From Paenibacillus sp. MMS20-IR301 (GTDB taxonomy: Bacteria > Bacillota > Bacilli > Paenibacillales > Paenibacillaceae), in contig NZ_CP135275.1 of assembly GCF_032302195.1 (NCBI RefSeq), positions 3,162,001-3,226,000 on the forward strand: a stretch of 64,000 nt of DNA, written 5' to 3'. Shown piece after piece: positions 1-64,000 of this stretch; the stretch's first letter is position 1; every line of letters begins with the position of its first letter. The translations under genes and the position numbers were made by a program. The notes below the pieces were generated by a model. That model had not been told where the DNA came from. It saw only the letters and a list, made by a program, of their open reading frames with translations, and did not search any database.

Positions 1-506
1 ATTATGTAAGTACCTGCTCCATGGAATCCCCTTCGCAAAACTAGCTTCGAAGACTACGCTTCAGCAGCAATCTATATAGTTTAAATCCAAATAGTTAAAT
101 ATTCAAAATATAAATTTATGAACAGAACAAACCCGCCCTCCGGGCGAACTTAGCTGCTCGCCGGGTATTAGCTTAGCCGTTACTATTGCTCCTGGCGAAG
201 ATTCTTCTGTTTAGTATCCGCTGGTTAAAATGCTGAAGCCGGCCTCTCTTATATATGGAATTAAATGGATAAACGTACTTTAATTTCATCTATTTCTCTA
301 ATTTTGGTCTGTTCCCCTAATATTAAGTGCTCTTTTTCCACTTGCTGTTTGACCTTCCCTCCATCGTCTTGTAACAAGTGTACTTTTTCCATCTATTGTT
401 CTGCTGCCACGGCCTCCTGACTCCCTTAAGTACCGATCGACACTGCTCAAGCTACTTTTCCACCCTTATCCACAATGGTTCAGTTTACCTAATTTCCTGG
501 ATAATC
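1..506. other. Intergenic region without a supportable gene
   Basis: No reading frame here has both a ribosome binding site and protein-like composition; the longest plus-strand frame (378-584) runs into a terminator. A GC-rich palindrome (CGCCC-TCC-GGGCG) lies near 135-147 with a second GC-rich segment just after it, so the region may hold a structured leader or terminator for a gene to the left of the window. No known RNA family was recognised. Confidence 0.5.
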
Positions 507-557
507 AAAAAAACGGGATGTCTCCCCGCCCTATTGCGGCAGGGTGACATCCCGTTT
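507..557 (-). terminator. Rho-independent terminator of the first SLH gene
   Basis: A 12-bp perfect stem (AAACGGGATGTC at 511-522, GACATCCCGTTT at 546-557) encloses a further GC-rich hairpin. On the minus strand it is followed by a T run (513-507). It lies about 30 bp after the stop codon of the large SLH gene and fits termination of that transcript. Confidence 0.9.
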
Positions 558-587
558 ATCCATGATTGGTGTAACGGAGCATGAAGC

Positions 588-3500
588 TTACTGCGCAAAC
601 CTGCTGTCGTTAAGCTTCTTCAGCACGGCTGTTACTTCAGCACGGGTCGCTGTTCCTTTAGGATCAAACAGGTTACCCGGTTTGCCGCTGATAAGGCCTG
701 ATTGCTGAATATTAGCCACAGCAGCCGCTGCCCAGGATGAAATCTCCTCACTGTCTGCGAAGCTTGAAGTCGCAGCCTGCTGCCCCGGCTGCAGCTTCAG
801 ATAGCTCAGATAATTGTTCATCAGCACTGCCAGCTCTTCTCTGGACACTGCCTGATCCGGAGCAAACCGGTTATTGCCTGTACCCTGAACAATACCGTTT
901 GCCGCCGCCCAGGCGATGTACGGAGCATAATATTTCTGCGCCTGGACATCTGTGAAGGAAGACGCAGCCGATGTGTCCGCTCCGGACATTTTACCGAGGA
1001 CCGTAGCAATCATACCCCGGGTTAAGGTCTGGTCCGGAGCAAATTTCCGGTCTCCAAGCCCTGTGAACCAGCCTCTTGCCGCTGCAAAATTAATGCTGTC
1101 CTTAGCCCAATGGTCTGCGGTATCCCTAAACCCGGAATCCAGATAACTTACAGCAAATTTGGAGAAGTGGCTGGTCTGGAATTCCACAATTTGCGTTGCC
1201 GCATTGTAGCGGCTGAGCACTGAGATGGCATTGCCGCTATTATCAATATAGTAGACGGCAATCGCATTTGGATCTTCTCCGGCGGCCTGGTTATAAGGAA
1301 TCTGTACTTTGACGGCTTCCCCGCCAAAGCTTGTAATACCGGAAACACCATCGGTGATCGTGAAATCATACACCGGTCTGTTTCCTACCAGCGCCTGGAC
1401 ACTGCCGCCCAGAGCACTTACAGAGGAGCGGTCCACACTAATGCGGAGAGTCTCTCCCTTAGCTGCTTTGCTAATGGCATCAGCTGCCTGGTTCCCCAGG
1501 GTAATAACAGCAAAACCGGTATTGATTCTCAGATCAGCCTGTGTTCCCGAAGCCAGCTTGTTCAGGAAATCACTGCTGAATTCTACCGTTACTTTCTTAG
1601 CATCATTAACAGCTCCCCCGCGGATCTCAACAGCGGTACGCTGACCGGCTGTACCGCCCGCTGCCGCATTCGCAAGCAGCTTGGCTGCAGCCTCATCTGT
1701 AAGCTTGAAGCTTGCCTCTCCTGTCCCGGCATTCAGTGACAATACCGCTGCAGCAACGGTACCGGTAACCGTAATCTGCTGCGCCGAAGATGTTGGCTGT
1801 ACCGAAGGCGTGGCCGATGGGACCGGAGTTACAGCCGGCACAGAGACCGAAGCCGATGTTGGTGCTGATGTCGGTGCCGGTGTTGCTGTCGGCGTTCCGG
1901 TTACCGGCGTTGGTGTTGGTGTTGCTTCCGGCTCCGGCGTTGGTGTTGCTGTCGGCGCTGTTGTTGGCACCGGTGTCGGATCTACCGGCGGTGTGTAATA
2001 GCCTTTAGGAATTTCAACAACAGATACGGTTCCAGACACTTCGTTAGCTACTAGCAGCAGCGGGTAACGTGTCGGGCTCTGATCAGCCGGAATGAAATGC
2101 TGTCCTTCAGGCGATACATCGCCGGCAATTTTATAAGCAGGCTTCGAACCTGAGTTATCCACTGAATTCGCGAAATCTCTGGTGTTCAGGTAATCATAAT
2201 ACACAGGGCTGCTGACATTTGAGATATCATACATCATGTTGCCGCCGACCCGTTCGAGCCCGATGAATGCATAAGGCTTGCCGTCTACGACACCTACCTT
2301 AACATCTTCCGGCTCCGGTCCTTTTTTGGCACTTCTTTTCTCAAAGACATAGTCATCATTGGACCAGTTGAAGTACTCCGGCAGCAGCTTGGCCGTAATC
2401 TGTTCGAACTCCGCACCGCTGTCATATACCAGGGACATATCCGCTGCATCCCAGATCGAGAATGAACGGGCACCGAACAGATACATAGTACCGCTGTTAA
2501 AGCCTGTTCCGCCGGCACCCACTTCATATTCCGAGGTATCGAAAGCAGTGACTTTCATATCCTTGCTGCTGTCTCCATCCTGGCCTTTGCCAAGTACGAC
2601 ATCCTTCTCGTTAAGATGGCCTTTCCAGTCTCTGGAATCCCCTTCATTGGCGGTAAGGATATAGGTTTTGCCGCCCGCTGTGTAGGTGGTGATCCCATCC
2701 GGATTGTACATCCCGAGCACGTTCGCTTCAGTTTGAATCTGTATTTTGCCATCCCGGCGCATATCCAGCTCATTACCGGTAAGACTGTGATCCTTGAATC
2801 CGAGGCCTTTGACTGCTGTAAAGATACCTTTCTCAATATCCAGTGTAGCAATCGCATTAGCCTCTTGAAGTGAGATATAGGCCAGCTTGCTGTCCGCAGA
2901 CACTGCCGCATATTCAGGCTCCAGGTCTACGGATGGTGCAGTTTGTTTCTTGAGAATCACATTGTCTGCGAGAAGCGCATTTCTGGCCGCAGTACTGTCA
3001 AAGCCGGTGAAATCAACGATTTTGGCACTTTGAGTCTGCAGATTGATTACTGTAACAGATCCCTTGGGATCCGTTGCCGGAGCTTTGTAGCCTTCTCTCG
3101 GCTCGCCTTCATCGGCCGTCAGCACATACTTACTGTCCGGAGTGAAGGTAATCATATCCGGCTGTACACCTGTAGCATAATGTTTCAGGTATTTGCCGTC
3201 ATAATCGAGCAGCAGAACAGCGCCTGCTTTGCTGTAATCTGCTTCCTGCACCGCAATCGCAATAATATCCAGTTTTGTGTTAATATCCACGCTTGTAATA
3301 TCCCCGAAAGTAAATCCTTCGATCATTTTGCTGACATCAATCCGGTGATCCAGCGTCAGCTGCGTATCCTGCCCGGACTTCAGCCCTTTCAGGCTGACAA
3401 TATCAACCTGCTTCTCTTTACCGTTCACCAGATAGAACTTTTGATTGTCACTGTTGTATTTGACGATCTCGGCCACACCGCCGTCCTTACTGGAGTAGCC

Positions 3501-6500
3501 TGTGGAATAACTGCCGATCTTCTTCATGATGGAGCCGGTAAGATGCTTGATCTCCTTCCGGTCACGTACACGGATTCTCTTGCCCACAGTGTCTACAGAT
3601 GACAGCCCGATGGCCGAAATCCGTTCCCCAGCCTTAATGGATTCAAGCTGCACATCCGGAGTAATATACCCGTCGATAAATACTCTTACATCGCCGGATC
3701 CGTCATTCAGGACGATCGCTCCTACTTTTCCGCTATCCAGTGTTACAGACTTCACAATTCCTTCTACCTTCACCAGGCTTCCGCGGCTGGAGTCAGCTGT
3801 AGCTTCTGCAGTAGATACCAGCGCCGGAACAATTTCCTTAACACTGGCGTCCAGGAGCTGGATATCCGTAACCGTCAACTGCTTCTCCCCTTGATATCCG
3901 CCTACGGTTCCGGTAACCTCTACCTTCTGTCCGGCTTTGAAGTTGCCCGATACCGGGAACAGGTTAATTCCGGCCGTATCATCCTGTACGTAAATAGAGT
4001 CGAAGAACGCAGTGCTCTGGTTATACCCGCTCGCATTGGAGGTAACCGTACCCTGAACCGTAAACTTCGTGCCTTCCGCTGCCGCCTGAACCTCAGCAAT
4101 CGGGGTTATGGTTCTTGGGGCAATCTCCTTCAGGATATTCTGGCTGATGTTGTAGTTGCTGTATCCAAGCTCAGCCGCATTGTCCAGCGTTGCCTGCACT
4201 TCAAAGTTCGACATGAACACTGAACCGGCCACGAACAGCTTGGCTCCCTTATCCAGCGTCTCTACAGTCAGAACTGGAATATTCCCCTTTACTACCGGGT
4301 TGCCTTCACCGCCCAGGCCGTCTTTATCCGAATCGAGGCTTTCCGAAGTGGCATGTGAAGCTACGATAGTAGTCACAGCAGCTTTATCCGCATCCGCTAC
4401 AGTAATCGAAGAGCCGCTATAGAAGCTGTATTCCTGCGCCGGATCTACACCGAACGTATACGGGCTGTCCATATTATAGGCTTTGAAGCGGAGCCGGAAA
4501 TTCTGGCTCACATAATTTGTATTGTCGATCAGCTCATCATCTACAAGCCGTGCCTTGGCGTTCAGTGCATCCAGAATTAAATTCTGCTGATATGCCGCGT
4601 GATAGATCGAAGCGTTTTTTCCGTCGCCATAGTCCGCGAGTCCGGTAACAATCAGAGTTTTACCGCTGTCGGCAAAAGCCTTCACAGCAGCGAGCTCCTC
4701 CGCTGTATACTCACCGAAAGCACCTACAGAGGCTTTCCGGTTTGGCGGGGTCAGAATGAACGCCTGCAGTTCAGCAAGCTTCTCCGGCGTAATCCCGTCC
4801 TTAACCTCGACCAGGCGGATATCATAATCCTCTGCCAGCCTCGCAAAATTAGTCAGGCTGTTCGCGTAGTTGCCGGCTACATATTCGTTCTTATGCGAGG
4901 CATCTACACCGATGTTCACCAGCTTGGCTGCATCCCGGACATTCAGCTGGAGCAGACCGGTAAGCGTCCGGCTGTTGCCGTTCACGAGTGCATGTACAGT
5001 AACCTCTACTGTCGCCTGGCCTGCAGCTGACGGGGTATAGGTAATGCTGTCCTTCAATGTTTTGAAGGATTCCAGCGTACTGTTTAACGTTTTATCCTCA
5101 GCAGCTGCACCGCCGATACGGTAGCTGATCGACTCAATGGTTGCCGGAGCTGCTTCATTGTTGAAGATTTCCGCAGTAATGTTCAGCGCTTCACCTGTTA
5201 CAGGCATGCTGGCCGAAGAGGTTACAGCAGTGATGCCGACCTTCTCAACCTCGCCTACCCATACTGGTGCAGTTACTGCAATATTTCCGTCGCCCTGTAC
5301 TACCCGGATGTAGTAATAGCCTTTAGCCGGGTTATCGATTTTGACCGAATAGTTAGCTTCGTTGGTTGTAAAATTCTGAATATGGGTTTCTGCGCCGCCG
5401 CTGCTGATGACCGATACTTGTCCGATCTGGTCCCCTGCATCCGGGTCATGCAGATCGGCGCTGATATTCAGCTCAGCGATGCCTGCCGGCAGGCTTGCTC
5501 CCAGAAGTTCGCCGTTTGCTCTATATTTGATCTCCAGATTCTCATCCTCTGTTGCATACACTTGCAGATTACGAAGGGCGGCATATACACCCTCCTTGCT
5601 GAAATCATCCGTCACAATTGCCGTTCTGGCTGTGTTGGAGTTGCCCCAGCTGCCTTTGTGGTTATCCTGATTGTTGGTTGGCGCCAGATGCCAGCCTTTA
5701 TCCAGCGCGTTATTGTAATATTCGTAAGAACGGAAATATCCGCCGGAGGTAACAGCGCCTTCCCCGTTGCCCACTTCAATCAGAGTCATATGCTTATTCA
5801 GCTCTGGATCATAGTTCGAGAATGCGTCGAAATCGCCGAAGGTCGTTCCCGGGTGGTTAAACTGGCCGATTGCGCCCGGAGTATCCTTCAGCAGCTTATA
5901 GAAATTCGTCATGCCGGATACACCGGAAGCGTATTTAGGATTGTTTCTGCTGACGAACCCTTCTGTATTGAACGTGTTGATATGTCCGGGACCGCCGGTC
6001 CAGGTCATTTCATAGCCGTAGAAGGAGACGAAATCAGGTGTTGCCGCAGCTGCGGCCGCTTGTTGCCCCAACTGCCACTTGGCATTATTGAAGCTGTTCT
6101 CATATTCGACTGGTGCACTGGTGGTGTCAAAATAATTGGAGTGGTCCGTTACGGCGAAGAAATCAAGTCCGGCCACATCTCTTGCGTAAGTATATGCGTC
6201 TGTCAAAGTACCTGATCCGTCGGACTGGGTCGTATGCCCGTGCAGCTGGCCGAAGTAAACCTTCTCCTCCGCACCAATTTCCTTAAGGGTATAATTGAAG
6301 GTTGCAGGATTACTGTCCTTATAGGTTGCCATTACCGCAGTGGCTTCGATTCTGGCCGGAAGCATGTCCGCAGTTAATGTGATTGGAGCCGTATACGCTG
6401 CTTTGGCATCTGCCTTTTCGCCGGATTCACCAGCCTTCCGGGTCAGAATATAAGTGATTGCAGCCCCTTCCGTTGGTGTAGTCAGCTTAACCTGCGTACC

Positions 6501-7481
6501 ATCGGAGATGGAGCCTGTTACATTAGCCGAGACAGGTCTGACCTGCGCCTGCGTATAGGTGAAGGTTCTTTCCACACTTGCAGTTGCCCCTTTTACAGCT
6601 TTAGCTGTAATAACTGCCAGATTTCCCGGCTGGTTGAAGGCATCGATAACGACCTGGCCGGAGGCTGCATTGATCGTCTCAACAGCTCCGCCGTTCAGTG
6701 TGTACTCGATAGCGGCATCCGGGGTGAGGGTAGACAGGAACACTGTGCTTCCCAGCGCAATTTGCGTGCCGTGATCCGGGGTGGCCGTAACCGCAGCAAC
6801 TACTCCTGAGTCAGCCTTCTGCTCACCCTTGATGTAAATATTGAACAGACGGGAGGTACCTCCTGCACCTACTGTTTCAGTAGGAGAATAAGTACCCGTC
6901 CCTGATCTGATGGACAGGTCACTTGTCTGCAGGAAGCGCAGATATACTGCTGCACTATCATCTACCGCTGCAGGCAGCTGCAGGTCTGAGAGGGTAGGTA
7001 CAGAATTATATGCCGATGTATTGGTAAACGCCCCATTCTCCACATCTGTGAAGGTGTGGTTATCTGTGCTGTATTGCAGCTTGAAATCCCGCGGACCTGT
7101 ACCCGATCCATAGGAATTGAAGGATAATTGCAAATTCTCGTAACCGGCAGTCGAAAGTGCCAGCTTCCAATACTTAATATTAGCGCCGCCATCCCAGCCT
7201 GCAACCGAGAATGATTTCTGAGTTGCGTTATACGCCCCAACTGCACCACCCGCCGAGTTCTCCCCCATATATGTAGAGAGAGTTACCGTGGGAGCTGCGG
7301 CAAGGCCGCCAGTCGCCGGGAAACTTGTTAATGTCTTAGTAGTATCAGGATCTTTGTCAAAGACCCATTCTGCAACACTTACAGGTGCAGCATTCACAAG
7401 AGGGGATACAGGCAGCGTCATCAGCAGCAGCAGGACAGCCATGAACGCGCTTAACATCCGCTTTGAATTTTTGGTATTCAT
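588..7481 (-). CDS. Giant S-layer-anchored multidomain protein (PHP-type hydrolase, OB-fold, choice-of-anchor I, three SLH repeats)
   Basis: A secreted cell-surface protein of about 2297 residues. The ATG at 7481 is chosen because GGGAGG sits just upstream and a signal peptide (charged N-terminus, hydrophobic stretch, NAA cleavage region near residue 31) follows directly; a start 14 codons earlier lacks a site. Approximate order: a beta-sandwich-like segment (35-220); two chitobiase C-terminal-like Ig segments (225-400); a PHP/CehA-type metallohydrolase domain (405-690) with HGHTTQSDG near 411 and TDHSNYF near 445; a CARDB-like Ig segment (750-850); a DUF4350-like segment (850-1100); OB-fold segments (1130-1305); a choice-of-anchor I beta-propeller (1317-1825); a Pro/Thr-rich linker (1830-1900); three SLH repeats (2114-2297) that bind secondary cell-wall polymer. 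Phosphoester or nucleic-acid substrates are inference only. Monocistronic, with its own terminator. Confidence 0.88.
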   Translation of the reverse strand: MNTKNSKRMLSAFMAVLLLLMTLPVSPLVNAAPVSVAEWVFDKDPDTTKTLTSFPATGGLAAAPTVTLSTYMGENSAGGAVGAYNATQKSFSVAGWDGGANIKYWKLALSTAGYENLQLSFNSYGSGTGPRDFKLQYSTDNHTFTDVENGAFTNTSAYNSVPTLSDLQLPAAVDDSAAVYLRFLQTSDLSIRSGTGTYSPTETVGAGGTSRLFNIYIKGEQKADSGVVAAVTATPDHGTQIALGSTVFLSTLTPDAAIEYTLNGGAVETINAASGQVVIDAFNQPGNLAVITAKAVKGATASVERTFTYTQAQVRPVSANVTGSISDGTQVKLTTPTEGAAITYILTRKAGESGEKADAKAAYTAPITLTADMLPARIEATAVMATYKDSNPATFNYTLKEIGAEEKVYFGQLHGHTTQSDGSGTLTDAYTYARDVAGLDFFAVTDHSNYFDTTSAPVEYENSFNNAKWQLGQQAAAAAATPDFVSFYGYEMTWTGGPGHINTFNTEGFVSRNNPKYASGVSGMTNFYKLLKDTPGAIGQFNHPGTTFGDFDAFSNYDPELNKHMTLIEVGNGEGAVTSGGYFRSYEYYNNALDKGWHLAPTNNQDNHKGSWGNSNTARTAIVTDDFSKEGVYAALRNLQVYATEDENLEIKYRANGELLGASLPAGIAELNISADLHDPDAGDQIGQVSVISSGGAETHIQNFTTNEANYSVKIDNPAKGYYYIRVVQGDGNIAVTAPVWVGEVEKVGITAVTSSASMPVTGEALNITAEIFNNEAAPATIESISYRIGGAAAEDKTLNSTLESFKTLKDSITYTPSAAGQATVEVTVHALVNGNSRTLTGLLQLNVRDAAKLVNIGVDASHKNEYVAGNYANSLTNFARLAEDYDIRLVEVKDGITPEKLAELQAFILTPPNRKASVGAFGEYTAEELAAVKAFADSGKTLIVTGLADYGDGKNASIYHAAYQQNLILDALNAKARLVDDELIDNTNYVSQNFRLRFKAYNMDSPYTFGVDPAQEYSFYSGSSITVADADKAAVTTIVASHATSESLDSDKDGLGGEGNPVVKGNIPVLTVETLDKGAKLFVAGSVFMSNFEVQATLDNAAELGYSNYNISQNILKEIAPRTITPIAEVQAAAEGTKFTVQGTVTSNASGYNQSTAFFDSIYVQDDTAGINLFPVSGNFKAGQKVEVTGTVGGYQGEKQLTVTDIQLLDASVKEIVPALVSTAEATADSSRGSLVKVEGIVKSVTLDSGKVGAIVLNDGSGDVRVFIDGYITPDVQLESIKAGERISAIGLSSVDTVGKRIRVRDRKEIKHLTGSIMKKIGSYSTGYSSKDGGVAEIVKYNSDNQKFYLVNGKEKQVDIVSLKGLKSGQDTQLTLDHRIDVSKMIEGFTFGDITSVDINTKLDIIAIAVQEADYSKAGAVLLLDYDGKYLKHYATGVQPDMITFTPDSKYVLTADEGEPREGYKAPATDPKGSVTVINLQTQSAKIVDFTGFDSTAARNALLADNVILKKQTAPSVDLEPEYAAVSADSKLAYISLQEANAIATLDIEKGIFTAVKGLGFKDHSLTGNELDMRRDGKIQIQTEANVLGMYNPDGITTYTAGGKTYILTANEGDSRDWKGHLNEKDVVLGKGQDGDSSKDMKVTAFDTSEYEVGAGGTGFNSGTMYLFGARSFSIWDAADMSLVYDSGAEFEQITAKLLPEYFNWSNDDYVFEKRSAKKGPEPEDVKVGVVDGKPYAFIGLERVGGNMMYDISNVSSPVYYDYLNTRDFANSVDNSGSKPAYKIAGDVSPEGQHFIPADQSPTRYPLLLVANEVSGTVSVVEIPKGYYTPPVDPTPVPTTAPTATPTPEPEATPTPTPVTGTPTATPAPTSAPTSASVSVPAVTPVPSATPSVQPTSSAQQITVTGTVAAAVLSLNAGTGEASFKLTDEAAAKLLANAAAGGTAGQRTAVEIRGGAVNDAKKVTVEFSSDFLNKLASGTQADLRINTGFAVITLGNQAADAISKAAKGETLRISVDRSSVSALGGSVQALVGNRPVYDFTITDGVSGITSFGGEAVKVQIPYNQAAGEDPNAIAVYYIDNSGNAISVLSRYNAATQIVEFQTSHFSKFAVSYLDSGFRDTADHWAKDSINFAAARGWFTGLGDRKFAPDQTLTRGMIATVLGKMSGADTSAASSFTDVQAQKYYAPYIAWAAANGIVQGTGNNRFAPDQAVSREELAVLMNNYLSYLKLQPGQQAATSSFADSEEISSWAAAAVANIQQSGLISGKPGNLFDPKGTATRAEVTAVLKKLNDSRFAQ

Positions 7482-7628
7482 ATTAACCTCCCTAGTTTTT
7501 ATACCTATTACTTTAAGAGGCAACTGTTAATTTACGGCCGCGAAATTGTTAAAATTCCAACTAATTAATGTTAACGATTGCTCATATATTAACATTGTCC
7601 TGAATTACCATTAACCTGAAAACCAAAT

Positions 7629-7656
7629 AACCCCGGCCCTGAAGGACCGGAGTTAA
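7629..7656 (-). terminator. Probable terminator after the DUF4180 gene
   Basis: An imperfect stem (AACtCCGGtCC / GGgCCGGgGTT) with a four-base TTCA loop lies 40 bp after the DUF4180 stop on the minus strand. The T tract is short and interrupted, so it may be a weak terminator. Confidence 0.5.
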
Positions 7657-7695
7657 CAATTTCATTATGATATCAGCGATAAGTTAAGGCTGCGC

Positions 7696-8061
7696 CTATA
7701 CTCCACTTAGCTTCTCTACCGCCTGCTGCTCATCATCCAGGAAAAAGATATCCTTCCCGTTATTGCACTCATAAATGAAATCGCGCAGGCTCCGGCTGGA
7801 ATAGCCGCTGAAATCGCCTACCACTGCCACTTTTACATGATAATTGATGAACTTCTGCAGAATATCGCCTGCAAGCCTGGTCTTCAAATCGAAGAAGCTT
7901 TCGCTGAGCAGCGCTTTGTGGATAATGATCCGGTCGCAGTCAGCCTCATAACGGACGGTTGCCATCAGATCCAGCGCGCTCTGCACATCATTGACCACAA
8001 TCTCATTTCCGTTCACTATGGCTATTAATTTTCCGCTTTTGTCTACTGTTGTTATATTCAT
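7696..8061 (-). CDS. DUF4180 domain protein
   Basis: A small protein of 121 residues when started at the ATG at 8061, which has AGGAGG seven bases upstream; an ATG seven codons earlier has no site. The body matches my recollection of DUF4180: N-terminal beta strands (GKLIAIVNGNEIVVNDVQSA), a central RIIIHKALLSESFFDLKTRLAGDILQK-type segment (given here by its first half RIIIHKALLSESFFDLKT), then KVAVVGDFSGYSSRSLRDF and a terminal strand-helix ending FFLDDEQQAVEKL. The family has no assigned biochemical role; it resembles STAS-like or MazG-adjacent small alpha/beta proteins only superficially. It appears to be a single gene with its own terminator. Confidence 0.75.
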   Translation of the reverse strand: MNITTVDKSGKLIAIVNGNEIVVNDVQSALDLMATVRYEADCDRIIIHKALLSESFFDLKTRLAGDILQKFINYHVKVAVVGDFSGYSSRSLRDFIYECNNGKDIFFLDDEQQAVEKLSGV

Positions 8062-8191
8062 AATCAAGCCTCCTGTTAGCAATCCTTCTTAATCTTAATC
8101 TTAATATTGTACTACACTGCTGTAATCTTTTCTGTATGCAGGATTCTGCTCCGCCAATAGGGAAGATATCTTACAACCTATATTATTCCAA

Positions 8192-9496
8192 ATGGAGATG
8201 AGGCAGAAAGTGGCAGGATTTTTCAGCAGACAGACTATAACCTGGGAGCCTATTGATACAGGAAGAGGAGTGGAGGTTCATGTGAGTTCATCAGAAGGAC
8301 GTGCTGCCATTTTAGACCCCATTGAGGTCCAGGCGTTTCTTCAGAAGGTGAATTCAGCGTCACCGGTCAAGGTTGTTCCTGCAGCATCCTTTGGCCCAGA
8401 TCAATATCATATTTTAATCCACACAGGGCCGTACAACGTCTACATCAGTCCTGCTAATAAACAAGGAATGGTCTACGCAGATGTCTCAAAATGGCTGGAA
8501 GAGACTAAGAACCGGGATGATCAGAGGGTGTTGCTCCGTTCTGAGGCCCTCTGGAATTGTGTACACCTCTACAGGAACATTAAATTTATGCAGGAGCAAG
8601 AACAGCGCTACAAAGCTCACATTCATGCCCTTATACAACAAAATGAGGGGATCCGCCATGTACATTTCAGCATCATTCATGACTATGATCTTGCGGCCTC
8701 TATCTATACCCACTGTGTGGATGAAGCGACCTTTCAATTCTTCAACCGTATGGAGCGGGGGCAGACGGGGGCGTTCAAAGGACATACCCTGCTTAGCGTA
8801 AGTGATTACTTGGAGGAGGAGGATAACCTGGATGCGAAATGGTACCCTAATCAAAAGGTGGAGGACATCTCTTTTCCCGAGAACCGGATCTTTTTCCTGC
8901 GCAAAAGCAAACACGGACGCCACCGGATTGGCGGTCCTCTTCCTGAGGGATACACTAAACCGGTACACCCCGACCTAAAGACTCCTTTTCAATACATTGG
9001 AACTATCGATGGAACTGATCCGAAATTCTCCTGGCTCGGAGCAGACAAGCTCCATTTAGCCTTCCCGGTAAATGAATGCCTGAGCCGTGTATTCCTCGAC
9101 TACTCTAACCCGGCTGCTCCAACCGTTATTAATTTAGTAAATCACTCAGATGCCTGGTTCAGCACTTCCGGCCGTGTCCGTGATATTGAATATCAGCAGG
9201 TGAATTACGAGGTATACGAGGATGTAGATGCCGTAAACTTTGAGGATTTGGAAGAGATGAATGTATGTGGAGTACCCGTCTGGTATAATGACCCGGTTTT
9301 GCACCGCTGCCCCCGGACAGGCCGGATTATGCGGTTTGTCTGCTCCATTAACTCCGACACGGAGAATCAAATTCTAAATCCGCAGTTCACCTTTCCCGAC
9401 CGGCGCAACCCTGATACTTTCCTGAACTTTGTTCACCCGGTCCATTTATTTGTCTTCATGTGTCCGGAATCACGGATTCTGTATATTACACGCTGA
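8192..9496 (+). CDS. Uncharacterised cytoplasmic protein, 434 aa
   Basis: I do not recognise this protein. It has no signal peptide or membrane segment and is rich in aromatic and charged residues, as expected for a soluble protein. The C-terminal third contains FQYIGTIDGTDPKFSWLG and a region with cysteines (NVCGVP, HRCPRTGR, FVCSINSD), vaguely recalling DUF1963/YwqG-like proteins, but this is not firm. The ATG at 8192 lacks a clear ribosome binding site; an in-frame GTG at 8210 is preceded by GAGG with a six-base gap and may be the true start, giving 428 residues. Codon use looks like the neighbouring chromosomal genes. It is transcribed alone, between genes on the other strand. Confidence 0.7.
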   Translation: MEMRQKVAGFFSRQTITWEPIDTGRGVEVHVSSSEGRAAILDPIEVQAFLQKVNSASPVKVVPAASFGPDQYHILIHTGPYNVYISPANKQGMVYADVSKWLEETKNRDDQRVLLRSEALWNCVHLYRNIKFMQEQEQRYKAHIHALIQQNEGIRHVHFSIIHDYDLAASIYTHCVDEATFQFFNRMERGQTGAFKGHTLLSVSDYLEEEDNLDAKWYPNQKVEDISFPENRIFFLRKSKHGRHRIGGPLPEGYTKPVHPDLKTPFQYIGTIDGTDPKFSWLGADKLHLAFPVNECLSRVFLDYSNPAAPTVINLVNHSDAWFSTSGRVRDIEYQQVNYEVYEDVDAVNFEDLEEMNVCGVPVWYNDPVLHRCPRTGRIMRFVCSINSDTENQILNPQFTFPDRRNPDTFLNFVHPVHLFVFMCPESRILYITR

Positions 9497-9515
9497 AGGC
9501 TGCAGGTTCGGCCCG

Positions 9516-11066
9516 CTACAATCCCTCCATCACCTTGCGGACCCATTCATCCTGCTTCAACTCCTCCGGGTCATAACCGGCCGGATAAGCTGTAGGATAC
9601 CTTGAGCTCTCCAGCAGAACATCCGGCTGCGTTCCATAGATTTCATTAATCTGCCCTTCAGCATTTCTGTTCAGGTCTGTTTCGAGCTTGAACATCAGCC
9701 CGCTGTTCGGCAGCGCATACCGGTAAGGCTCCATGTACACACAGGCTCCGCCTCCCGTATTCGTTCCTGCTACCGTACCCAGCCCCAGCTTGCGGACAGC
9801 CGCAGTGAAGTTGTCAGCCGCCGAGAAGCTGTCGTTGTCTACAAGCACAACCAGTTTGCCGTTAAAGGGAAAAGAATTCTCCGGCTCCCAATGCTTAGTC
9901 ACCCTGTAAGTAACCCATTCTGCAGAGTCCAGGTCCGGCAGATACTCTCTGGTTACTCCGGTTACATCATATCTGTCCCTTTGGGTCAGCGTAGAGCTGA
10001 CCAATTGTTTGTACAGGCGAAACCGCAAGCCATAACGTTCCAGAAAGGATTTCTTTACGCTCGCCGACTGTACATAATCTACGGGTGCTTGTAACAAAGG
10101 CTTCACTAAATTATCCGCCCAGTAATCATCTTCCCCGCCGCCGTTTCGTCTTAAATCTATGATCAGCTTGGAGTATTTCCCCGCCGACTGCTGCATGAAT
10201 TCCTGAATGGCCCGGCCATCCTGCTCCTTATCACCGGCAAAGCTGAAAATCTTAATGTATCCGGTCTGGCCGTCCAACTCCCGGGTAATTACATTACTAT
10301 CCTGCTGGTCGTCGGGATAAGGCGGCTTATATCCCTGATATACAGGAAAATCGCCTCTGGCTACCGTACCGTCAGGACGGACGGCTTCAATCAGCCAGGC
10401 GCCGGTGCCAGGATCGGCACCAAGCAGCGTCTGCAGATAGACCTGATGAAGCTCCGCATCCCAGGCAAGGTGAAGCCGGGTCTGCACCGACTTGGCATAA
10501 GCCTCTACAGCAAGGCCGTCCACCCGCTTAATGACAGAGCCTGCCGGAAACAGGGATTCACCGGCATAGTAATCCTGCTTCAGCACATATTTGCCCTGTT
10601 CATAATAAATATCAGCTTCGGAATATACATACATCTGGACCCCGGCAGCCAGTTCACGCCAATATTCCCTTGAGCGGTAAGCCTGTTTATCAATATTATA
10701 GAAGTAAGCTAATAGCGGTTCATACGGCTCATCGAATACTGCCTGCGCATGTCCCGCCTGTCCCAGGAATGTCATATACTCGAAGAATAGCTCTAGAAAT
10801 GCTGCATTATCGGGAGTCTTTCCGGCCCGGGTAATGAAATCCTGACTGAGCTCATCCGGATCTGCCAGCCCTTTGTCCGTCTGCAGCACCTGCCCCAGAG
10901 GATACGCCTCCTTCACAAGCTTAGCCAGAAACGCGAAATCCTCCCGCTTCTGCGCAGCCGTTAATTCAGGCACAGCTTCCTGAGACCCCTCGCCTCCCAG
11001 CAGCCATGCTCCAAATAGTAGTCCTGCAAGCACAAGTAATACCGACAACAATAGAATCTTTTTCAT
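9516..11066 (-). CDS. Membrane-anchored S41-family (tail-specific) peptidase
   Basis: Predicted extracytoplasmic serine peptidase of 516 residues. The ATG at 11066 has GGAGG seven bases upstream and starts a basic-hydrophobic N-terminus (MKKILLLSVLLVLAGLLFG) that is a membrane anchor or uncleaved signal. The C-terminal half holds the S41 core: IIDLRRNGGG near residue 295, the nucleophile region VDNDSFSAADNF with serine near 411, and GTVAGTNTGGG after it. No clear PDZ consensus is obvious between anchor and core, although SLFPAGSVIKRVDGLAV (about 170-190) resembles a PDZ-like substrate-binding turn. The lysine of the usual Ser-Lys dyad could not be placed with certainty. Single gene; natural substrate unknown. 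Confidence 0.82.
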   Translation of the reverse strand: MKKILLLSVLLVLAGLLFGAWLLGGEGSQEAVPELTAAQKREDFAFLAKLVKEAYPLGQVLQTDKGLADPDELSQDFITRAGKTPDNAAFLELFFEYMTFLGQAGHAQAVFDEPYEPLLAYFYNIDKQAYRSREYWRELAAGVQMYVYSEADIYYEQGKYVLKQDYYAGESLFPAGSVIKRVDGLAVEAYAKSVQTRLHLAWDAELHQVYLQTLLGADPGTGAWLIEAVRPDGTVARGDFPVYQGYKPPYPDDQQDSNVITRELDGQTGYIKIFSFAGDKEQDGRAIQEFMQQSAGKYSKLIIDLRRNGGGEDDYWADNLVKPLLQAPVDYVQSASVKKSFLERYGLRFRLYKQLVSSTLTQRDRYDVTGVTREYLPDLDSAEWVTYRVTKHWEPENSFPFNGKLVVLVDNDSFSAADNFTAAVRKLGLGTVAGTNTGGGACVYMEPYRYALPNSGLMFKLETDLNRNAEGQINEIYGTQPDVLLESSRYPTAYPAGYDPEELKQDEWVRKVMEGL

Positions 11067-11203
11067 TCTGTAGCCTCCGGCAGTCAACTAACAACCTTCC
11101 TAATTAATTGTAGCGTTATCAGGCACAAGACGTCTGTTAAAAAAGACAAACTAATCGTATATAATGGACACAATCAGGATTACATACAAAGGAGCCTAGC
11201 CAC

Positions 11204-11569
11204 ATGAAGTTAAGCATGAACTGGATTACGCTGAGAGTACGCGATCTGGAGGCTTCCCTGGATTTCTATCACCGGATTTTGGGGCTGCCTATAGAGCGCA
11301 GATTTGAGAGCAGAGGGCGGCAGATTGTCATGCTGGGTGCAGCAGGGCAGCCAAAAATCGAGTTAATCCGGGGCAGTGACCCGGATCTGAAGCCGGAATG
11401 CGGCGTATCGGTCGGATTTGAGGTAGGTTCACTGGATGAAGCTATAACCGAGCTAAGCAACGAGGGTATCCCTATTGCGCGCGGGCCCGTAAGCCCCAAT
11501 CCGCATTTGCGTTTCCTGTATATCCTGGACCCGGACGGGTTCGAGGTACAGCTTGCGGAGCATATTTAG
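11204..11569 (+). CDS. VOC-family (glyoxalase/bleomycin-resistance fold) protein
   Basis: A 121-residue protein with the two beta-alpha-beta-beta-beta repeats of the vicinal-oxygen-chelate fold: NWITLRVRDLEASLDFYHRI at the N-terminus and FLYILDPDGFEVQLAEHI at the C-terminus. The DPDGFEVQL ending with its glutamate is the typical second-repeat metal-site motif. GGAG lies about ten bases upstream of the ATG; an alternative ATG four codons in is possible. Members include glyoxalase I, fosfomycin and bleomycin resistance proteins and dioxygenases, and the sequence does not decide among them. It sits alone on the plus strand, followed by a strong terminator. Confidence 0.85.
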   Translation: MKLSMNWITLRVRDLEASLDFYHRILGLPIERRFESRGRQIVMLGAAGQPKIELIRGSDPDLKPECGVSVGFEVGSLDEAITELSNEGIPIARGPVSPNPHLRFLYILDPDGFEVQLAEHI

Positions 11570-11586
11570 TCCAAATTCATCAGCAA

Positions 11587-11632
11587 AAAGACCGTTATCC
11601 GATCACCTTTATAAGATCAGATAACGGTCTTT
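11587..11632. terminator. Bidirectional Rho-independent terminator
   Basis: A long stem (AAAGACCGTTATC / GATAACGGTCTTT with further pairing inward) lies between the convergent VOC and galactanase genes. It is A-rich on the left and T-rich on the right, so it can end transcripts from both directions. Confidence 0.88.
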
Positions 11633-11656
11633 ACTTTTAAAGAATACCAGTCCGGA

Positions 11657-14600
11657 TTATTTCGCAAGCAGCAAAGATACTGCCTTCGCACTTTCTGCCC
11701 GGTTCGTGAATGACTGCGGCAGGTAGAAGCCATCCGCGTTTCCATTGATGAAGCCGAGTGATTGAGCAGCACTTACTGCATTCACAGCCCAGTTGTCGAT
11801 CTTGTCTGAATCGGAAAATTTAGCAAGTGAAACTAACGGTGTTACATTTCCAGTGCGAATCTCGTAAGCCCGCATCAGCATCACAGCCATCTCTTGACGT
11901 GTAATGTGCGCTTCAGGCTCGAACCTGCCTGCTGCGTAACCCTTCACCAGACCGGCTTCATAAGCCGCTGCAATCCCGCCCGCATACCATTTTGTATGTT
12001 CTACGTCATTAAACGGACTGGCATTAGCGTTCTTCACACCAAGCGCGCGGACGAGCATGGAGACGAATTCTGCCCGGGTCACTTCTTGCTTGGGTGCGAA
12101 GCTGCTCTCACTGATGCCTGCAATAATATGTTTGGCTGCAGCTTCTTTAATTACGTTGTATGCCCAATGATCGCTGGCAACATCTGCGAAAGTCTTGTTA
12201 TATTCGAGTACGGCATACTTGCTGAAATGATTTACCTGAGCGAGCATCACACCCTGATCCATCGTTCCGCCAACATACTCAAGTGTCCCTTCGTCTGCGA
12301 TATTATACACTCCGAGCAGCTGCACATTTGCGCCAGCCTGCACCTTCAAACGGAGGGTGACCGGTTCTGTGAAGTGTGTCATCGGGGTCTTTGTACCGTC
12401 CGGATTAACGATAGACAGATTGAAGCTATACACATCTCCAGCCAGCTTCAGTTCAGCATCACTCTTGTTATCCGCCAGTTGTAACAGCGCGGACTTGTCT
12501 TCAGCAGACAAAGACGCCCATTCTAAGGAAATCATTTTATCCTCAGCATTCTCTCCAGCGAGCACTTGAAGCTCCTTAAGAACCTTCCCCGGAATCTCTA
12601 TAACCGCATCCTTAGCTTCCACTCTTAGGCGATTTGTCCCATTTATTGCAGCTGCGTTTGCAGGCAGCCTTACTTCCTTCACTCCGTCTTGAGCCGAGAT
12701 TACAATCTTATTCTCAGCATTTGCTTCCGGGGTAGTCAGCACTTTAACATCCGGCTGCGCCGCTGGCTGCGGCGTTGGCTTCAGTGCCGCCTGCGGAGCA
12801 GACCACACACTGCTGGAATCCGCGGTTGGACTTGGTGAAGGGCTTGCAGTTGGACTTGCAGCCGGAGATTCTACTGGCGTTTCTGCCGGCGCCTCTCCCG
12901 GATCCGGCGTAGGCTCACTTGGAATTTCCGGAGAAGAGTCAGGGTTCCGCACAAATGTCACCTCGTCCAGGTAACCGTAATGATTGTCCGAATTTGTTTT
13001 TACCGTGAAGCCCACTTGGGCAATTCCGTCATCCCCGACATGTACATACTTCAGTGTCAGCGTCCGGGGGTTCAGCCAGGCGCTGCCTGAATAGGTGATT
13101 GGAACGGAATAAGTCTGTCCCTCCGAAACAATGTACATGACTGATCCGGGATCAGGCTCGCCTTTGTCCCCGAATACTTTAGCATTCAGTGTATAGGTTC
13201 CGGGCTCAAGTCCTGTAATCTCGTGGGTAATCGTGAAATCAATTGGCTTATCGTCGCCATAATCAAATCCGCCCGAAGCGTTGCTGTCACCGAATGTTGA
13301 AGGCTTGTTCCCTTCCAAATACCAGTCAGCAAGCTTTCCGTTCACTGTAAGATTCGACGTTTGAATGGCTCCGGCTTGCTTAACCAGCTTGAAATCGTCA
13401 ATATTTCCCCACTGCCCGCCGGAATATTTCAGCTTTGCGCCAATGCTGAGTATTCCATCCGTAACTTCAATATGATCAATCGCCGGATTGGACCAGATCT
13501 GCCAGCCTGTATTCTTGAAGCTCTGCTTCTGATCTCCCGCAAAAATCTCAGCGGTCTCTTCCTCACCGCCGCCCGAGACCCAGGCCGATAATTGATAGGT
13601 TCCATTCTCAAGCCCTGTAATCGTCTGGGATACCTGGAATTCACCAGCTCCCGCACTCCAGTAATGCAATGCAGCTGATCCTGAATGCTTGTCGGAATCT
13701 GTACTTACCGCGCCGGCATCACCTGTAACTGTCCAGTTGTTCAAGCCATCCTCGAAACCGGGATTCTGGATTAAGCTTGTACCCGCAACTACAGTGATTT
13801 CAGCAGCATCTGTAAACCCGCCGTCATACGTAACAGCAGTTACTGTAGCTGTCCCGGCAGCAAGGCCGGAAATCGTGCCCTTATACCGGTCTACTTTTAC
13901 AACTTCGGGATTGGAGCTTGTGAAGGTAACGCCTTTATAGGTTGCATTATCAGGACTTATGACAGCCTTGATACTGCCCGTTCCCCCTTCTTCAATGGAA
14001 GCTGTGTGCTTATCCAGCGTAAGTGATTCTACCGGATAGCGGTTAATCTCCGCAGCCCCGTCCTTAAATGCATTCATTGCAAAAGAAGGAGTACCATCCG
14101 GATTCCATGCAGACAGCGGATATCCGAAATAAACGCCTTCAGGCGCCCAATAAAACACGCCTGTTCCCTGCCCGTCCGGCACCGCCTTGGAATGGTTCTG
14201 CACAGCTACGAGCATGTTATATACATTGTCTGCATTCGTGCTGACGTTTCCGCCAACCTCTACAATCATAACTTCCTTGCCAAATTTAGCAGCGAGCGTA
14301 TTCATGTTGGCAGATAATTCATCAATGCTGGAAGTGAAGACCGACTCGGGATAATAGGATAAACCAATAATGTCGTAATCAGTATCCTTGAGCCCTGCCG
14401 CAACCAGTCCGTCATAGAAAGAGACTACTCCGTTATCTGCCCCGTTCGCCCGGTGAATGATGATCTTCGTTGCCGGGAAAACCGCTCTGGCCGCACTTGA
14501 TCCGGCTTGAATCAATTGAACCAGATTCTCAGTGTTGCTGTAGCTCCCGAGCGGGTGCATCATTCCGTTGTTAATCTCATTGCCGATTTGCACCCACTCC

Positions 14601-15100
14601 GGGGTTACGCCTGCCGTCTTGAGCGCATTCATGACTTCCGAAGTATACTCCGATACATGCACCTTCAACTGCTCCAGATTGTCATTAGCCCAGGCTGCAG
14701 GTGTAACCTGCTTCCCCGGGTCCGCCCAGGAATCGCTGTAATGCAAATCAATCATAACCCTGAACCCGAGAGCGCTTACACGGGAGGCCAACTGCACCAG
14801 TTCCTCTGTACTGTTATGGCCATTGGAAGGATCATCTGACGGATTCACAAAAGCCCGCAAGCGGATCGAGTCGATTCCGTAATCCTTTAAGATCTGCAGC
14901 AGATCCTGCTCTGCTCCTTGTTCATTGTAGAATTTATAACCCAAGGCTTCCAGTTGCGGCAGCCAGCTGACATCGGCGCCTTTGGCGAACGAACCCGGAA
15001 GGGTTGAGGCGTTTACCTTGAGCGGCTGACCCAAGGCCGTCATGGATACAAGAATTGCAAGGATAAGCAGCTTAACAAGTATTCGTTGTCCTTTTTTCAT
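11657..15100 (-). CDS. S-layer-anchored GH53 arabinogalactan endo-beta-1,4-galactanase
   Basis: Predicted secreted enzyme of about 1147 residues that cleaves beta-1,4-galactan side chains of pectin. The ATG at 15100 has AAAGGAGG seven bases upstream and is followed by a signal peptide ending near residue 31 (KVNA). Approximate domains: GH53 catalytic barrel 32-352, with acid/base glutamate in QIGNEINNG (about 172) and nucleophile glutamate in MIVEVGG (about 280); BIG2 Ig-like domain 353-441; two carbohydrate-binding-like beta-sandwiches 442-578 and 579-718, the first opening LIQNPGFEDGLNNW; a Pro/Ser/Thr linker (720-773); an all-beta segment; three SLH repeats (968-1147). The SLH repeats would keep it on the cell surface. 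No galactan transporter genes are adjacent, so it is not in a full utilisation cluster here. Confidence 0.92.
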   Translation of the reverse strand: MKKGQRILVKLLILAILVSMTALGQPLKVNASTLPGSFAKGADVSWLPQLEALGYKFYNEQGAEQDLLQILKDYGIDSIRLRAFVNPSDDPSNGHNSTEELVQLASRVSALGFRVMIDLHYSDSWADPGKQVTPAAWANDNLEQLKVHVSEYTSEVMNALKTAGVTPEWVQIGNEINNGMMHPLGSYSNTENLVQLIQAGSSAARAVFPATKIIIHRANGADNGVVSFYDGLVAAGLKDTDYDIIGLSYYPESVFTSSIDELSANMNTLAAKFGKEVMIVEVGGNVSTNADNVYNMLVAVQNHSKAVPDGQGTGVFYWAPEGVYFGYPLSAWNPDGTPSFAMNAFKDGAAEINRYPVESLTLDKHTASIEEGGTGSIKAVISPDNATYKGVTFTSSNPEVVKVDRYKGTISGLAAGTATVTAVTYDGGFTDAAEITVVAGTSLIQNPGFEDGLNNWTVTGDAGAVSTDSDKHSGSAALHYWSAGAGEFQVSQTITGLENGTYQLSAWVSGGGEEETAEIFAGDQKQSFKNTGWQIWSNPAIDHIEVTDGILSIGAKLKYSGGQWGNIDDFKLVKQAGAIQTSNLTVNGKLADWYLEGNKPSTFGDSNASGGFDYGDDKPIDFTITHEITGLEPGTYTLNAKVFGDKGEPDPGSVMYIVSEGQTYSVPITYSGSAWLNPRTLTLKYVHVGDDGIAQVGFTVKTNSDNHYGYLDEVTFVRNPDSSPEIPSEPTPDPGEAPAETPVESPAASPTASPSPSPTADSSSVWSAPQAALKPTPQPAAQPDVKVLTTPEANAENKIVISAQDGVKEVRLPANAAAINGTNRLRVEAKDAVIEIPGKVLKELQVLAGENAEDKMISLEWASLSAEDKSALLQLADNKSDAELKLAGDVYSFNLSIVNPDGTKTPMTHFTEPVTLRLKVQAGANVQLLGVYNIADEGTLEYVGGTMDQGVMLAQVNHFSKYAVLEYNKTFADVASDHWAYNVIKEAAAKHIIAGISESSFAPKQEVTRAEFVSMLVRALGVKNANASPFNDVEHTKWYAGGIAAAYEAGLVKGYAAGRFEPEAHITRQEMAVMLMRAYEIRTGNVTPLVSLAKFSDSDKIDNWAVNAVSAAQSLGFINGNADGFYLPQSFTNRAESAKAVSLLLAK

Positions 15101-15544
15101 TAAATATCCTCCTTTTAGGTATAGCAAACAGCACTTAACAAGATTAATAAGCGCTTTCATAAAATAATGTTCCGCTCGTTTCCGCCTCCTCACTTCCCCC
15201 TTCACCGTCTCAGGTTAGTATAGACGAATGTAATGGCCGCCCATAATTAGGCAAAACAACGAAAACATATACTAATTCAATTTTTTTGATATTTTGTAGC
15301 TGTTGATTGTGCTATTCAGCACTGTTTATTTTCAGGCGAACTTAGTTGTACAGAGTGCAGCTATCCGATCGAGCAACTTCTTTTCTTTCCATATAATTGC
15401 ACATAATACAACTATCCCTGAGTTTCCTCTAGGAACTGAAGATGTATATTGCTTCATCCTTGAATGAGTTCACTTCCGTGATAATAAGCGGACTCAGGTA
15501 TTTTACGGGACCCAAAATCTTATTAATTATATCCAGACAGCAAA
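15101..15544. other. Intergenic region between the galactanase and tRNA-Lys
   Basis: No coding frame is supported. It should hold the galactanase promoter near its left end. Its only notable structure is the inverted repeat at 15343-15414, listed separately. Confidence 0.55.
15343..15414. repeat. Inverted repeat with two matched arms
   Basis: TAGTTGTA plus GTGC on the left (15343-15350 and 15355-15358, four bases apart) is mirrored by GCAC plus TACAACTA on the right (15399-15402 and 15407-15414, again four bases apart), with a 40-base centre. The identical spacing of both sub-arms suggests a selected or mobile palindrome, not chance. No gene overlaps it. Confidence 0.55.
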
Positions 15545-15566
15545 AAAACGGCATCTCTGCCGTTTT
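15545..15566 (-). terminator. Terminator of tRNA-Lys (copy A)
   Basis: The stem AAAACGGCA / TGCCGTTTT with loop TCTC is followed on the minus strand by a T run. Nearly the same terminator follows the other two tRNA-Lys genes in this window. Confidence 0.9.
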
Positions 15567-15574
15567 CTTTAGGA

Positions 15575-15647
15575 TGGACTCTCAGGGACTCGAACCCTGG
15601 ACAAATTGATTAAGAGTCAACTGCTCTACCAACTGAGCTAAGAGTCC
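15575..15647 (-). tRNA. tRNA-Lys (anticodon CUU), copy A
   Basis: The 73-base gene folds as a full cloverleaf on the minus strand: acceptor GGACTCT/AGAGTCC, D arm with AGCTCAGTTGGTAGAGC, anticodon loop CTCTTAA (anticodon CTT, reading AAG), T arm with GGGTTCGAGTCCC, discriminator A. The terminal CCA is not encoded. It is identical to the copies at 49604 and 55404. Confidence 0.95.
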
Positions 15648-15841
15648 AGATGGTGTCTATGTATGCAATTATACTAGACGAGAATCTCTAAGCTGTGAAC
15701 TTCCGCTCAAAAGATACTTTCATAGTATACTTTTTAAATCCGCCTCTGTCAACCTTTTCTTTAAAATTAATATATCAGCAGCAGACCGCCGCAGCACAAA
15801 GCAGGAACAGCCCTGCACCGCAGCAGATTCCGCAAGCTTGG

Positions 15842-17161
15842 CTACTCCCGGTTCTTCCGGGCCAGCACATAATATATCGGGAGTCCGGCCAGCGTAATGC
15901 CGATGCCTACAAGCGAGCGCAGCGGATCACTGATGATTGTACTGGCCAGAATGTAAATTCCGCCGCCTACCCCGATTATCGGAGTCAGCGGGTATAACGG
16001 CACACGGTAGCGCCCCTGAACCGGCGGCAGCTTCCGGCGCAGCAGGAACACGCCGAATACGCCCATCGTAAAGAATATCCACAGCACAAACACCAGCAGA
16101 TCAGTAAGCGTGTTAAAAGTCCCTGAGAAAATATAGATGACTGCCAGCACACTCTGGAAAATAAGCGCATTGGCCGGTGTCTGGAACTTCGGATGAATGC
16201 TGCTCAGCACCCGGGAAAACGGAATCTGCTTCTGCTCCCCCATCGCCTGCGGCACCCGCGCCGCAGTCATCAGATATCCGTTGAGCGCTCCCAGCACAGA
16301 GACAATAATCCCTGCTGTAATGAAAGCTCCGCCGCCGCTGCCGAACAGCGCCTCTGCTGCATCCGCACCCGGAGTCGCTGAAGAAATGATCTGCCCGTAG
16401 GGCAGCGCCTTGAACACGGCAATGTTAAAGAGTACATATACAGCGATTACGAAGATAACCCCGATTGAAATGACTTTTGGCAGCGTCTTTGCCGGGTCCT
16501 TGATTTCTCCTGCCATATTAGTGACGCTGATCCAGCCGTCATACGCCCAGAGCGTGCCCAGCACCGCAGCCCCGAAGCCTGCACCCGCAGCTGATGCGCC
16601 AATTCCGCCAAAGCCGGGAGCCAGGTTAGAGAACAGGCCTACACCCACGATCCCTGCCACCGGAATCAGCTTGCCCACCGTTGCCACCGTCTGGATGATT
16701 CCGCCGAATTTGGTGGCAATGACATTCATCAGCAGAATGAACCCGAGAATGCCCACCGCCAGCAGCTTCTGCTGCCAGTGATTGAGCGGCAGGAAATACC
16801 CCGAGTAGGTAGCAAAAGCAATCGCCAGCGCCGCAACCGATGCCGGATAGGAGATTACCGCCTGCACCCAGCCCAGCAGATAGCCGAATACACCGCCGTA
16901 TAATTCACTTAAATAGGTATACAGGCCGCCTGACTTCGGAATTGCCGCAGCGATCTCCGCCACGCTCAGGGCCGAAGCCAGCGTAATCAGTCCCCCTACA
17001 CCCCAGGCCAGGATGCTCATCCATGGGCTTCCCGCGTTATTCAGTACAATCCCCGGCTTCAGGAAAATCCCCGATCCGATAATCATTCCTACCACCAGGG
17101 CCAGGGCTTCAAAAAATGTAACAGTTTTCACTAACGGCTTCGTACTCATGATGTCGTTCAT
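15842..17161 (-). CDS. APC-superfamily amino-acid permease
   Basis: An integral membrane protein of 439 residues with about twelve hydrophobic helices. The N-terminal FFEALALVVGMIIGSGIFLK carries the GSGIF signature of the APC/LAT substrate site, followed by IPKSGGLYTYLSELYG in the third helix region. Overall length and sequence style match Bacillus SteT/YfnA-type permeases that exchange serine, threonine or other neutral amino acids; the actual substrate is not readable. The first start has AAGGA very close by (two to three bases); an ATG four codons later is an alternative. It stands alone, with tRNA-Lys downstream. Confidence 0.88.
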   Translation of the reverse strand: MNDIMSTKPLVKTVTFFEALALVVGMIIGSGIFLKPGIVLNNAGSPWMSILAWGVGGLITLASALSVAEIAAAIPKSGGLYTYLSELYGGVFGYLLGWVQAVISYPASVAALAIAFATYSGYFLPLNHWQQKLLAVGILGFILLMNVIATKFGGIIQTVATVGKLIPVAGIVGVGLFSNLAPGFGGIGASAAGAGFGAAVLGTLWAYDGWISVTNMAGEIKDPAKTLPKVISIGVIFVIAVYVLFNIAVFKALPYGQIISSATPGADAAEALFGSGGGAFITAGIIVSVLGALNGYLMTAARVPQAMGEQKQIPFSRVLSSIHPKFQTPANALIFQSVLAVIYIFSGTFNTLTDLLVFVLWIFFTMGVFGVFLLRRKLPPVQGRYRVPLYPLTPIIGVGGGIYILASTIISDPLRSLVGIGITLAGLPIYYVLARKNRE

Positions 17162-17197
17162 TGTCCTTCCAGCTCATATTTATGAATCTGATACAGC

Positions 17198-18511
17198 TTA
17201 AGAGCCAAATGCAAACAGCTTGGTTCCCCAGACATAGACTGTTCCGTCTTTCCCGATGACTACCGGACTGTCCAGGACAGAATCTACCTTCACATACCAG
17301 TTTACCTTCCGGGAAATCATATTGATGGATGTAATACCGTTACCGCCGTTCAGGTTATCCATACTGGTGAACAAGATATTCTGCTTGCTGTCTATCGTTA
17401 GCCTGTCTTTCGGGTAGAACCGGTATACCTTTTCCTTGAGGGAAGCAGGCAGGAAGCTCCAGATCAGCTTGCCGCTTGGGTCATACACACGTTGTCCAAA
17501 AACAATATTCCCCTCCTTGCTGATCGAAGGAGGAAGCTCACTGCCGATAAATCCGCGCTTCACGCTAATCTTCTTGGTAAGCTTGCCGTCCGTATTGATG
17601 ATATACAGGTTATTATCTTTATTGTATGGCTCACCAACCAGATAGAAATGATTATTATAATAGACCGGAGCATAGGGAACAATTCCTTTATAATCCGTAC
17701 TGGACAGCAGCTTGCCCTGCTTATTGTATTTCATGAACCTGGCGTCATCGAATTCGGCCATTTCCGCACGCTTGCTGTAGGGCCTGTAATACCCTTTGGA
17801 TGAGGAGAGATAGATATTGCCTTTTACGATCAGCGGGTTGGAGTAATAGACCGGAATCCTATCGGTTGAAGCAACCACAGGCGTATTAAACTGTGTCTTT
17901 CCATCAGCACTTACCCCAATCAGCCGGACCTCTTCTTTAGTGAGGCTGCTACCTTTTGCCGTGGAATACAGGGTGGCAGCAAAAGCTATGAATCCGTCTG
18001 TCTCATCCACCGTAAGGTCACTGTGCCGGACAGCAAAATGCGTATCTTCATAAATATTTTCCCAGACCAGCTCTCCGCTAATGGTATATTTAGAGAGGAT
18101 TCCGCTCGGCTGATACACCTCCGACTTATCACGGACCTCCTGCGTATCCAGCGTACCTGACACAATCAGATATTTATCATTATACAGATAGAGGCCGCTT
18201 GCGGCTGAGCCATTAATCACCTTGGACCAGAGGAGCTTGCCGCCCGGCTGGACTGCAGTCAATTTCAGCTCACGCGAATTGTCAGAGAGGACGTACAAGA
18301 TTCCGGCAGAATCAATGACCACCTGCTCTATGTCCCCGTCAAAAGGAACCGCCCACTTCAGCCCGGGCTTTGCTGCCGGTGCCGCAAATGCGGACTGGCG
18401 GGGCCCGTGATCTGTCGGATACACCGCCTTTGTCTCTGCATTTGCCGTACTGATGCCACTTACAGACAGAACAATAATGAATAATAGGCTAATTAACTGC
18501 TTCTTCACCAT
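17198..18511 (-). CDS. Secreted PQQ-like beta-propeller protein
   Basis: A 437-residue protein with a clear signal peptide (MVKKQLISLLFIIVLSVSG, cleavage near ANA at 25). The mature part consists of repeated beta-blade units such as GGKLLWSKVINGS, SGELVWENIYED, SGKLIWSFLPAS and DGTVYVWGTKLF, typical of PQQ-binding-like or outer-surface beta-propellers. No enzyme residues can be named. GGAGGAG lies six bases before the ATG. It starts 15 bp after the DUF1801 gene on the same strand, so the two are probably co-transcribed although no functional link is obvious. Confidence 0.82.
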   Translation of the reverse strand: MVKKQLISLLFIIVLSVSGISTANAETKAVYPTDHGPRQSAFAAPAAKPGLKWAVPFDGDIEQVVIDSAGILYVLSDNSRELKLTAVQPGGKLLWSKVINGSAASGLYLYNDKYLIVSGTLDTQEVRDKSEVYQPSGILSKYTISGELVWENIYEDTHFAVRHSDLTVDETDGFIAFAATLYSTAKGSSLTKEEVRLIGVSADGKTQFNTPVVASTDRIPVYYSNPLIVKGNIYLSSSKGYYRPYSKRAEMAEFDDARFMKYNKQGKLLSSTDYKGIVPYAPVYYNNHFYLVGEPYNKDNNLYIINTDGKLTKKISVKRGFIGSELPPSISKEGNIVFGQRVYDPSGKLIWSFLPASLKEKVYRFYPKDRLTIDSKQNILFTSMDNLNGGNGITSINMISRKVNWYVKVDSVLDSPVVIGKDGTVYVWGTKLFAFGS

Positions 18512-18526
18512 AAATCTCCTCCTGAT

Positions 18527-18946
18527 CTACTCTCCATAAGTCTCTCTCAGAAACGCCACCGATTGCCGGATTAACGCCTTCAGCACCTCTGTATCAATAT
18601 CATCCAGCTTGTTCACATAGACACAGGCCTTGCCGGCCGTGTGCTTCCCCAGCTTCTGCAGCAGTACGTCCCGCTCATCATCCCCCGTAGCAAAATACAG
18701 GCTGATCTTTGCTTTTCTCGGCGAGTAGCCTGCCAGCGGTGCATCCCCTTCATGACCGGTAGCATATTTGTAGTGGTACGCTCCGAAACCAATAATGCTC
18801 GGTCCCCACATTACCGCCGGAAACCCGGTTGTCTCACTGAAGATATCCAGCAGCCTATACGCATCCTCACGTTTCTTGAGACTATCGATGGCTTCTATGA
18901 ATTCAATGACGCTGTTATCGGTTTCTTTCGTCTTTTGCTCGTACAT
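18527..18946 (-). CDS. DUF1801 domain protein
   Basis: A 139-residue cytosolic protein matching DUF1801: TGFPAVMWGPSIIGFGAYHY followed by a segment like KAKISLYFATG, then LLQKLGKHTAGKACVYVNKL with conserved Lys and Tyr, and a C-terminal helix. The family is widespread in Firmicutes and Actinobacteria, has a YdhG-like fold, and lacks a defined reaction. It is the first gene of a likely two-gene unit with the secreted propeller protein. Confidence 0.82.
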   Translation of the reverse strand: MYEQKTKETDNSVIEFIEAIDSLKKREDAYRLLDIFSETTGFPAVMWGPSIIGFGAYHYKYATGHEGDAPLAGYSPRKAKISLYFATGDDERDVLLQKLGKHTAGKACVYVNKLDDIDTEVLKALIRQSVAFLRETYGE

Positions 18947-19036
18947 CGCCCATTCACTCCTTCATTTATAGAAACAGCTGTTGTCTCCCTATTATGGTAG
19001 AATGTTAGAGAAAATAAAATCGGCAGGAGAATAAAT

Positions 19037-19735
19037 ATGAATCAGCCTAAACGGATTCTCATTATCGAGGACGAACATGATATCTCCCGGATTCTCAAAG
19101 ACTATATTCAGCTGCAAGGCTATGAGGCACATATTGCCGGCAATGGTGCGGACGGTCTCCGGCTGGTGGACATGCTGGCGCCTGACTTCATTATTCTGGA
19201 TATTATGCTGCCGGATGTCAATGGCATTGATCTCTGCCGGCAGATCCGCGGGCGGACGAATCAGCCGGTTCTGATCTTAAGCGCACGCGGCAGCGACACG
19301 GACAAAGTTCTGGCTCTTGGCTTCGGGGCGGATGATTATATGACCAAGCCGTTCTCCATCAGTGAACTGGTCGCCAGAATCCAGGCCCATCTCCGCAGAA
19401 TTGACGGGATGACCAGCCTCCCAGGAACTGATGCCCTGCTCACCCTGGGAGCGGTTACCCTTGATAAAAAGGCCTATAAAACCACACTTAACGGGCAGGA
19501 GATCTCCTTGTCTGCCAAGGAATTCGAGCTGCTGTACTATTTGGCCGAGCATAAAAACCAGGTGTTCTCCAAAAGCCAGCTGCTTGATCAGATCTGGGGC
19601 TACACCTCCCAGGGCGACGAGAACACCATCACCGTGTACATCCGCCGGCTGCGGGAGAAGCTGGAGGCTGACCCTTCAAGCCCGGTCTATCTCCGGACCG
19701 TATGGGGAGTCGGCTATAAGTTTTCTCTGGATTAA
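19037..19735 (+). CDS. OmpR/PhoB-family response regulator
   Basis: A two-component regulator of 232 residues. The receiver domain (5-120) has acidic residues EDE at 11-13, the phosphoacceptor D55 in FIILDIMLPD, and the conserved lysine in DDYMTKPFS. The winged-helix DNA-binding domain (about 135-230) shows LSAKEFELLYYLAEHKNQVF, VYIRRLREKLE and RTVWGVGYKF. GGCAGGAGA lies upstream of the ATG. The histidine kinase follows after 24 bp and an ABC transporter after that, so it most likely controls the transporter genes. Confidence 0.95.
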   Translation: MNQPKRILIIEDEHDISRILKDYIQLQGYEAHIAGNGADGLRLVDMLAPDFIILDIMLPDVNGIDLCRQIRGRTNQPVLILSARGSDTDKVLALGFGADDYMTKPFSISELVARIQAHLRRIDGMTSLPGTDALLTLGAVTLDKKAYKTTLNGQEISLSAKEFELLYYLAEHKNQVFSKSQLLDQIWGYTSQGDENTITVYIRRLREKLEADPSSPVYLRTVWGVGYKFSLD

Positions 19736-19759
19736 TTAACAGAACGGAGCAGCAGAACT

Positions 19760-21220
19760 ATGTATTGGAGCAACTGGTTCAAGCGGTGGTTCATCTCGGC
19801 ATCGCTATGTATAATCTGCTTCACCGTTAGCGGAATCGTTCTTATCTACACGCTGTCACATCAGAAGCAGGAGGTTCAGCCTTCTTATGCAGTAAACCTG
19901 GCACGTGTTGAGGTCAGCGAGCTGATGTTCCTGCTGGAGGAGCATCATGAAGACCTGAACCAGACCACGGCTGATTCCCGGCCCGCGTTCCTGGATAAGC
20001 TGCTGGCCCTGAGCCGGCAGCAGCAGTTGAGCCTGCAGTATGCAGGTCTGGACGGAACGGTTCTGTTCGACACCTCTGACCCGCTTCCTGCTGGTAAGGC
20101 CCGGCTTAATCTTAAAGCTGATCTTCATTACGATCTCTATAGAGCGGGAACCGGGCAAGACAGCTTTAGGCTGGCTTTTCCGGTTATAGATCCTGACTCC
20201 GGAATCCAGGCCGGAAATGCCCTGTTCACCCTTTCTGAAGCTGCTGTCCGTTACCCGCAGGCTTCCTCTTTTCCGGTTATCGCTCCGGCCCTCATGACTG
20301 CCTCCGTTCTCCTTCTTCTGTTCCTCCTGTTTCAGCTCAGAAGGAAAGTGAATCTGGATCTGCTCAATCCGATTACCGGACTCAAGGGTCTTGCCGAAGC
20401 CATCCTCAGGGGAAACTATGAACAGAAAGCGGAGTACGGGCAGCAGGATGAGATCGGTGAGGTGTATGCTGTGTTTGATCAGATGCGAAGTGAGATTATG
20501 GAGCTCAGCCGGCAGAGGGAAGCCCGGGATAAAGCGCAAAAAGAGCTGATTACCAATATTTCACATGATCTTAAGACCCCACTGACCGCAGTCAAAGCGT
20601 ATATCGACGCCATTCAGGACGGTGTCTGCCCTGATCTGCCGGCTGTGATGGAATACATGACCATTATTCAGAGTCAAACCAACAAAATGGCCGGTTTAGT
20701 TGAGGATCTGCTCGTCCATGCGTTAAGGGATTTGGGGCAAATCTCTGTGAACCTTACAGAGTGCTACAGCCGGGAGACATTCGTAAATATTCTTAAGCCT
20801 ATGGGACCTTATATCCGGGCAGCCGGCAAAGTATTCATCGAACCTGCTGAGATTCCCAATGTACTGATTCGTGTTGACCCTGTCCGGATAGAGCAGCTGC
20901 TCTCCAACCTGATTGCCAATGCCCTGAAGCATACGGCTGCAGGTGACACGATCCGCGTAGACATCATCAGAGAGCATGATCAGCTCAAGCTGACTGTATC
21001 CGATACAGGGGAAGGCATTCTGGAACAGGATATGCCGTTTATTTTCGAGCGGTATTTCCAGGGGCAGGCTCCCTCACAATATGCCAAGCGGTTCAAGGAA
21101 GGCACCGGACTTGGCCTGTCGATCTGCAAACATATTGCAGAGGCCCATCACGGCAGCATTTCTTTCAAAAGCATCAAGCATCACGGAACAGAGTTCTACC
21201 TTATACTGCCGGTAGGCTAG
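19760..21220 (+). CDS. Sensor histidine kinase
   Basis: A membrane kinase of 486 residues. Two transmembrane segments (about 12-33 and 172-193) bracket an extracellular sensor loop of about 140 residues, followed by a HAMP linker (LNPITGLKGLAEAILRGNYE). The H box NISHDLKTPLTA places the phosphorylated histidine near 269; the N box LSNLIANALKHTA, G1 box DTGEGI, F box FIFERYFQG and G2 box GTGLGLSICKHIA complete the catalytic domain. The sensor loop is much longer than in Bce-type intramembrane-sensing kinases, so it probably binds a ligand directly. It pairs with the regulator just upstream. Confidence 0.95.
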   Translation: MYWSNWFKRWFISASLCIICFTVSGIVLIYTLSHQKQEVQPSYAVNLARVEVSELMFLLEEHHEDLNQTTADSRPAFLDKLLALSRQQQLSLQYAGLDGTVLFDTSDPLPAGKARLNLKADLHYDLYRAGTGQDSFRLAFPVIDPDSGIQAGNALFTLSEAAVRYPQASSFPVIAPALMTASVLLLLFLLFQLRRKVNLDLLNPITGLKGLAEAILRGNYEQKAEYGQQDEIGEVYAVFDQMRSEIMELSRQREARDKAQKELITNISHDLKTPLTAVKAYIDAIQDGVCPDLPAVMEYMTIIQSQTNKMAGLVEDLLVHALRDLGQISVNLTECYSRETFVNILKPMGPYIRAAGKVFIEPAEIPNVLIRVDPVRIEQLLSNLIANALKHTAAGDTIRVDIIREHDQLKLTVSDTGEGILEQDMPFIFERYFQGQAPSQYAKRFKEGTGLGLSICKHIAEAHHGSISFKSIKHHGTEFYLILPVG

Positions 21221-21251
21221 AGCCTGAAGCGGCTTGTAATACTTTATTAAT

Positions 21252-21289
21252 ATCTTGATAAGCTTCCTGCAAGATCCCCCTTCTATAAT
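21252..21289 (+). promoter_or_regulatory. Candidate operator and promoter for the ABC transporter genes
   Basis: A perfect six-base inverted repeat ATCTTG (21252-21257) and CAAGAT (21270-21275) precedes a consensus -10 box TATAAT (21284-21289). No good -35 box is present at 17 bp, as is common for promoters needing an activator such as the adjacent OmpR-type regulator. Regulator binding is inferred. Confidence 0.45.
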
Positions 21290-21323
21290 GGGTACAAAAG
21301 AGCACAGCGGGAGGGTCCTGTAT

Positions 21324-22088
21324 ATGACGAAGACTGCTATTATTCAGACAAAAAATCTCTGTAAAACCTACTCGACAGGCAGCGAGCAGTTCCATGCCAT
21401 CCGCAATATCGACCTGAGTATATATCAGGGGGATTTCACAGTTATTATGGGTGATTCGGGGTCCGGCAAATCTACACTGCTCTATCTGCTGAGCGGGCTT
21501 GACTCTGTAACGGCAGGTGAGGTGTACTTCCATCAGCAGCGCATGGATACCTTCTCGGACAAAGAGCTGGCTGGCTTCAGAGCCCGGAAAATCGGCTACA
21601 TCTACCAGAGCAGCAACCTGGTGCCTGACCTGACACTGTTCGAGAATATTGCCTTGCCCGGTTATGTTGCCGGTATTCCCAAGCGGGAAGTGAAGCAGAA
21701 GGTGCTGTCCGTTATGCAGGCAATGAGCATTGATGCCCAGCGCTTCCGCTTGCCTGCCGAGGTATCCGGTGGACAGCAGCAGAGGGCGGCTATTGCACGG
21801 GCGATTATCAATAGGCCGGAGATTATTTTTGCCGATGAGCCGACAGGAAGCCTGAATTATGATCAGGGTGTAGCTGTACTCGATATCCTGACGAAGATGA
21901 ATACCGAAGGCCAGTCCATCGTGATGGTCACCCATGATATTAAGGCTGCCTGCCGGGCGAACCGCCTGATCTTCATCCGGGACGGTAAAGTCGGCGGTGT
22001 ACTTGAATTCGGTTCCTTCTCTCCGGATCAGCTGCAGGACAGGGAATCGCTGATCTTCTCTTATATTTCCGAGAGGGGCAATGCGTGA
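21324..22088 (+). CDS. ABC transporter ATP-binding protein (LolD/MacB type)
   Basis: ATPase subunit of 254 residues started at the ATG at 21324, which has GGGAGG nine bases upstream; earlier in-frame ATGs lack a site. Walker [14 protein letters not shown] loop [11 protein letters not shown], signature [14 protein letters not shown], Walker [13 protein letters not shown] and the H-loop VMVTHD are all present. The length and SGGQQQR signature are typical of the lipoprotein-release/macrolide/antimicrobial-peptide export ATPases. It overlaps the start of the FtsX-type permease gene, so both subunits are translated together. Expected role: driving export of, or resistance to, a cell-envelope-active compound. 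Confidence 0.95.
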
Positions 22089-24490
22089 TGGCGGCAATCT
22101 TGTCCATTTGTCTCGGAAATCTGAGAAGGCGCAAGGTTCAGAATAGCCTGATCGGGCTGCTCCTTCTGCTGTCCACCCTGCTGATCAGCACCGCGATAAA
22201 CGTGATTACAAACTCAGAAGATTTATATGAGGGGATGCACCAGGAAACTAAAGGATCGCATGAACTGCTAAATTTGACTAAAGGCGTGCATGATCCCCAG
22301 ATGGTCCGGGAATGGTGGGCAGCCCAGCAGGGAATTACGGTATCTTCCGCTATGCCCTACAAGCCGCTGGCCGGTATCATCCATGATGGTGAAGATATTC
22401 CCAATCTTTTCTTGTATATGATGAATACACCTGCGCGTCCTTTCGGTACAGATGAGCCGGTGTTCGCCCAGGGCCGGGATACTGCCTATCCTGAGCCGGG
22501 AAACATTTGGGTTCCCACTTCACTAGCCTATAAATATGATGTTGCCGTAGGAGATACACTTCAGTTCAAAGCCGGAAAGAAGCCTTTGCAGCTGACTGTC
22601 TCAGCTGTTATTATCGACCTGCCGCTGGGCGGCCCCTTCTCAACAACGGCACGCATCTGGATGAATCCGGCGGACTATGCGCAGGATCTGGGATCTCTAA
22701 AAGCCGCTGATTCCTATCTGATCGGCATCCGGTTCGATGATTGCAGCCAGAGCCCTGCTTACTGGGAGCGGTTTGAGGACTATTTGGGTACTCCTTTTAT
22801 GGAAGAGAGAACCACGTATGAGGAGCTCTCCGCCTTCTACTTCATCATGAACAAAATTATCGGGTTCGTCATGAGCTTCCTCGGGCTGGTCATGATGCTG
22901 GTTGCCCTGTATACGATCGGCTTCACGATTTCAGATGCCATCCTGGCCAATTACAAAACGATCGGAATCTTCAAGTCGCTGGGCCTGTCGTCAAGACAGA
23001 TTATATCAATGTATCTCATTCAGTATAGTTTCATTTCGCTAATCACCATAATACCCGGGCTGCTGCTCAGCCGGCTGCTATCCGGTATTATCATTGAACA
23101 GTCCTTGTCCTTCTTAAAAACAGACCATTCCTCCATCAAGGTTGGGGGTACGGGTATAGAGTCTGTTGTAGGAGCAGCCATCCTGCTGCTGATTCTGCTG
23201 GTCGTGTGGATCTACGCGAGTAAAGCCCGTTCCATTCAGCCCATGCAGGCCATCCGGTACGGCATGTCAGAAGCAGATCACAGCCGGACTAACAACCGCT
23301 GGGGCGAGAGCCGCAAACGCGGTAAAGAATTCGCGCGCTTGCCTGTTCCAGCAGTAATTGGCCTAAGGAACATAACCAAGAATCTGAAGGGCTCACTGCT
23401 GATGCTCTTTCTGACTACTGTAACCTCGGCTGTACTGGTCTTCGGTCTGGTCCTGCTGAACAGTATCTACCAGATGCAGGAAACGTCCCCGCTCTGGGGA
23501 TATGACTCTTCGGATGTGGTAGTTATGGTCACGAATGCCGTGGAATTCGACCGCAGCGGTCTGATCCAGGATATCTCAGCAGATCCAAGGGTGCTCGATC
23601 TGAACTGGATAGGGTATACGATTGGTGTTGCTGCTGCAGACCGGTCCGGGAACCCGGAGGCCTCCGGCAGCCGCCCGCAATCGGTCAATATTCCGCTGAC
23701 GGTGGTTGAAGGCAGTATGGACGAAATCGGGCTTGCCTCCACCACCGGCCGCAATCCGCATAACCGTAATGAAATCTCCATCGGCATCAACATCTCCCGT
23801 GAGCTTCACAAAGAAATCGGCGATATTGTCGAGCTCTTTATTGAAGGGGAGAAGCATTCTTTCACCGTGACCGGAATCTATCAGTCTATTGCCAATATGT
23901 CTTATCAGGCACGGGTAACTGCAGACGTAGTTCATAATCTGACTCCGGATGCCGGTTATCTGAATTTACAGGATAGCACTGATGCCGGTGCGATTGCCGG
24001 GGAGCTGAATGAGAAATACGGGACGGATATTCAGGCCATCAAGCAGGAGACCCTGCTCAATTCTGTATTCAAGGAAGCTACTGCCGTGCTTATCATTCCC
24101 ATGAGCATATTAGGTCTGCTGTTCCTGTTGATCACTTGCTTCATTATCTACAGCACCAGCCGTATTCACATACGCAAAGAGATCCGAACTTATGGAATCT
24201 ATAAATCCATCGGCTTGACCTCTAATACGATCCGCAGTGCTTTAACCTGGGGAACTGCCATGCTAGCCACGCTCGGAGCCGTTCTGGGGATATTCTGCGG
24301 TGTCTATCTGCTGCCTGGAATCCTGAGAGGGCTGCTGTCCTCCTACGGAATCATTAAGCTGCCGCTGCTCATGCACTGGCCGGGAATTACCCTGCTTGCT
24401 CTGCTGAGCATTGCCATAGCCGGCGGAGGCTGCTGGGCTGCCTCGAGAATCATCCGCAGCCATTCCCCAAGAATCCTTGTGACGGAATAA
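22085..24490 (+). CDS. FtsX-type ABC transporter permease (duplicated MacB/FtsX core)
   Basis: A permease of 801 residues with an N-terminal membrane helix (about 18-40), a large extracellular MacB-like domain, three helices around 260-380, then a second helix, a second extracellular domain and three C-terminal helices. The repeated FtsX cores contain TIGIFKSLGLSSRQIISMYL and IRTYGIYKSIGLTSNTIRS. The start is GTG at 22085 or ATG at 22088, both overlapping the ATPase stop. The layout (two FtsX cores, two extracellular domains) differs from the ten-helix BceB permeases and recalls LolC/E-like or YtrF-like exporters. The substrate cannot be read; with the two-component pair it probably forms an envelope-stress or antibiotic-response module. 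Confidence 0.92.
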   Translation: MMAAILSICLGNLRRRKVQNSLIGLLLLLSTLLISTAINVITNSEDLYEGMHQETKGSHELLNLTKGVHDPQMVREWWAAQQGITVSSAMPYKPLAGIIHDGEDIPNLFLYMMNTPARPFGTDEPVFAQGRDTAYPEPGNIWVPTSLAYKYDVAVGDTLQFKAGKKPLQLTVSAVIIDLPLGGPFSTTARIWMNPADYAQDLGSLKAADSYLIGIRFDDCSQSPAYWERFEDYLGTPFMEERTTYEELSAFYFIMNKIIGFVMSFLGLVMMLVALYTIGFTISDAILANYKTIGIFKSLGLSSRQIISMYLIQYSFISLITIIPGLLLSRLLSGIIIEQSLSFLKTDHSSIKVGGTGIESVVGAAILLLILLVVWIYASKARSIQPMQAIRYGMSEADHSRTNNRWGESRKRGKEFARLPVPAVIGLRNITKNLKGSLLMLFLTTVTSAVLVFGLVLLNSIYQMQETSPLWGYDSSDVVVMVTNAVEFDRSGLIQDISADPRVLDLNWIGYTIGVAAADRSGNPEASGSRPQSVNIPLTVVEGSMDEIGLASTTGRNPHNRNEISIGINISRELHKEIGDIVELFIEGEKHSFTVTGIYQSIANMSYQARVTADVVHNLTPDAGYLNLQDSTDAGAIAGELNEKYGTDIQAIKQETLLNSVFKEATAVLIIPMSILGLLFLLITCFIIYSTSRIHIRKEIRTYGIYKSIGLTSNTIRSALTWGTAMLATLGAVLGIFCGVYLLPGILRGLLSSYGIIKLPLLMHWPGITLLALLSIAIAGGGCWAASRIIRSHSPRILVTE

Positions 24491-24520
24491 GCGGCTGTTT
24501 TGCTTAATATTTGCCTAAGG

Positions 24521-24563
24521 GGGGTGTCTCAAAAGCCATGAAATGGCTGCTTGAGACACCCCT
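24521..24563 (+). terminator. Rho-independent terminator of the transporter operon
   Basis: A long stem (GGGGTGTCTCAA / TTGAGACACCCC) with inner pairing GCCAT/ATGGC ends just before CGTTTT. It lies 30 bp after the permease stop. Confidence 0.9.
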
Positions 24564-24635
24564 CGTTTTGAGTCAGAGATACGTTAACTCGTGGTGTGGA
24601 CGCTGCGTGAACGGACCGTTGTTCCAATCACAGAC

Positions 24636-25085
24636 TCAATTTATTCTCAGCACATATACCTCTTCCCCGTCCTGCAGCTCACCCGTACTTACGAAGCCCT
24701 GTGACTCATACACATGCTTGCCTCTGCTGTTCCCCGGCTCTGTGGACAAATAGATCTCCTTACAGGCGAACTTCTCTTCCATCTCTCTGATAATCAAAGC
24801 TAAGGCCTGCTTGCCGTAGCCGCGCCCCTGAAATTTCCGGTCAATCATGAATCTGCGCAGCTCGTAAGCACCGCTTCCTTCAGGGAGACCGTACATTGCA
24901 AAACCAACTAGCTGCCCGTCCTCTTCAACCGCTTTGATTGTCCAGTCCGCTTCATAGATGGACTCGACAATCGAATATGTATTCGAAGCGACAAATTCCT
25001 CATCAAGCGTGTGCTGATTATTCGGGTTGGTGGTCAACAGAATGACTTTTTCCCAATTACTACTTGTAATATCAATCAGTCTCAT
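24636..25085 (-). CDS. GNAT-family N-acetyltransferase (spermidine-acetyltransferase-like)
   Basis: A 149-residue acyl-CoA-dependent transferase. The acetyl-CoA loop is the RKFQGRGYGKQAL segment (motif A, about 84-96); the preceding YELRRFMIDRKF strand and the later GKHVYESQGFVSTGE (motif B) complete the fold. Its opening, with IVESIYEADWTIKAVEEDGQ, resembles BltD/PaiA-like polyamine or diamine acetyltransferases, but the acceptor is not determined. AGGAG is well placed before the ATG. It is a single gene convergent with the transporter operon. Confidence 0.88.
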   Translation of the reverse strand: MRLIDITSSNWEKVILLTTNPNNQHTLDEEFVASNTYSIVESIYEADWTIKAVEEDGQLVGFAMYGLPEGSGAYELRRFMIDRKFQGRGYGKQALALIIREMEEKFACKEIYLSTEPGNSRGKHVYESQGFVSTGELQDGEEVYVLRIN

Positions 25086-25321
25086 GAATATCTTCTCCTC
25101 TTGGAATAATATGTATTGAATTGTACCTCAATCAAACTGCTTATGGAACGGGTGAGTTCTGTTATAAAAAAACTCGCCATTGTAACATCCATTCTCTGGA
25201 AATATACTGGAGATGAACGTGCCTTAGCAAAGTCCATGCGGCAGGGTGCGGACAGACAGCTTTTGGACAGCGCTTACAGTTCAATGCATGGCATACTATA
25301 TTATAGGAGGCTACAACTATT

Positions 25322-26521
25322 ATGCTGCATGTCCCAGGCGTTACCGACTGTTCACCGGCAGAGGTAGGTTATGACGCTTCGAGAATTGCAACCTTGCACA
25401 CCCACTTTCAGAACCTGATTGACCAGAACAAAATCCAGGCTGCATCCTACTGCGTTTCACGGTACGGCAAAACCTTCATGCATGGCGCACTCGGGCCGCT
25501 TTCCTTCCGGGAAGACAAGACTGACCCGCTTTTACCGACCACTATACATAAAATTGCTTCTATTACTAAAGCCGTTGCCTCTGTTGCTGTTGCCAAGCTT
25601 GTTGAGGATGGAATTTTCCGGTTTGATACCCCGGTTGGGGAGATTCTGGAGCAGTTCAAGGCAGAGCCGCTGAATAAAATTGATATTTACAGCCTCTTGA
25701 CTCATACCTCCGGCCTGTATCCTGACTGTGCCCCTGACTACATTCCCTATCATAAATCCTATTGGCAATTGATCGGTGAGTATTTCGCCAGAGTGAACCT
25801 GGAGGATGGCCCTCCGGACTGGATCACTGCTGCACTCAGCAACGGTGTGAGCAAAAAGGTCGGCGAGGAATGGCAGTACTGCTCCTTCGGCTTCTGTCTG
25901 CTTGGTGAAATTATCAAGAAAGTTACGGGTGTAACCGCTGAACAATATATAGCAGAGCAGATTCTGCAGCCCCTCGGGATGCAGGACACGATGTGGGAGC
26001 CGACTCCAGAGCTGGCTCAACGCTTCATCATCCGAAATGAAATGTATGAGCAGCGGCTGAATGATCTAATTAGCGGTAAGACAGCTGATTCCGGGCTATC
26101 CCAGCAGGAGAAGCTGTGGCATACCGTTTCCAGTACAGGCGGAGGCCTGGCTTCTACACCTGGTGACCTCATCCGCTTCGCTAATATGCTGCTGGGCATG
26201 GGTACGCTGGGCGATACCCGTATTATCGGCCGTAAGACGGTTGAGAAGCTTACTACACGCACCCTTTATGGAGTACCCGACTACTGCTGGGGCGGCTATA
26301 ACAGCGACCGGAGCTACGGCATCGGCCTGGACATGCGCAGAGGACCGGGCTTCCTCTACTCTTCTACCACCTACATGCATGAAGGTGCAGGTGCCTGCAG
26401 TATGGTTATCGATCCCACGGAGCAGCTTGCTGCTGTATGGTTTGTCCCTTTTACCGGGGATAACTGGTATGCGGAAGGCCTCTACAATGTAACGAATATT
26501 ATCTGGTCAGGACTGATGTAA
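25322..26521 (+). CDS. Serine hydrolase of the beta-lactamase (class C)/DD-peptidase family
   Basis: A 399-residue enzyme without a signal peptide, so probably cytoplasmic. The nucleophile motif SxxK is SITK near residues 81-84 (KIASITKAVASV), and the second motif is Y-x-S in EWQYCSFGFCLLGE near 187. The C-terminal part has HEGAGACSMVIDP in place of a classical KTG, as in EstB-like esterases and related non-penicillinase members. ATAGGAGG precedes the ATG. Its TAA overlaps the ATG of the next gene by one base, so it is translationally coupled to an ABC-2 exporter. That placement suggests hydrolysis of the exported compound or of a precursor, which is inference. Confidence 0.88.
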   Translation: MLHVPGVTDCSPAEVGYDASRIATLHTHFQNLIDQNKIQAASYCVSRYGKTFMHGALGPLSFREDKTDPLLPTTIHKIASITKAVASVAVAKLVEDGIFRFDTPVGEILEQFKAEPLNKIDIYSLLTHTSGLYPDCAPDYIPYHKSYWQLIGEYFARVNLEDGPPDWITAALSNGVSKKVGEEWQYCSFGFCLLGEIIKKVTGVTAEQYIAEQILQPLGMQDTMWEPTPELAQRFIIRNEMYEQRLNDLISGKTADSGLSQQEKLWHTVSSTGGGLASTPGDLIRFANMLLGMGTLGDTRIIGRKTVEKLTTRTLYGVPDYCWGGYNSDRSYGIGLDMRRGPGFLYSSTTYMHEGAGACSMVIDPTEQLAAVWFVPFTGDNWYAEGLYNVTNIIWSGLM

Positions 26522-27339
26522 TGAACCGGCTCAGACACAACTGGAATATATGCCGTTCGGTAGCAGATGTGACCTACAAGGAGTGGAGCGCCTACCGTAC
26601 ACATTCCATGGTGTCCATTATCGTAGGCCCTATCTATTTCATGGTACAGTATTTTATTTGGACTGCAGTTTATGGGGATCAGGCGCTGCTGGGCGGCATC
26701 ACGCTCCCCCAGATGATCCGCTATTTCGGCGCTACCGCGCTGATCGGTTATCTGATTATGGATTTTGCCGACTGGAACTTATCCATGCTTGTGCGTACCG
26801 GTAAATTCCTTACCTTCCATCTGCGCCCGGTTCACCACCGTTCCTTCGCCTTATTTCAGAAAATCGGCCACAGGTCACTAGGCTTCCTGTTTGAGTTTTT
26901 GCCCTGCCTGTTAATTTTCATCTTTATCTTTGGCGTGGATATGTGGCCGGCCAGCTTTCCTTGGACTCTTCTGTCCGTGGCGCTTGCCTTTCTCATGAAT
27001 TTCTATGTGAACTATACCATTGGCCTGGCTTCCTTCTGGCTGGTGCAGTCGGCTGGAATCCGAAGCGCGTTTATGCTGGCAGCGGGAATATTCTCAGGTG
27101 CACTCATTCCGCTCGATTTCTTCCCGCACTGGCTGCAGGTCATTCAGTTCTTCCTTCCGTTTCAGTACATCGCTTATATGCCTGCTATGGTATTCACTGG
27201 CCACTATTCGCTTGGCGGGCTGGAGCTGTCCATTCCCCAGGCAGTCGGACTGCAGGCACTGGCTGTACTGGTTACCTTCGGAGTGAATGAGCTGGTCCGG
27301 CGCCTCGCCATGAAGCAGTTTACTGCGGTAGGCGCATAA
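26521..27339 (+). CDS. ABC-2 type transporter permease, first subunit
   Basis: A 272-residue membrane protein with about six hydrophobic helices; segments such as LMNFYVNYTIGLASFWLVQ and FLPFQYIAYMPAMVFTGHY are typical of the ABC2_membrane_6 (DUF990) permeases. These work as heterodimers with a second permease and a NodI/DrrA-type ATPase, all three of which are present here. The start overlaps the serine-hydrolase stop by one base (TAATG), and its own stop abuts the next start. The transported compound is unknown. Confidence 0.9.
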   Translation: MNRLRHNWNICRSVADVTYKEWSAYRTHSMVSIIVGPIYFMVQYFIWTAVYGDQALLGGITLPQMIRYFGATALIGYLIMDFADWNLSMLVRTGKFLTFHLRPVHHRSFALFQKIGHRSLGFLFEFLPCLLIFIFIFGVDMWPASFPWTLLSVALAFLMNFYVNYTIGLASFWLVQSAGIRSAFMLAAGIFSGALIPLDFFPHWLQVIQFFLPFQYIAYMPAMVFTGHYSLGGLELSIPQAVGLQALAVLVTFGVNELVRRLAMKQFTAVGA

Positions 27340-28149
27340 ATGCCCTATGAAAGGACCCTTCAATCGATGAAACGGTATCTGGATGTTTATAAGCAGTGCA
27401 TGTATTCCGCTCTCCAATCGGCAGCGGCGTACCGGATGAACTTCCTTATCAGCAGTCTGATTACATTGATCGGCAATATTCTGTTTCCGCTGGTGACCCT
27501 GCTTATTTACCGGGCAGGCACCAGCTTTCCCGGCTGGACCCTGTACGAGGTACTGCTGATTCAATCGGTATTCACGATGTCAAGCGGGCTGTCCAGCCTG
27601 ATCTTTGGCGGACTTCTCTGGAGAACGATGTCTTATGTACGTGAGGGGAGCTTCGAGGTAGTTCTGCTGAAACCGCTGAATCCGCTGTTCTATATTGTCG
27701 CCACCACCTTTTCCACGGAGAGTGCCGGACTGTTTCTGGGCGGTGCGGCATTATTCATATTCGCCGCTCTCCACGTAGCCGCCATTCCAGCCTTCGGCTG
27801 GCTGCAATTCGCCGTGCTGTTCGCCGCAGGGGCAGCCGTTCTGGCCGGAATCTCCCTGATGATGGCCGCGATGTCCTTCAAGTGGGTCGGCAACTCGCGG
27901 ATGTCCGAGCTTGCGGACAGTGTGCTGAATATCGGCAAATACCCGCTGCCGGTCTTTCCGAAGGCGGTACAGGCGGCTGCCACCTTAATTATCCCCGTGG
28001 GGATGATCGGCTTCCTTCCGGCCTCTGCGTTACTTGGCCGGGTGCAGGCCAGCGATTTCATAGCCATCCTGCCCTGCTTCTTATTCTTGGCGGCAGGAGT
28101 ATGGCTGTACCGGCATATGATCAGATTGTACGAGGGGGTAGGCGGATGA
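27340..28149 (+). CDS. ABC-2 type transporter permease, second subunit
   Basis: A 269-residue permease with about six helices, paired with the preceding subunit. The segment REGSFEVVLLKPLNPLFYIV is the hallmark cytoplasmic loop of these permeases, in which one subunit usually carries a recognisable 'KPL/RPV' element (the first subunit has HLRPVHHR at the same place). The ATG directly follows the stop of the first permease; its TGA overlaps the ATPase start (ATGA). Confidence 0.9.
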   Translation: MPYERTLQSMKRYLDVYKQCMYSALQSAAAYRMNFLISSLITLIGNILFPLVTLLIYRAGTSFPGWTLYEVLLIQSVFTMSSGLSSLIFGGLLWRTMSYVREGSFEVVLLKPLNPLFYIVATTFSTESAGLFLGGAALFIFAALHVAAIPAFGWLQFAVLFAAGAAVLAGISLMMAAMSFKWVGNSRMSELADSVLNIGKYPLPVFPKAVQAAATLIIPVGMIGFLPASALLGRVQASDFIAILPCFLFLAAGVWLYRHMIRLYEGVGG

Positions 28150-29147
28150 CGCCCGTTATAGAGGTGCAGCATTTAACCAAGACGTATACAACATATAAGC
28201 GGGGCGCAGGTGCGGGACAGACACTGAAGAGCTTCTTCCGGCGTGAAGAAGTGGTTATCCAGGCTGTGAACGATATCAGCTTCAGCATCGGACGCGGGGA
28301 AATCTGCGGTATTCTCGGTCCCAATGGTGCGGGCAAATCAACCGCGATCAAGATGCTCTGCGGGGCACTGTACCCGACCAGCGGAGATATCCGGGTGCTC
28401 GGCTATTCGCCGGCGCGGGACCGGAAACATTATGTCAGCCAGATCGGAGCTGTCTTCGGCCAGAAATCCCAGCTCATCTGGGATATTCCCCCGCTCGACA
28501 GCTTCAACATGAACAAGGCCATCTACGGCATTCCCGATCAGGATTACAAAGACCGTCTGGAAGAGCTGGCTGTCCTGCTGGACATTACCCATGTAATCGA
28601 GAAACCAACCCGCGTGCTCTCCCTCGGTGAACGGATGAAATGTGAATTCGTCATGGCTATGCTCCACCGGCCGGACATTCTGTTCCTGGATGAGCCGACT
28701 ATCGGGCTCGATGTGATCGCCAAGGCGAAGATCCGCGAGTTCATCCGCCGGATAAACCAGAAGCAGAATATGACCTGCATTCTGACCACCCATGATCTGG
28801 AGGATGTGGAGGAGCTGGCCCACCGGGTCATTGTCATTAATCACGGGGACAAGGTATTCGATGATTCGCTTCAGCGGCTGAAGCACTTCCTGGGCGACAA
28901 GAAACGGGTAAGCTTTACGTTTGCGGAATCTGCTGAGGGAACGGTCTTCGACAACGCCTACACCCGGGTAATTGAGCGGCCGTCTGCACTGCAGATTACG
29001 CTTGAGGTGGATACTGCGCAGATCTCCATCAGTGATTTTCTGGAGAGCATCTCCCGGAAGCACCGCTTCTCCGACATTTCGGTGAAGGAGCTGCCGATCC
29101 AGCAGGTGGTGATGAATATATATGAGAGTGGCGCTGCCATGAGCTGA
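28146..29147 (+). CDS. ABC-2 exporter ATP-binding protein
   Basis: A 333-residue ATPase starting at the ATG at 28146, which overlaps the permease stop by four bases and follows AGGGGG. Walker A GPNGAGKSTAIKML, signature LSLGERMKCEFVMAML, Walker B ILFLDEPTIGLDV and H-loop LTTHDLEDVEEL are present. The LSLGERM variant signature and the C-terminal extension of about 100 residues are typical of ATPases partnering DUF990-type permeases. It is the last gene of a four-gene operon that ends in a strong terminator. Likely role: powering export or self-protection. Confidence 0.95.
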   Translation: MTPVIEVQHLTKTYTTYKRGAGAGQTLKSFFRREEVVIQAVNDISFSIGRGEICGILGPNGAGKSTAIKMLCGALYPTSGDIRVLGYSPARDRKHYVSQIGAVFGQKSQLIWDIPPLDSFNMNKAIYGIPDQDYKDRLEELAVLLDITHVIEKPTRVLSLGERMKCEFVMAMLHRPDILFLDEPTIGLDVIAKAKIREFIRRINQKQNMTCILTTHDLEDVEELAHRVIVINHGDKVFDDSLQRLKHFLGDKKRVSFTFAESAEGTVFDNAYTRVIERPSALQITLEVDTAQISISDFLESISRKHRFSDISVKELPIQQVVMNIYESGAAMS

Positions 29148-29162
29148 TAAGTATGGATCATT

Positions 29163-29193
29163 GACCCGGGCTTCAGGCAGCTGAAGCCCGGTC
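29163..29193 (+). terminator. Rho-independent terminator of the exporter operon
   Basis: The stem GACCcGGGCTTCAG / CTGAAGCCCgGTC is followed by TATTTTC. It sits 16 bp after the ATPase stop and may also serve the convergent acetyltransferase gene. Confidence 0.88.
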
Positions 29194-29204
29194 TATTTTC
29201 ACAG

Positions 29205-29753
29205 CTAAACTATGTATCTAGCCATCATATATGTACTGTAATATTTACCGTCTGACAGAATCCGGTCCTGTTTCAATAAGCCTTCAATCTCAAAGCCCAG
29301 ACTCTTGTAAAGCCGGATCGCCTGCTCATTCGTTTCCAGGACACCGCTCAGAATGATCTTGGTGATGCCGTTATCATCCGCCCAGGCGATGGATGCCTTG
29401 AGCAGATTTCTCCCGATGCCATAACCCCAATACTGCTTCAGCACACCTACCCCGAATTCCACCTTATGCTCGAACCTCTTGAGATCATTGCCCGCACACC
29501 GGGAATAACCGATAATCCCGCCCTCTGCCTCCGCAACCAGGCATATATTCCGCGGATGGTCTGTATCCGCCTCGATGATCCGTTCAAACCCTGCTTCGTC
29601 AATAAAAGCTTCCCCCGGAATCCGGTCCATATGCTCAGTCTCTCCATCCACCTGCAGCCTTACCCCGGACAGCCGCTTGGCATCCCCTTTGACCGCGGAA
29701 CGGATCACATAATGAAGCCCCTTGACTTCAAATTCCTGCTTCTTAATAATCAT
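29205..29753 (-). CDS. GNAT-family N-acetyltransferase (RimJ/RimL-like)
   Basis: An acetyltransferase of 182 residues when started at the ATG at 29753, which has GGGAGGGGG upstream. The acetyl-CoA loop is KQYWGYGIGRNLLKASI, preceded by KVEFGVGVL and followed by LSGVLETNEQAIRLYKSLGF; the ending GLLKQDRILSDGKYYSTYMMA is characteristic of ribosomal-protein or small-molecule acetyltransferases of this group. The acceptor is unknown. Single gene, transcribed away from the plus-strand operon that begins at 29806. Confidence 0.88.
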   Translation of the reverse strand: MIIKKQEFEVKGLHYVIRSAVKGDAKRLSGVRLQVDGETEHMDRIPGEAFIDEAGFERIIEADTDHPRNICLVAEAEGGIIGYSRCAGNDLKRFEHKVEFGVGVLKQYWGYGIGRNLLKASIAWADDNGITKIILSGVLETNEQAIRLYKSLGFEIEGLLKQDRILSDGKYYSTYMMARYIV

Positions 29754-29805
29754 CGTGATTCCCCCTCCCAACATTCCCCATATTCTGCTATGCTAGGATA
29801 ATCAT

Positions 29806-30399
29806 ATGACGAAAATGCAGGAGGCGCAAATTGTAATGGATGCATTTCAATATCAGCTTACTTCTGAGACTTCTATCAATCTGAAATTTGAGTACGGAGG
29901 AGAGTACTTCACATTCAGCCTGTACCGGGAGGAGGGCGGATGGGTCCTACACCCCTTTGACGGCATCCTGCTGCGGAATCAGGCCATGTGCGCTCTTGTC
30001 GTACAGGAATTGTTCAAGCATAAGCCCTTTCAGGTCATGCTGGCCAAGGAAAATATCCACTTCGATAATATACGTTCTACCATCAATCTCGAGAATGTAA
30101 ATGCGCCGGTTGCCTCACGCAACGAGCGGGAGGATCGTACCCACCCCGCTGATGACCTGATGGATTTTGTTCAGCAGCACTCGCTTGAAGAGGTCATTGA
30201 ATATGAGTGTCAGCTTATTGAGGAACGTATCAATTTCTATAAAGAAATTCTGCAGCGCATGTTCATGGACAACCTTGGCCCTTCCGATCCGGAGTTTCAA
30301 AAGGTCCAGGATATCGTGCGCATCCATCAATATTCCCTCGATTCATTATCCAGTCTGAACGGCCCGAATCTCGATGCCGGGAGACGCGGAAGATTTTAA
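29806..30399 (+). CDS. Uncharacterised protein upstream of the TerD-like gene
   Basis: A 197-residue soluble protein I do not recognise. The N-terminal half looks like beta strands (SINLKFEYGGEYFTFSLYREEGG is one stretch, quoted only as its features: alternating hydrophobic and aromatic residues); the C-terminal half is helical and acidic (LEEVIEYECQLIEERINFYK), possibly a coiled coil. AGGA lies seven bases before the ATG; an internal ATG 10 codons on is preceded by AGGAGG at a longer distance. It is 25 bp upstream of the TerD-domain gene on the same strand, so a shared role in stress response is a reasonable guess. Confidence 0.7.
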   Translation: MTKMQEAQIVMDAFQYQLTSETSINLKFEYGGEYFTFSLYREEGGWVLHPFDGILLRNQAMCALVVQELFKHKPFQVMLAKENIHFDNIRSTINLENVNAPVASRNEREDRTHPADDLMDFVQQHSLEEVIEYECQLIEERINFYKEILQRMFMDNLGPSDPEFQKVQDIVRIHQYSLDSLSSLNGPNLDAGRRGRF

Positions 30400-30424
30400 T
30401 TCCTCTTTTGAAAGGCTGGTTCTT

Positions 30425-31714
30425 ATGACGCTCAATCTGATTAAGGGACAAAAATGCAGCTTGACGAAAGACAACCCTCTTCTTTCCCGCATTATCGTAG
30501 GGATGGGCTGGCAGAACGCCGGAGCCGGCGTTGAGGTGGATTTTTCCGTTTTTATGCTTACACCTGCGCAGACCGTCACCAAAGATGAGGACCTGATTTT
30601 TTACGGCAATCCTTCTAATCCGAATAAGTCCGTGGCTGTACAGCAATCCGGCACCCGAACCTACGCTGGACTAACTGACAATACACAGATCGCTGTTGAG
30701 CTTAGACAGGTCCCTGCAGAATATGAACGGATGGCCTTTGCGTTAACAATATATGATTGGGAAAAAAGACAGCAAACCTTCTCGTTATTAGACGGTGTGT
30801 ATCTGCGGATTATCAATGATGCTGACGGGACAGAACTCCTCCGGTACCCGCTGGGCAGCATGTTCACTGTAGAAACAGCTATTGTTGCCGGAGAAATCTA
30901 CAGATACAACAATGAATGGAAATTCAGCGCTGTAGGCTCAGGATATGCCGGAGGCTTAGCTGCCTTGTGCCGGAGTTACGGGATTGAGGTTATTCATTCA
31001 CAGCCGCCTGCTCCACCCGCCGGTACAGTAGATCCATTGCAGCAGCCGCCGCTGATCCTGCCTGAGCTGCGCTCACGGCCTAGACCGGCGGACAATTTGC
31101 CGCCCGCTCCCCCGCCATCAAGCCCGGGTTCCATCCTGCTTAAGAAGCGCGGGGAGAAGATCAGTCTCCAGAAAGGGGCTGCGGCCCTGAGTGAGATCCT
31201 GATCAATTTGAACTGGCATCAGAACAAATCATCCGGCTGGTTCGGGAGCAAAGGCGTCGATCTTGATCTGGGTTGCCTGTTCGAGTTGAAAAATGGCATC
31301 AAAGGCTCTGTCCAGGCACTTGGCGAGTCCTTCGGAAGCTTAAGCAGACCGCCGTATATCTCCCTTGACGGAGATGACCGGACCGGTACCATAGCCACTG
31401 GTGAGAATCTGCGGATTAACGGCCGCTATCTTAGTGAAATCAGCAGGATTGTCATCTTCGCCTTCATTTATGAGGGAATCACGAACTGGTCGCAGGCTGA
31501 CGCTGTTGTGACCATCCGGCAGCAGAGCGGACCGGAGATTGAAGTCCGGCTGGATGAGCATAACAATCACAAGGGAATGTGCGCAATCGCTATGATCCAT
31601 AATCAGAATGATGAGACCTTCAGCGTGGAGCGGCTCGTAGAATATTTCGCCGGCCATGAGGAATTGGATCAGCATTATCACTGGGGGCTGCGGTGGGAGG
31701 CCGGGAGTAAGTAG
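30425..31714 (+). CDS. Tandem TerD-domain (tellurium-resistance/stress) protein
   Basis: A 429-residue protein with two TerD-like domains joined by a proline-rich linker (about 190-250). The first starts MTLNLIKGQKCSLTK and contains GMGWQNAGAGVEVDFSVFML; the second contains ILINLNWHQNKSSGWFGSKG and VDLDLGCLFELKNG, both with the acidic pattern that binds calcium in TerD proteins. The ATG at 30425 is chosen because it begins the domain and has AAAGG upstream. TerD/TerA proteins occur in ter operons linked to tellurite, phage and membrane stress. None of the usual partners (terB, terC, terE) is in this window; the only companion is the orphan gene upstream. Confidence 0.85.
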   Translation: MTLNLIKGQKCSLTKDNPLLSRIIVGMGWQNAGAGVEVDFSVFMLTPAQTVTKDEDLIFYGNPSNPNKSVAVQQSGTRTYAGLTDNTQIAVELRQVPAEYERMAFALTIYDWEKRQQTFSLLDGVYLRIINDADGTELLRYPLGSMFTVETAIVAGEIYRYNNEWKFSAVGSGYAGGLAALCRSYGIEVIHSQPPAPPAGTVDPLQQPPLILPELRSRPRPADNLPPAPPPSSPGSILLKKRGEKISLQKGAAALSEILINLNWHQNKSSGWFGSKGVDLDLGCLFELKNGIKGSVQALGESFGSLSRPPYISLDGDDRTGTIATGENLRINGRYLSEISRIVIFAFIYEGITNWSQADAVVTIRQQSGPEIEVRLDEHNNHKGMCAIAMIHNQNDETFSVERLVEYFAGHEELDQHYHWGLRWEAGSK

Positions 31715-31751
31715 GTGGCTGGTTGTGGCTGGTTGTGGCTGCTTTAACAAT

Positions 31752-31790
31752 ACTATCTATCCGGGCTGGATCCGCAGATTTTGCGTTAAG
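31752..31790 (+). repeat. Short direct repeat, left copy
   Basis: This stretch shares TATCTATCCGG, GATCCG and TTGCGTTAAG in the same order with 33580-33617, with one gap and a few mismatches. The two copies flank the IS3 element and repeat copy 1. Confidence 0.5.
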
Positions 31791-31943
31791 CGAAATGCCG
31801 GCCGAATCGTTACGGACTAACCGCTAGTTAGTTTGAGTAAAATCACATAGTGACCCTCAGGAGGGGGCTCCTTGGGATTAGAATGGAAAGTGGACGACTG
31901 TTAACGGACGGAGGGATAATAAGAGCAACGGAGGTGCGTCCCT

Positions 31944-32261
31944 ATGGGAGAAAAACGACAACGGTACAACGAAGAATATAAGAAGCAAACGGTGAAGTTC
32001 ATTCAAGAACAGACGAAGAGCTTAGGGGACATCGCGCAAGAGCTGGACATTCCGAAAAGTACGCTGCACCAGTGGATGGGGCAATACCGGGAGCTAAAGA
32101 ATGAACCGGTCGCAAGTATGGATCGGGTACGGGAACTCGAAGCCGAGCTCCAAGAGATGCGCCGTCAGCTTCAGGAGAAAGACACTCAACTTGCTGACAC
32201 GGAGGAAGAACTAGCGATCGTAAAAAAAGCAGTGCACATCTTCAGCAAACCAAGGAACTAA
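31944..32261 (+). CDS. IS3-family transposase OrfA
   Basis: A 105-residue protein with an N-terminal helix-turn-helix (QRYNEEYKKQTVKFIQE, LGDIAQELDIPKSTLHQWM) and a C-terminal leucine-zipper-like coiled coil (RVRELEAELQEMRRQLQEKD), the standard OrfA layout for DNA binding and dimerisation. GGAGG lies nine bases before the ATG. Near its end it contains a run of seven A followed by G (32222-32229), the usual site of programmed -1 frameshifting into OrfB. Confidence 0.92.
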   Translation: MGEKRQRYNEEYKKQTVKFIQEQTKSLGDIAQELDIPKSTLHQWMGQYRELKNEPVASMDRVRELEAELQEMRRQLQEKDTQLADTEEELAIVKKAVHIFSKPRN

Positions 32262-32272
32262 GATTCCAGTTC

Positions 32273-33136
32273 ATGAAGGACCATCGCTCCGAGTTTCGCT
32301 TGGAGAAGATGTGCAATACCCTACAGGTATCCAGGAGCGGATATTACAAGTGGCTCAATGCCAAAGCCAGTTTGCAGGCACTCCGCAAGGCAGCCGTTAT
32401 GGAGCGAATCCGGTACCATTTTGACGATCATAAAAAACGGTATGGAAGTCCGAAGATCACCCGCCTGCTGCATCAGGAAGGCTATACGGTCACGAAACGC
32501 ACAGTGAGTGTGTACATGCGAGAAATGAAGCTCCGCTCTATTGTATCTAAGCCATACCGTGTGCAGACGACCGATTCCAAGCATAGCAATCCCGTTGCAC
32601 CAAACACACTGAACCAAGAGTTTAAGGTGCTTAAGCCCAATACCGTATGGGTCACGGACATCACGTATATCCCTTGTCGTGGAGGTCGCTTATACCTAGC
32701 TAGCGTCATGGATCTATGCACGCGAGAAATCGTAGGGTGGCGGCTGTATAACCATATGGAGACGAGCCTGGTCTTAGACGCACTGCAGGCGGCTTACACG
32801 GCGAAGCGGCCCGGCGAGGGCCTACTGCATCACTCTGACCGAGGGTCTCAATATACCTCAAAAGAATATGTCGACCAACTAAAGACATACCACATGAAAT
32901 CCAGCATGAGCCGTAAAGGAAACTGCTACGATAACGCCTGCATTGAGTCTTGGCACAGTATTTTAAAGAAAGAGCTCATCTACTGTAATCCGCGCTTCAA
33001 AAACCCGGAACAGGCATATGATGCTATTTTCCAATACATTGAGTTCTATTACAATCGCAAGCGAATGCACAGCTCGCTGGGGTATCTTTCCCCCGCCCGC
33101 TTTGCTAAGCAATTCACTAAAAAATCCGTTGCGTGA
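32273..33136 (+). CDS. IS3-family transposase OrfB (DDE integrase domain)
   Basis: A 287-residue frame holding the rve/DDE catalytic core: first Asp in WVTDITYI, second in HHSDRGSQYTS, and the Glu in CIESWHSILKKE. An N-terminal HTH_21 region (KKRYGSPKITRLLHQEG) precedes it, and the C-terminus ends YYNRKRMHSSLGYLSPARF as in IS150-type elements. The frame is open upstream of this ATG back to the A7G site in OrfA, so the active product is probably an OrfAB fusion made by -1 frameshifting. The gene looks intact. Confidence 0.93.
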   Translation: MKDHRSEFRLEKMCNTLQVSRSGYYKWLNAKASLQALRKAAVMERIRYHFDDHKKRYGSPKITRLLHQEGYTVTKRTVSVYMREMKLRSIVSKPYRVQTTDSKHSNPVAPNTLNQEFKVLKPNTVWVTDITYIPCRGGRLYLASVMDLCTREIVGWRLYNHMETSLVLDALQAAYTAKRPGEGLLHHSDRGSQYTSKEYVDQLKTYHMKSSMSRKGNCYDNACIESWHSILKKELIYCNPRFKNPEQAYDAIFQYIEFYYNRKRMHSSLGYLSPARFAKQFTKKSVA

Positions 33137-33174
33137 CAGTCTACTTTCTTGACAGAAGTCCACCTTGTGCATGG

Positions 33175-33358
33175 TTACGGACACAGGAGACCTTATCCCC
33201 GCCAAAAGCGCTCATCTGTCTGCCTTACGGACACAGGCGCCTTTATTCAGCTGATCTCACGGTGAAATCGGCTTGGCGAGGGGAAATAAGGGCTGTCAGG
33301 TCCGCAAGCCCTGCCTAATGTGCTGTAAAGGCAAAATAAAGGCTGTGGTGTCCGTTGC
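33175..33358. repeat. Dispersed nested-palindrome repeat, copy 1
   Basis: A 184-bp unit built from four related modules: two forward (TTACGGACACAGG...CTTAT and TTACGGACACAGG...CTTTATT) and two inverted (AAATAAGGGCTGTCAGGTCCG and AAATAAAGGCTG...TGTCCG). The whole forms a long imperfect stem. Copies 2, 3 and 4 are at 36158, 47573 and 49113. It is complete here and serves as the reference for the copy interrupted by the IS110 element. Confidence 0.85.
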
Positions 33359-33579
33359 GGCATGCTGATTACGCTTGAAAATGTACACATCAACTTCTGC
33401 AGGCTCATAGCAGTATGGTATCTTTTCCTGCCGCTGCTTCTGCTGCTTTAACTGTAATCGTACAAGTAGTTCATCCACGCACTCTATTTTTCAGACATTC
33501 ACCAACTACTTATTGAATCCTGTAATGTCTGCGCTATAATAAGAAGCATAGGTTGTGAAGCACACACCGCTTTTAATGC

Positions 33580-33617
33580 ATTATCTATCCGGTTAGATCC
33601 GGGGATATTGCGTTAAG
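33580..33617 (+). repeat. Short direct repeat, right copy
   Basis: It matches 31752-31790 as described there. Here it is embedded in a larger fold: GCACACA and CCGC to its left (from about 33560) pair with GCGG and TGTGTGC to its right (to about 33637), and ATCC pairs with GGAT inside. It lies 40-100 bp upstream of the nuclease-fold gene and could be a structured leader. Confidence 0.5.
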
Positions 33618-33675
33618 GCGGCTTTTTTGTGTGCAGAAGCAATTTTCGCGTGAATACTGAAGGAGGAGCACAAAC

Positions 33676-34326
33676 ATGTCAAGATTTGAACAACAGTATG
33701 ATGAATGGCTAGCCATCAATACGGAGAATGAAAGTAACCATAGACGAAAAGAGCTGCTGGGTAAAGGCCTTGGCCACGGAACAGTAGAGTTCCTCCGCAC
33801 GGTTTGGTTTCCGGCCATCGGCAATCTGGACCATCTGTACCCGGAATGGGAAGTGCGGGATTTCAGCAACGGATACCGTTATCTGGATCTGGCCTATATG
33901 CCAGGAGGCGTGAAAGGCGGGATTGAGATTCAGGGCTATGGACCACATGCCAGGGATCTCGACGTCCGAAGATTCAAGGATCTGTGCCGCAGGCATTGTC
34001 TGCTTGCCTTGGACGGCTGGACTTTTCTGCCAATAGCGTATCCTTCCATTGTAGAGGAGCCTAAGCAATGCCAGCAGCTGGTGTTGTCTTTTATCGGCAA
34101 GTTCATGGCAACAGATATTGTCTCCACGTTACCTTGTCTGGAGGCAGAATCCCTGCGTTTCGCTAGACGTCTGCTCAGAGCATTCACCCCCTCAGAACTT
34201 GCGCATCATCTTAAAATTACCGATCGGCACGCCAGACGCATTCTGAATGAGCTGGTGCAGCTGCAGCTACTGGATGTCGCCAGCGGCGGGCAGCAGCGCA
34301 ATCGGACGTATCAGCTCAGAGTGTAA
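33676..34326 (+). CDS. Probable PD-(D/E)XK nuclease-fold protein with C-terminal winged helix
   Basis: A 216-residue protein. The central segment YRYLDLAYMPGGVKGGIEIQ (about 69-88) provides an aspartate and an E-x-Q pair, and DVRRFKDLCRRHCLLALDGW follows; this order is that of DUF559/Vsr-like PD-(D/E)XK folds in which Q replaces the lysine. The last 60 residues (FTPSELAHHLKITDRHARRILNELVQLQLLD) form a winged-helix/HTH domain. GGAGGAG precedes the ATG. The domain call comes from motif spacing, not a search. It sits between an IS3 and an IS110 element and next to dispersed repeats. Confidence 0.65.
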   Translation: MSRFEQQYDEWLAINTENESNHRRKELLGKGLGHGTVEFLRTVWFPAIGNLDHLYPEWEVRDFSNGYRYLDLAYMPGGVKGGIEIQGYGPHARDLDVRRFKDLCRRHCLLALDGWTFLPIAYPSIVEEPKQCQQLVLSFIGKFMATDIVSTLPCLEAESLRFARRLLRAFTPSELAHHLKITDRHARRILNELVQLQLLDVASGGQQRNRTYQLRV

Positions 34327-34442
34327 CTAAGTAACAATGGCAGACTGCCGGCTAGAGCAAATGTTAGTTGAAACGGCAATTCGAACACAACCAGTTGGCA
34401 GTTTGGGATGCTGGTACAAATGCTTACGGACACAGGAGACCT

Positions 34443-34881
34443 TGATATGAACGAAACAGTCAAGCGCCGCAGTAGCAATCCCGTTTTTGGCGCACTTAAA
34501 CAAACCTATCAATTGACGTCTTTTAGAGGAGGTTCCCTTTTTCCCAAAGGGTTGACGCAGTGTTTAACCTTTCTTCTCAACACATAGGGAGGAGCATGTT
34601 CTTAACTTGGAGGCAAAAATCATTCGCTGGTTGGCATCCTGATATTCGTGGGTTTACACATGGTATCTATCCATCTGAAGAGCCTGCCGCTAACTATTTT
34701 CGTCCGTCGTTTGCAAGCAAACGGGCACAAAGGTCTTCCGCGGCGTTTCTCTTCACCTTGCTCGATTTTGCCTCCAAGGTAAGTCATGCTCTAGCTTCCC
34801 GGTTTTCACTTCCTTTCTTTTAGGGTGGGACTTTTTTTCAGTAACGTAACGTGTGGCCTTGTCGTCCATGTACGGCAAGGG
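34443..34881 (-). ncRNA. Candidate IS1111-type guide (bridge/seek) RNA region
   Basis: About 440 bases between the transposase stop and the element end carry no credible gene, far more than the 124 bases on the other side. IS1111-group elements are known to encode their target-choosing RNA in this downstream position. On the transposase-sense strand, GGAAGACCTT (near 34738-34729) resembles the left flank GGAGACCTT with one extra base, a stem GTTTGC-TT-GCAAAC follows, and then AATAGTTA, which is complementary to TAACTATT across the right junction. These are short matches found by eye; the RNA ends and fold are not established. Confidence 0.4.
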
Positions 34882-36033
34882 TTATCCGGCAATTAGAGAA
34901 TCCGTGGCTGGGTTTCGGTCGCCCTTCTCCAGAACTCTGGCAATAGCCCATACAAAGCCGGCAAGCTCCCGGGCAATGGCGGCTACGATTTTCGATTTGT
35001 GCTTCCCTTTTCCCAGCATCGTCATGTATTTGCGATGAAGTCGATTTTGTGCCTCAAAGGCCATTCGCTGCACCTCCGGCGGCAGTCCGCTGATTCGCTC
35101 CCGCAATTTGCGCCGTACGCCCGGTGAGTGCCGGTAATGGTGGGCCGCTTCGACCAGCACCCGCCGCAAATGTGCATTGCCTGCCTTGGTCAGCTTTCCC
35201 TGACTACGGCTCACACCGCTGGAGTGTTCACTGGGTACTAACCCACAGTAGCTCATGAACGAGGGGGCGCTGGCAAACCGCGTCACACTGACCATCTCCG
35301 ACACCAGTGTGGTAGCGGTGAGTGTGGCCACTCCTCGCAGCGCCTGAAGGGCTTCAATAAGTGGCGCCTGCACATGGGTGTGAGAGAGACGCTCGATCTC
35401 TTTTTCGTAACGCCGAAGTCGTTCTGCCGTTTCTCGAATGCTCTCCCGGTATTCCTGGAAGACTATGCGGTGGCAGGAACTCTCGAAGCGGAGGGTATCC
35501 AGCCACTCTTCAAAGGCGAAGGTCCAGGCCTTGACCTTGCTTGGAGGGAAGAGCTGCAAACGCAGCAGGAACTTGCCCATGCGCTGCTTGTGGCGGTTCA
35601 TATCTTCTTTGGCGTCCTCGCGGGCTCGAACGAGATCCCGGAGCGCTTCCTCCTCAGGAGAGGGGATGTAGATCCCCGTTAGTTCGCCAGCCCGAAAGAG
35701 TTGAGCCAAGCGAAGCGCATCCCGCTTGTCGGTTTTAATCCGGTCCCCAGCGCGCTGAGGGATAAGAGAAGGAGCAACAACGGTACAGGCAATGCCGGCT
35801 TCGAGGAGCCAACGGTGAAGCATGTACCCGGTGGGCCCGGCTTCGTAGCAGACTTCCAGTTCCACTCGGGATTCACCGGAACCTTGCAGTTGATGTAGAA
35901 GCTTTAGTATGCGTTCCTTGGTATGTTCAATAATCCCCCAAAAGCGGGGTTCGCCACGGCCCTCATCTGCGATGGCTACAGCAATTTTGGCTTTGGATAC
36001 GTCTAATCCAATATACTTTTTGGCGATACTCAT
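34882..36033 (-). CDS. IS110-family transposase (DEDD)
   Basis: A 383-residue recombinase. The N-terminal RuvC-like DEDD domain opens KKYIGLDVSKAKIAVAIADE and contains VCYEAGPTGYMLHRWL and DKRDALRLAQLFRAGEL; the C-terminal Transposase_20 domain has LRGVATLTATTLVSEMVSV and MSYCGLVPSEHSSGVSRSQGK (quoted in part), whose serine is the candidate nucleophile. The ATG at 36033 is chosen because it starts the conserved domain and has AAGGAG upstream; an upstream frame extension of 18 codons lacks a site. No frameshift or stop interrupts it, so the element may be active. Confidence 0.93.
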   Translation of the reverse strand: MSIAKKYIGLDVSKAKIAVAIADEGRGEPRFWGIIEHTKERILKLLHQLQGSGESRVELEVCYEAGPTGYMLHRWLLEAGIACTVVAPSLIPQRAGDRIKTDKRDALRLAQLFRAGELTGIYIPSPEEEALRDLVRAREDAKEDMNRHKQRMGKFLLRLQLFPPSKVKAWTFAFEEWLDTLRFESSCHRIVFQEYRESIRETAERLRRYEKEIERLSHTHVQAPLIEALQALRGVATLTATTLVSEMVSVTRFASAPSFMSYCGLVPSEHSSGVSRSQGKLTKAGNAHLRRVLVEAAHHYRHSPGVRRKLRERISGLPPEVQRMAFEAQNRLHRKYMTMLGKGKHKSKIVAAIARELAGFVWAIARVLEKGDRNPATDSLIAG

Positions 36034-36157
36034 TAGTAAACCGACTCCTTTTTGTTTGTTAGCTCTGAATTGGGATCTTTGAGCCATTCACTCTTAGGAT
36101 TTCCAATTTAACCTACGAGATAAACAAATTGCGATGTCGGTTTCGTTCATGATAACT

Positions 36158-36321
36158 ATTCCTGCCAAAAGCTCCCCTCTGCCTGCTTTACGGACACAGG
36201 AGCCTTTATTCAGCTCATTTCACCGTGAAACCGGCTTGGCGAGGGGAAATAAGGGCTGTCAGGTCCGCAAGCCCAGCCAAATGCGCCAAAAAGACAAAAT
36301 AAAGGCTGTGGTGTCCGTTGC
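36158..36321. repeat. Dispersed nested-palindrome repeat, copy 2 (interrupted by IS110)
   Basis: This is the larger part of the second copy; its first module (TTACGGACACAGGAGACCT, 34424-34442) lies on the other side of the IS110 element. The rest follows copy 1 closely, including GGCTTGGCGAGGGGAAATAA and AAATAAAGGCTGTGGTGTCC. Confidence 0.85.
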
Positions 36322-36382
36322 GTTCAGCCGCACAGATTCATAGAGTCAAAGTTCGTAGTTAGTTAGCAACTCTGGTGGCGCT

Positions 36383-36480
36383 GCGGTCAGATACGGAAGC
36401 TCATGGAGCCAAGGGTTAGTTTGGGGCCTGATGTGCGTAGCAGTCAGATACGGAGGCTGATGGAGCCAAGAGTTTGTTGT
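36383..36480 (+). repeat. Two tandem 57-bp units
   Basis: GCGGTCAGATACGGAAGCTC at 36383 recurs as GCAGTCAGATACGGAGGCTG at 36440, each followed by ATGGAGCCAAG. The second unit diverges toward its end. No coding frame or known element explains it. Confidence 0.6.
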
Positions 36481-36550
36481 AAAGGGCTGCTTTGGAGTTC
36501 TGGTGCGAAGTCGGGATAGGGCCCCCCACAGACAGTACTACGCGCAAACA

Positions 36551-36588
36551 AAAAATCGCCCCCGGACATTTCTGCCCGGGAGCGTTTT
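36551..36588 (-). terminator. Rho-independent terminator of the beta-glucoside operon
   Basis: On the minus strand CGCTCCCGGG / CCGGGGGCG forms a stem followed by ATTTTTTG. It lies 26 bp beyond the stop codon of the 6-phospho-beta-glucosidase gene. Confidence 0.88.
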
Positions 36589-36613
36589 GGTACAGCTTCC
36601 CCTGCCTGCCAAT

Positions 36614-38098
<1,485 letters not shown>

Positions 38099-39391
38099 TT
38101 AGTTTGCTGCGGCTGCTGTCTTAGACTCAGCCTGCTGCTCCAGCTCGAAAGCTTCGGCATCGGCCTTTTTGAAGAACGGATAGTAGATGGCAAAGCTCGC
38201 GACGATCATCACCAGCTGGAATGCGGATACACGCCAGCCCCCGTTCATCCAGCCATTCACCAGCACCGGAATACCCAGCGGAACCTGGATACCGTGCAGA
38301 ACCGGCAGAACTCCAATCGAAGTCAGTAGGATTGCCAGGCCGCTGCTCACCAGCGGTGTCACAATGAACGGGATCATGAACCGTACGTTAAGCACCAGCG
38401 GCATTCCGAAGATAACCGGCTCGTTAACTCCAATGATGCTAGGGATGATGGCAAGTCTGCCCAGCGTTTTGTACCGGGTTGATTTTGCAAACAGCATGGC
38501 AATGATCAGACCCAGCGTGGCCCCCGCACCGCCGATCAGAACATAGACCGGGAAGAACGGTGAACCGATAATATTCGTGCCTTCTACACCTCTCTGGTAA
38601 GCATCCAGATTCTCTAGTCCAAGCGCTACCCAAATAGGGCCTACTACAGAGTACACCACGAGTGTTCCGTGAACACCGAAGAACCAGAGCAGATGGATCA
38701 GGAAGATACAGATCAGCATCGCCCACCACGTACCTCCAAGGCTCGTCAGCGGCAATTGGATAATGGAAAAGACAAATTCATGCATGTTCCCGTATTTCGT
38801 TGCTCCAAAAATCGCTGTCAGAATCAGCATCACGAATACAATAATGAAGCCGGGCGTCAATGCGGCAAAGGATTTCTCAACCGTCGGCGGAACACCCTTT
38901 GGCATTTTGATATACACTTTTTTCTCCAGCAGGAAAGTATAGAGCTTGCCGACAATGAGGGCAATAATAATAGCTACGAACAGCCCCTTGGCTCCCAGCC
39001 AGGAGTAACCGAAGGCTTTGGTGGCACCATCATCGAGCAGTCCCTTCGGAGTAACCAGCAGAAAGCTCATCAGTGCCAGAATACCGGCAGAGAATCCCTG
39101 CTGCTTAAGCTGTACCGCAAAATTGTAAGCGATGGAGAACACCGCATAAAGAGCGATTAAATCTGTTGTGATTGTTGCCGGAATTGCCGTATATGTCTTC
39201 AGGCCGGTACTTTCCAGGAAGTTCTGGTAAGGCTCCAGCTTCAGTGCATTGATCAGGGAAAAGATTGCACCCAGGATCAGGATCGGCATCAACGCCATCA
39301 AGCCGTTTGAGATCGCACTGATATAATTATTTTTTTGAATCTTGGTACTGGCTTTCTGAATCTTGACTCTCCATTCTGCGCCGCTGGCCAT
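38099..39391 (-). CDS. PTS cellobiose/beta-glucoside transporter subunit IIC
   Basis: A membrane permease of 430 residues with about ten hydrophobic helices, of the lactose/cellobiose (Lac) family. Typical segments are NNYISAISNGLMALMPILIL at the N-terminus, FFGVHGTLVVYSVVGPIW in the middle, and NEPVIFGMPLVLNVRFMIPF (the conserved sugar-binding loop with the NEP motif). It carries the sugar across the membrane while IIB phosphorylates it. GGGGG lies nine bases before the ATG; it follows the IIB gene by three bases and precedes the glucosidase. Confidence 0.95.
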   Translation of the reverse strand: MASGAEWRVKIQKASTKIQKNNYISAISNGLMALMPILILGAIFSLINALKLEPYQNFLESTGLKTYTAIPATITTDLIALYAVFSIAYNFAVQLKQQGFSAGILALMSFLLVTPKGLLDDGATKAFGYSWLGAKGLFVAIIIALIVGKLYTFLLEKKVYIKMPKGVPPTVEKSFAALTPGFIIVFVMLILTAIFGATKYGNMHEFVFSIIQLPLTSLGGTWWAMLICIFLIHLLWFFGVHGTLVVYSVVGPIWVALGLENLDAYQRGVEGTNIIGSPFFPVYVLIGGAGATLGLIIAMLFAKSTRYKTLGRLAIIPSIIGVNEPVIFGMPLVLNVRFMIPFIVTPLVSSGLAILLTSIGVLPVLHGIQVPLGIPVLVNGWMNGGWRVSAFQLVMIVASFAIYYPFFKKADAEAFELEQQAESKTAAAAN

Positions 39392-39394
39392 GAA

Positions 39395-39700
39395 CTAAGC
39401 CCCCTTCTCCATAAGTTCAATTGCTGTTTCCAGCACTTTATCCCCATCCATCATTCCGTAGGCCATCATCTCAATTGTCGTTACCGGAATGCTAGGATAT
39501 TCGGCAGCCAGATCCCCTTCAGCATGGCCCATCTGCGGCCCCAGCATAATAATGTCGAACGGTGCCTGGTCAGCAATATCACTCTCCGCTACTGCATCGA
39601 TGACAACCTCAATTCCCTTGGCGCGCGCTGCATCCTTCATGCGTTCCACCAGCATACTTGTTGAGAAGCCGCCTGCACAGGCGAGTAGAATTTTTTTCAT
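39395..39700 (-). CDS. PTS lactose/cellobiose-family subunit IIB
   Basis: A 101-residue phosphocarrier. The phosphorylated cysteine is Cys8 in KKILLACAGGFSTSMLVERM, with the P-loop-like AGGFSTSM following it; the usual family form is CSAGMSTS, so the GF variant is slightly unusual but the cysteine is intact. DIIMLGPQMGHAEGDL in the second half is characteristic. It receives phosphate from IIA (two bases upstream in the operon) and passes it to the sugar at IIC. Confidence 0.95.
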   Translation of the reverse strand: MKKILLACAGGFSTSMLVERMKDAARAKGIEVVIDAVAESDIADQAPFDIIMLGPQMGHAEGDLAAEYPSIPVTTIEMMAYGMMDGDKVLETAIELMEKGA

Positions 39701-39702
39701 AA

Positions 39703-40041
39703 TTAGTTCACCAGACCTTTCAATTGTTGTTCCAGCGCCTTGCGCTCCTTCACTTCTTCAATCAGTTCCACAGCCAGCTCACGAACCGTCAATGCGTTCA
39801 TCAAATGGTCCTGTGCGTGAATCATCAGCAGTGTGATTTCTGTTTTCTCGCCGCGGCCTTCGGCCTGGATCAGACCGGTTTGGACTTTATGCGCTTTGGT
39901 CAGACTCAGCTTCGCATTCTTGATCATTTCTTCTGCTTCTTCAATATTGCCTGTACGTGCGGTGCGTACCGCTTTAAGGCTGAGACTCCGGGCTTCCCCG
40001 CTGCTCGCGATAATCTGCATAATTGTTTGTTCATAATCCAT
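39703..40041 (-). CDS. PTS lactose/cellobiose-family subunit IIA
   Basis: A 112-residue helical trimer-forming protein. The active histidine is in LLMIHAQDHLM (His75, with the conserved Asp three residues on that binds the structural metal in this family). The N-terminal helix IMQIIASSGEARSLSLKA also matches. It takes phosphate from HPr and donates it to the cysteine of IIB, encoded next. Confidence 0.95.
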   Translation of the reverse strand: MDYEQTIMQIIASSGEARSLSLKAVRTARTGNIEEAEEMIKNAKLSLTKAHKVQTGLIQAEGRGEKTEITLLMIHAQDHLMNALTVRELAVELIEEVKERKALEQQLKGLVN

Positions 40042-40061
40042 GGTTTCTTCACTCCTGATCT

Positions 40062-41981
40062 TTATAGTAGGTTCTCTATCTCTATCATAAATTGCTCATA
40101 GCTGTTAACGGCCAGCAGGCGGTTTCTGCTGTCTTCTCTCTCCATCAGAACCAGCAGCAGTTTGCTGATTTCTTTGTGCAGGAACAATTGCCCCGGACGC
40201 AGGTTAATCAAAAAGATCAGCTGCACCGGCTTGCCGTCATGCAGGAGCTGTTTCTTCAGTACAGTTACACTGATGCAGTCGCGGATGGCGCTCATCCGCA
40301 TGGGATGCGGGCCGGCGATGCCATTTTTATAGATGGTTGTAAATTTATTCTCCCGGAACAGGACCTGCTCCGGAAAATCCTCAGCCGCATAATGATAGTC
40401 CGTAATCTCACAGCAGCGCTGCTGCAGCAGCTCGATGTAGTCATCCGGCCCGTCTGTATGGAACAGCTCCTTGCGGAACAAGTCCTTGAAATCCATAAGC
40501 TTACGGGATGGCTGTGTATGGCCCATCTGCAGCGATAAGATCTCTTTGATCCGCTGAATCTCCTGATCATCGAGCAGCTGTTTAATATGAATGACCAGCT
40601 TGCCGTCAATATCAGTCTCCACCGGCACTGTCGTCAGAATCAGATCCACTTGTCTGCCGCTGATCTCCTTAAGCTCGGTAATGGACGCCGTGATTACGGA
40701 TGCCTTGGGAAATACCGCTTCAAGCTTCAGCCGGATGAGCTGTGCGCTGCCACCGCCGGTCGAGCATATCACAGCAATCCGTTTGTACTGCTCCAGATTA
40801 CGCTGCTGCATCCGTTCCAGATGCGTTGCGAAATGAAGCGCGACATACCCGGCTTCGTCCCGGGACATCTTGAAGCCGTATTGCTCTTCAATAATCTCAG
40901 CGAACCGGAAGGAGATCACGAACACGTTGGCATACTGACTGTATACATCTTCTACAAGCGGATTTCCAAGCTGCAGATTATAGTAAAGACGGTTCAGCAG
41001 CGGGAACATATGCAGCAGCAGCGCTTCCTGCAAGGCATCATCTTTATTAAAGCCGGTGAGGAATTCCTTATCCAACCGCTGCAAAATATCGTTAATCCCT
41101 TGCCGCAGCTGTGACTTGGTCTCATCTGACATACGCTCCATAATCGTTTTGCCCGAAATATGCAGCGCCAGATAATCCACTTCGACCTGCGGAAGCGTTA
41201 TCTCGTAGTGGGACTCGATCCACTTGGCAATTCTGCCTGCTATATCCTGATACAGCAGCTCCGGCTTACCCTGCACCGCTTGTCCGGGTACGATGTAATT
41301 GTGCTTGGAGACACGGTACAGGAGAATGAACAGATGGGTAACAATATTATTCAGGAACACATCCGATATTTTCAGTTCCTTGTCCTTCAGCACCTGCAAA
41401 AGATAAGCGGTCAGCTGCTCCCTGTCAAACTCCCGCTCATACGCATGGAAATCCTCGGTTTGCTGGAGCGTTTGGCCGGATTGCAGGATAAAATAGGAGA
41501 ACGCTTTGCGGAAATCCTTCTCGTCCCCCTCAATTTTCATACCGTAATGGGCCCGGCGGGCCAGACTTAGGCGAAACGCACCCAAGCGCTGCTCCACTTC
41601 CTTCAAGTCAGAGATAATGGTGGAGCGGCTGACTCCCATCTCCTCTGCCATCTTATCCATCGACTGATAGCTGCTGCTCTGCAGGAGATAGAAAAGCAGA
41701 AACTGCTGCCGTGACTGCTTGTTGTCCAGATCCACCTGATCACTTTGGAGCAGCCCCTTTTCCCGGTAAATCCGGAAAGCCTCCGGCTCCTTGACCTCAA
41801 GCTGATAGCCTTGGCCCCTTATCATTCTGACTTGAAACCCGTGTGCTGCACCGGTCTTGCCAAGAGATCGGATAATGTCGCGGACCGTCCGTTCGGACAG
41901 CCCTACCTCCGCCATCAATTCGCCCATCTTAACCGGAACATTTCTGTTTAATAGAATATTGACGATCGTATATTCCCTCAT
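40062..41981 (-). CDS. PRD-containing PTS-dependent transcriptional regulator (LicR/ManR-type)
   Basis: A 639-residue activator. Approximate domains: HTH_11 (5-60, with VKMGELMAEVGLSERTVRDI), a second Mga-type HTH (85-140, DKMAEEMGVSRSTIISDL), PRD1 (about 180-290) and PRD2 (about 295-395) with PTS-regulated histidines, a IIB-like domain around 400-490 with the Cys motif IAVICSTGGGSAQL, and a IIA-like domain (about 500-639) with GPHPMRMS. It should sense sugar flux through phosphorylation and activate the operon. GAGG lies seven bases before the ATG; 20 bp separate it from the IIA gene, so it is autoregulated within the same transcript. Confidence 0.93.
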   Translation of the reverse strand: MREYTIVNILLNRNVPVKMGELMAEVGLSERTVRDIIRSLGKTGAAHGFQVRMIRGQGYQLEVKEPEAFRIYREKGLLQSDQVDLDNKQSRQQFLLFYLLQSSSYQSMDKMAEEMGVSRSTIISDLKEVEQRLGAFRLSLARRAHYGMKIEGDEKDFRKAFSYFILQSGQTLQQTEDFHAYEREFDREQLTAYLLQVLKDKELKISDVFLNNIVTHLFILLYRVSKHNYIVPGQAVQGKPELLYQDIAGRIAKWIESHYEITLPQVEVDYLALHISGKTIMERMSDETKSQLRQGINDILQRLDKEFLTGFNKDDALQEALLLHMFPLLNRLYYNLQLGNPLVEDVYSQYANVFVISFRFAEIIEEQYGFKMSRDEAGYVALHFATHLERMQQRNLEQYKRIAVICSTGGGSAQLIRLKLEAVFPKASVITASITELKEISGRQVDLILTTVPVETDIDGKLVIHIKQLLDDQEIQRIKEILSLQMGHTQPSRKLMDFKDLFRKELFHTDGPDDYIELLQQRCCEITDYHYAAEDFPEQVLFRENKFTTIYKNGIAGPHPMRMSAIRDCISVTVLKKQLLHDGKPVQLIFLINLRPGQLFLHKEISKLLLVLMEREDSRNRLLAVNSYEQFMIEIENLL

Positions 41982-42048
41982 CGGTCACCCTCGTTTGTGA
42001 TACTAGTATCGGTGTGAAGCAACTCAGCTGGTTATGGCCTTATCTTAC

Positions 42049-42063
42049 TTGAAAACGTTATCT
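42049..42063. promoter_or_regulatory. Candidate catabolite-responsive element (cre)
   Basis: TTGAAAACGTTATCT fits the CcpA consensus WTGNAANCGNWNNCA at all but the last base. It lies about 70-80 bp upstream of the regulator start, where CcpA repression of the beta-glucoside operon would be expected. Confidence 0.6.
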
Positions 42064-42198
42064 TAAGAACAGTTTGTATTCTGCAGTTTGGAACGGCAGA
42101 ATTTGCAGGTTATCTGTTCATTCGCTAATAAGGTGTCCCTAATCCTGGAAAACAAACATCCGGGTGCATAACCGTAATTACTGGTCTTCCCAAAATAA

Positions 42199-42232
42199 AA
42201 AGCCCTTCCCGTCATAAGACGAAGAAGGGCTT
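42199..42232 (-). terminator. Rho-independent terminator of the third SLH gene
   Basis: On the minus strand AAGCCCTTC / GAAGGGCTT with a 15-base loop is followed by TTTTATTTT. It is 15 bp after the stop codon. Confidence 0.9.
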
Positions 42233-42246
42233 AATACGTTTAGCAA

Positions 42247-45200
42247 TTATTCTGCAGTGTGATCTACAGAAGCCGCTTGAATGCTGCCGAATGCCCAATA
42301 CTGCGCAGGGACGTCAGTCCACTTTGGCGCGGCGCTGGTCAATGGAGCGATACCAAGGGCGCGGTTAATGATGGTTACAGCTTCGGCACGGGTCAGCGGC
42401 TGGTTAGGACGGAAGGTTCCGTCTTCGTAGCCGGTGATCATGCCCGCCTGAGCTGTCAATTCGACAGCAGCCTGTGCCCAGTGGCCGGCAACATCGCTGA
42501 AGCTGGCCGTATTTCCTTGAGCACCTGTAATCAACCGGGACAGAATAGCCGCCATTTCGGCTCTGGTTATCGTTTGATTTGGTTTAAAGCTGCCGTCCGC
42601 ATAACCCTTCATAATTCCGCTTGCACTCACCTGACTAATGGCATTTGCTGCCCAGTGTCCGGCAACATCAGTGTAAGCAGCGCCTGAAGTACCAGCAATT
42701 TGGCTGAAGGTACGGGCGATGATGCTGGCTACTTCGGCACGGGTGATACTGTTGCCCGGCTTGAAGGTGCCATCCTCATAACCTGTCATATAAGCCTTCA
42801 CTTCTACTTTAGGATTCTGAGCAAGAACCACCGTAAATGTGCTGAACTTATTCACCGTAAATTGAATACCGGATTTGCCGGCTTGTCCGAATGATACAAT
42901 CTCACCCTTGACCAGTTCTTTCGTGCCGTCGCTATGCTCGATGAAGACGGTTAGCGCCTGCAGCTCTGCAGGGGTCAACGAAGCAGTATTCACCGGCAAC
43001 ACGAGCGTAACCGGACGGTTCTGCAGATTAGTATCAATCGTTACCGGACGGCCCATCAGCGTTACAATGGCTCCGCCCGTTACACTTTGGATCTGATTTT
43101 TCGCACGGGCTTCAGCCTCGGCAGCCTGCTGCTCCGTTTTGAGCGGTACCAGATGGAAGTAAATCTCCTGGGCAAAATCAGCCAGAGAGCCAGCCGGCAC
43201 CTTCACTTCAGCATTTACGGTGAAGATATCGAGGCCGACCCTATTATCGGCGAGTTGCTTGCTGGAAGCTGCAGGAATGGTCAATCTTGTTTCTGCAACC
43301 TCATCATTTGTATCCGGAATAAGGATTGTCGCAATGTTTGAGCCAGTGGCCTTAAGTGCATTAATGATCTGGAGCACTTTGTCAGAGGCCAAGGCAATTG
43401 CATCCTTCTTCACACTGTTGGCATCCTTCGTACGGGTAATGTCTACAGATACCGTTGAACCTTGCGCACTGCCATTGCCTACATTCGCCGAAATGGTTTC
43501 GGTTGAAGAGGATGGAGTGCCTGATCCCGCAGGTGCAGAAGATCCAGAAGATGGTGCTCCCGGATTTGGCGTGACCGGTGCAGGAACGGTTGTGAAGCTC
43601 CAGACGCCTTTATCCGCAAATCCTGCAAAGCTGTTACCCGCCTCGTCTTTGAGTGCACCAGGCTGAATCACTACATAATAATTGGCGCCTTGCGCCAATA
43701 GGCCGGTTGTACTAATGCTGACCGTAGCGTTTGTAATGCTAACACGCGCTGTATCGCCCGCTTTAATCGTTGCTACGGCAGAATCATTAGCCGCATTCAT
43801 AATAACGAACTCTGCATCTCCTGGCAGCACATTCTCATTAAAGGTTATCGAGAGTGTAGCCGATACAGGAACATTATCCGCATGATTTACCGGACTGAAA
43901 GCTGTCACCAGCGGCGCTGTTGTATCCGGCAGGCTGGTAGTCATAAACCGCCAGGCGGTGATACCTGAGATGCCGGCAAAGCTGTTGCCTGCCAGATCTT
44001 TAAATGCGCCTTCTGTAACACGTACAAAGTAGTTAGTGCCATGCTCCAGATTGTCAGCCGGATTAATCGTTACTACATTATTCCGGATGGTTACATAATC
44101 TGAACTCGCCGGAATGATCACAACCGGATTAACTTCATCTGTACTTTTGAAAATACCGATGCTGCCGGCTGCCGCCTGAACATTCTCACTGAAGGTAAGG
44201 ACCAGATTAGCATTGATGGCTACCTCTGTTGCCCAGGACTCAGGTGAATACGTACTCACCGTCGGTGAGGTTCTATCAGGTACGGCTGTTGTTGTAAACT
44301 GCCAGGCCTTGCTGTCCGCGATGCCCGCATAGCTGTTGCCTGACATATCTTTGAACGCGGCGGAGCCAATCTTAACATAGTAAGTTGTATCATAACCCAG
44401 ACCACCCACTGGATTAATCGTCACTACTGCATCTTGGATGGTTAGGTCTTTGGCCGTAATTGCTGCTGCCGGCTTGTCGGTTGCACTGTTATAAATAACT
44501 ATAATGTTGCCGGCTGCCGCAGTTACTTTCTCACTGAACGTAAGAGTCAGACCCGTTTCAACCGGCACTCCCTTTGCTCCCGGCTCAGGTGAAAACGCGC
44601 TTAACGTTGGTGCTGTCGTATCCGGCTCAGCAAGTGTTGTAAATTTCCAGGCTGTGCTGTCAGAGATACCAGCAAAGGAATTACCGGCTGTATCTTTGAA
44701 TGCATCGCTTGTGATAAGTACATAGTAGCTTGTACCATACTCCAGAGCTTTAGTTGGAATAATCTTTGCAGCCGTGTTATTGAGGATCGTTACGTCCTTG
44801 GCGGCAATTGTATCGACCTTCGTATCTGTCGCACTGTTGTAAATCTCAATGTTACCTTTTGCCGCTACTACATTCTCGTTGAAGGTTACCACCAGATCCG
44901 TACTGACACTCACATCTTTTACCCCGTTATCAGGTGAATAAGTGCTTACTTCCGGTGCTGTCTTATCCGGTTCATTGATGGTTGTGAAATGCCATGGAAT
45001 TTCGCTTGGCTGACCTGTAAGTCCAGCATAGCTATTGCCTGCTGTATCTTTAAATGCACCGGCCTCAATCCGCACATAATAACCTGTGCTATAATCCAGC
45101 TCTTTAGAAGGTGTAATCGTCGCTTTATTTTCGTCTACAATTACATCCTTAGCGGAGATTGTATCTGCTATAGTGTCAGACGCACTGTAGTAAATTACAA

Positions 45201-46974
45201 TATCGCCTTTCGCAGCAACTACATTCTCGTCGAAGGTAAGGATCAGATTGGTATCAACCGCTACATCCTTTGTTCCAGGTACAGGCGACAACGCACTAAC
45301 TGTCGGTGGTGTCATATCTGGTTCTTCAACTACTGTAAACTGCCAGGTTTCATTGTCTGTAATGCCGGCAAATTTGTGTCCTGCAGCATCCTCGAACGCT
45401 CCGGCATCGATGTTCACATAGTAGTCATCACCATATTCCAGCTGATCATACGGAGTAATTGTTACAGTATTTTTATCAATAGCTACGTTGGAAAAAGCCA
45501 CATTAATGCTCTGCGGAACACTGTTATCCGTGCTGTTATAAATCTCGATGTTGCCGTTCCCCTCGAATACTTCCTTGTTGAAAGTAAGGACCAGCTTAGC
45601 GTCTCTGGCTACTCCTGTAGCCCCATTCTCCGGGAAATACGTGCTTACCGTTGGAACTGTCGTATCCGAGGCTTTGACGGTCTTAAATGTCCAGGAGCCA
45701 TTATTTATCGCTGAGCTCCCTACTTTTAGACCTTCATCATAGAAGGCATTGCTGTCGACCTGAATTTCATAATCAGTATCGCCAGCTAAATCTTTTTGCG
45801 GATTAATCGTCACTTCATTATTTTTGACCGCCACCTTGCTGTCGCTAACCGGGATGGTTTCGACCGGAGTAGACAGGTCCGAAGCTTTGTAGATAAAAAT
45901 GTTGGCATCCGTTGTCGTTTTCTTGATCTTCTGATTAAACGAAATAATCAGATTGGCATCGACCTCGACACCCTGCTCAGAAGGTTCTGGAGATCTGCCG
46001 ATGACTTTCGGAGCATTGACAACCGGATTGGAAAGAATCACCACGCCGGAATTTCCGGCTGCGATAAATTGTTCCAGGCTGGAGATATACCCGATACCGT
46101 TAAGCTTGCTGGTCACACCCGTCGTCTCAGTAGACCACTTCTGTCCCTGATTTTCTGAGTACAACGCAGTCCCGTTGTCTCCCGCTGCCATGAATGCACT
46201 GTTGCCGTAAGCAACCCCATTCAGATTTACCGCTGGAATGTCTGCAATCTTTGCTGCTTTGGTAGTATCCGGAGAGGTAACCACCGTTCCCGAGGCACCA
46301 ACCGCAAGGAAGATGCCGCCCCCGAAGGTAATGCCATAGAGCGAATTAGTTGTTTTAGATGATGCTGGTACACTCCACTCAGCTCTATCTATTGATGTTA
46401 CTATAGCACCGTCTGCACCAACCGCTACGTATTTGCCATTGCCATAGGCTACAGCATACAAGCTCTTGGAGGTTTTACTATCCGTAACCTCTTTCCAAAC
46501 AACCCCATCCGAAGACGTTACAATTGTCCCGCTGTCACCTACTGCAACTAGACCTTTGGGGTCATAAGCAATTCCGTTCAAGTTAGGCACTGCACTCATA
46601 GTCTGGTTTGTCCAAACTGTACCGTCATCGGACGTTATAATCGTTCCCTTATCACCTACGGCAATAAATTGGCTGCCTGTGTAGATAACATCATTCAAGT
46701 TTTCTGTTACACCTGAACTGTGGATGGTCCATACCGAAGTGCTACTTGCTGTAGCTACAACTCCGTCTTCACCCACGGCAACAAGCGTTGCATTGTCAGT
46801 CCCGCCGCTGGCTATAGCACTTACATTGTCACCGCCTGGCAGCGAATTAAGCTTCTCCCAGGCTGCCGGAGCCGGTTCCACCGGCAGGGCATATGCAGGA
46901 AATGCTCCTGTTAATAACACACTGATCATGAGTAACATCGAGATATACTTCTTCAGACTCCTGCTCATTACCAA
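42247..46974 (-). CDS. S-layer-anchored surface protein with propeller repeats, seven Ig-like (Big_5) domains and three SLH repeats
   Basis: A secreted protein of about 1575 residues. The TTG at 46974 has GGGGGAG seven bases upstream and is preferred over the ATG two codons later, where spacing is 13. The signal peptide ends near PAYA (about 30). Residues 35-318 hold propeller-like repeats (GSQFIAVGDKGTIITSDDG, GKYVAVGADGAIVTSIDR and others). Residues about 321-1133 carry seven Big_5 domains, each opening like SPVPGTKDVAVDTNLILTF and closing like DTAGNSYAGL. A Pro/Ser-rich linker and a mixed domain follow, then three SLH repeats (about 1388-1575, YEDGTFKPGNSITRAEVASI). No catalytic site is evident, so it is probably structural or adhesive. 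Single gene with terminator. Confidence 0.9.
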   Translation of the reverse strand: MVMSRSLKKYISMLLMISVLLTGAFPAYALPVEPAPAAWEKLNSLPGGDNVSAIASGGTDNATLVAVGEDGVVATASSTSVWTIHSSGVTENLNDVIYTGSQFIAVGDKGTIITSDDGTVWTNQTMSAVPNLNGIAYDPKGLVAVGDSGTIVTSSDGVVWKEVTDSKTSKSLYAVAYGNGKYVAVGADGAIVTSIDRAEWSVPASSKTTNSLYGITFGGGIFLAVGASGTVVTSPDTTKAAKIADIPAVNLNGVAYGNSAFMAAGDNGTALYSENQGQKWSTETTGVTSKLNGIGYISSLEQFIAAGNSGVVILSNPVVNAPKVIGRSPEPSEQGVEVDANLIISFNQKIKKTTTDANIFIYKASDLSTPVETIPVSDSKVAVKNNEVTINPQKDLAGDTDYEIQVDSNAFYDEGLKVGSSAINNGSWTFKTVKASDTTVPTVSTYFPENGATGVARDAKLVLTFNKEVFEGNGNIEIYNSTDNSVPQSINVAFSNVAIDKNTVTITPYDQLEYGDDYYVNIDAGAFEDAAGHKFAGITDNETWQFTVVEEPDMTPPTVSALSPVPGTKDVAVDTNLILTFDENVVAAKGDIVIYYSASDTIADTISAKDVIVDENKATITPSKELDYSTGYYVRIEAGAFKDTAGNSYAGLTGQPSEIPWHFTTINEPDKTAPEVSTYSPDNGVKDVSVSTDLVVTFNENVVAAKGNIEIYNSATDTKVDTIAAKDVTILNNTAAKIIPTKALEYGTSYYVLITSDAFKDTAGNSFAGISDSTAWKFTTLAEPDTTAPTLSAFSPEPGAKGVPVETGLTLTFSEKVTAAAGNIIVIYNSATDKPAAAITAKDLTIQDAVVTINPVGGLGYDTTYYVKIGSAAFKDMSGNSYAGIADSKAWQFTTTAVPDRTSPTVSTYSPESWATEVAINANLVLTFSENVQAAAGSIGIFKSTDEVNPVVIIPASSDYVTIRNNVVTINPADNLEHGTNYFVRVTEGAFKDLAGNSFAGISGITAWRFMTTSLPDTTAPLVTAFSPVNHADNVPVSATLSITFNENVLPGDAEFVIMNAANDSAVATIKAGDTARVSITNATVSISTTGLLAQGANYYVVIQPGALKDEAGNSFAGFADKGVWSFTTVPAPVTPNPGAPSSGSSAPAGSGTPSSSTETISANVGNGSAQGSTVSVDITRTKDANSVKKDAIALASDKVLQIINALKATGSNIATILIPDTNDEVAETRLTIPAASSKQLADNRVGLDIFTVNAEVKVPAGSLADFAQEIYFHLVPLKTEQQAAEAEARAKNQIQSVTGGAIVTLMGRPVTIDTNLQNRPVTLVLPVNTASLTPAELQALTVFIEHSDGTKELVKGEIVSFGQAGKSGIQFTVNKFSTFTVVLAQNPKVEVKAYMTGYEDGTFKPGNSITRAEVASIIARTFSQIAGTSGAAYTDVAGHWAANAISQVSASGIMKGYADGSFKPNQTITRAEMAAILSRLITGAQGNTASFSDVAGHWAQAAVELTAQAGMITGYEDGTFRPNQPLTRAEAVTIINRALGIAPLTSAAPKWTDVPAQYWAFGSIQAASVDHTAE

Positions 46975-47273
46975 TCCAACGCTCCCCCTTATTCATTGAT
47001 CATTTTCCGTCCGCTGTGCAGCAAGTGTTGTTGCCTTCTGTATTTGCTCCCTTTGCTCCTGCATTCTCCTTTCAACTTGCCTCCCGCGGACAAAAAACAA
47101 TTAAACACTACATAGAATTTTTCATATCTCCGGTCCATTTTATCAGACAGCTCTAAACAAACTCTTAACAAATCTCGACAAAAACCGTATCTACAGACCC
47201 GAAATCCAGCATCTCTATCAAAATAAACGAAAAAATCCCTGTTTTTTAGTTAAAAATGTCTAAAAATAAAAAA
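46975..47273. other. Upstream region of the third SLH gene
   Basis: AT-rich region with no supported gene; it should hold the SLH gene promoter. Confidence 0.5.
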
Positions 47274-47300
47274 AGCACGGAGCTTCTGCTCTCATGCTTA
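47274..47300 (-). terminator. Terminator-like hairpin
   Basis: On the minus strand AGCATGAGAGC / GCTCCGTGCT with loop AGAA is followed by TTTTTTTATTTTT. It could end transcription of the small frame at 47357 or of the TetR-DoxX unit further up. Confidence 0.75.
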
Positions 47301-47356
47301 GTTTTTTTGTACTAGATGTTTAGCCTAGGCGACTGTGAGCTCCGACTGCTTCAAAA

Positions 47357-47536
47357 TCACTTCGTAACAATACTGACGACATAATTCTCCTGGTCCATGT
47401 GACTAAAGTCCCAAGCGCCTGACTTACGAACCGTAACGAAGATCAGCGGTATTTTTGATAAAACATTGCCTTTGTTTGCTAAAGACCACACACGCTGCCG
47501 GATAACTGCTATATGTTGGTTTGAGTTCATTTTCAT
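47357..47536 (-). CDS. Possible small protein (57-59 aa) or gene remnant
   Basis: An open frame starting ATGAAAATGAAC; AGGA lies eight bases before the second ATG. The product includes HIAVIRQRVWSLANKGNVLS and IPLIFVTVRKSGAWDFSHMD, a protein-like composition with a basic N-terminal half. It ends 57 bp before a good terminator hairpin. I do not recognise it; it may be the C-terminus of a decayed gene. A perfect hairpin GTCACT-GTTG-AGTGAC (47546-47561) is directly upstream. Confidence 0.35.
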   Translation of the reverse strand: MKMNSNQHIAVIRQRVWSLANKGNVLSKIPLIFVTVRKSGAWDFSHMDQENYVVSIVTK

Positions 47537-47572
47537 TATCCTAGCGTCACTGTTGAGTGACTGGGGGGTTCC

Positions 47573-47754
47573 TTACGGACCTGAGAGCCTTTATTTCTAC
47601 CAAAATCCCTGTTTCGCCTGCCTTACGGACACAGATGCACTTATTTGCGGGTACTGGAGTGAAATGTTGCCGGATTGAAGGAAATAAGAGCTGTAGTGTC
47701 CGTATGGCCTGGAAAATGAGCAGATTTGAGTAAATAAAGGCTCTGGTGTCCGCA
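47573..47754. repeat. Dispersed nested-palindrome repeat, copy 3
   Basis: Outer arms CGGACCTGAGAGCCTTTATTT and its near-complement AAATAAAGGCTCTGGTGTCCG enclose inner arms TTACGGACACAG and AAATAAGAGCTGTAGTGTCC. It is almost identical to copy 4 (49113), and more distant from copies 1 and 2. It lies right after the DoxX stop and could also act as its terminator. Confidence 0.85.
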
Positions 47755-47791
47755 AGGGTGAAACGCACCCTGTTGATTAACTTAATTAATG

Positions 47792-48238
47792 CTATTGGAA
47801 CAACGGGGAGGCAATCAGTATAGCCGTAATAAAAACGAGCTGAATGCCTATGCGGACCGGCAATCTGGGCACAGGCCTGCCGCCGACTGTCATGTTGTTG
47901 CGTGCTGCATGGATGTTGGCGGGAAGCATTGCAATAAGAAGCACCACCAGGCACACAGAAGCAACCGGTGCGACAGAGGGCAGTAGCATTCCTAGTGCTC
48001 CGGCAATTTCCAAAATCCCGGTGACCGTCACGATCCGTTCTTTCTGCGGAAAAGCAGGCGGCACCATTCTCACCAAATCAGACCGCCGCCGACCCCAGTG
48101 AGCAGAAGCACTTAGCAGCAGCATAATGGATACTGCCCATTGCAGGGATGTATACCAGTCATTCCAATGAGTCAAACCCAAGAAACCAGCCACTTGGAAC
48201 AGCAAAAAGGATACAATGAGCGCGATAAACGGAACCAT
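47792..48238 (-). CDS. DoxX-family membrane protein
   Basis: A 148-residue protein with four hydrophobic helices (about 5-22, 33-48, 72-100 and 128-145) and the family's GILEIAGALGMLLP segment, matching DoxX/DoxD-like proteins. A basic loop (GRRRSDLVRMVPPAFPQKER) separates helices 2 and 3. Members occur in redox or organosulfur stress, but no activity can be assigned. It lies 47 bp after a TetR regulator on the same strand, a common regulator-effector pairing. Confidence 0.85.
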   Translation of the reverse strand: MVPFIALIVSFLLFQVAGFLGLTHWNDWYTSLQWAVSIMLLLSASAHWGRRRSDLVRMVPPAFPQKERIVTVTGILEIAGALGMLLPSVAPVASVCLVVLLIAMLPANIHAARNNMTVGGRPVPRLPVRIGIQLVFITAILIASPLFQ

Positions 48239-48285
48239 TTCAACTTCCTCCTTTTAGCGTCGGTTATCTGTCTGTTTGGGCAGCT

Positions 48286-48879
48286 TCAATTTTTCAGAAT
48301 TCCGGCCATAAAGTCTGATACTCTCTTCGCTGAAAGGGATTCAGTTGATGTACGCAGGGATGCCTGCACACGCAGGCCCAGTGAGAGCAGGACGAACAGC
48401 TCTGCTGTCTCATCAGGGTTTACGTTTTCGTTAATCACCCCGTACTTTTGACCCGTAATGATCCACTGTCTGGAAACAGAGACCGACCGCTCATGAAAAT
48501 GCTCAAGCACTTTCGCTACCACTGGTTCATTCTCCTTGCCCAGCATGTACAAAAGGATTTTGTTAGTCGCCTCATGGCTGTCTTCTAATCCTGCAAGACT
48601 TCTGGAAATCGCCTGCATGGGTCCTTCGAATGTTTTGTCAGGGCTGCTTGCGACTGCTTCCTCAAAATGTTCATTAACAGCTTCCAGCCGCTCCTCCAGC
48701 ACTCTGGCGAAAATTTCATCCTTACTCTTTACATAATGAAATATTGCCCCCTTCGATAACTGCGACTGCTCCATGATATCCTTTAAGGTAACCGCATCGC
48801 AGCTTTTGTGCCGCAACAATTCCTTGGTTGCATCCAGAAGTTGCCGGATGGTATGCTCCCGGCGCTCCGAATTCTTCAT
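48286..48879 (-). CDS. TetR-family transcriptional regulator
   Basis: A 197-residue regulator starting at the ATG at 48879, which has GGTGG about seven bases upstream. The N-terminal helix-turn-helix is AVTLKDIMEQSQLSKGAIFHYVKSKDEIF (about 30-58; only its features quoted in parts: TLKDIMEQSQLSKGA then IFHYVKSKDEI). The rest is a helical ligand-binding and dimerisation domain with a TetR_C-like segment. It probably represses its own gene and the downstream doxX-like gene; an operator-like sequence overlaps its promoter. The inducer is unknown. Confidence 0.9.
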   Translation of the reverse strand: MKNSERREHTIRQLLDATKELLRHKSCDAVTLKDIMEQSQLSKGAIFHYVKSKDEIFARVLEERLEAVNEHFEEAVASSPDKTFEGPMQAISRSLAGLEDSHEATNKILLYMLGKENEPVVAKVLEHFHERSVSVSRQWIITGQKYGVINENVNPDETAELFVLLSLGLRVQASLRTSTESLSAKRVSDFMAGILKN

Positions 48880-48929
48880 GGCACTCCACCTCTTCATTCC
48901 GAATTTGTATAGGGTATAATGTTATTCCA

Positions 48930-48958
48930 ATTATACATACCGACCGATGGTTTGTAAA
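48930..48958 (-). promoter_or_regulatory. Sigma-A promoter of the TetR-DoxX unit with candidate operator
   Basis: On the minus strand TTTACA (-35) and TATAAT (-10) are separated by exactly 17 bp. The spacer contains ACCATCGGTCGGT, an imperfect palindrome of TetR-operator type, suggesting autorepression. Confidence 0.7.
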
Positions 48959-49112
48959 TTAACAAACTGGATATCCATCTTTGCCTGCTTGCTCCGGACG
49001 GCTGGACCTTTCTCCAGCTGGCTTAACCCATTGTGGAAGTACCTCTGCAGACTGGTGAATTTGAACCAATTACTTATTGCCATCGTGACAATTGGAGGAT
49101 CGTAGAATTCCA

Positions 49113-49293
49113 TACGGACCTGAGAGCCTTTATTTCCGCCAAAATCGCTGTTTCGCCTGCATTACGGACACAGATGCACTTATTTGCGGGTACTGGAGTG
49201 AAATGTTGCCTGTTTGAAGGAAATAAGAGCTGTAGTGTCCGTATGGCCGGGAAAATGGGCAGATTTGAGTAAATAAAGGCTCAGGTGTCCGCA
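49113..49293. repeat. Dispersed nested-palindrome repeat, copy 4
   Basis: Same modules and orientation as copy 3 (47573) with only scattered differences. Copies 3 and 4 bracket the TetR-DoxX unit as direct repeats about 1.5 kb apart. Confidence 0.85.
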
Positions 49294-49564
49294 AGAGTCA
49301 GGCACAGGTAGTCAGGGGCTAAACGTGGCGTGAGGAGCAGCGTGTGGGTAAGGTTTGCGGGGCGCGATACCTACAGATATACAGCACACAGGCTGGGGCC
49401 AGGCGGGATACAGTTACGACGCGAGATAAAGTAAGGATGCGGTTCAACTCGGGAGTTCCTGGCGCGGGAGGCGCGGTGCACAGTACATGCTGCCGGCTAA
49501 CAGTAGACCAACGCACACACCCAGCACAAGCGGGAAAACTCGCGGACTGAGATCAGTATATCCG
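49294..49564. other. Intergenic region left of the tRNA island
   Basis: GC-richer than its surroundings and without a supported gene; short frames on both strands lack ribosome binding sites. Confidence 0.5.
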
Positions 49565-49574
49565 AACAGCAAAA

Positions 49575-49594
49575 AAACGGCATCGCTGCCGTTT
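49575..49594 (-). terminator. Terminator of tRNA-Lys (copy B)
   Basis: The stem AAACGGCA / TGCCGTTT with loop TCGC is followed on the minus strand by a T run; identical to the one at 55375. Confidence 0.88.
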
Positions 49595-49603
49595 CTTCTA
49601 GGA

Positions 49604-49676
49604 TGGACTCTCAGGGACTCGAACCCTGGACAAATTGATTAAGAGTCAACTGCTCTACCAACTGAGCTAAGAGTCC
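49604..49676 (-). tRNA. tRNA-Lys (anticodon CUU), copy B
   Basis: Identical over all 73 bases to the copies at 15575 and 55404, with a full cloverleaf and anticodon CTT. CCA is not encoded. It is intact, so it may be expressed if a promoter exists, but the tRNA-Ala that would lead the transcript is truncated here. Confidence 0.93.
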
Positions 49677-49682
49677 ATGGTA

Positions 49683-49738
49683 TGGTGGAGAATAGGGGGC
49701 TCGAACCCCTGACCTCATCGCTGCCAGCGATGCGCTCT
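49683..49738 (-). pseudogene. Truncated tRNA-Ala (GGC) fragment
   Basis: The 3' part of the tRNA-Ala (anticodon arm, T arm, acceptor 3' strand and CCA) is identical to the intact gene at 55483. The first 20 bases, forming the acceptor 5' strand and most of the D arm, are missing and replaced by island sequence, so it cannot fold as a tRNA. Confidence 0.9.
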
Positions 49739-49826
49739 GGCGTGATGGTCAGGGGCACTGCCCTAAGTAGATGATATCAAACTTATACAGACACTACGTT
49801 TATTCTAATATTAAGTAGGTTTAGCT

Positions 49827-50649
49827 TCATTCGGCTTCAGGATCTGGTTTTGTAATAAGTCTAGCATTTTTATATGCCATGTCCAAAGACAAAAATGTTT
49901 GTGCCACATAAGAATTGCTTACTCTCCTAAGAGGCAAAGCACAAGTAGCCCTATATTTATCTATGTCAATTCTTGTACAGACAGGTATAAGCAATTGAAT
50001 TTCGCCTTGGAAATATTGAGGGATAGCTAACTTATAATTTCTTCTAAGTCTTTTCAGTGAATCATAAATAAGTGAGCGTAACCATGGTTCTAACATGTCT
50101 ACTGTTAGTTCCCGAAGTATATCCATCCACCTTTCAAGTCTATCATCAAGTATGTGCTTATGCTTAAAGCTAATGTTACTTGTTTTTCTGTAATCAAATA
50201 TAAAATCTACAGGATCATCTATATAATATGCCGGCTCTGGCAAGGCCGAAAACTCACGGATTGGATCTACTTTACGACTACTCTCCTCATAAAATCCAAT
50301 TAGCTTATATTTCAAATCTGCAGGATTACTTTTGTAGAATAATGCATAAATGTCTTCACGATTTCTGAACTCTAAACCGGTATTAAAACATGAATATAGT
50401 GAGTTCTCTACTATTTTATGTTTTTCTTTAGTATACAGCCTTTCAAAAGTATGAAAAACATAGTTCCAAATAATGTATAAATCTTTAGAGACGCCAATCG
50501 TCGGTTCGGCAATTCCACTCCAGTTCTCACTTTAAGCTAAATTATCAGTCAAGTAATACAGTTTTTTCGATATTATTTATGTGTGCATATGTTTTAAGTT
50601 TGAAAGTTTCTCGGATAATACTTTGAGTTGTAGACAAACAATCCCTCAT
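49827..50649 (-). pseudogene. Decayed DUF3825 protein gene
   Basis: The C-terminal 162 residues (49827-50315) match DUF3825, with YYIDDPVDFIFDYR, LRRNYKLAIPQYFQGEIQLL and LDMAYKNARLITKP. The same frame runs on upstream without a start (ENWSGIAEP, NSLYSCFNTGLEFRNREDIY) until a TAA at 50534. An ATG at 50649 in a different frame encodes KLKTYAHINNIEKTVLLD, which looks like the family's N-terminus. So the gene carries both a frameshift near 50540-50560 and an in-frame stop. A TTG at 50315 could start a shortened product but removes half the domain. The family's function is unknown. Confidence 0.75.
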
Positions 50650-50707
50650 ATTTTAAATTGCAATCCCTTTTACACAAAATTCTAATTGAAAGCACTTTAC
50701 TTCTCGG

Positions 50708-52315
50708 TTACAATGGAAATTTAGGCAGGTAATTTCCAAGCGCCTTTTGAAACTGCTCTTTGTATTGTCCCCTGATTCTCCTGAGAAATCGTTCTTCATA
50801 TCCTTCCTTCCTTAAATGTAATACTGTCGCAACTTCTTGCACTAAGCTTTTTCTATTGTAATATTTAAGGGCTTTTTTATAATCCGCCTCTTGAAGAATA
50901 GCGGTAAACAAACTATCATTTTGACTATAAATATCATCAATTTTTACACTCTCAATGAGTTGCATTGCCGCTTCCTTCAGTTGTGCTAGTCCTTTTGCTT
51001 TCGTATTATACGTATTAAGTCGGAAGGAAATCTCTTTAGCGCTCCTAAGAGAGATTTGATTTTCCAATTCTCCCTGAAGTCGTTTTAATATATTTATTTT
51101 TGCTTTAGGTACGACTTCTTCCTTCGGTAACTCATCCAAATTGCTCATTAACTCAATTACTTCCTCCACAATTAGTAAATTTTCAACTTCCGCTACCTCA
51201 AGTGAATAGACTCCATAAGTTTCAAGGTTATCAAGTTCTTCATCCGTTTTATAGTCTCTATCGATAATTCCATAACAATCAAACATATGAAGCTCAGGTG
51301 AATTACGCAATGCTCTAGTTGACTCTATAACTTTTTCACAACTTCCTCTCGGAACTACAAAGTAATCAGGGTATTGCACCTGATAAATCGCTGTGTCAAA
51401 ACTACCTCTTTCGCCCTCAACAAATAGAACTTTCTTTCTACTTCCAATAATATTCATTACAAGTTCTTCTGGAAGCCCGATGACCTCAGGAACTTCCTGT
51501 ATCTTCCACCATACACCATCAAATTCTTTGATCCAAAACTTTTTAGAACCAATTCTAGATGATGCAAAGTCTAAATCATGTGTTATATATATAAAACGGC
51601 AGTCCTTTCTGACTTCCTCTAATGTATCCCATAGTTTTGTCATCACTGAGCGATGTAGATGAATTTCAGGCTCATCAAGTATTAATATTGTGCCGGGTAC
51701 AGCACATAGACATTGGCCAATAAGGTATAGAACTACCCTCTCTCCATCACTCATTTCTTTTCCATGATAGCTAGGAGATTCTATTCCTGGAGTTGTGACT
51801 TGAACACGTCCTTCACTGAGAGTTACTTTGCGTTGAGGATAAATCAAGTCCCAAATATAAATAAGTTGATCTATCGGAGAAAAAGGAATATCCCCCATTT
51901 CTTTCTCCCCTCGCATTTTACGCTCAGTTGACTCTTTTACATATGCTTCATTCCTCGCATTATGTTTGGCAAATAATGTGCTAAGCACTCTATCAAAATC
52001 ACTCAATATAGCAGTAGCTGGTATACCTCCCCACTTAAAACCTATTTTATTAGAACGACCTTGAAAATTTTCTGTACCGAAAAATAGCTCATTTTGAGCC
52101 TGCTCAAGGAATTTTAAAGGAGCGAATTCTGGTACATTTAACTGACGTTGAGCAGAAATACGTTGAACCTTTTCTCCCGGCATCGTTTCTTCTATTTTTA
52201 CTCCTAATCGTGTTTTTCCTGAACCATTAGGTCCAACAATCACAATATTTTGTTCTAATTCCAATTCTTTCATCTCATAAACATTCTCACCAGGAAACAT
52301 AAGAGTTATATTCAA
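50708..52315 (-). CDS. AAA (ABC-like) ATPase fused to a DUF4435/TOPRIM domain; PARIS-like defence candidate
   Basis: A 535-residue protein. The N-terminal ATPase (1-285) has Walker A GPNGSGKT at 28-35, an ABC-like signature MSDGER near 188, and Walker B TILILDEPEIHLHR near 207 followed by FIYITHDLDFA. The C-terminal part (about 293-535) matches DUF4435, a TOPRIM-like fold: KVLFVEGERGSFD near 296, SCEKVIESTRAL, CYGIIDRDY near 349 and VAEVENLLI near 371. AAA plus DUF4435 is the composition of AriA and AriB in the PARIS anti-phage system, for which fused forms are known. OLD or Gabija GajA proteins also pair an ATPase with TOPRIM, but no helicase partner is present here. The call is from motifs only. 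Confidence 0.75.
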   Translation of the reverse strand: MNITLMFPGENVYEMKELELEQNIVIVGPNGSGKTRLGVKIEETMPGEKVQRISAQRQLNVPEFAPLKFLEQAQNELFFGTENFQGRSNKIGFKWGGIPATAILSDFDRVLSTLFAKHNARNEAYVKESTERKMRGEKEMGDIPFSPIDQLIYIWDLIYPQRKVTLSEGRVQVTTPGIESPSYHGKEMSDGERVVLYLIGQCLCAVPGTILILDEPEIHLHRSVMTKLWDTLEEVRKDCRFIYITHDLDFASSRIGSKKFWIKEFDGVWWKIQEVPEVIGLPEELVMNIIGSRKKVLFVEGERGSFDTAIYQVQYPDYFVVPRGSCEKVIESTRALRNSPELHMFDCYGIIDRDYKTDEELDNLETYGVYSLEVAEVENLLIVEEVIELMSNLDELPKEEVVPKAKINILKRLQGELENQISLRSAKEISFRLNTYNTKAKGLAQLKEAAMQLIESVKIDDIYSQNDSLFTAILQEADYKKALKYYNRKSLVQEVATVLHLRKEGYEERFLRRIRGQYKEQFQKALGNYLPKFPL

Positions 52316-52373
52316 TTTAAGGCCTCCAATATATTTGTGTAATGTAAATGCATATCAAAGTGAGTTCTTGCAA

Positions 52374-52982
52374 TTAACCTTGCTCCCATCTCTTCAACCT
52401 ATCATCCAACGACAGCCCATTAATCAGCTTAATATTAAGCTTATCCGCTGCCTCCTTCGCCGCCTTAGTGAAATTACTCGTCGTCACAATCCAAGCATCA
52501 TAACAGCCATGTACCTGCTTACCGGCTTTAAGTCGCAGCACAATGTCATTTCCGACATCCTGCTTCCAGCGCTTGCACTGCACGGCGATTTTGTACCCCT
52601 CTTTGCCTTTGAGGATCAAATCCACTTCGTGATCGCCGGAACCACCGACGCGTTGTACGGTATAACCTTGATCTATGTAATATAACTCCATTAACCTCTC
52701 AAAATCCGTACCGGACAATGTCCTTGCGTCCGCATATAGAATCTGTGCATCTGTCAACTTCTTCATGGGTGTCTTAGTCGAAGTGCTGTGAGAACTACTT
52801 TTAGCTTTGGCTGTACTAACTTGCCTCACTCCACTCGTTCGGGTGGATTTCTTTGCCTTCTTGTCCTTTCGCCGCTTACGAGTCCACATGCCACCGAATA
52901 TTTCACCGAGAATAACGGAACCAAACAGGATTCCAAAGAAGAATCCCCAATGTAAACCATGAATGCTGTAATAGAACCACAC
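52374..52982 (-). CDS. Mrr-like restriction-endonuclease-domain protein with N-terminal membrane segment
   Basis: A 202-residue protein. An N-terminal hydrophobic stretch (GFFFGILFGSVILGEIFGGM, about 13-32) is followed by a very basic linker, then a PD-(D/E)XK Mrr_cat domain (about 85-195): GTDFERLMELYYIDQGY, GSGDHEVDLILKG with the catalytic Asp, AVQCKRWKQDVGN with Q-C-K, and AWIVTTSNFTKAA. Such domains cut DNA, sometimes only modified DNA, although many housekeeping membrane versions have no known role. The start is a GTG with no clear ribosome binding site, so the N-terminus is uncertain. It lies 58 bp upstream of the AAA-DUF4435 gene. Confidence 0.8.
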   Translation of the reverse strand: MWFYYSIHGLHWGFFFGILFGSVILGEIFGGMWTRKRRKDKKAKKSTRTSGVRQVSTAKAKSSSHSTSTKTPMKKLTDAQILYADARTLSGTDFERLMELYYIDQGYTVQRVGGSGDHEVDLILKGKEGYKIAVQCKRWKQDVGNDIVLRLKAGKQVHGCYDAWIVTTSNFTKAAKEAADKLNIKLINGLSLDDRLKRWEQG

Positions 52983-53106
52983 TCAAACAATTCAAAGGAC
53001 TATCTACCCAGAATGTCCGACATAAGAATTGATCTTTCTTCTAAAATTTCTATATTCCGGTTATATTCCCTCCACTATATCATAAGTTTGGTTTGATTTG
53101 GCATAG

Positions 53107-53132
53107 AAAAAACCCCCGAATATGTCCGAGGG
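53107..53132 (-). terminator. Rho-independent terminator inside the island
   Basis: On the minus strand CCCTCGGA-CATA-TTCGGGGG is followed by TTTTTT. It lies 22 bp after the stop of the remnant at 53155. Confidence 0.82.
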
Positions 53133-53154
53133 CGTACTAATCGTTGACTGTAAG

Positions 53155-53292
53155 CTATAGTGATAAATTCATAGGCTTGTCGCTCTTGGATGACTCTTTC
53201 TTCTTGAGTTTGACTTCATGAGTCAATACTTTACTTGCCGGCTTAGCGAATAAATTACCCCTGCCGTACTCAGGAATGAACCAATATCTAGC
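53155..53292 (-). pseudogene. C-terminal remnant of an unidentified gene
   Basis: An open stretch without a start reads YWFIPEYGRGNLFAKPASKV then LTHEVKLKKKESSKSDKPMN and stops just before a terminator. The composition is protein-like, but a TAA lies upstream in frame. I do not recognise the family. The surrounding 490 bp otherwise holds no gene. Confidence 0.4.
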
Positions 53293-53418
53293 TTAAAAGA
53301 AACCATACAAGAGTTTCTTTGTGATGTTATATCATCATCCTATAATTGTCCTTTGCTAGAGCAATTTTGGATGATAATTGTTGAATTCCCTCCTAGTGGA
53401 TATAGCTATGGAGATAGC

Positions 53419-53446
53419 AAAAGAACGACATCTCTGCCGTTCTTTT
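53419..53446 (-). terminator. Terminator of the XRE-ImmA-PIN cassette
   Basis: On the minus strand AAAAGAACG / CGTTCTTTT with a ten-base loop, 27 bp after the PIN-gene stop. Confidence 0.8.
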
Positions 53447-53472
53447 GAGGGACCTCGACAATTCGAATCAAA

Positions 53473-54126
53473 TTACTCATCTTCCAAAGTACTAATTCTT
53501 GTATCCAGTGCCGTCAGTTTAATCTGCCTTTTATGTTCAGGATCCTGATTATACACATATTTAAAGAACTGGCGAACCTCTTTTTTAGTAGAAATATTCT
53601 CTTTCACGCACAAAAAGCATAAATCTTCTATAGTATCCTGTACGATTAATTCTGGAGCAAGTGCCTCATCTGAACCCACAAGTAACTGCTCATCTTGTAT
53701 AACTTCTCTAATGTCATAATCGTTACTACATATATAACCAGCTGACAGAAATATCGCTGCTGCCAGCGAATGAATTTCACCTGTGTCGCTCGTTCCCTTT
53801 ATAGGTCTTCCCTGAAGTTTTTTCTTTTCGTCCAGTCGTTTGAAGCCTTGCTCAATATACTTGACATTTCGTTCGTAGATTGAAAATTCATCATCTGCAA
53901 TCTGCTGGGGATCGTTTGGATCAAAGAGAATCCACTTACCCTTTCCCATACGTTCCAGCACAATCTTTTTATTGGACTCGATTTATATTTCGGCCAAGAC
54001 CTCGGAATGAATGTATAGTGTATCGTACAGTTCATTTAGCCAGCCCAGTACGTCACTTTTTTGGTAAGTCACGGCGAAATTTATAATATTGGCATCAATA
54101 AACACTTTTCCATTACGGCTGGTCAT
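53473..54126 (-). pseudogene. PIN-like nuclease gene interrupted by a nonsense codon
   Basis: From the ATG at 54126, which overlaps the ImmA/IrrE stop by four bases, the frame reads KVFIDANIINFAVTYQKSD and HSEVLAEI, meets TAA at 53985-53983, and continues IESNKKIVLERMGKGKWILF to 53473. Both halves form one PIN-type fold: acidic residues in FIDAN, in SEVLAEI and in SDTGEIHSLAAAIFLS, then CSNDYDIRE. A single base change would restore 217 residues. A GTG at 53961 could give a 162-residue C-terminal piece lacking the first active-site acidic residues. PIN proteins are RNases and often toxins; decay of a toxin in an otherwise intact cassette is notable. A sequencing error could give the same picture. 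Confidence 0.75.
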
Positions 54127-54881
54127 TCTTCCTTGTCCTCTGACGCTTCAGCAGTCGCCATTAGCGTTAATGCAGCCTCCTGATATTCTCTGGCTTGCTC
54201 GGGAGCGATATGTGCCAAGAGGTTCGCAGCCTCCAATAAGGAGAGTTTACCATGCTCTAGAACAGATGAAACAACATTGGTGTATCTTTCAAAAGTTTCC
54301 TCGGTGTAAGCCTCATCAAACGGACTGGCTGGCAAAGAAAATATGCTGCGCTGCTCTTTCCAGTCCGCATCATTCAGTTTTAACCATTCTTTGGCGATAG
54401 GTAGCTCTAATTCACTCACCCGTCTGGCAATGGCCTCATAAGGAACAGCCGCCATATCTGCAATCACCAAAAGAGCCTTTGGCTCTTGTAATTTCTTCTT
54501 AAGCTTCGGCCACAACAGACGAATAATCTGCCGTGGCATCATCAGAGCTGCCGCAAATCGATCCGCTGCCCGTTCCGTATCCAAATGCTCGGGTAATAGC
54601 TGTTCAAAATTCAAAACATGCCAAAGCTCATGGGCTGCGGTATAATAACGGCTTCTTAAAGGCTGGTATGTATTAAGCATCACATATTTATCATCGTCAA
54701 AACCTACTGTAGCACCAAAAAAAAGAAGGTCCGGGATATTCTGATAAATAACGGATGCGTGCTCCCGCAATTTCTCTTCGACTCCCGAACCAATAAAGGT
54801 TAGCGCTCCAATTTGTTCAGTTAGCACTTCATATGCAAAATTTTCACCCATCTGCTCAGACTGTTGTTTTATGGAGGACAT
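54123..54881 (-). CDS. ImmA/IrrE-family zinc metallopeptidase
   Basis: A 252-residue protein with the zinc motif HELWH (about 84-88, in YYTAAHELWHVLNF) and the third-ligand region DTERAADRFAAALMMPR, the signature of COG2856. Family members cleave XRE-type repressors, as ImmA does with ImmR in ICEBs1, or act within toxin-antitoxin-like cassettes. The C-terminal third (about 150-252) is helical and acidic. The ATG overlaps the XRE stop by one base (TAATG) and its TGA overlaps the PIN start, so three genes are translationally coupled. Confidence 0.9.
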   Translation of the reverse strand: MSSIKQQSEQMGENFAYEVLTEQIGALTFIGSGVEEKLREHASVIYQNIPDLLFFGATVGFDDDKYVMLNTYQPLRSRYYTAAHELWHVLNFEQLLPEHLDTERAADRFAAALMMPRQIIRLLWPKLKKKLQEPKALLVIADMAAVPYEAIARRVSELELPIAKEWLKLNDADWKEQRSIFSLPASPFDEAYTEETFERYTNVVSSVLEHGKLSLLEAANLLAHIAPEQAREYQEAALTLMATAEASEDKEE

Positions 54882-55234
54882 TATCGTTCCACCTTCACAA
54901 GTTCCTTTTCCAGCTGCCGGCTATTCTGAATAGCATTTAATAAAATATTTAAATGCCTTTTGGCAGTCCGCGAATCCGCTTTTCCCCTTAAGCTTAAAGT
55001 ATACCCCTTCTCTTCCACTTGTTCAGGAGTCAATAATTCTTCTATGCTAATCCCCATCACACCGGCAACCTGCACCATACGCTTGGGCAGAAATTGACGC
55101 TCACCGCTCAGAATATGCCCCATCAATGCTTTGCTTACCTCAATTTGATCAGCAAGCCACTGAATGGACTTGTCGTTAGCGGCCATCCATGATTTCACCT
55201 TTGCAATGGCCACCTGATTCAATTCATTAGCCAT
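54881..55234 (-). CDS. XRE-family transcriptional regulator
   Basis: A 117-residue protein with an N-terminal helix-turn-helix (about 10-68: SIQWLADQIEVSKALMGHIL then ISIEELLTPEQ) and a basic helical C-terminal tail. It is the first gene of the XRE-ImmA/IrrE-PIN cassette, so it is the likely repressor that the downstream metallopeptidase would inactivate. A perfect inverted repeat overlaps its promoter (55249-55284), consistent with autoregulation. Confidence 0.88.
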   Translation of the reverse strand: MANELNQVAIAKVKSWMAANDKSIQWLADQIEVSKALMGHILSGERQFLPKRMVQVAGVMGISIEELLTPEQVEEKGYTLSLRGKADSRTAKRHLNILLNAIQNSRQLEKELVKVER

Positions 55235-55248
55235 ACGAGTATACCCCC

Positions 55249-55284
55249 AATAGAAATATTACAACATAAAGACCTATTTCTATT
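55249..55284 (-). promoter_or_regulatory. Operator and promoter of the XRE cassette
   Basis: AATAGAAATA (55249-55258) and TATTTCTATT (55275-55284) form a perfect 10-bp inverted repeat 16 bases apart, 15 bp upstream of the XRE start. A -10 box TATAAT on the minus strand overlaps the distal arm, with TACACA 17 bp further up as a weak -35. Confidence 0.7.
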
Positions 55285-55374
55285 ATACGCCAAACTGAGT
55301 TTTATGTGTAGACGAATACAAAATATATAATTACCGTCTACAATAATTTTATACATTATAATGAAACAGCAAAA

Positions 55375-55394
55375 AAACGGCATCGCTGCCGTTT
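55375..55394 (-). terminator. Terminator of the tRNA-Ala/tRNA-Lys transcript
   Basis: The stem AAACGGCA / TGCCGTTT with loop TCGC followed on the minus strand by a T run. Confidence 0.88.
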
Positions 55395-55403
55395 CTTCTG
55401 TGA

Positions 55404-55476
55404 TGGACTCTCAGGGACTCGAACCCTGGACAAATTGATTAAGAGTCAACTGCTCTACCAACTGAGCTAAGAGTCC
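55404..55476 (-). tRNA. tRNA-Lys (anticodon CUU), copy C
   Basis: Identical to the two other copies; full cloverleaf with anticodon loop CTCTTAA and discriminator A, CCA not encoded. It follows tRNA-Ala by six bases on the same strand and shares its terminator. Confidence 0.95.
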
Positions 55477-55482
55477 ATGGTA

Positions 55483-55558
55483 TGGTGGAGAATAGGGGGC
55501 TCGAACCCCTGACCTCATCGCTGCCAGCGATGCGCTCTCCCAGCTGAGCTAATTCCCC
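55483..55558 (-). tRNA. tRNA-Ala (anticodon GGC)
   Basis: A 76-base gene on the minus strand including encoded CCA: acceptor GGGGAAT/ATTCTCC (one G-U pair), D arm with AGCTCAGCTGGGAGAGC, anticodon loop CTGGCAG (anticodon GGC, reading GCC), T arm GGGGTTCGAGCCCC. It is the intact version of the fragment at 49683. Confidence 0.96.
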
Positions 55559-55861
55559 ATACACATGATTTACGAACACATTATGTATTCAAAAATTCAA
55601 TCTGAGCCGTAAGCTCAGGCCGCTTTCAATGTTTCGTATTTCGTAGGCGACTTCTATATAATACAGAAATTCAGCGTCAGTGTCAACACTTTATTGAAAT
55701 TAATTATATTAATTAATTTCCGCCGCTTTCCTTGCCCGGACAGGACACGCCACCCGGGACCAGCCTCATTACCCGAGGCCGGTCCTATACATCTCCGGCA
55801 CACTACTCTGCCCACCCGTTACCAAGCGCGCTTTCTTGTACCGCTTACAGAACTACAGAGA
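55559..55861. other. Intergenic region between tRNA-Ala and nrdR
   Basis: No gene is supported. It should contain the tRNA promoter. An imperfect palindrome (GGACCaGCCTC / GAGGCcGGTCC, 55757-55785) may help end the nrdR transcript but has no T tract. Confidence 0.5.
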
Positions 55862-56338
55862 CTACAGCCCCTCAAGCTCCTCGGTGTTCTTGGACAGCAG
55901 TCCCTTCAGTTCCTTCATGAACATGTTAATGTCCTTGAACTGGCGGTATACGGAGGCGAAGCGGACATAAGCAACCTCATCTACCGGATAGAGCTGCTCC
56001 ATAACCAGCTCGCCGATCTGGCGGCTCTCAATCTCGGCCAGGGCGATGCCGCGCAGGCTTTTCTCCACCTCGGACACAATGACTTCCAGGCGCTCTACAG
56101 GCACGGGACGTTTCTCACAGGCACGGATAAGGCCGCGGAGGATTTTGTCACGGCTGAACTCTTCACGGCTGCCGCCTTTTTTGATAACGATCAGCGGGGT
56201 TTCTTCAATCATCTCGAAGGTGGTGAACCGGCGGCTGCATTGTTCACATTCACGCCTGCGGCGGATCGACTTATTCTCATTAGCTGGACGCGAGTCAAGC
56301 ACTTTCGTATTCGTGTGATCGCAGTAAGGGCATTTCAT
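55862..56338 (-). CDS. Transcriptional repressor NrdR
   Basis: A 158-residue regulator of ribonucleotide reductase genes. The N-terminal zinc ribbon has cysteines 3, 6, 31 and 34 ([10 protein letters not shown] and [16 protein letters not shown]). The ATP-cone domain (about 47-140) begins [20 protein letters not shown] and contains [12 protein letters not shown]. It binds ATP or dATP and represses nrd promoters at NrdR boxes. The length is normal for the family, and nrdR near coaE, mutM and polA is the usual order in these bacteria. Confidence 0.97.
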
Positions 56339-56501
56339 AAGCTAAATCACTTCCTCATAGTAAGAATGGTTATGCCCTGCCGCTGAATCTCCAGCAGTAC
56401 AAGGCTGATTCTAATTTCCAGAAAACACCGTTTTATTGTTGTTATGAATATGGCAAGTCCGGCACATAATACAGTTACCAACCGATAGGAGGTGAACAGC
56501 A

Positions 56502-56717
56502 ATGAGCCAAAACAGCAGCAACAACCTGGTAGCTCCAAATTCACGCGGTGCCTTGGAACAACTGAAATATGAAGTTGCCCAAGAATTGGGTATTACCCTC
56601 TCCCCAGACGGATACCAAGGCAATAAAACTTCTTATGAAAACGGTTCGATCGGCGGTTACATCACTAAACGTCTCGTAACCCTGGCAGAACAGCAATTGG
56701 CAGGTCAATACAAATAA
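56502..56717 (+). CDS. Alpha/beta-type small acid-soluble spore protein
   Basis: A 71-residue DNA-coating protein of the spore core. NSRGALEQLKYEVAQELGI contains the GPR protease recognition region, and the second conserved motif is GSIGGYITKRLVTLAEQQL. AGGAGGTG lies eight bases before the ATG. CATAATA about 30 bp upstream resembles a sigma-G -10 box, which would fit forespore expression, but no clear -35 partner was found. It protects DNA in dormant spores and feeds germination after cleavage. Confidence 0.96.
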   Translation: MSQNSSNNLVAPNSRGALEQLKYEVAQELGITLSPDGYQGNKTSYENGSIGGYITKRLVTLAEQQLAGQYK

Positions 56718-56738
56718 CCTGTCACCATAAGCTTGCCT

Positions 56739-56780
56739 AAGAAGTATTAAACGGCTCCGGCCGTTTGATACTTCTTTTTA
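56739..56780. terminator. Bidirectional terminator between the spore protein and transglycosylase genes
   Basis: A stem AAGAAGTAT / ATACTTCTT with inner AAACGG / CCGTTT is flanked by a T run on the right and A-rich sequence on the left. Confidence 0.88.
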
Positions 56781-56796
56781 CATACAGGCCAGAGAC

Positions 56797-57363
56797 TCAG
56801 AACTCACTATACAGCTCCGTATATTGCTCGTAATAATAAACTACCCGCTGGACATAGTGACGGGTCTCACCAAACGGAATATCCTTTACCGCTGCTTCAG
56901 TGCCGTCCCAATCCCCTGCATCAAGCCAGCTCTTAACCTTACCGGGTCCGGCATTGTACGCGGCGATGACCGCTATACGGTTGCCGTCAAACTGCCGTGA
57001 CAGCGTAGACAAATACCAGGTGCCCAGTTCAATATTGGAAGATGGCTCCTCCCTCAGACGCTCAAGCGACACATCGGGTAGCTTGGCCTTTTCAAGCGCC
57101 CACTTCGCGGTGTCCGGCATGAGCTGCATAAGCCCGATCGCCCCTTTTTTGGACTCACGGCCGGTCTTGTAGTTGGTCTCAACCCGGATAATCGCCGCTA
57201 CCAGGAACGGGTCCATCTCATAAGTAAGGCTGTGCCTGCGGATCTCTTCTTTATAATAGATCGGATAAAACCAGGACATCCAGTTGGTGCTCAGGAACAG
57301 AACCGCTGTGAAGCCGATGAATAACAGCAGCAGCACTCTTTTTTTGCGCAGCCATCTCATCAT
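56797..57363 (-). CDS. Membrane-anchored lytic transglycosylase (SLT domain)
   Basis: A 188-residue cell-wall enzyme with an N-terminal transmembrane anchor (RVLLLLFIGFTAVLFLS) and a Slt-type domain (about 45-188). The catalytic glutamate is in AAIIRVETNYKTG; SKKGAIGLMQLMPDTAKWA, the NIELGTWYLSTL helix and AVIAAYNAGPGKVKSWL are the other family motifs. It cuts peptidoglycan glycan strands with 1,6-anhydro formation. The ATG at 57363 overlaps the coaE stop by four bases (ATGA), favouring translational coupling; a GTG seven codons earlier is an alternative. Confidence 0.93.
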   Translation of the reverse strand: MMRWLRKKRVLLLLFIGFTAVLFLSTNWMSWFYPIYYKEEIRRHSLTYEMDPFLVAAIIRVETNYKTGRESKKGAIGLMQLMPDTAKWALEKAKLPDVSLERLREEPSSNIELGTWYLSTLSRQFDGNRIAVIAAYNAGPGKVKSWLDAGDWDGTEAAVKDIPFGETRHYVQRVVYYYEQYTELYSEF

Positions 57364-57956
57364 ATTAATCCCAGCTTGTCCCACAGGGAAGCTACCTGCT
57401 GCTCCGTAGCCCCGGGATCACCGCTATTGTCAATGACATAGTCAGCCTTCCTGCGTTTCAGCTCGATATCCATCTGGGATTTCAGCCGTTCTTCAGCCTG
57501 ATCAAGCTTGAGCCCGTTCCTCGCCATAAGCCGGGCCAGCTGGACCCTGCGGGGAACGTACACTACAATAATCTGCTCAAATAAATGATCCAGCTCCGAC
57601 TCGTAGAGCAGAGGAATATCCACAATAACGAGCCGCTGCGGATTCTCCTGCTCAAGCACGTACATCTGTTCCTTAATTTCTCTGCGGATCGCCGGATGGG
57701 TCAGCTGATTCAGGGTCTGAAGCGCTTCAGGGTCCCGAAATACAATCTCGCCCAGCCTTGCCCGGTCCAGCGACCCGTCAGAGTGCAGAATTCCGTCTCC
57801 AAAAGCCTGCACGGCAGCAGCCAGCACCGGATGTCCCGGGAGCATAACCTCCCTGGCGATAATATCCGCATCCACCAGCGCTGCCCCCTTCCGGGCAAAC
57901 AGTGCAGACACAGTGCTTTTTCCGGAAGCAATTCCTCCGGTTAAGCCCATAATCAT
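57360..57956 (-). CDS. coaE: Dephospho-CoA kinase
   Basis: A 198-residue enzyme that phosphorylates the 3'-hydroxyl of dephospho-CoA, the last step of CoA synthesis. The P-loop is GLTGGIASGKSTV at the N-terminus, followed by VDADIIAREVM; LTHPAIRREI and VIVDIPLLYE are the other conserved blocks. GAGGTGAG lies close upstream of the ATG. Nine bp separate it from ytaF, and it overlaps the transglycosylase start, so the three genes form one unit. Confidence 0.97.
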   Translation of the reverse strand: MIMGLTGGIASGKSTVSALFARKGAALVDADIIAREVMLPGHPVLAAAVQAFGDGILHSDGSLDRARLGEIVFRDPEALQTLNQLTHPAIRREIKEQMYVLEQENPQRLVIVDIPLLYESELDHLFEQIIVVYVPRRVQLARLMARNGLKLDQAEERLKSQMDIELKRRKADYVIDNSGDPGATEQQVASLWDKLGLI

Positions 57957-57965
57957 GTACTCACC

Positions 57966-58697
57966 TCATAATAGCTTCATTATACCCATCGCAATCAATA
58001 ATAACGCCGGCAGCAGGGCCGCATGCTTCATCCAGTAGCTGCCTGATAGCCGGAGTCCTGTCTTCATTCCCAGCAGCAGAAAGGTTCCGCTGAACAAGGC
58101 AATCATCAGGGCTGTAGAGACCGGGCTGAACCCGAGCAGCGCAGCACCGAGTCCGGCACCAAAGGCATCCAGTGATAACGCAATGCCCAGAATCATCGCT
58201 TCCATGGAAGAGATACTCCCGGAGGCATCCATATCGGCGGAAGAAGGTGTGCGGAGAATCTGAATGACCACGCCGAGATGCCGGAGCTCCAGCGAAAACA
58301 CAGCGGGCTTCTGGAGGTCCGCAGCATCTGCCCCATCAGCAGCAGCAGCGGCTGTCTCCAGCCTTGCCTGATCCTCCGGCAACTCATCGCCATTCACGGC
58401 CCCCTCCTGCTCCTTCTCCTTCTCCTTCTGTGTCAGCATCTGGAACAGTGACCAGCAGCCCATCAAGACGAGAATAACCGCCCCGATACTGGAAGCGGCA
58501 TGCGGTGAGACCACCTTGGCCAGCAGCACGCCGACCTGCATAGAGACATAAATGACTACCCCGGAACACAGCGAGATAATCATAATGGAGAGCAAAGGTA
58601 TTTTCATCTTACGTAATCCATATGTAACGCCTACACCAAATCCGTCCAAACTCAGGGCAAACGCAAGCAGCAGCAACGATAACAAAGGGCTCAGCAC
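57966..58697 (-). CDS. ytaF: Sporulation membrane protein YtaF (MntP-like)
   Basis: A 243-residue protein with two three-helix halves of the MntP/YtaF type. Each half starts with the same motif: LLAFALSLDGFGVGVTYGLR and ILGIALSLDAFGAGLGAALL, containing the conserved acidic residue of a possible cation pathway. A charged, alanine-rich loop of about 60 residues joins them. GGGAGG lies eight bases before the GTG at 58697; a TTG two codons earlier is too close. In Bacillus ytaF is linked to sporulation. It is followed by coaE. Confidence 0.93.
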   Translation of the reverse strand: MLSPLLSLLLLAFALSLDGFGVGVTYGLRKMKIPLLSIMIISLCSGVVIYVSMQVGVLLAKVVSPHAASSIGAVILVLMGCWSLFQMLTQKEKEKEQEGAVNGDELPEDQARLETAAAAADGADAADLQKPAVFSLELRHLGVVIQILRTPSSADMDASGSISSMEAMILGIALSLDAFGAGLGAALLGFSPVSTALMIALFSGTFLLLGMKTGLRLSGSYWMKHAALLPALLLIAMGIMKLL

Positions 58698-58887
58698 CCG
58701 CAATCCCTCCCGTGAAGAACCGGAGCCTGACGCGCCTGCGCGCCGGGTTCCGCTTCGCCATAATCAGCAATCTTCACACAGTATATGGGCGGGATAGGCT
58801 ATGAGTGCCTGCCCTTCAATAAATCATGGGCGGCATGGATAACTTGTTAACCATTACATTTGTTGCATGCAGCAGGCTAAAAGCTTA

Positions 58888-59739
58888 CTAAGGCGTTACT
58901 GGCAGTGTTACCGGCACAGGCTGGCAGCTTGGACAATAATGTGTCCCCCGGCCGCCGACAACACTTTTCTCAATGATCGTGCCGCAGGTTGAGCAAGGCT
59001 GGTCCTTGCGCCCGTAGATCAGGTGCTGATCCTGGTAGCTGCCGCTCTCCCCCTGGCCGTTGACATACGATTTCACAGAAGAGCCGCCTGCATTCACCGC
59101 CTCAGTCAGGGTAGCTACTATGGCATGATGCAGCTTGGCAAGGCGTTCCTCGGGCAGCGACTTTGCCGTCTCCTCGGGATGAATGCCGGCGCGGTGCAGC
59201 GACTCATCTACATAAATATTGCCGATGCCGACAACATATTCCTGGTTCAGCAGCAGCGGCTTGATCTTGGTGCTTTTACCCGCGATAATCTGTTTGAACC
59301 GCTCCAGAGAGAAATCGTCATCCAGCGGTTCCTGGCCCAGCTTGTTCAGCGGCTTCTGCAGCAGATCCTCACCCGGGTCGAACAGATGCATTGTCCCGAA
59401 CTGGCGTACATCCGTATAACGCAGCTCAGTGCCATCGGTGAAATGGAAAATCACATGACTGTGCTTGTCCAGCGGCTCACCTTCCTTATACAACCCGTAA
59501 CGGCCTTCCATCCGCAGATGGGTGACCATTACGAGACCGTCAAACACAAACCGCAGGAACTTTCCCCGCCGCTCAACACTTACAACACTATGGCCCGCCA
59601 GCATATGGGCAAAAGCCTGAATATCATCCGGGCGCTGAATAATCCGCGGCAGCCGGACTGTGACATGCTCTATCTGCTTCCCTGTAATTAACTCATTTAA
59701 GGTTCTTCTGACTGTTTCTACTTCCGGTAATTCCGGCAT
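58888..59739 (-). CDS. mutM: Formamidopyrimidine-DNA glycosylase (Fpg/MutM)
   Basis: A 283-residue base-excision repair enzyme removing 8-oxoguanine and formamidopyrimidines. The catalytic N-terminal PELPEVETVRR (Pro2, Glu3), the lysine in RRGKFLRF, the helix-two-turn-helix region with VVGIGNIYVDESLHRAGIHP, and the C-terminal zinc finger (PCSTCGTIIEKSVVGGRGTH then YCPSC) are all present. GAGGTG precedes the ATG. It lies 51 bp after polA on the same strand, the usual partnership in Firmicutes. Confidence 0.97.
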   Translation of the reverse strand: MPELPEVETVRRTLNELITGKQIEHVTVRLPRIIQRPDDIQAFAHMLAGHSVVSVERRGKFLRFVFDGLVMVTHLRMEGRYGLYKEGEPLDKHSHVIFHFTDGTELRYTDVRQFGTMHLFDPGEDLLQKPLNKLGQEPLDDDFSLERFKQIIAGKSTKIKPLLLNQEYVVGIGNIYVDESLHRAGIHPEETAKSLPEERLAKLHHAIVATLTEAVNAGGSSVKSYVNGQGESGSYQDQHLIYGRKDQPCSTCGTIIEKSVVGGRGTHYCPSCQPVPVTLPVTP

Positions 59740-59790
59740 GATGGCTCACCTCTATTCCATTATACCGGATAAGCTGTATGAACGGGGAGC

Positions 59791-62463
59791 CTATTTCGCT
59801 TCATACCAGTTACTTCCATAACTTACCTCCGCTTTCAGCGGAACTGACAGCTTGAGCGCTCCCGCCATAACCTCAGGCAGCAGCTGCTTCATCTGCTCCA
59901 GCTCTTCCTCCGGCACCTCAAAGACAAGCTCATCGTGCACCTGCAGCAGCATACGGCTCCTCAGTCCGCGTTCATACAACGCCTTATCCATCTGCACCAT
60001 AGCCAGCTTGATAATATCGGCAGCCGTTCCCTGAATCGGCGTGTTCATCGCGGTACGCTCAGCGAACGAGCGCAAATTAAAGTTCTTCGCATTGATATCC
60101 GGCAAATAACGGCGGCGTTCCAGCAAGGTGGTTACATATCCCTGCTTGCGGGCCTCTACGACAATATCATCCATATAACGGCGTACACCCTGGAATACCT
60201 CGAAATACTGCTCGATGAACTGCGCTGCTTCCTTACGCGGAATATTCAGGTTCTGGGATAGACCGTAATCACTGATTCCATAGACGATCCCGAAGTTAAC
60301 CGCCTTAGCGGAACGGCGCATGTTGCTGTCCACCATATCCGCTGTAACGCCGAATACGTCCATCGCTGTTTTGGTGTGAATATCCATATCCTCGACAAAA
60401 GCTTCCTTCATCCGTTCATCGCCGGAGATATGCGCCAGCACCCGCAGCTCAATCTGCGAATAGTCCGCCGCCAGAATGGACCAGCCCGGTTCCGATGGAA
60501 CGAATACCTTACGGATCTTGCGCCCTTCCTCCAGCCGGATCGGAATGTTCTGCAGGTTCGGGAACTGGCTGCTCAGCCGTCCTGTTGCGGCAATGGTCTG
60601 CCGGTAGAAGGTATGCACCTTTCCGGTGTCCGGGGAAATTTCCTTCAGCAGGCCCTCTACATAGGTAGACTGCAGCTTGGCAATGGAACGGTACTGCAGA
60701 ATCAGACGCACGGCGGCATGATAAGGAGCCAGCTTCTCCAGCACCTCGGCATCCGTCGAGTAGCCGGTCTTCGTCTTTTTCACCACAGGCAGTCCAAGCT
60801 TAACGAACAGTACGTCCCCAAGCTGCTTGGTTGAATTAAGATTGAACTCTGTACCGCATACCGCATAGATTTCGGCAACCAGGCTCGCGATCTGCGCTTC
60901 GAATTCTTTGCCGAGCTCTATAAGATCATCTCTGTTCACCGCAATCCCCTGCTTCTCCATATCAGCAAGAATCCGTGACAAAGGCATTTCCAGATCTTCG
61001 AACAACCCGGTCATCGCGGTCTCATCCAGCGCCTCCTGCTGCTTCTGCACAATACCGAGTACAGTTGCGCTTTTACGGGCTACGTGGTTTCCGAGAATCT
61101 CAAGCTCCGGTAACTTGTATTTGGCACCTTTGCCGAACACCTCTTCATCCGGTGCCAGACGGGGCAGCCCGTATTTGCCGGTCAGATCATTTAGATTCTG
61201 GCTGGCTTCCGTCGGGTCCAGCAGATACGCGGCAAGCTGGACATCGTGGGCCGCTCCGGCAAAAGCAATGCCCTGCCAATGCAGCGCAAGGTCGGCACGG
61301 TGCAGATCATAGCCGCTCTTCGGCGCTTTGTCATCGCCGAGCCAAGCCCGCAGCGGGTCTGAGGCGGTGCTCTGCAGCAAGCTGACCGGCACGAAGTAAT
61401 GCTTCTCCGGAGAAGACAGACCGATGCCGATCACCTCCGCCCGGTGCGGATTCTCCCCGTTTGATTCCACATGCAGAGCCGTAATATCCGGCAGCGCAGC
61501 AGCCAGCTCCGGCAGCCCGGCTTCATCAATGATGGTGATGTCAAGCTCTGCCGCTTCCACAGCGGCACCATCCGGATTGCCTCCGCCTGCCCCCGGGGCA
61601 TAGGCGCTAAGCGACAGCCGCTCCAGCAGGGATTTGAATTCCATCTTGGCCAGTGCCGGACCCGCCGTATCTGCATTAATTCCGCTGAAGACCATGTCCT
61701 CCCATGAATGCTGAAGCGGAACTTCGCGGTAGATAGTTGCCAGCTTCTTGCTCATGATGGCGCTGTCCGCATGCTCTTCCAGCTTTTCCTTCATCTTACC
61801 CTTCAGCTCACCTGTTCCGGCCAGCACCCCTTCTACCGACCCGAACTGCTGGAGCAGCTTAAGCGCCGTCTTCTCTCCGACACCGGGCACACCGGGAATG
61901 TTATCGCTGGCGTCGCCCATCAGTCCCTTAAGGTCAATGATCTGCTCTGGTGTCAGATCATATTTATCGCGGATCTGCTGCGGACCGTACAGCTCTACAT
62001 CCGTAACACCCTTGCGGACCAGCGCTACAGTGGTATGCTCTGAAGCCAGCTGCAGCATATCCTTATCCCCGGATACAATCATTACCTGCCGGCCGGCGGC
62101 ATCCGCCTCACGGGAGATCGTCCCGATAATATCATCAGCCTCATAGCCGCTGATCTCAAACTGCGGCACACCCAGCCCCTGCAGCAGCTCCTTCAGCAGC
62201 GGGAACTGCCCGGAGAGCTCCGGCGGTGTTTTCTGGCGTCCGCCCTTGTAATCCTCATAGCCTTCATGCCGGAAGGTGATCTTCCCGGCATCAAAGGCAA
62301 CAATCATATGACTCGGCTTATGCTCGTCAATCAGGCGCAGCAGCATCGTCGTAAATCCGTATACCGCATTCGTCTGCTGCCCCGCTGTATTCGTCAGCGG
62401 CGGCATCGCGAAAAACGCCCGGTAAATGATATTATTTCCATCAATTAGTATCAGCTTGTCCAC
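59791..62463 (-). CDS. polA: DNA polymerase I
   Basis: An 890-residue repair and Okazaki-maturation polymerase starting with GTG, preceded by GAGGTG. The N-terminal 5'-3' nuclease (1-290) has ILIDGNNIIYRAFFA, AFDAGKITFRHE and LMGDASDNIPGVPGVGEKTA. The polymerase domain shows motif A DYSQIELRVLAHISGDE, motif B RRSAKAVNFGIVYG and motif C LLQVHDELVFE. The middle domain (about 310-480) lacks the DxE exonuclease motif (ALHVESNGEN appears instead), so proofreading is probably absent, as in other Bacillales Pol I. Confidence 0.97.
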   Translation of the reverse strand: MDKLILIDGNNIIYRAFFAMPPLTNTAGQQTNAVYGFTTMLLRLIDEHKPSHMIVAFDAGKITFRHEGYEDYKGGRQKTPPELSGQFPLLKELLQGLGVPQFEISGYEADDIIGTISREADAAGRQVMIVSGDKDMLQLASEHTTVALVRKGVTDVELYGPQQIRDKYDLTPEQIIDLKGLMGDASDNIPGVPGVGEKTALKLLQQFGSVEGVLAGTGELKGKMKEKLEEHADSAIMSKKLATIYREVPLQHSWEDMVFSGINADTAGPALAKMEFKSLLERLSLSAYAPGAGGGNPDGAAVEAAELDITIIDEAGLPELAAALPDITALHVESNGENPHRAEVIGIGLSSPEKHYFVPVSLLQSTASDPLRAWLGDDKAPKSGYDLHRADLALHWQGIAFAGAAHDVQLAAYLLDPTEASQNLNDLTGKYGLPRLAPDEEVFGKGAKYKLPELEILGNHVARKSATVLGIVQKQQEALDETAMTGLFEDLEMPLSRILADMEKQGIAVNRDDLIELGKEFEAQIASLVAEIYAVCGTEFNLNSTKQLGDVLFVKLGLPVVKKTKTGYSTDAEVLEKLAPYHAAVRLILQYRSIAKLQSTYVEGLLKEISPDTGKVHTFYRQTIAATGRLSSQFPNLQNIPIRLEEGRKIRKVFVPSEPGWSILAADYSQIELRVLAHISGDERMKEAFVEDMDIHTKTAMDVFGVTADMVDSNMRRSAKAVNFGIVYGISDYGLSQNLNIPRKEAAQFIEQYFEVFQGVRRYMDDIVVEARKQGYVTTLLERRRYLPDINAKNFNLRSFAERTAMNTPIQGTAADIIKLAMVQMDKALYERGLRSRMLLQVHDELVFEVPEEELEQMKQLLPEVMAGALKLSVPLKAEVSYGSNWYEAK

Positions 62464-62583
62464 ACTAGCACCTCGCCTTTTCTTGCTTGCTTCTTACATA
62501 GTACCATATGCTCCGCATCAAAATGAACCTGAGCGGCCTGTAATGCAGGATTTCCAAACAGGGCCCATTTAAAACAAAAAAAC

Positions 62584-62607
62584 AAGCCCCCGGGGAGAGG
62601 GGGCTTG
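62584..62607 (-). terminator. Rho-independent terminator of the pst-phoU operon
   Basis: On the minus strand AAGCCCCC / GGGGGCTT is followed by GTTTTTTTG. It lies about 20 bp after the phoU stop. Confidence 0.92.
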
Positions 62608-62626
62608 CCGTCAGCAATCTATTTCA

Positions 62627-63286
62627 CTATTGGTTCAAGTCCGGACGTTTACCTGTTACCAGATAAACTACACTTTCACCGATGTTCGTTGCATGGTCGG
62701 CAATCCGCTCAATATAACGGCCAACCAGTGTAAGCAGCATCGCCTGATTCACGGATTCAGGCTTCTGAACCATGTAAGTATACAGTTCATTAATCATCGC
62801 ACTGTACAGCCCGTCTACCTGATCGTCGTCCTGGGCCATTTTGTAAGCCAGATCCGTATTCTCATCCAGATAGGATTGAATGGCTTCTGTAATCATTCCA
62901 GTCACAATCTCGGCCATCCGCGGAATATCCACAAGCGGCTTAATCAGCTGCTGTCCCTGAATGCGCATCGTCACCTTGGCTACATCCAGTGCCAGATCGC
63001 CCATACGTTCAAGGTCACTGGAAATTTTGAAGGCGACAATAATCCGGCGCAGATCCTTCGCTACCGGCTGCTGGGTAATAATCAGGCGTGAGCCGATCTC
63101 CATAATCCGGTCTTCCATAGCGTTAAGCCGCAAATCAGCTTTAACAATATCCTGGGCACGTGCAGTATCCAGGGTCTGCAGAGCTACTACTGCACCATCC
63201 AGTGCATCTGTTACATGTTCGCCCATCTGCTGCAGCAGTGTGCGCAGTTCTTCCAGATCTTTATCGAATTCTTTTCTGCGAATCAT
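62627..63286 (-). CDS. phoU: Phosphate-signalling regulator PhoU
   Basis: A 219-residue, all-helical protein of two three-helix repeats. Conserved acidic metal-binding segments are present in each repeat (RLNAMEDRIMEI, then DLERMGDLALDVAK in the first, and YIERIADHATNIGESVVYLV in the second). It links the Pst transporter to PhoR signalling and restrains phosphate uptake. The ATG at 63286 is chosen as the start of the conserved region, with GGAGG 12 bases upstream; a start nine codons earlier would use that site as coding sequence. It follows pstB by 70 bp. Confidence 0.95.
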   Translation of the reverse strand: MIRRKEFDKDLEELRTLLQQMGEHVTDALDGAVVALQTLDTARAQDIVKADLRLNAMEDRIMEIGSRLIITQQPVAKDLRRIIVAFKISSDLERMGDLALDVAKVTMRIQGQQLIKPLVDIPRMAEIVTGMITEAIQSYLDENTDLAYKMAQDDDQVDGLYSAMINELYTYMVQKPESVNQAMLLTLVGRYIERIADHATNIGESVVYLVTGKRPDLNQ

Positions 63287-63356
63287 ATTGAAAACGATCC
63301 TCCTCAGTAACATATGGCCAGCTGATTTCTTTCCGGGAAGGAATTCCTGTTGCCGC

Positions 63357-64000
63357 TTAGCCGAAACGGCCGGAGATATAATCTTCAGTGCGGGAGTCTT
63401 TCGGATTCGAGAACAATTGCTCCGTATCCGCTGCCTCCACGATAACGCCGTTCAGGAAAAATACGGTGCGTCCCGATACACGGGCGGCCTGATGCATATT
63501 ATGCGTGACCATCACAATCGTATACTTATCCCGCAGTTCCTGTACCAGTTCCTCAATCTTCAGTGTAGATACCGGGTCAAGTGCGGAGGTTGCCTCATCC
63601 ATCAGCAGAATATCGGGCTGCACGGCAAGGGCTCTGGCAATACAGAGGCGCTGCTGTTGACCGCCGGACAAGCTGAGTGCAGACTTCTTGAGGAAGTCCT
63701 TCACTTCCTCCCACAGTGCAGACTGGCGCAGGCTTTGCTCTACAAGCTCATCTAGCTCAGCTTTGCTCTTCACACCGTGCAGGCGGGGACCGTAAGCCAC
63801 ATTGTCATAGATCGACTTAGGGAACGGGTTAGGCTGCTGGAATACCATACCGACCTGCTTGCGCAGGCTTTCCACTTCAATTTCGTCACTGTAAATATTT
63901 TTACCGCCAATGTTCACTGTTCCTTCAATACGTGTTCCGGGAATCATGTCGTTCATACGGTTTAGGGTACGCAGCAGGGTGGACTTTCCGCAGCCGGAGG
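63357..64000 (-). CDS. pstB: Phosphate ABC transporter ATP-binding protein PstB (partial, cut by window end)
   Basis: The C-terminal 214 residues are present. The window edge falls in Walker A ([18 protein letters not shown]). Q loop [15 protein letters not shown], signature [15 protein letters not shown], Walker [14 protein letters not shown] and H-loop [12 protein letters not shown] are intact. [19 protein letters not shown] is distinctive of PstB. The ATPase powers high-affinity phosphate import by PstSCA, whose genes would be expected beyond the right end. Confidence 0.97.

Follow-up and report, generated by a model that had tools for sequence, protein, structure and literature searches.

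REP and REPIN sequences, together with their RAYT genes, form hundreds of dispersed palindromic repeats, and the gene is linked to a repeat copy. Repeats of this type are targets of insertion sequences. ISPa11, an IS1111-group element of Pseudomonas aeruginosa, lies at one point of the REP in six of six copies and has no direct repeats (PMC1525189). In the IS1111 group a seekRNA is located downstream of tnp, and its top-strand match lies 5′ of its bottom-strand match; the related elements ISEc11 and ISXne4 have exchanged target-matching segments, a natural redirection (PMC11187229, accessible portion). The bridge RNA of IS621, an element of the IS110 group, combines target- and donor-matching segments in one RNA and targets REPs; the RNAs of the IS110 group are located in the left end, and their subterminal repeats are 2–3 bp long (PMC11208160, accessible portion).

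The window analyzed here comprises 64 kb of the 7,692,718-bp chromosome of Paenibacillus sp. MMS20-IR301 (genome G000) and contains an IS110-family element inserted inside a palindromic repeat (Table 1). Judged from its sequence, the element is almost certainly an IS1111-group insertion sequence that is guided by RNA and was active recently; its predicted guide RNA would target the dispersed repeat. The left flank, CGGACACAGGAGACCTT, extends to 34443 and the right flank, ATTCCTGCC, begins at 36158; the ends are ambiguous by one base owing to a shared T. The span 34424–36321 given in the preliminary description contains the element, but also takes in both flanks and the remaining repeat. The nearby copy proposed there as a reference (CGGACACAGGAGACCTTATC, 33178–33197) is uninterrupted and a good paralogue, but it is not letter-identical after CCTTAT.

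Table 1 Features of the IS1111-group element and its surroundings (window coordinates).
Feature	Position	Strand	Description
Uninterrupted array upstream of 216-aa gene	33178..33354	.	Boxes at 33178 +, 33228 +, 33285 -, 33335 -
Leader of 216-aa gene	33552..33629	+	Small hairpin (GTGAAGCACAC region) followed by a terminator-like stem with T run
216-aa gene	33676..34326	+	C-terminal winged helix; putative N-terminal DUF559/REase_MTES_1575-like (PD-(D/E)XK) domain, from paralogs
Box 1, left piece	34427..34443	+	CGGACACAGGAGACCTT
IS1111-group insertion sequence, 1714 bp	34444..36157	-	Same ends in 6 copies; ends aligned with relatives
Right-end subterminal inverted repeat	34447..34457	.	ATGAACGAAAC
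Predicted seekRNA/bridge RNA region	34602..34785	-	Probable extent, from closing stem in sequence
Donor guide	34639..34645	-	ATATCAG; equals RE end ATATC plus core AG
Left target guide	34694..34701	-	GAAAATAG; same sense as LE flank AATAG
Right target guide	34730..34736	-	AGACCTT; complementary to RE flank AAGGTCT
Transposase ORF, 401 aa	34882..36087	-	DEDD_Tnp_IS110 + Transposase_20; profile and PDB relatives
Left-end subterminal inverted repeat	36140..36150	.	GTTTCGTTCAT; LE is the high-coordinate side
Box 1, right piece	36158..36160	+	ATT
Box 2 of target array	36191..36210	+	
Box 3 of target array	36248..36267	-	Inverted
Box 4 of target array	36298..36317	-	Inverted

The earlier assignment to the IS110 family agrees with the transposase profiles and domains, as the ORF matches NF033542 (254.9 bits), PF01548 and PF02371, and its PDB relatives are the ISCro4 and IS621 transposases. 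The IS1111 subgroup had been missed. The C-terminal motif GL-P----S(T)G, a criterion of that group (PMC11187229, accessible portion), is present in the translation as GLVPSEHSSG. The subterminal inverted repeats form an 11-bp pair (ATGAACGAAAC), inside the IS1111 range of 7–17 bp (PMC11208160, accessible portion), and 438 nt of non-coding DNA lie downstream of the transposase gene versus 70 nt upstream. The subterminal repeats, the long downstream non-coding region and the motif thus place the element in the IS1111 group, where the DEDD and Transposase_20 domains and the predicted seekRNA order are likewise found. The transposase, which has 401 residues, or 383 if translation begins at the likely start at residue 19 (MSIAKKYIG), is longer than the 330–350 residues usual for the group (PMC11187229, accessible portion).

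The predicted guide RNA reads, 5′ to 3′ in RNA sense, stem CCGC, right guide AGACCTT, inner hairpin, left guide GAAAATAG followed by TTA, GCGG, and later ATATCAG, such that the closing stem CCGC/GCGG flanks both target guides. The top-strand match lies 5′ of the bottom-strand match and both fit the target, as in seekRNAs. When G-U wobbles are counted, 12 of 14 elements pair their closing stem by our reading, with some base exchanges among elements, including TCGC/GCGA and CCACG/CGTGG. Comparison of the predicted RNA fold with shuffled sequences resulted in a z score of −1.3, with 22 of 200 shuffles as good, which is not significant alone. An Rfam scan of 31700–36700 yielded nothing above the gathering score and one sub-threshold match (E 0.82).

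This arrangement suggests the following mechanism. The region downstream of the transposase gene would be expressed as a non-coding RNA carrying the guides. The right guide would pair with AAGGTCT on one target strand and the left guide with the other strand at AATAR, and both together would specify about ten bases, AGACCTT^ATT, where the transposase would cleave and insert the element, probably from a circular form and without target duplication. A third RNA segment matches the element's own right end and would serve as the donor guide. Since the target bases would come from a box of the palindromic repeat, the element is expected to land at the same repeat position each time. In the window, it has entered box 1 of a 4-box array behind a gene for a nuclease-like winged-helix protein.

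The guides match the flanks and change with them, which at the sequence level bears out the earlier proposal of an RNA guide. For 11 lineages every RNA was compared with every flank and scored by the longest match anchored at the core; the own-flank sum was 152, compared with a permuted mean of 95.6 (SD 7.9, maximum 139), and none of 100,000 permutations was as good as the observed pairing; the test treats lineages as independent, and some share ancestry and guides (G081/G069, G093/G071). The 11 representatives leave out P. silagei (no left end), G009, G070 and G079. The P. silagei element, which has a 95% identical transposase protein over residues 49–401, combines the right guide GGTGCTCTT with the RE flank AAGAGCACC, where the window element combines AGACCTT with AAGGTCT.

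The donor guide (ATATC, ATAAC or ATAGC) equals the element's own RE end in all 14 elements examined. The donor segment carries AG in 14 of 14, and the left junctions that could be read show AG; those letters are partly present by construction, because the search patterns demanded AG beside the left end, and CAG within the donor segment. Three elements (window, P. silagei, G045) have a right target guide ending in TT, and eleven have one ending in CT; exactly the same three show the core AA beside the right end, and the other eleven AG. This agreement between guide ending and right-end core indicates that the core at the right junction comes from the target, and the pattern may be read in terms of strand exchange. 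One additional copy, L125 of G059, has the core AT.

The own genome contains six copies of the element, all of which lie at GACCTT^ATT of the box CGGAC-N6-GACCTTATT and read GACCTT[IS]CTATT, with CGGAC beginning eleven bases 5′ of GACCTT. The fixed insertion point in a dispersed repeat and its recurrence at further repeat copies, both put forward in the preliminary description, are therefore observed in this genome, and a search for copies outside the repeat found none among the six. Strings resembling GACCCTATT were considered as the empty site and dropped, the array at 690 kb having shown GACCTTATT. In that region (C1:690221–693696, L128) two copies stand in tandem with a 1764-bp period, and the 50-bp spacer between them recurs after the second copy; the element plus one 50-bp box interval seems to have been duplicated.

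Two other explanations of the fixed site were weighed against guide-directed insertion. The transposase protein might recognise the folded palindrome itself, and no RNA guide reading about ten bases would then be needed. The choice of sites lends this some support: the boxes are arranged as inverted pairs, and every one of the six copies occupies a box, whereas of the 78 empty GACCTTATT sites in the genome 49 lie outside boxes and 29 inside (with one mismatch tolerated in CGGAC; three of the 29 seem accidental on visual inspection). Were every GACCTTATT equally usable, six of six in boxes would have a chance of ~0.005 by our own arithmetic, or ~0.01 with the tandem pair counted once. The guide-specified 10-mer AATAAGGTCT is not enriched (22 in the own genome versus 20 for the reversed control, and 3–24 in 13 other genomes); selection against insertions in genes may therefore account for part of the bias toward boxes over other matches. 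Recognition of the palindrome by protein is nonetheless very unlikely, because guides and flanks co-vary over the 11 lineages, the array RNA folds only mildly better than its shuffles (z −1.9), and the copies avoid a common box variant. The base preceding GACCTT is A in five copies and T in one but never G, whereas G occupies this position (the GGACC variant) in 14 of the 29 empty box sites; avoidance of the variant is as predicted by the guide, which reads A there. That the six copies are duplicates of one locus is still less probable. Four copies aligned base by base with the window copy differ from it at 0–1 bases, and the 690 kb pair forms a 1764-bp tandem unit whose 50-bp spacer is repeated, but outside the box the remaining flanks have different sequences. 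Five or more sites are consequently independent, and descent from a single locus is excluded except for the tandem pair. Guide-directed insertion, the preferred explanation, resembles that of ISPa11 at one point of a dispersed palindromic repeat; host, guide, repeat structure, associated gene and the longer transposase differ. With IS621 the element shares one predicted RNA region with target- and donor-matching segments and a repeat target, but in the window element the right target guide gives the core AA and the donor guide AG. In comparison with ISEc11 and ISXne4, the natural series is larger, lies within one genus, and varies in donor guide and core base too.

The repeat is dispersed and palindromic, as described earlier, but its four-box structure had been overlooked, as had the neighbouring 216-aa gene whose downstream side holds the array. 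Both arrays around the gene have the layout +,+,-,- with 50, 57 and 50 bp between box starts (first boxes by eye); 33194–33359 and 36157–36322 are 89% identical, and by eye the box at 33178 ends in ATC. The own genome contains 258 strict boxes, compared with 24 for the reversed pattern. Among the 41 distinct clusters examined, 27 hold at least two boxes (strict regex), 19 have the layout +,- and four the full +,+,-,-; 35 lie outside ORFs of at least 100 aa. Two more 4-box arrays occur in the window at 47576–47752 and 49115–49291, around which 232 nt are 87% identical, 1539 bp apart. An IS3-family element with two ORFs occupies 31944–33136, and its right end adjoins the upstream box array. Another, 185-nt repeat family has three copies (15525–15709, 49554–49738 and 55354–55538), with 72 and 96% identity to the reference copy.

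A DNA match to the gene at 33676–34326 was found in 50 of 100 genus genomes, the own genome included. The possibility, raised in the preliminary description, that the site had never been an intact repeat in relatives was examined at the 11 best-matching orthologous loci outside the own genome among these 50 genomes, and all 11 carry an uninterrupted repeat behind the gene. These loci give a clearer picture of the site before insertion than does the neighbouring copy at 33178. Only one of them, G093, which reads CGGACCGAGGAGACCTTATTATC, has exactly GACCTTATT at the site; the other ten carry variants of the insertion-site bases.

The putative nuclease domain of the 216-aa protein is suggested by paralogs about 30% identical to it, which match REase_MTES_1575 with E 8.9e-6 (below its cut-off) and DUF559 with E 7.7e-5 (above its cut-off). 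In the 216-aa protein itself no nuclease domain was found in Pfam up to E 10, and the VIA-align rows fall almost entirely in residues 146–216. A first structure model, built with 14 close sequences, was poor (pLDDT 62.7) and was kept out of the fold search; a second, with 59 sequences, reached a pLDDT of 82.4. Foldseek with the protein model returned no PDB match at E ≤ 0.001, and weak fold matches for the N-terminal domain were 3hrl and the R2 endonuclease. A lysine is usual at the residue after the E of the PD-(D/E)XK pair. Following the conserved E84 pair position, the window protein has Q86 and the paralogs mostly D instead, so that catalytic activity is uncertain. No Y1 HUH transposase profile matched the 216-aa protein in Pfam or NCBIfam, or six paralogs in Pfam.

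Leaders of the gene family contain a hairpin with the motif GAAG(A/C)AC and a covarying stem, followed by a terminator-like stem, and from these sequence features the leader looks like an attenuator. The alignment comprises 34 of 67 extracted leaders; the pattern is unmatched in 12 further members, some with visible variants, and the window copy has no Rfam match.

The array follows the gene at 28 of 30 close-ortholog loci, the other two being the IS-split window copy and a contig end. Beside 20 paralogs the CGGAC-type regex found no arrays, but reading these flanks revealed other box types, and the period was then measured without a motif. In the cleaned set a 50/51-bp repeat is present in 28 of 50 downstream paralog flanks, and a 57-bp period in 7 of 47 upstream flanks. 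Only 10 of 26 close-ortholog flanks reach the motif-free threshold, because their boxes vary in the middle. An earlier run (55 of 87 downstream, 8 of 87 upstream and 1 of 87 shuffled flanks over its threshold) included duplicates and a masked flank and was superseded by the cleaned set. The paralog box, leader and period sets leave out L306 and L318 (duplicates), L319 (fragment), L327 (masked), L239 (243 bp downstream) and L226 (read as 145 aa), and the cleaned period measure also drops L225 and near-identical flanks. With enrichment defined as a box count of at least twice the control, the CGGAC box is enriched in 51 of 82 genomes with the gene family and in none of 18 without it, kinship ignored. 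Six genomes with a close ortholog (G054, G018, G063, G045, G062, G099) have box counts near control, and may represent a system whose dispersed copies have been lost or have yet to expand.

The IS1111 elements of seven genomes aim at boxes found behind gene-family members. Sites of the AG/GGAANNNCTCCC type hold nine of ten copies in G081, two of two in G079, and one of two plus a shortened one in G069, and arrays of the GGAANNNCTCCC kind lie behind L321, L322 and L316 in G081, G079 and G069, the boxes of L316 varying more. In these three genomes AATTAGGGAA occurs 56, 53 and 22 times versus 5–8 in 11 others; its reversed control occurs 32, 41 and 29 times versus 12–26, so that G069 is not above its own control. 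Copies in G059 and G095 occupy AGTTGGA boxes of the kind that follows L302 and L311, where the guide target is matched with one mismatch. The G017 copies fit, likewise with one mismatch, the CGGAC-type array downstream of that genome's own ortholog, L244. The flank of the G009 element is similar, but a search behind the gene-family members of that genome found no such array. By eye, 25 of 28 insertion loci in eight genomes (G000, G017, G081, G069, G079, G059, G009, G095) lie in such boxes; L111 is two bases shorter, and L121 and L125 do not fit. Within these series it is the right guide that varies with the box; the left guide stays nearly constant, since the boxes end alike. In G009, G045, G050, G071, G072 and G093 the best target matches downstream of family members have at least two mismatches, the comparison in G050 covering one of seven members. 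Member-by-member box reading covered all but one of six members in G081 and three of eight in G059.

The repeat appears to belong to a gene-repeat partnership that works like REP-RAYT. About evenly balanced, in our judgment, is the broader proposal of a REP-like system unrelated to RAYT, in which a winged-helix, PD-(D/E)XK-type (DUF559/MTES_1575-like) nuclease family, whose paralogs have an attenuator-like leader and their own cis array (~20-bp boxes in 50–51-bp phase), reads its box and is responsible for dispersing or maintaining hundreds of copies, and IS1111 elements parasitise these boxes, one guide being rewritten to follow each change of the box. Here, the protein would drive the spread of the boxes. 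The array behind the gene may instead be a plain conserved terminator or operator, with the dispersed boxes independent of the protein, a possibility to which we give appreciable but less than even weight; autoregulation through the cis array is a live rival. Box counts fall below twice the control in 11 of 47 close-ortholog genomes and 20 of 35 with distant members only, a comparison made without phylogenetic correction; no box mobilisation was observed, and Q86 stands where lysine is usual. Against independence of boxes and protein, paralogs differ in box type as judged by eye, all 18 genomes lacking the gene family have CGGAC box counts of less than twice the control, and AATTAGGGAA is more frequent where the paralog carries such boxes, the reversed control also being higher there.

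The gene-repeat partnership resembles REPIN-RAYT in its hundreds of dispersed palindromic repeats and in the linkage of a gene to one of the repeat copies, seen at 28 of 30 close-ortholog loci. However, the protein is a winged-helix protein, DUF559/REase-like by its paralogs, with no Y1 HUH profile match, and the boxes lie 50–51 bp apart in 4-box arrays and are accompanied by an attenuator-like leader. Being a protein of another kind, it sets the partnership apart from the REPIN-RAYT systems. We did not find a published description of the pairing, as far as listings and abstract openings show, and the accessible portion of PMC3733652 makes no mention of Paenibacillus.

Because its guides change with the flanking DNA over 11 lineages, the element is an IS1111 member comparable to ISPa11 in the REPs of Pseudomonas. 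Guide targeting of a dispersed repeat by the IS1111 group is known from ISPa11; the linkage of the repeat to a gene is less expected. The element is part of a natural guide-target series within one genus, useful for deriving the guide rules of the IS1111 group, and the series includes elements whose target-guide core (AA) and donor-guide core (AG) differ. If the gene family governs its boxes, it would constitute a second, independent protein-repeat partnership in bacteria besides RAYT, the specificity of which would be directly testable by exchange of boxes between the box-specific paralogs.
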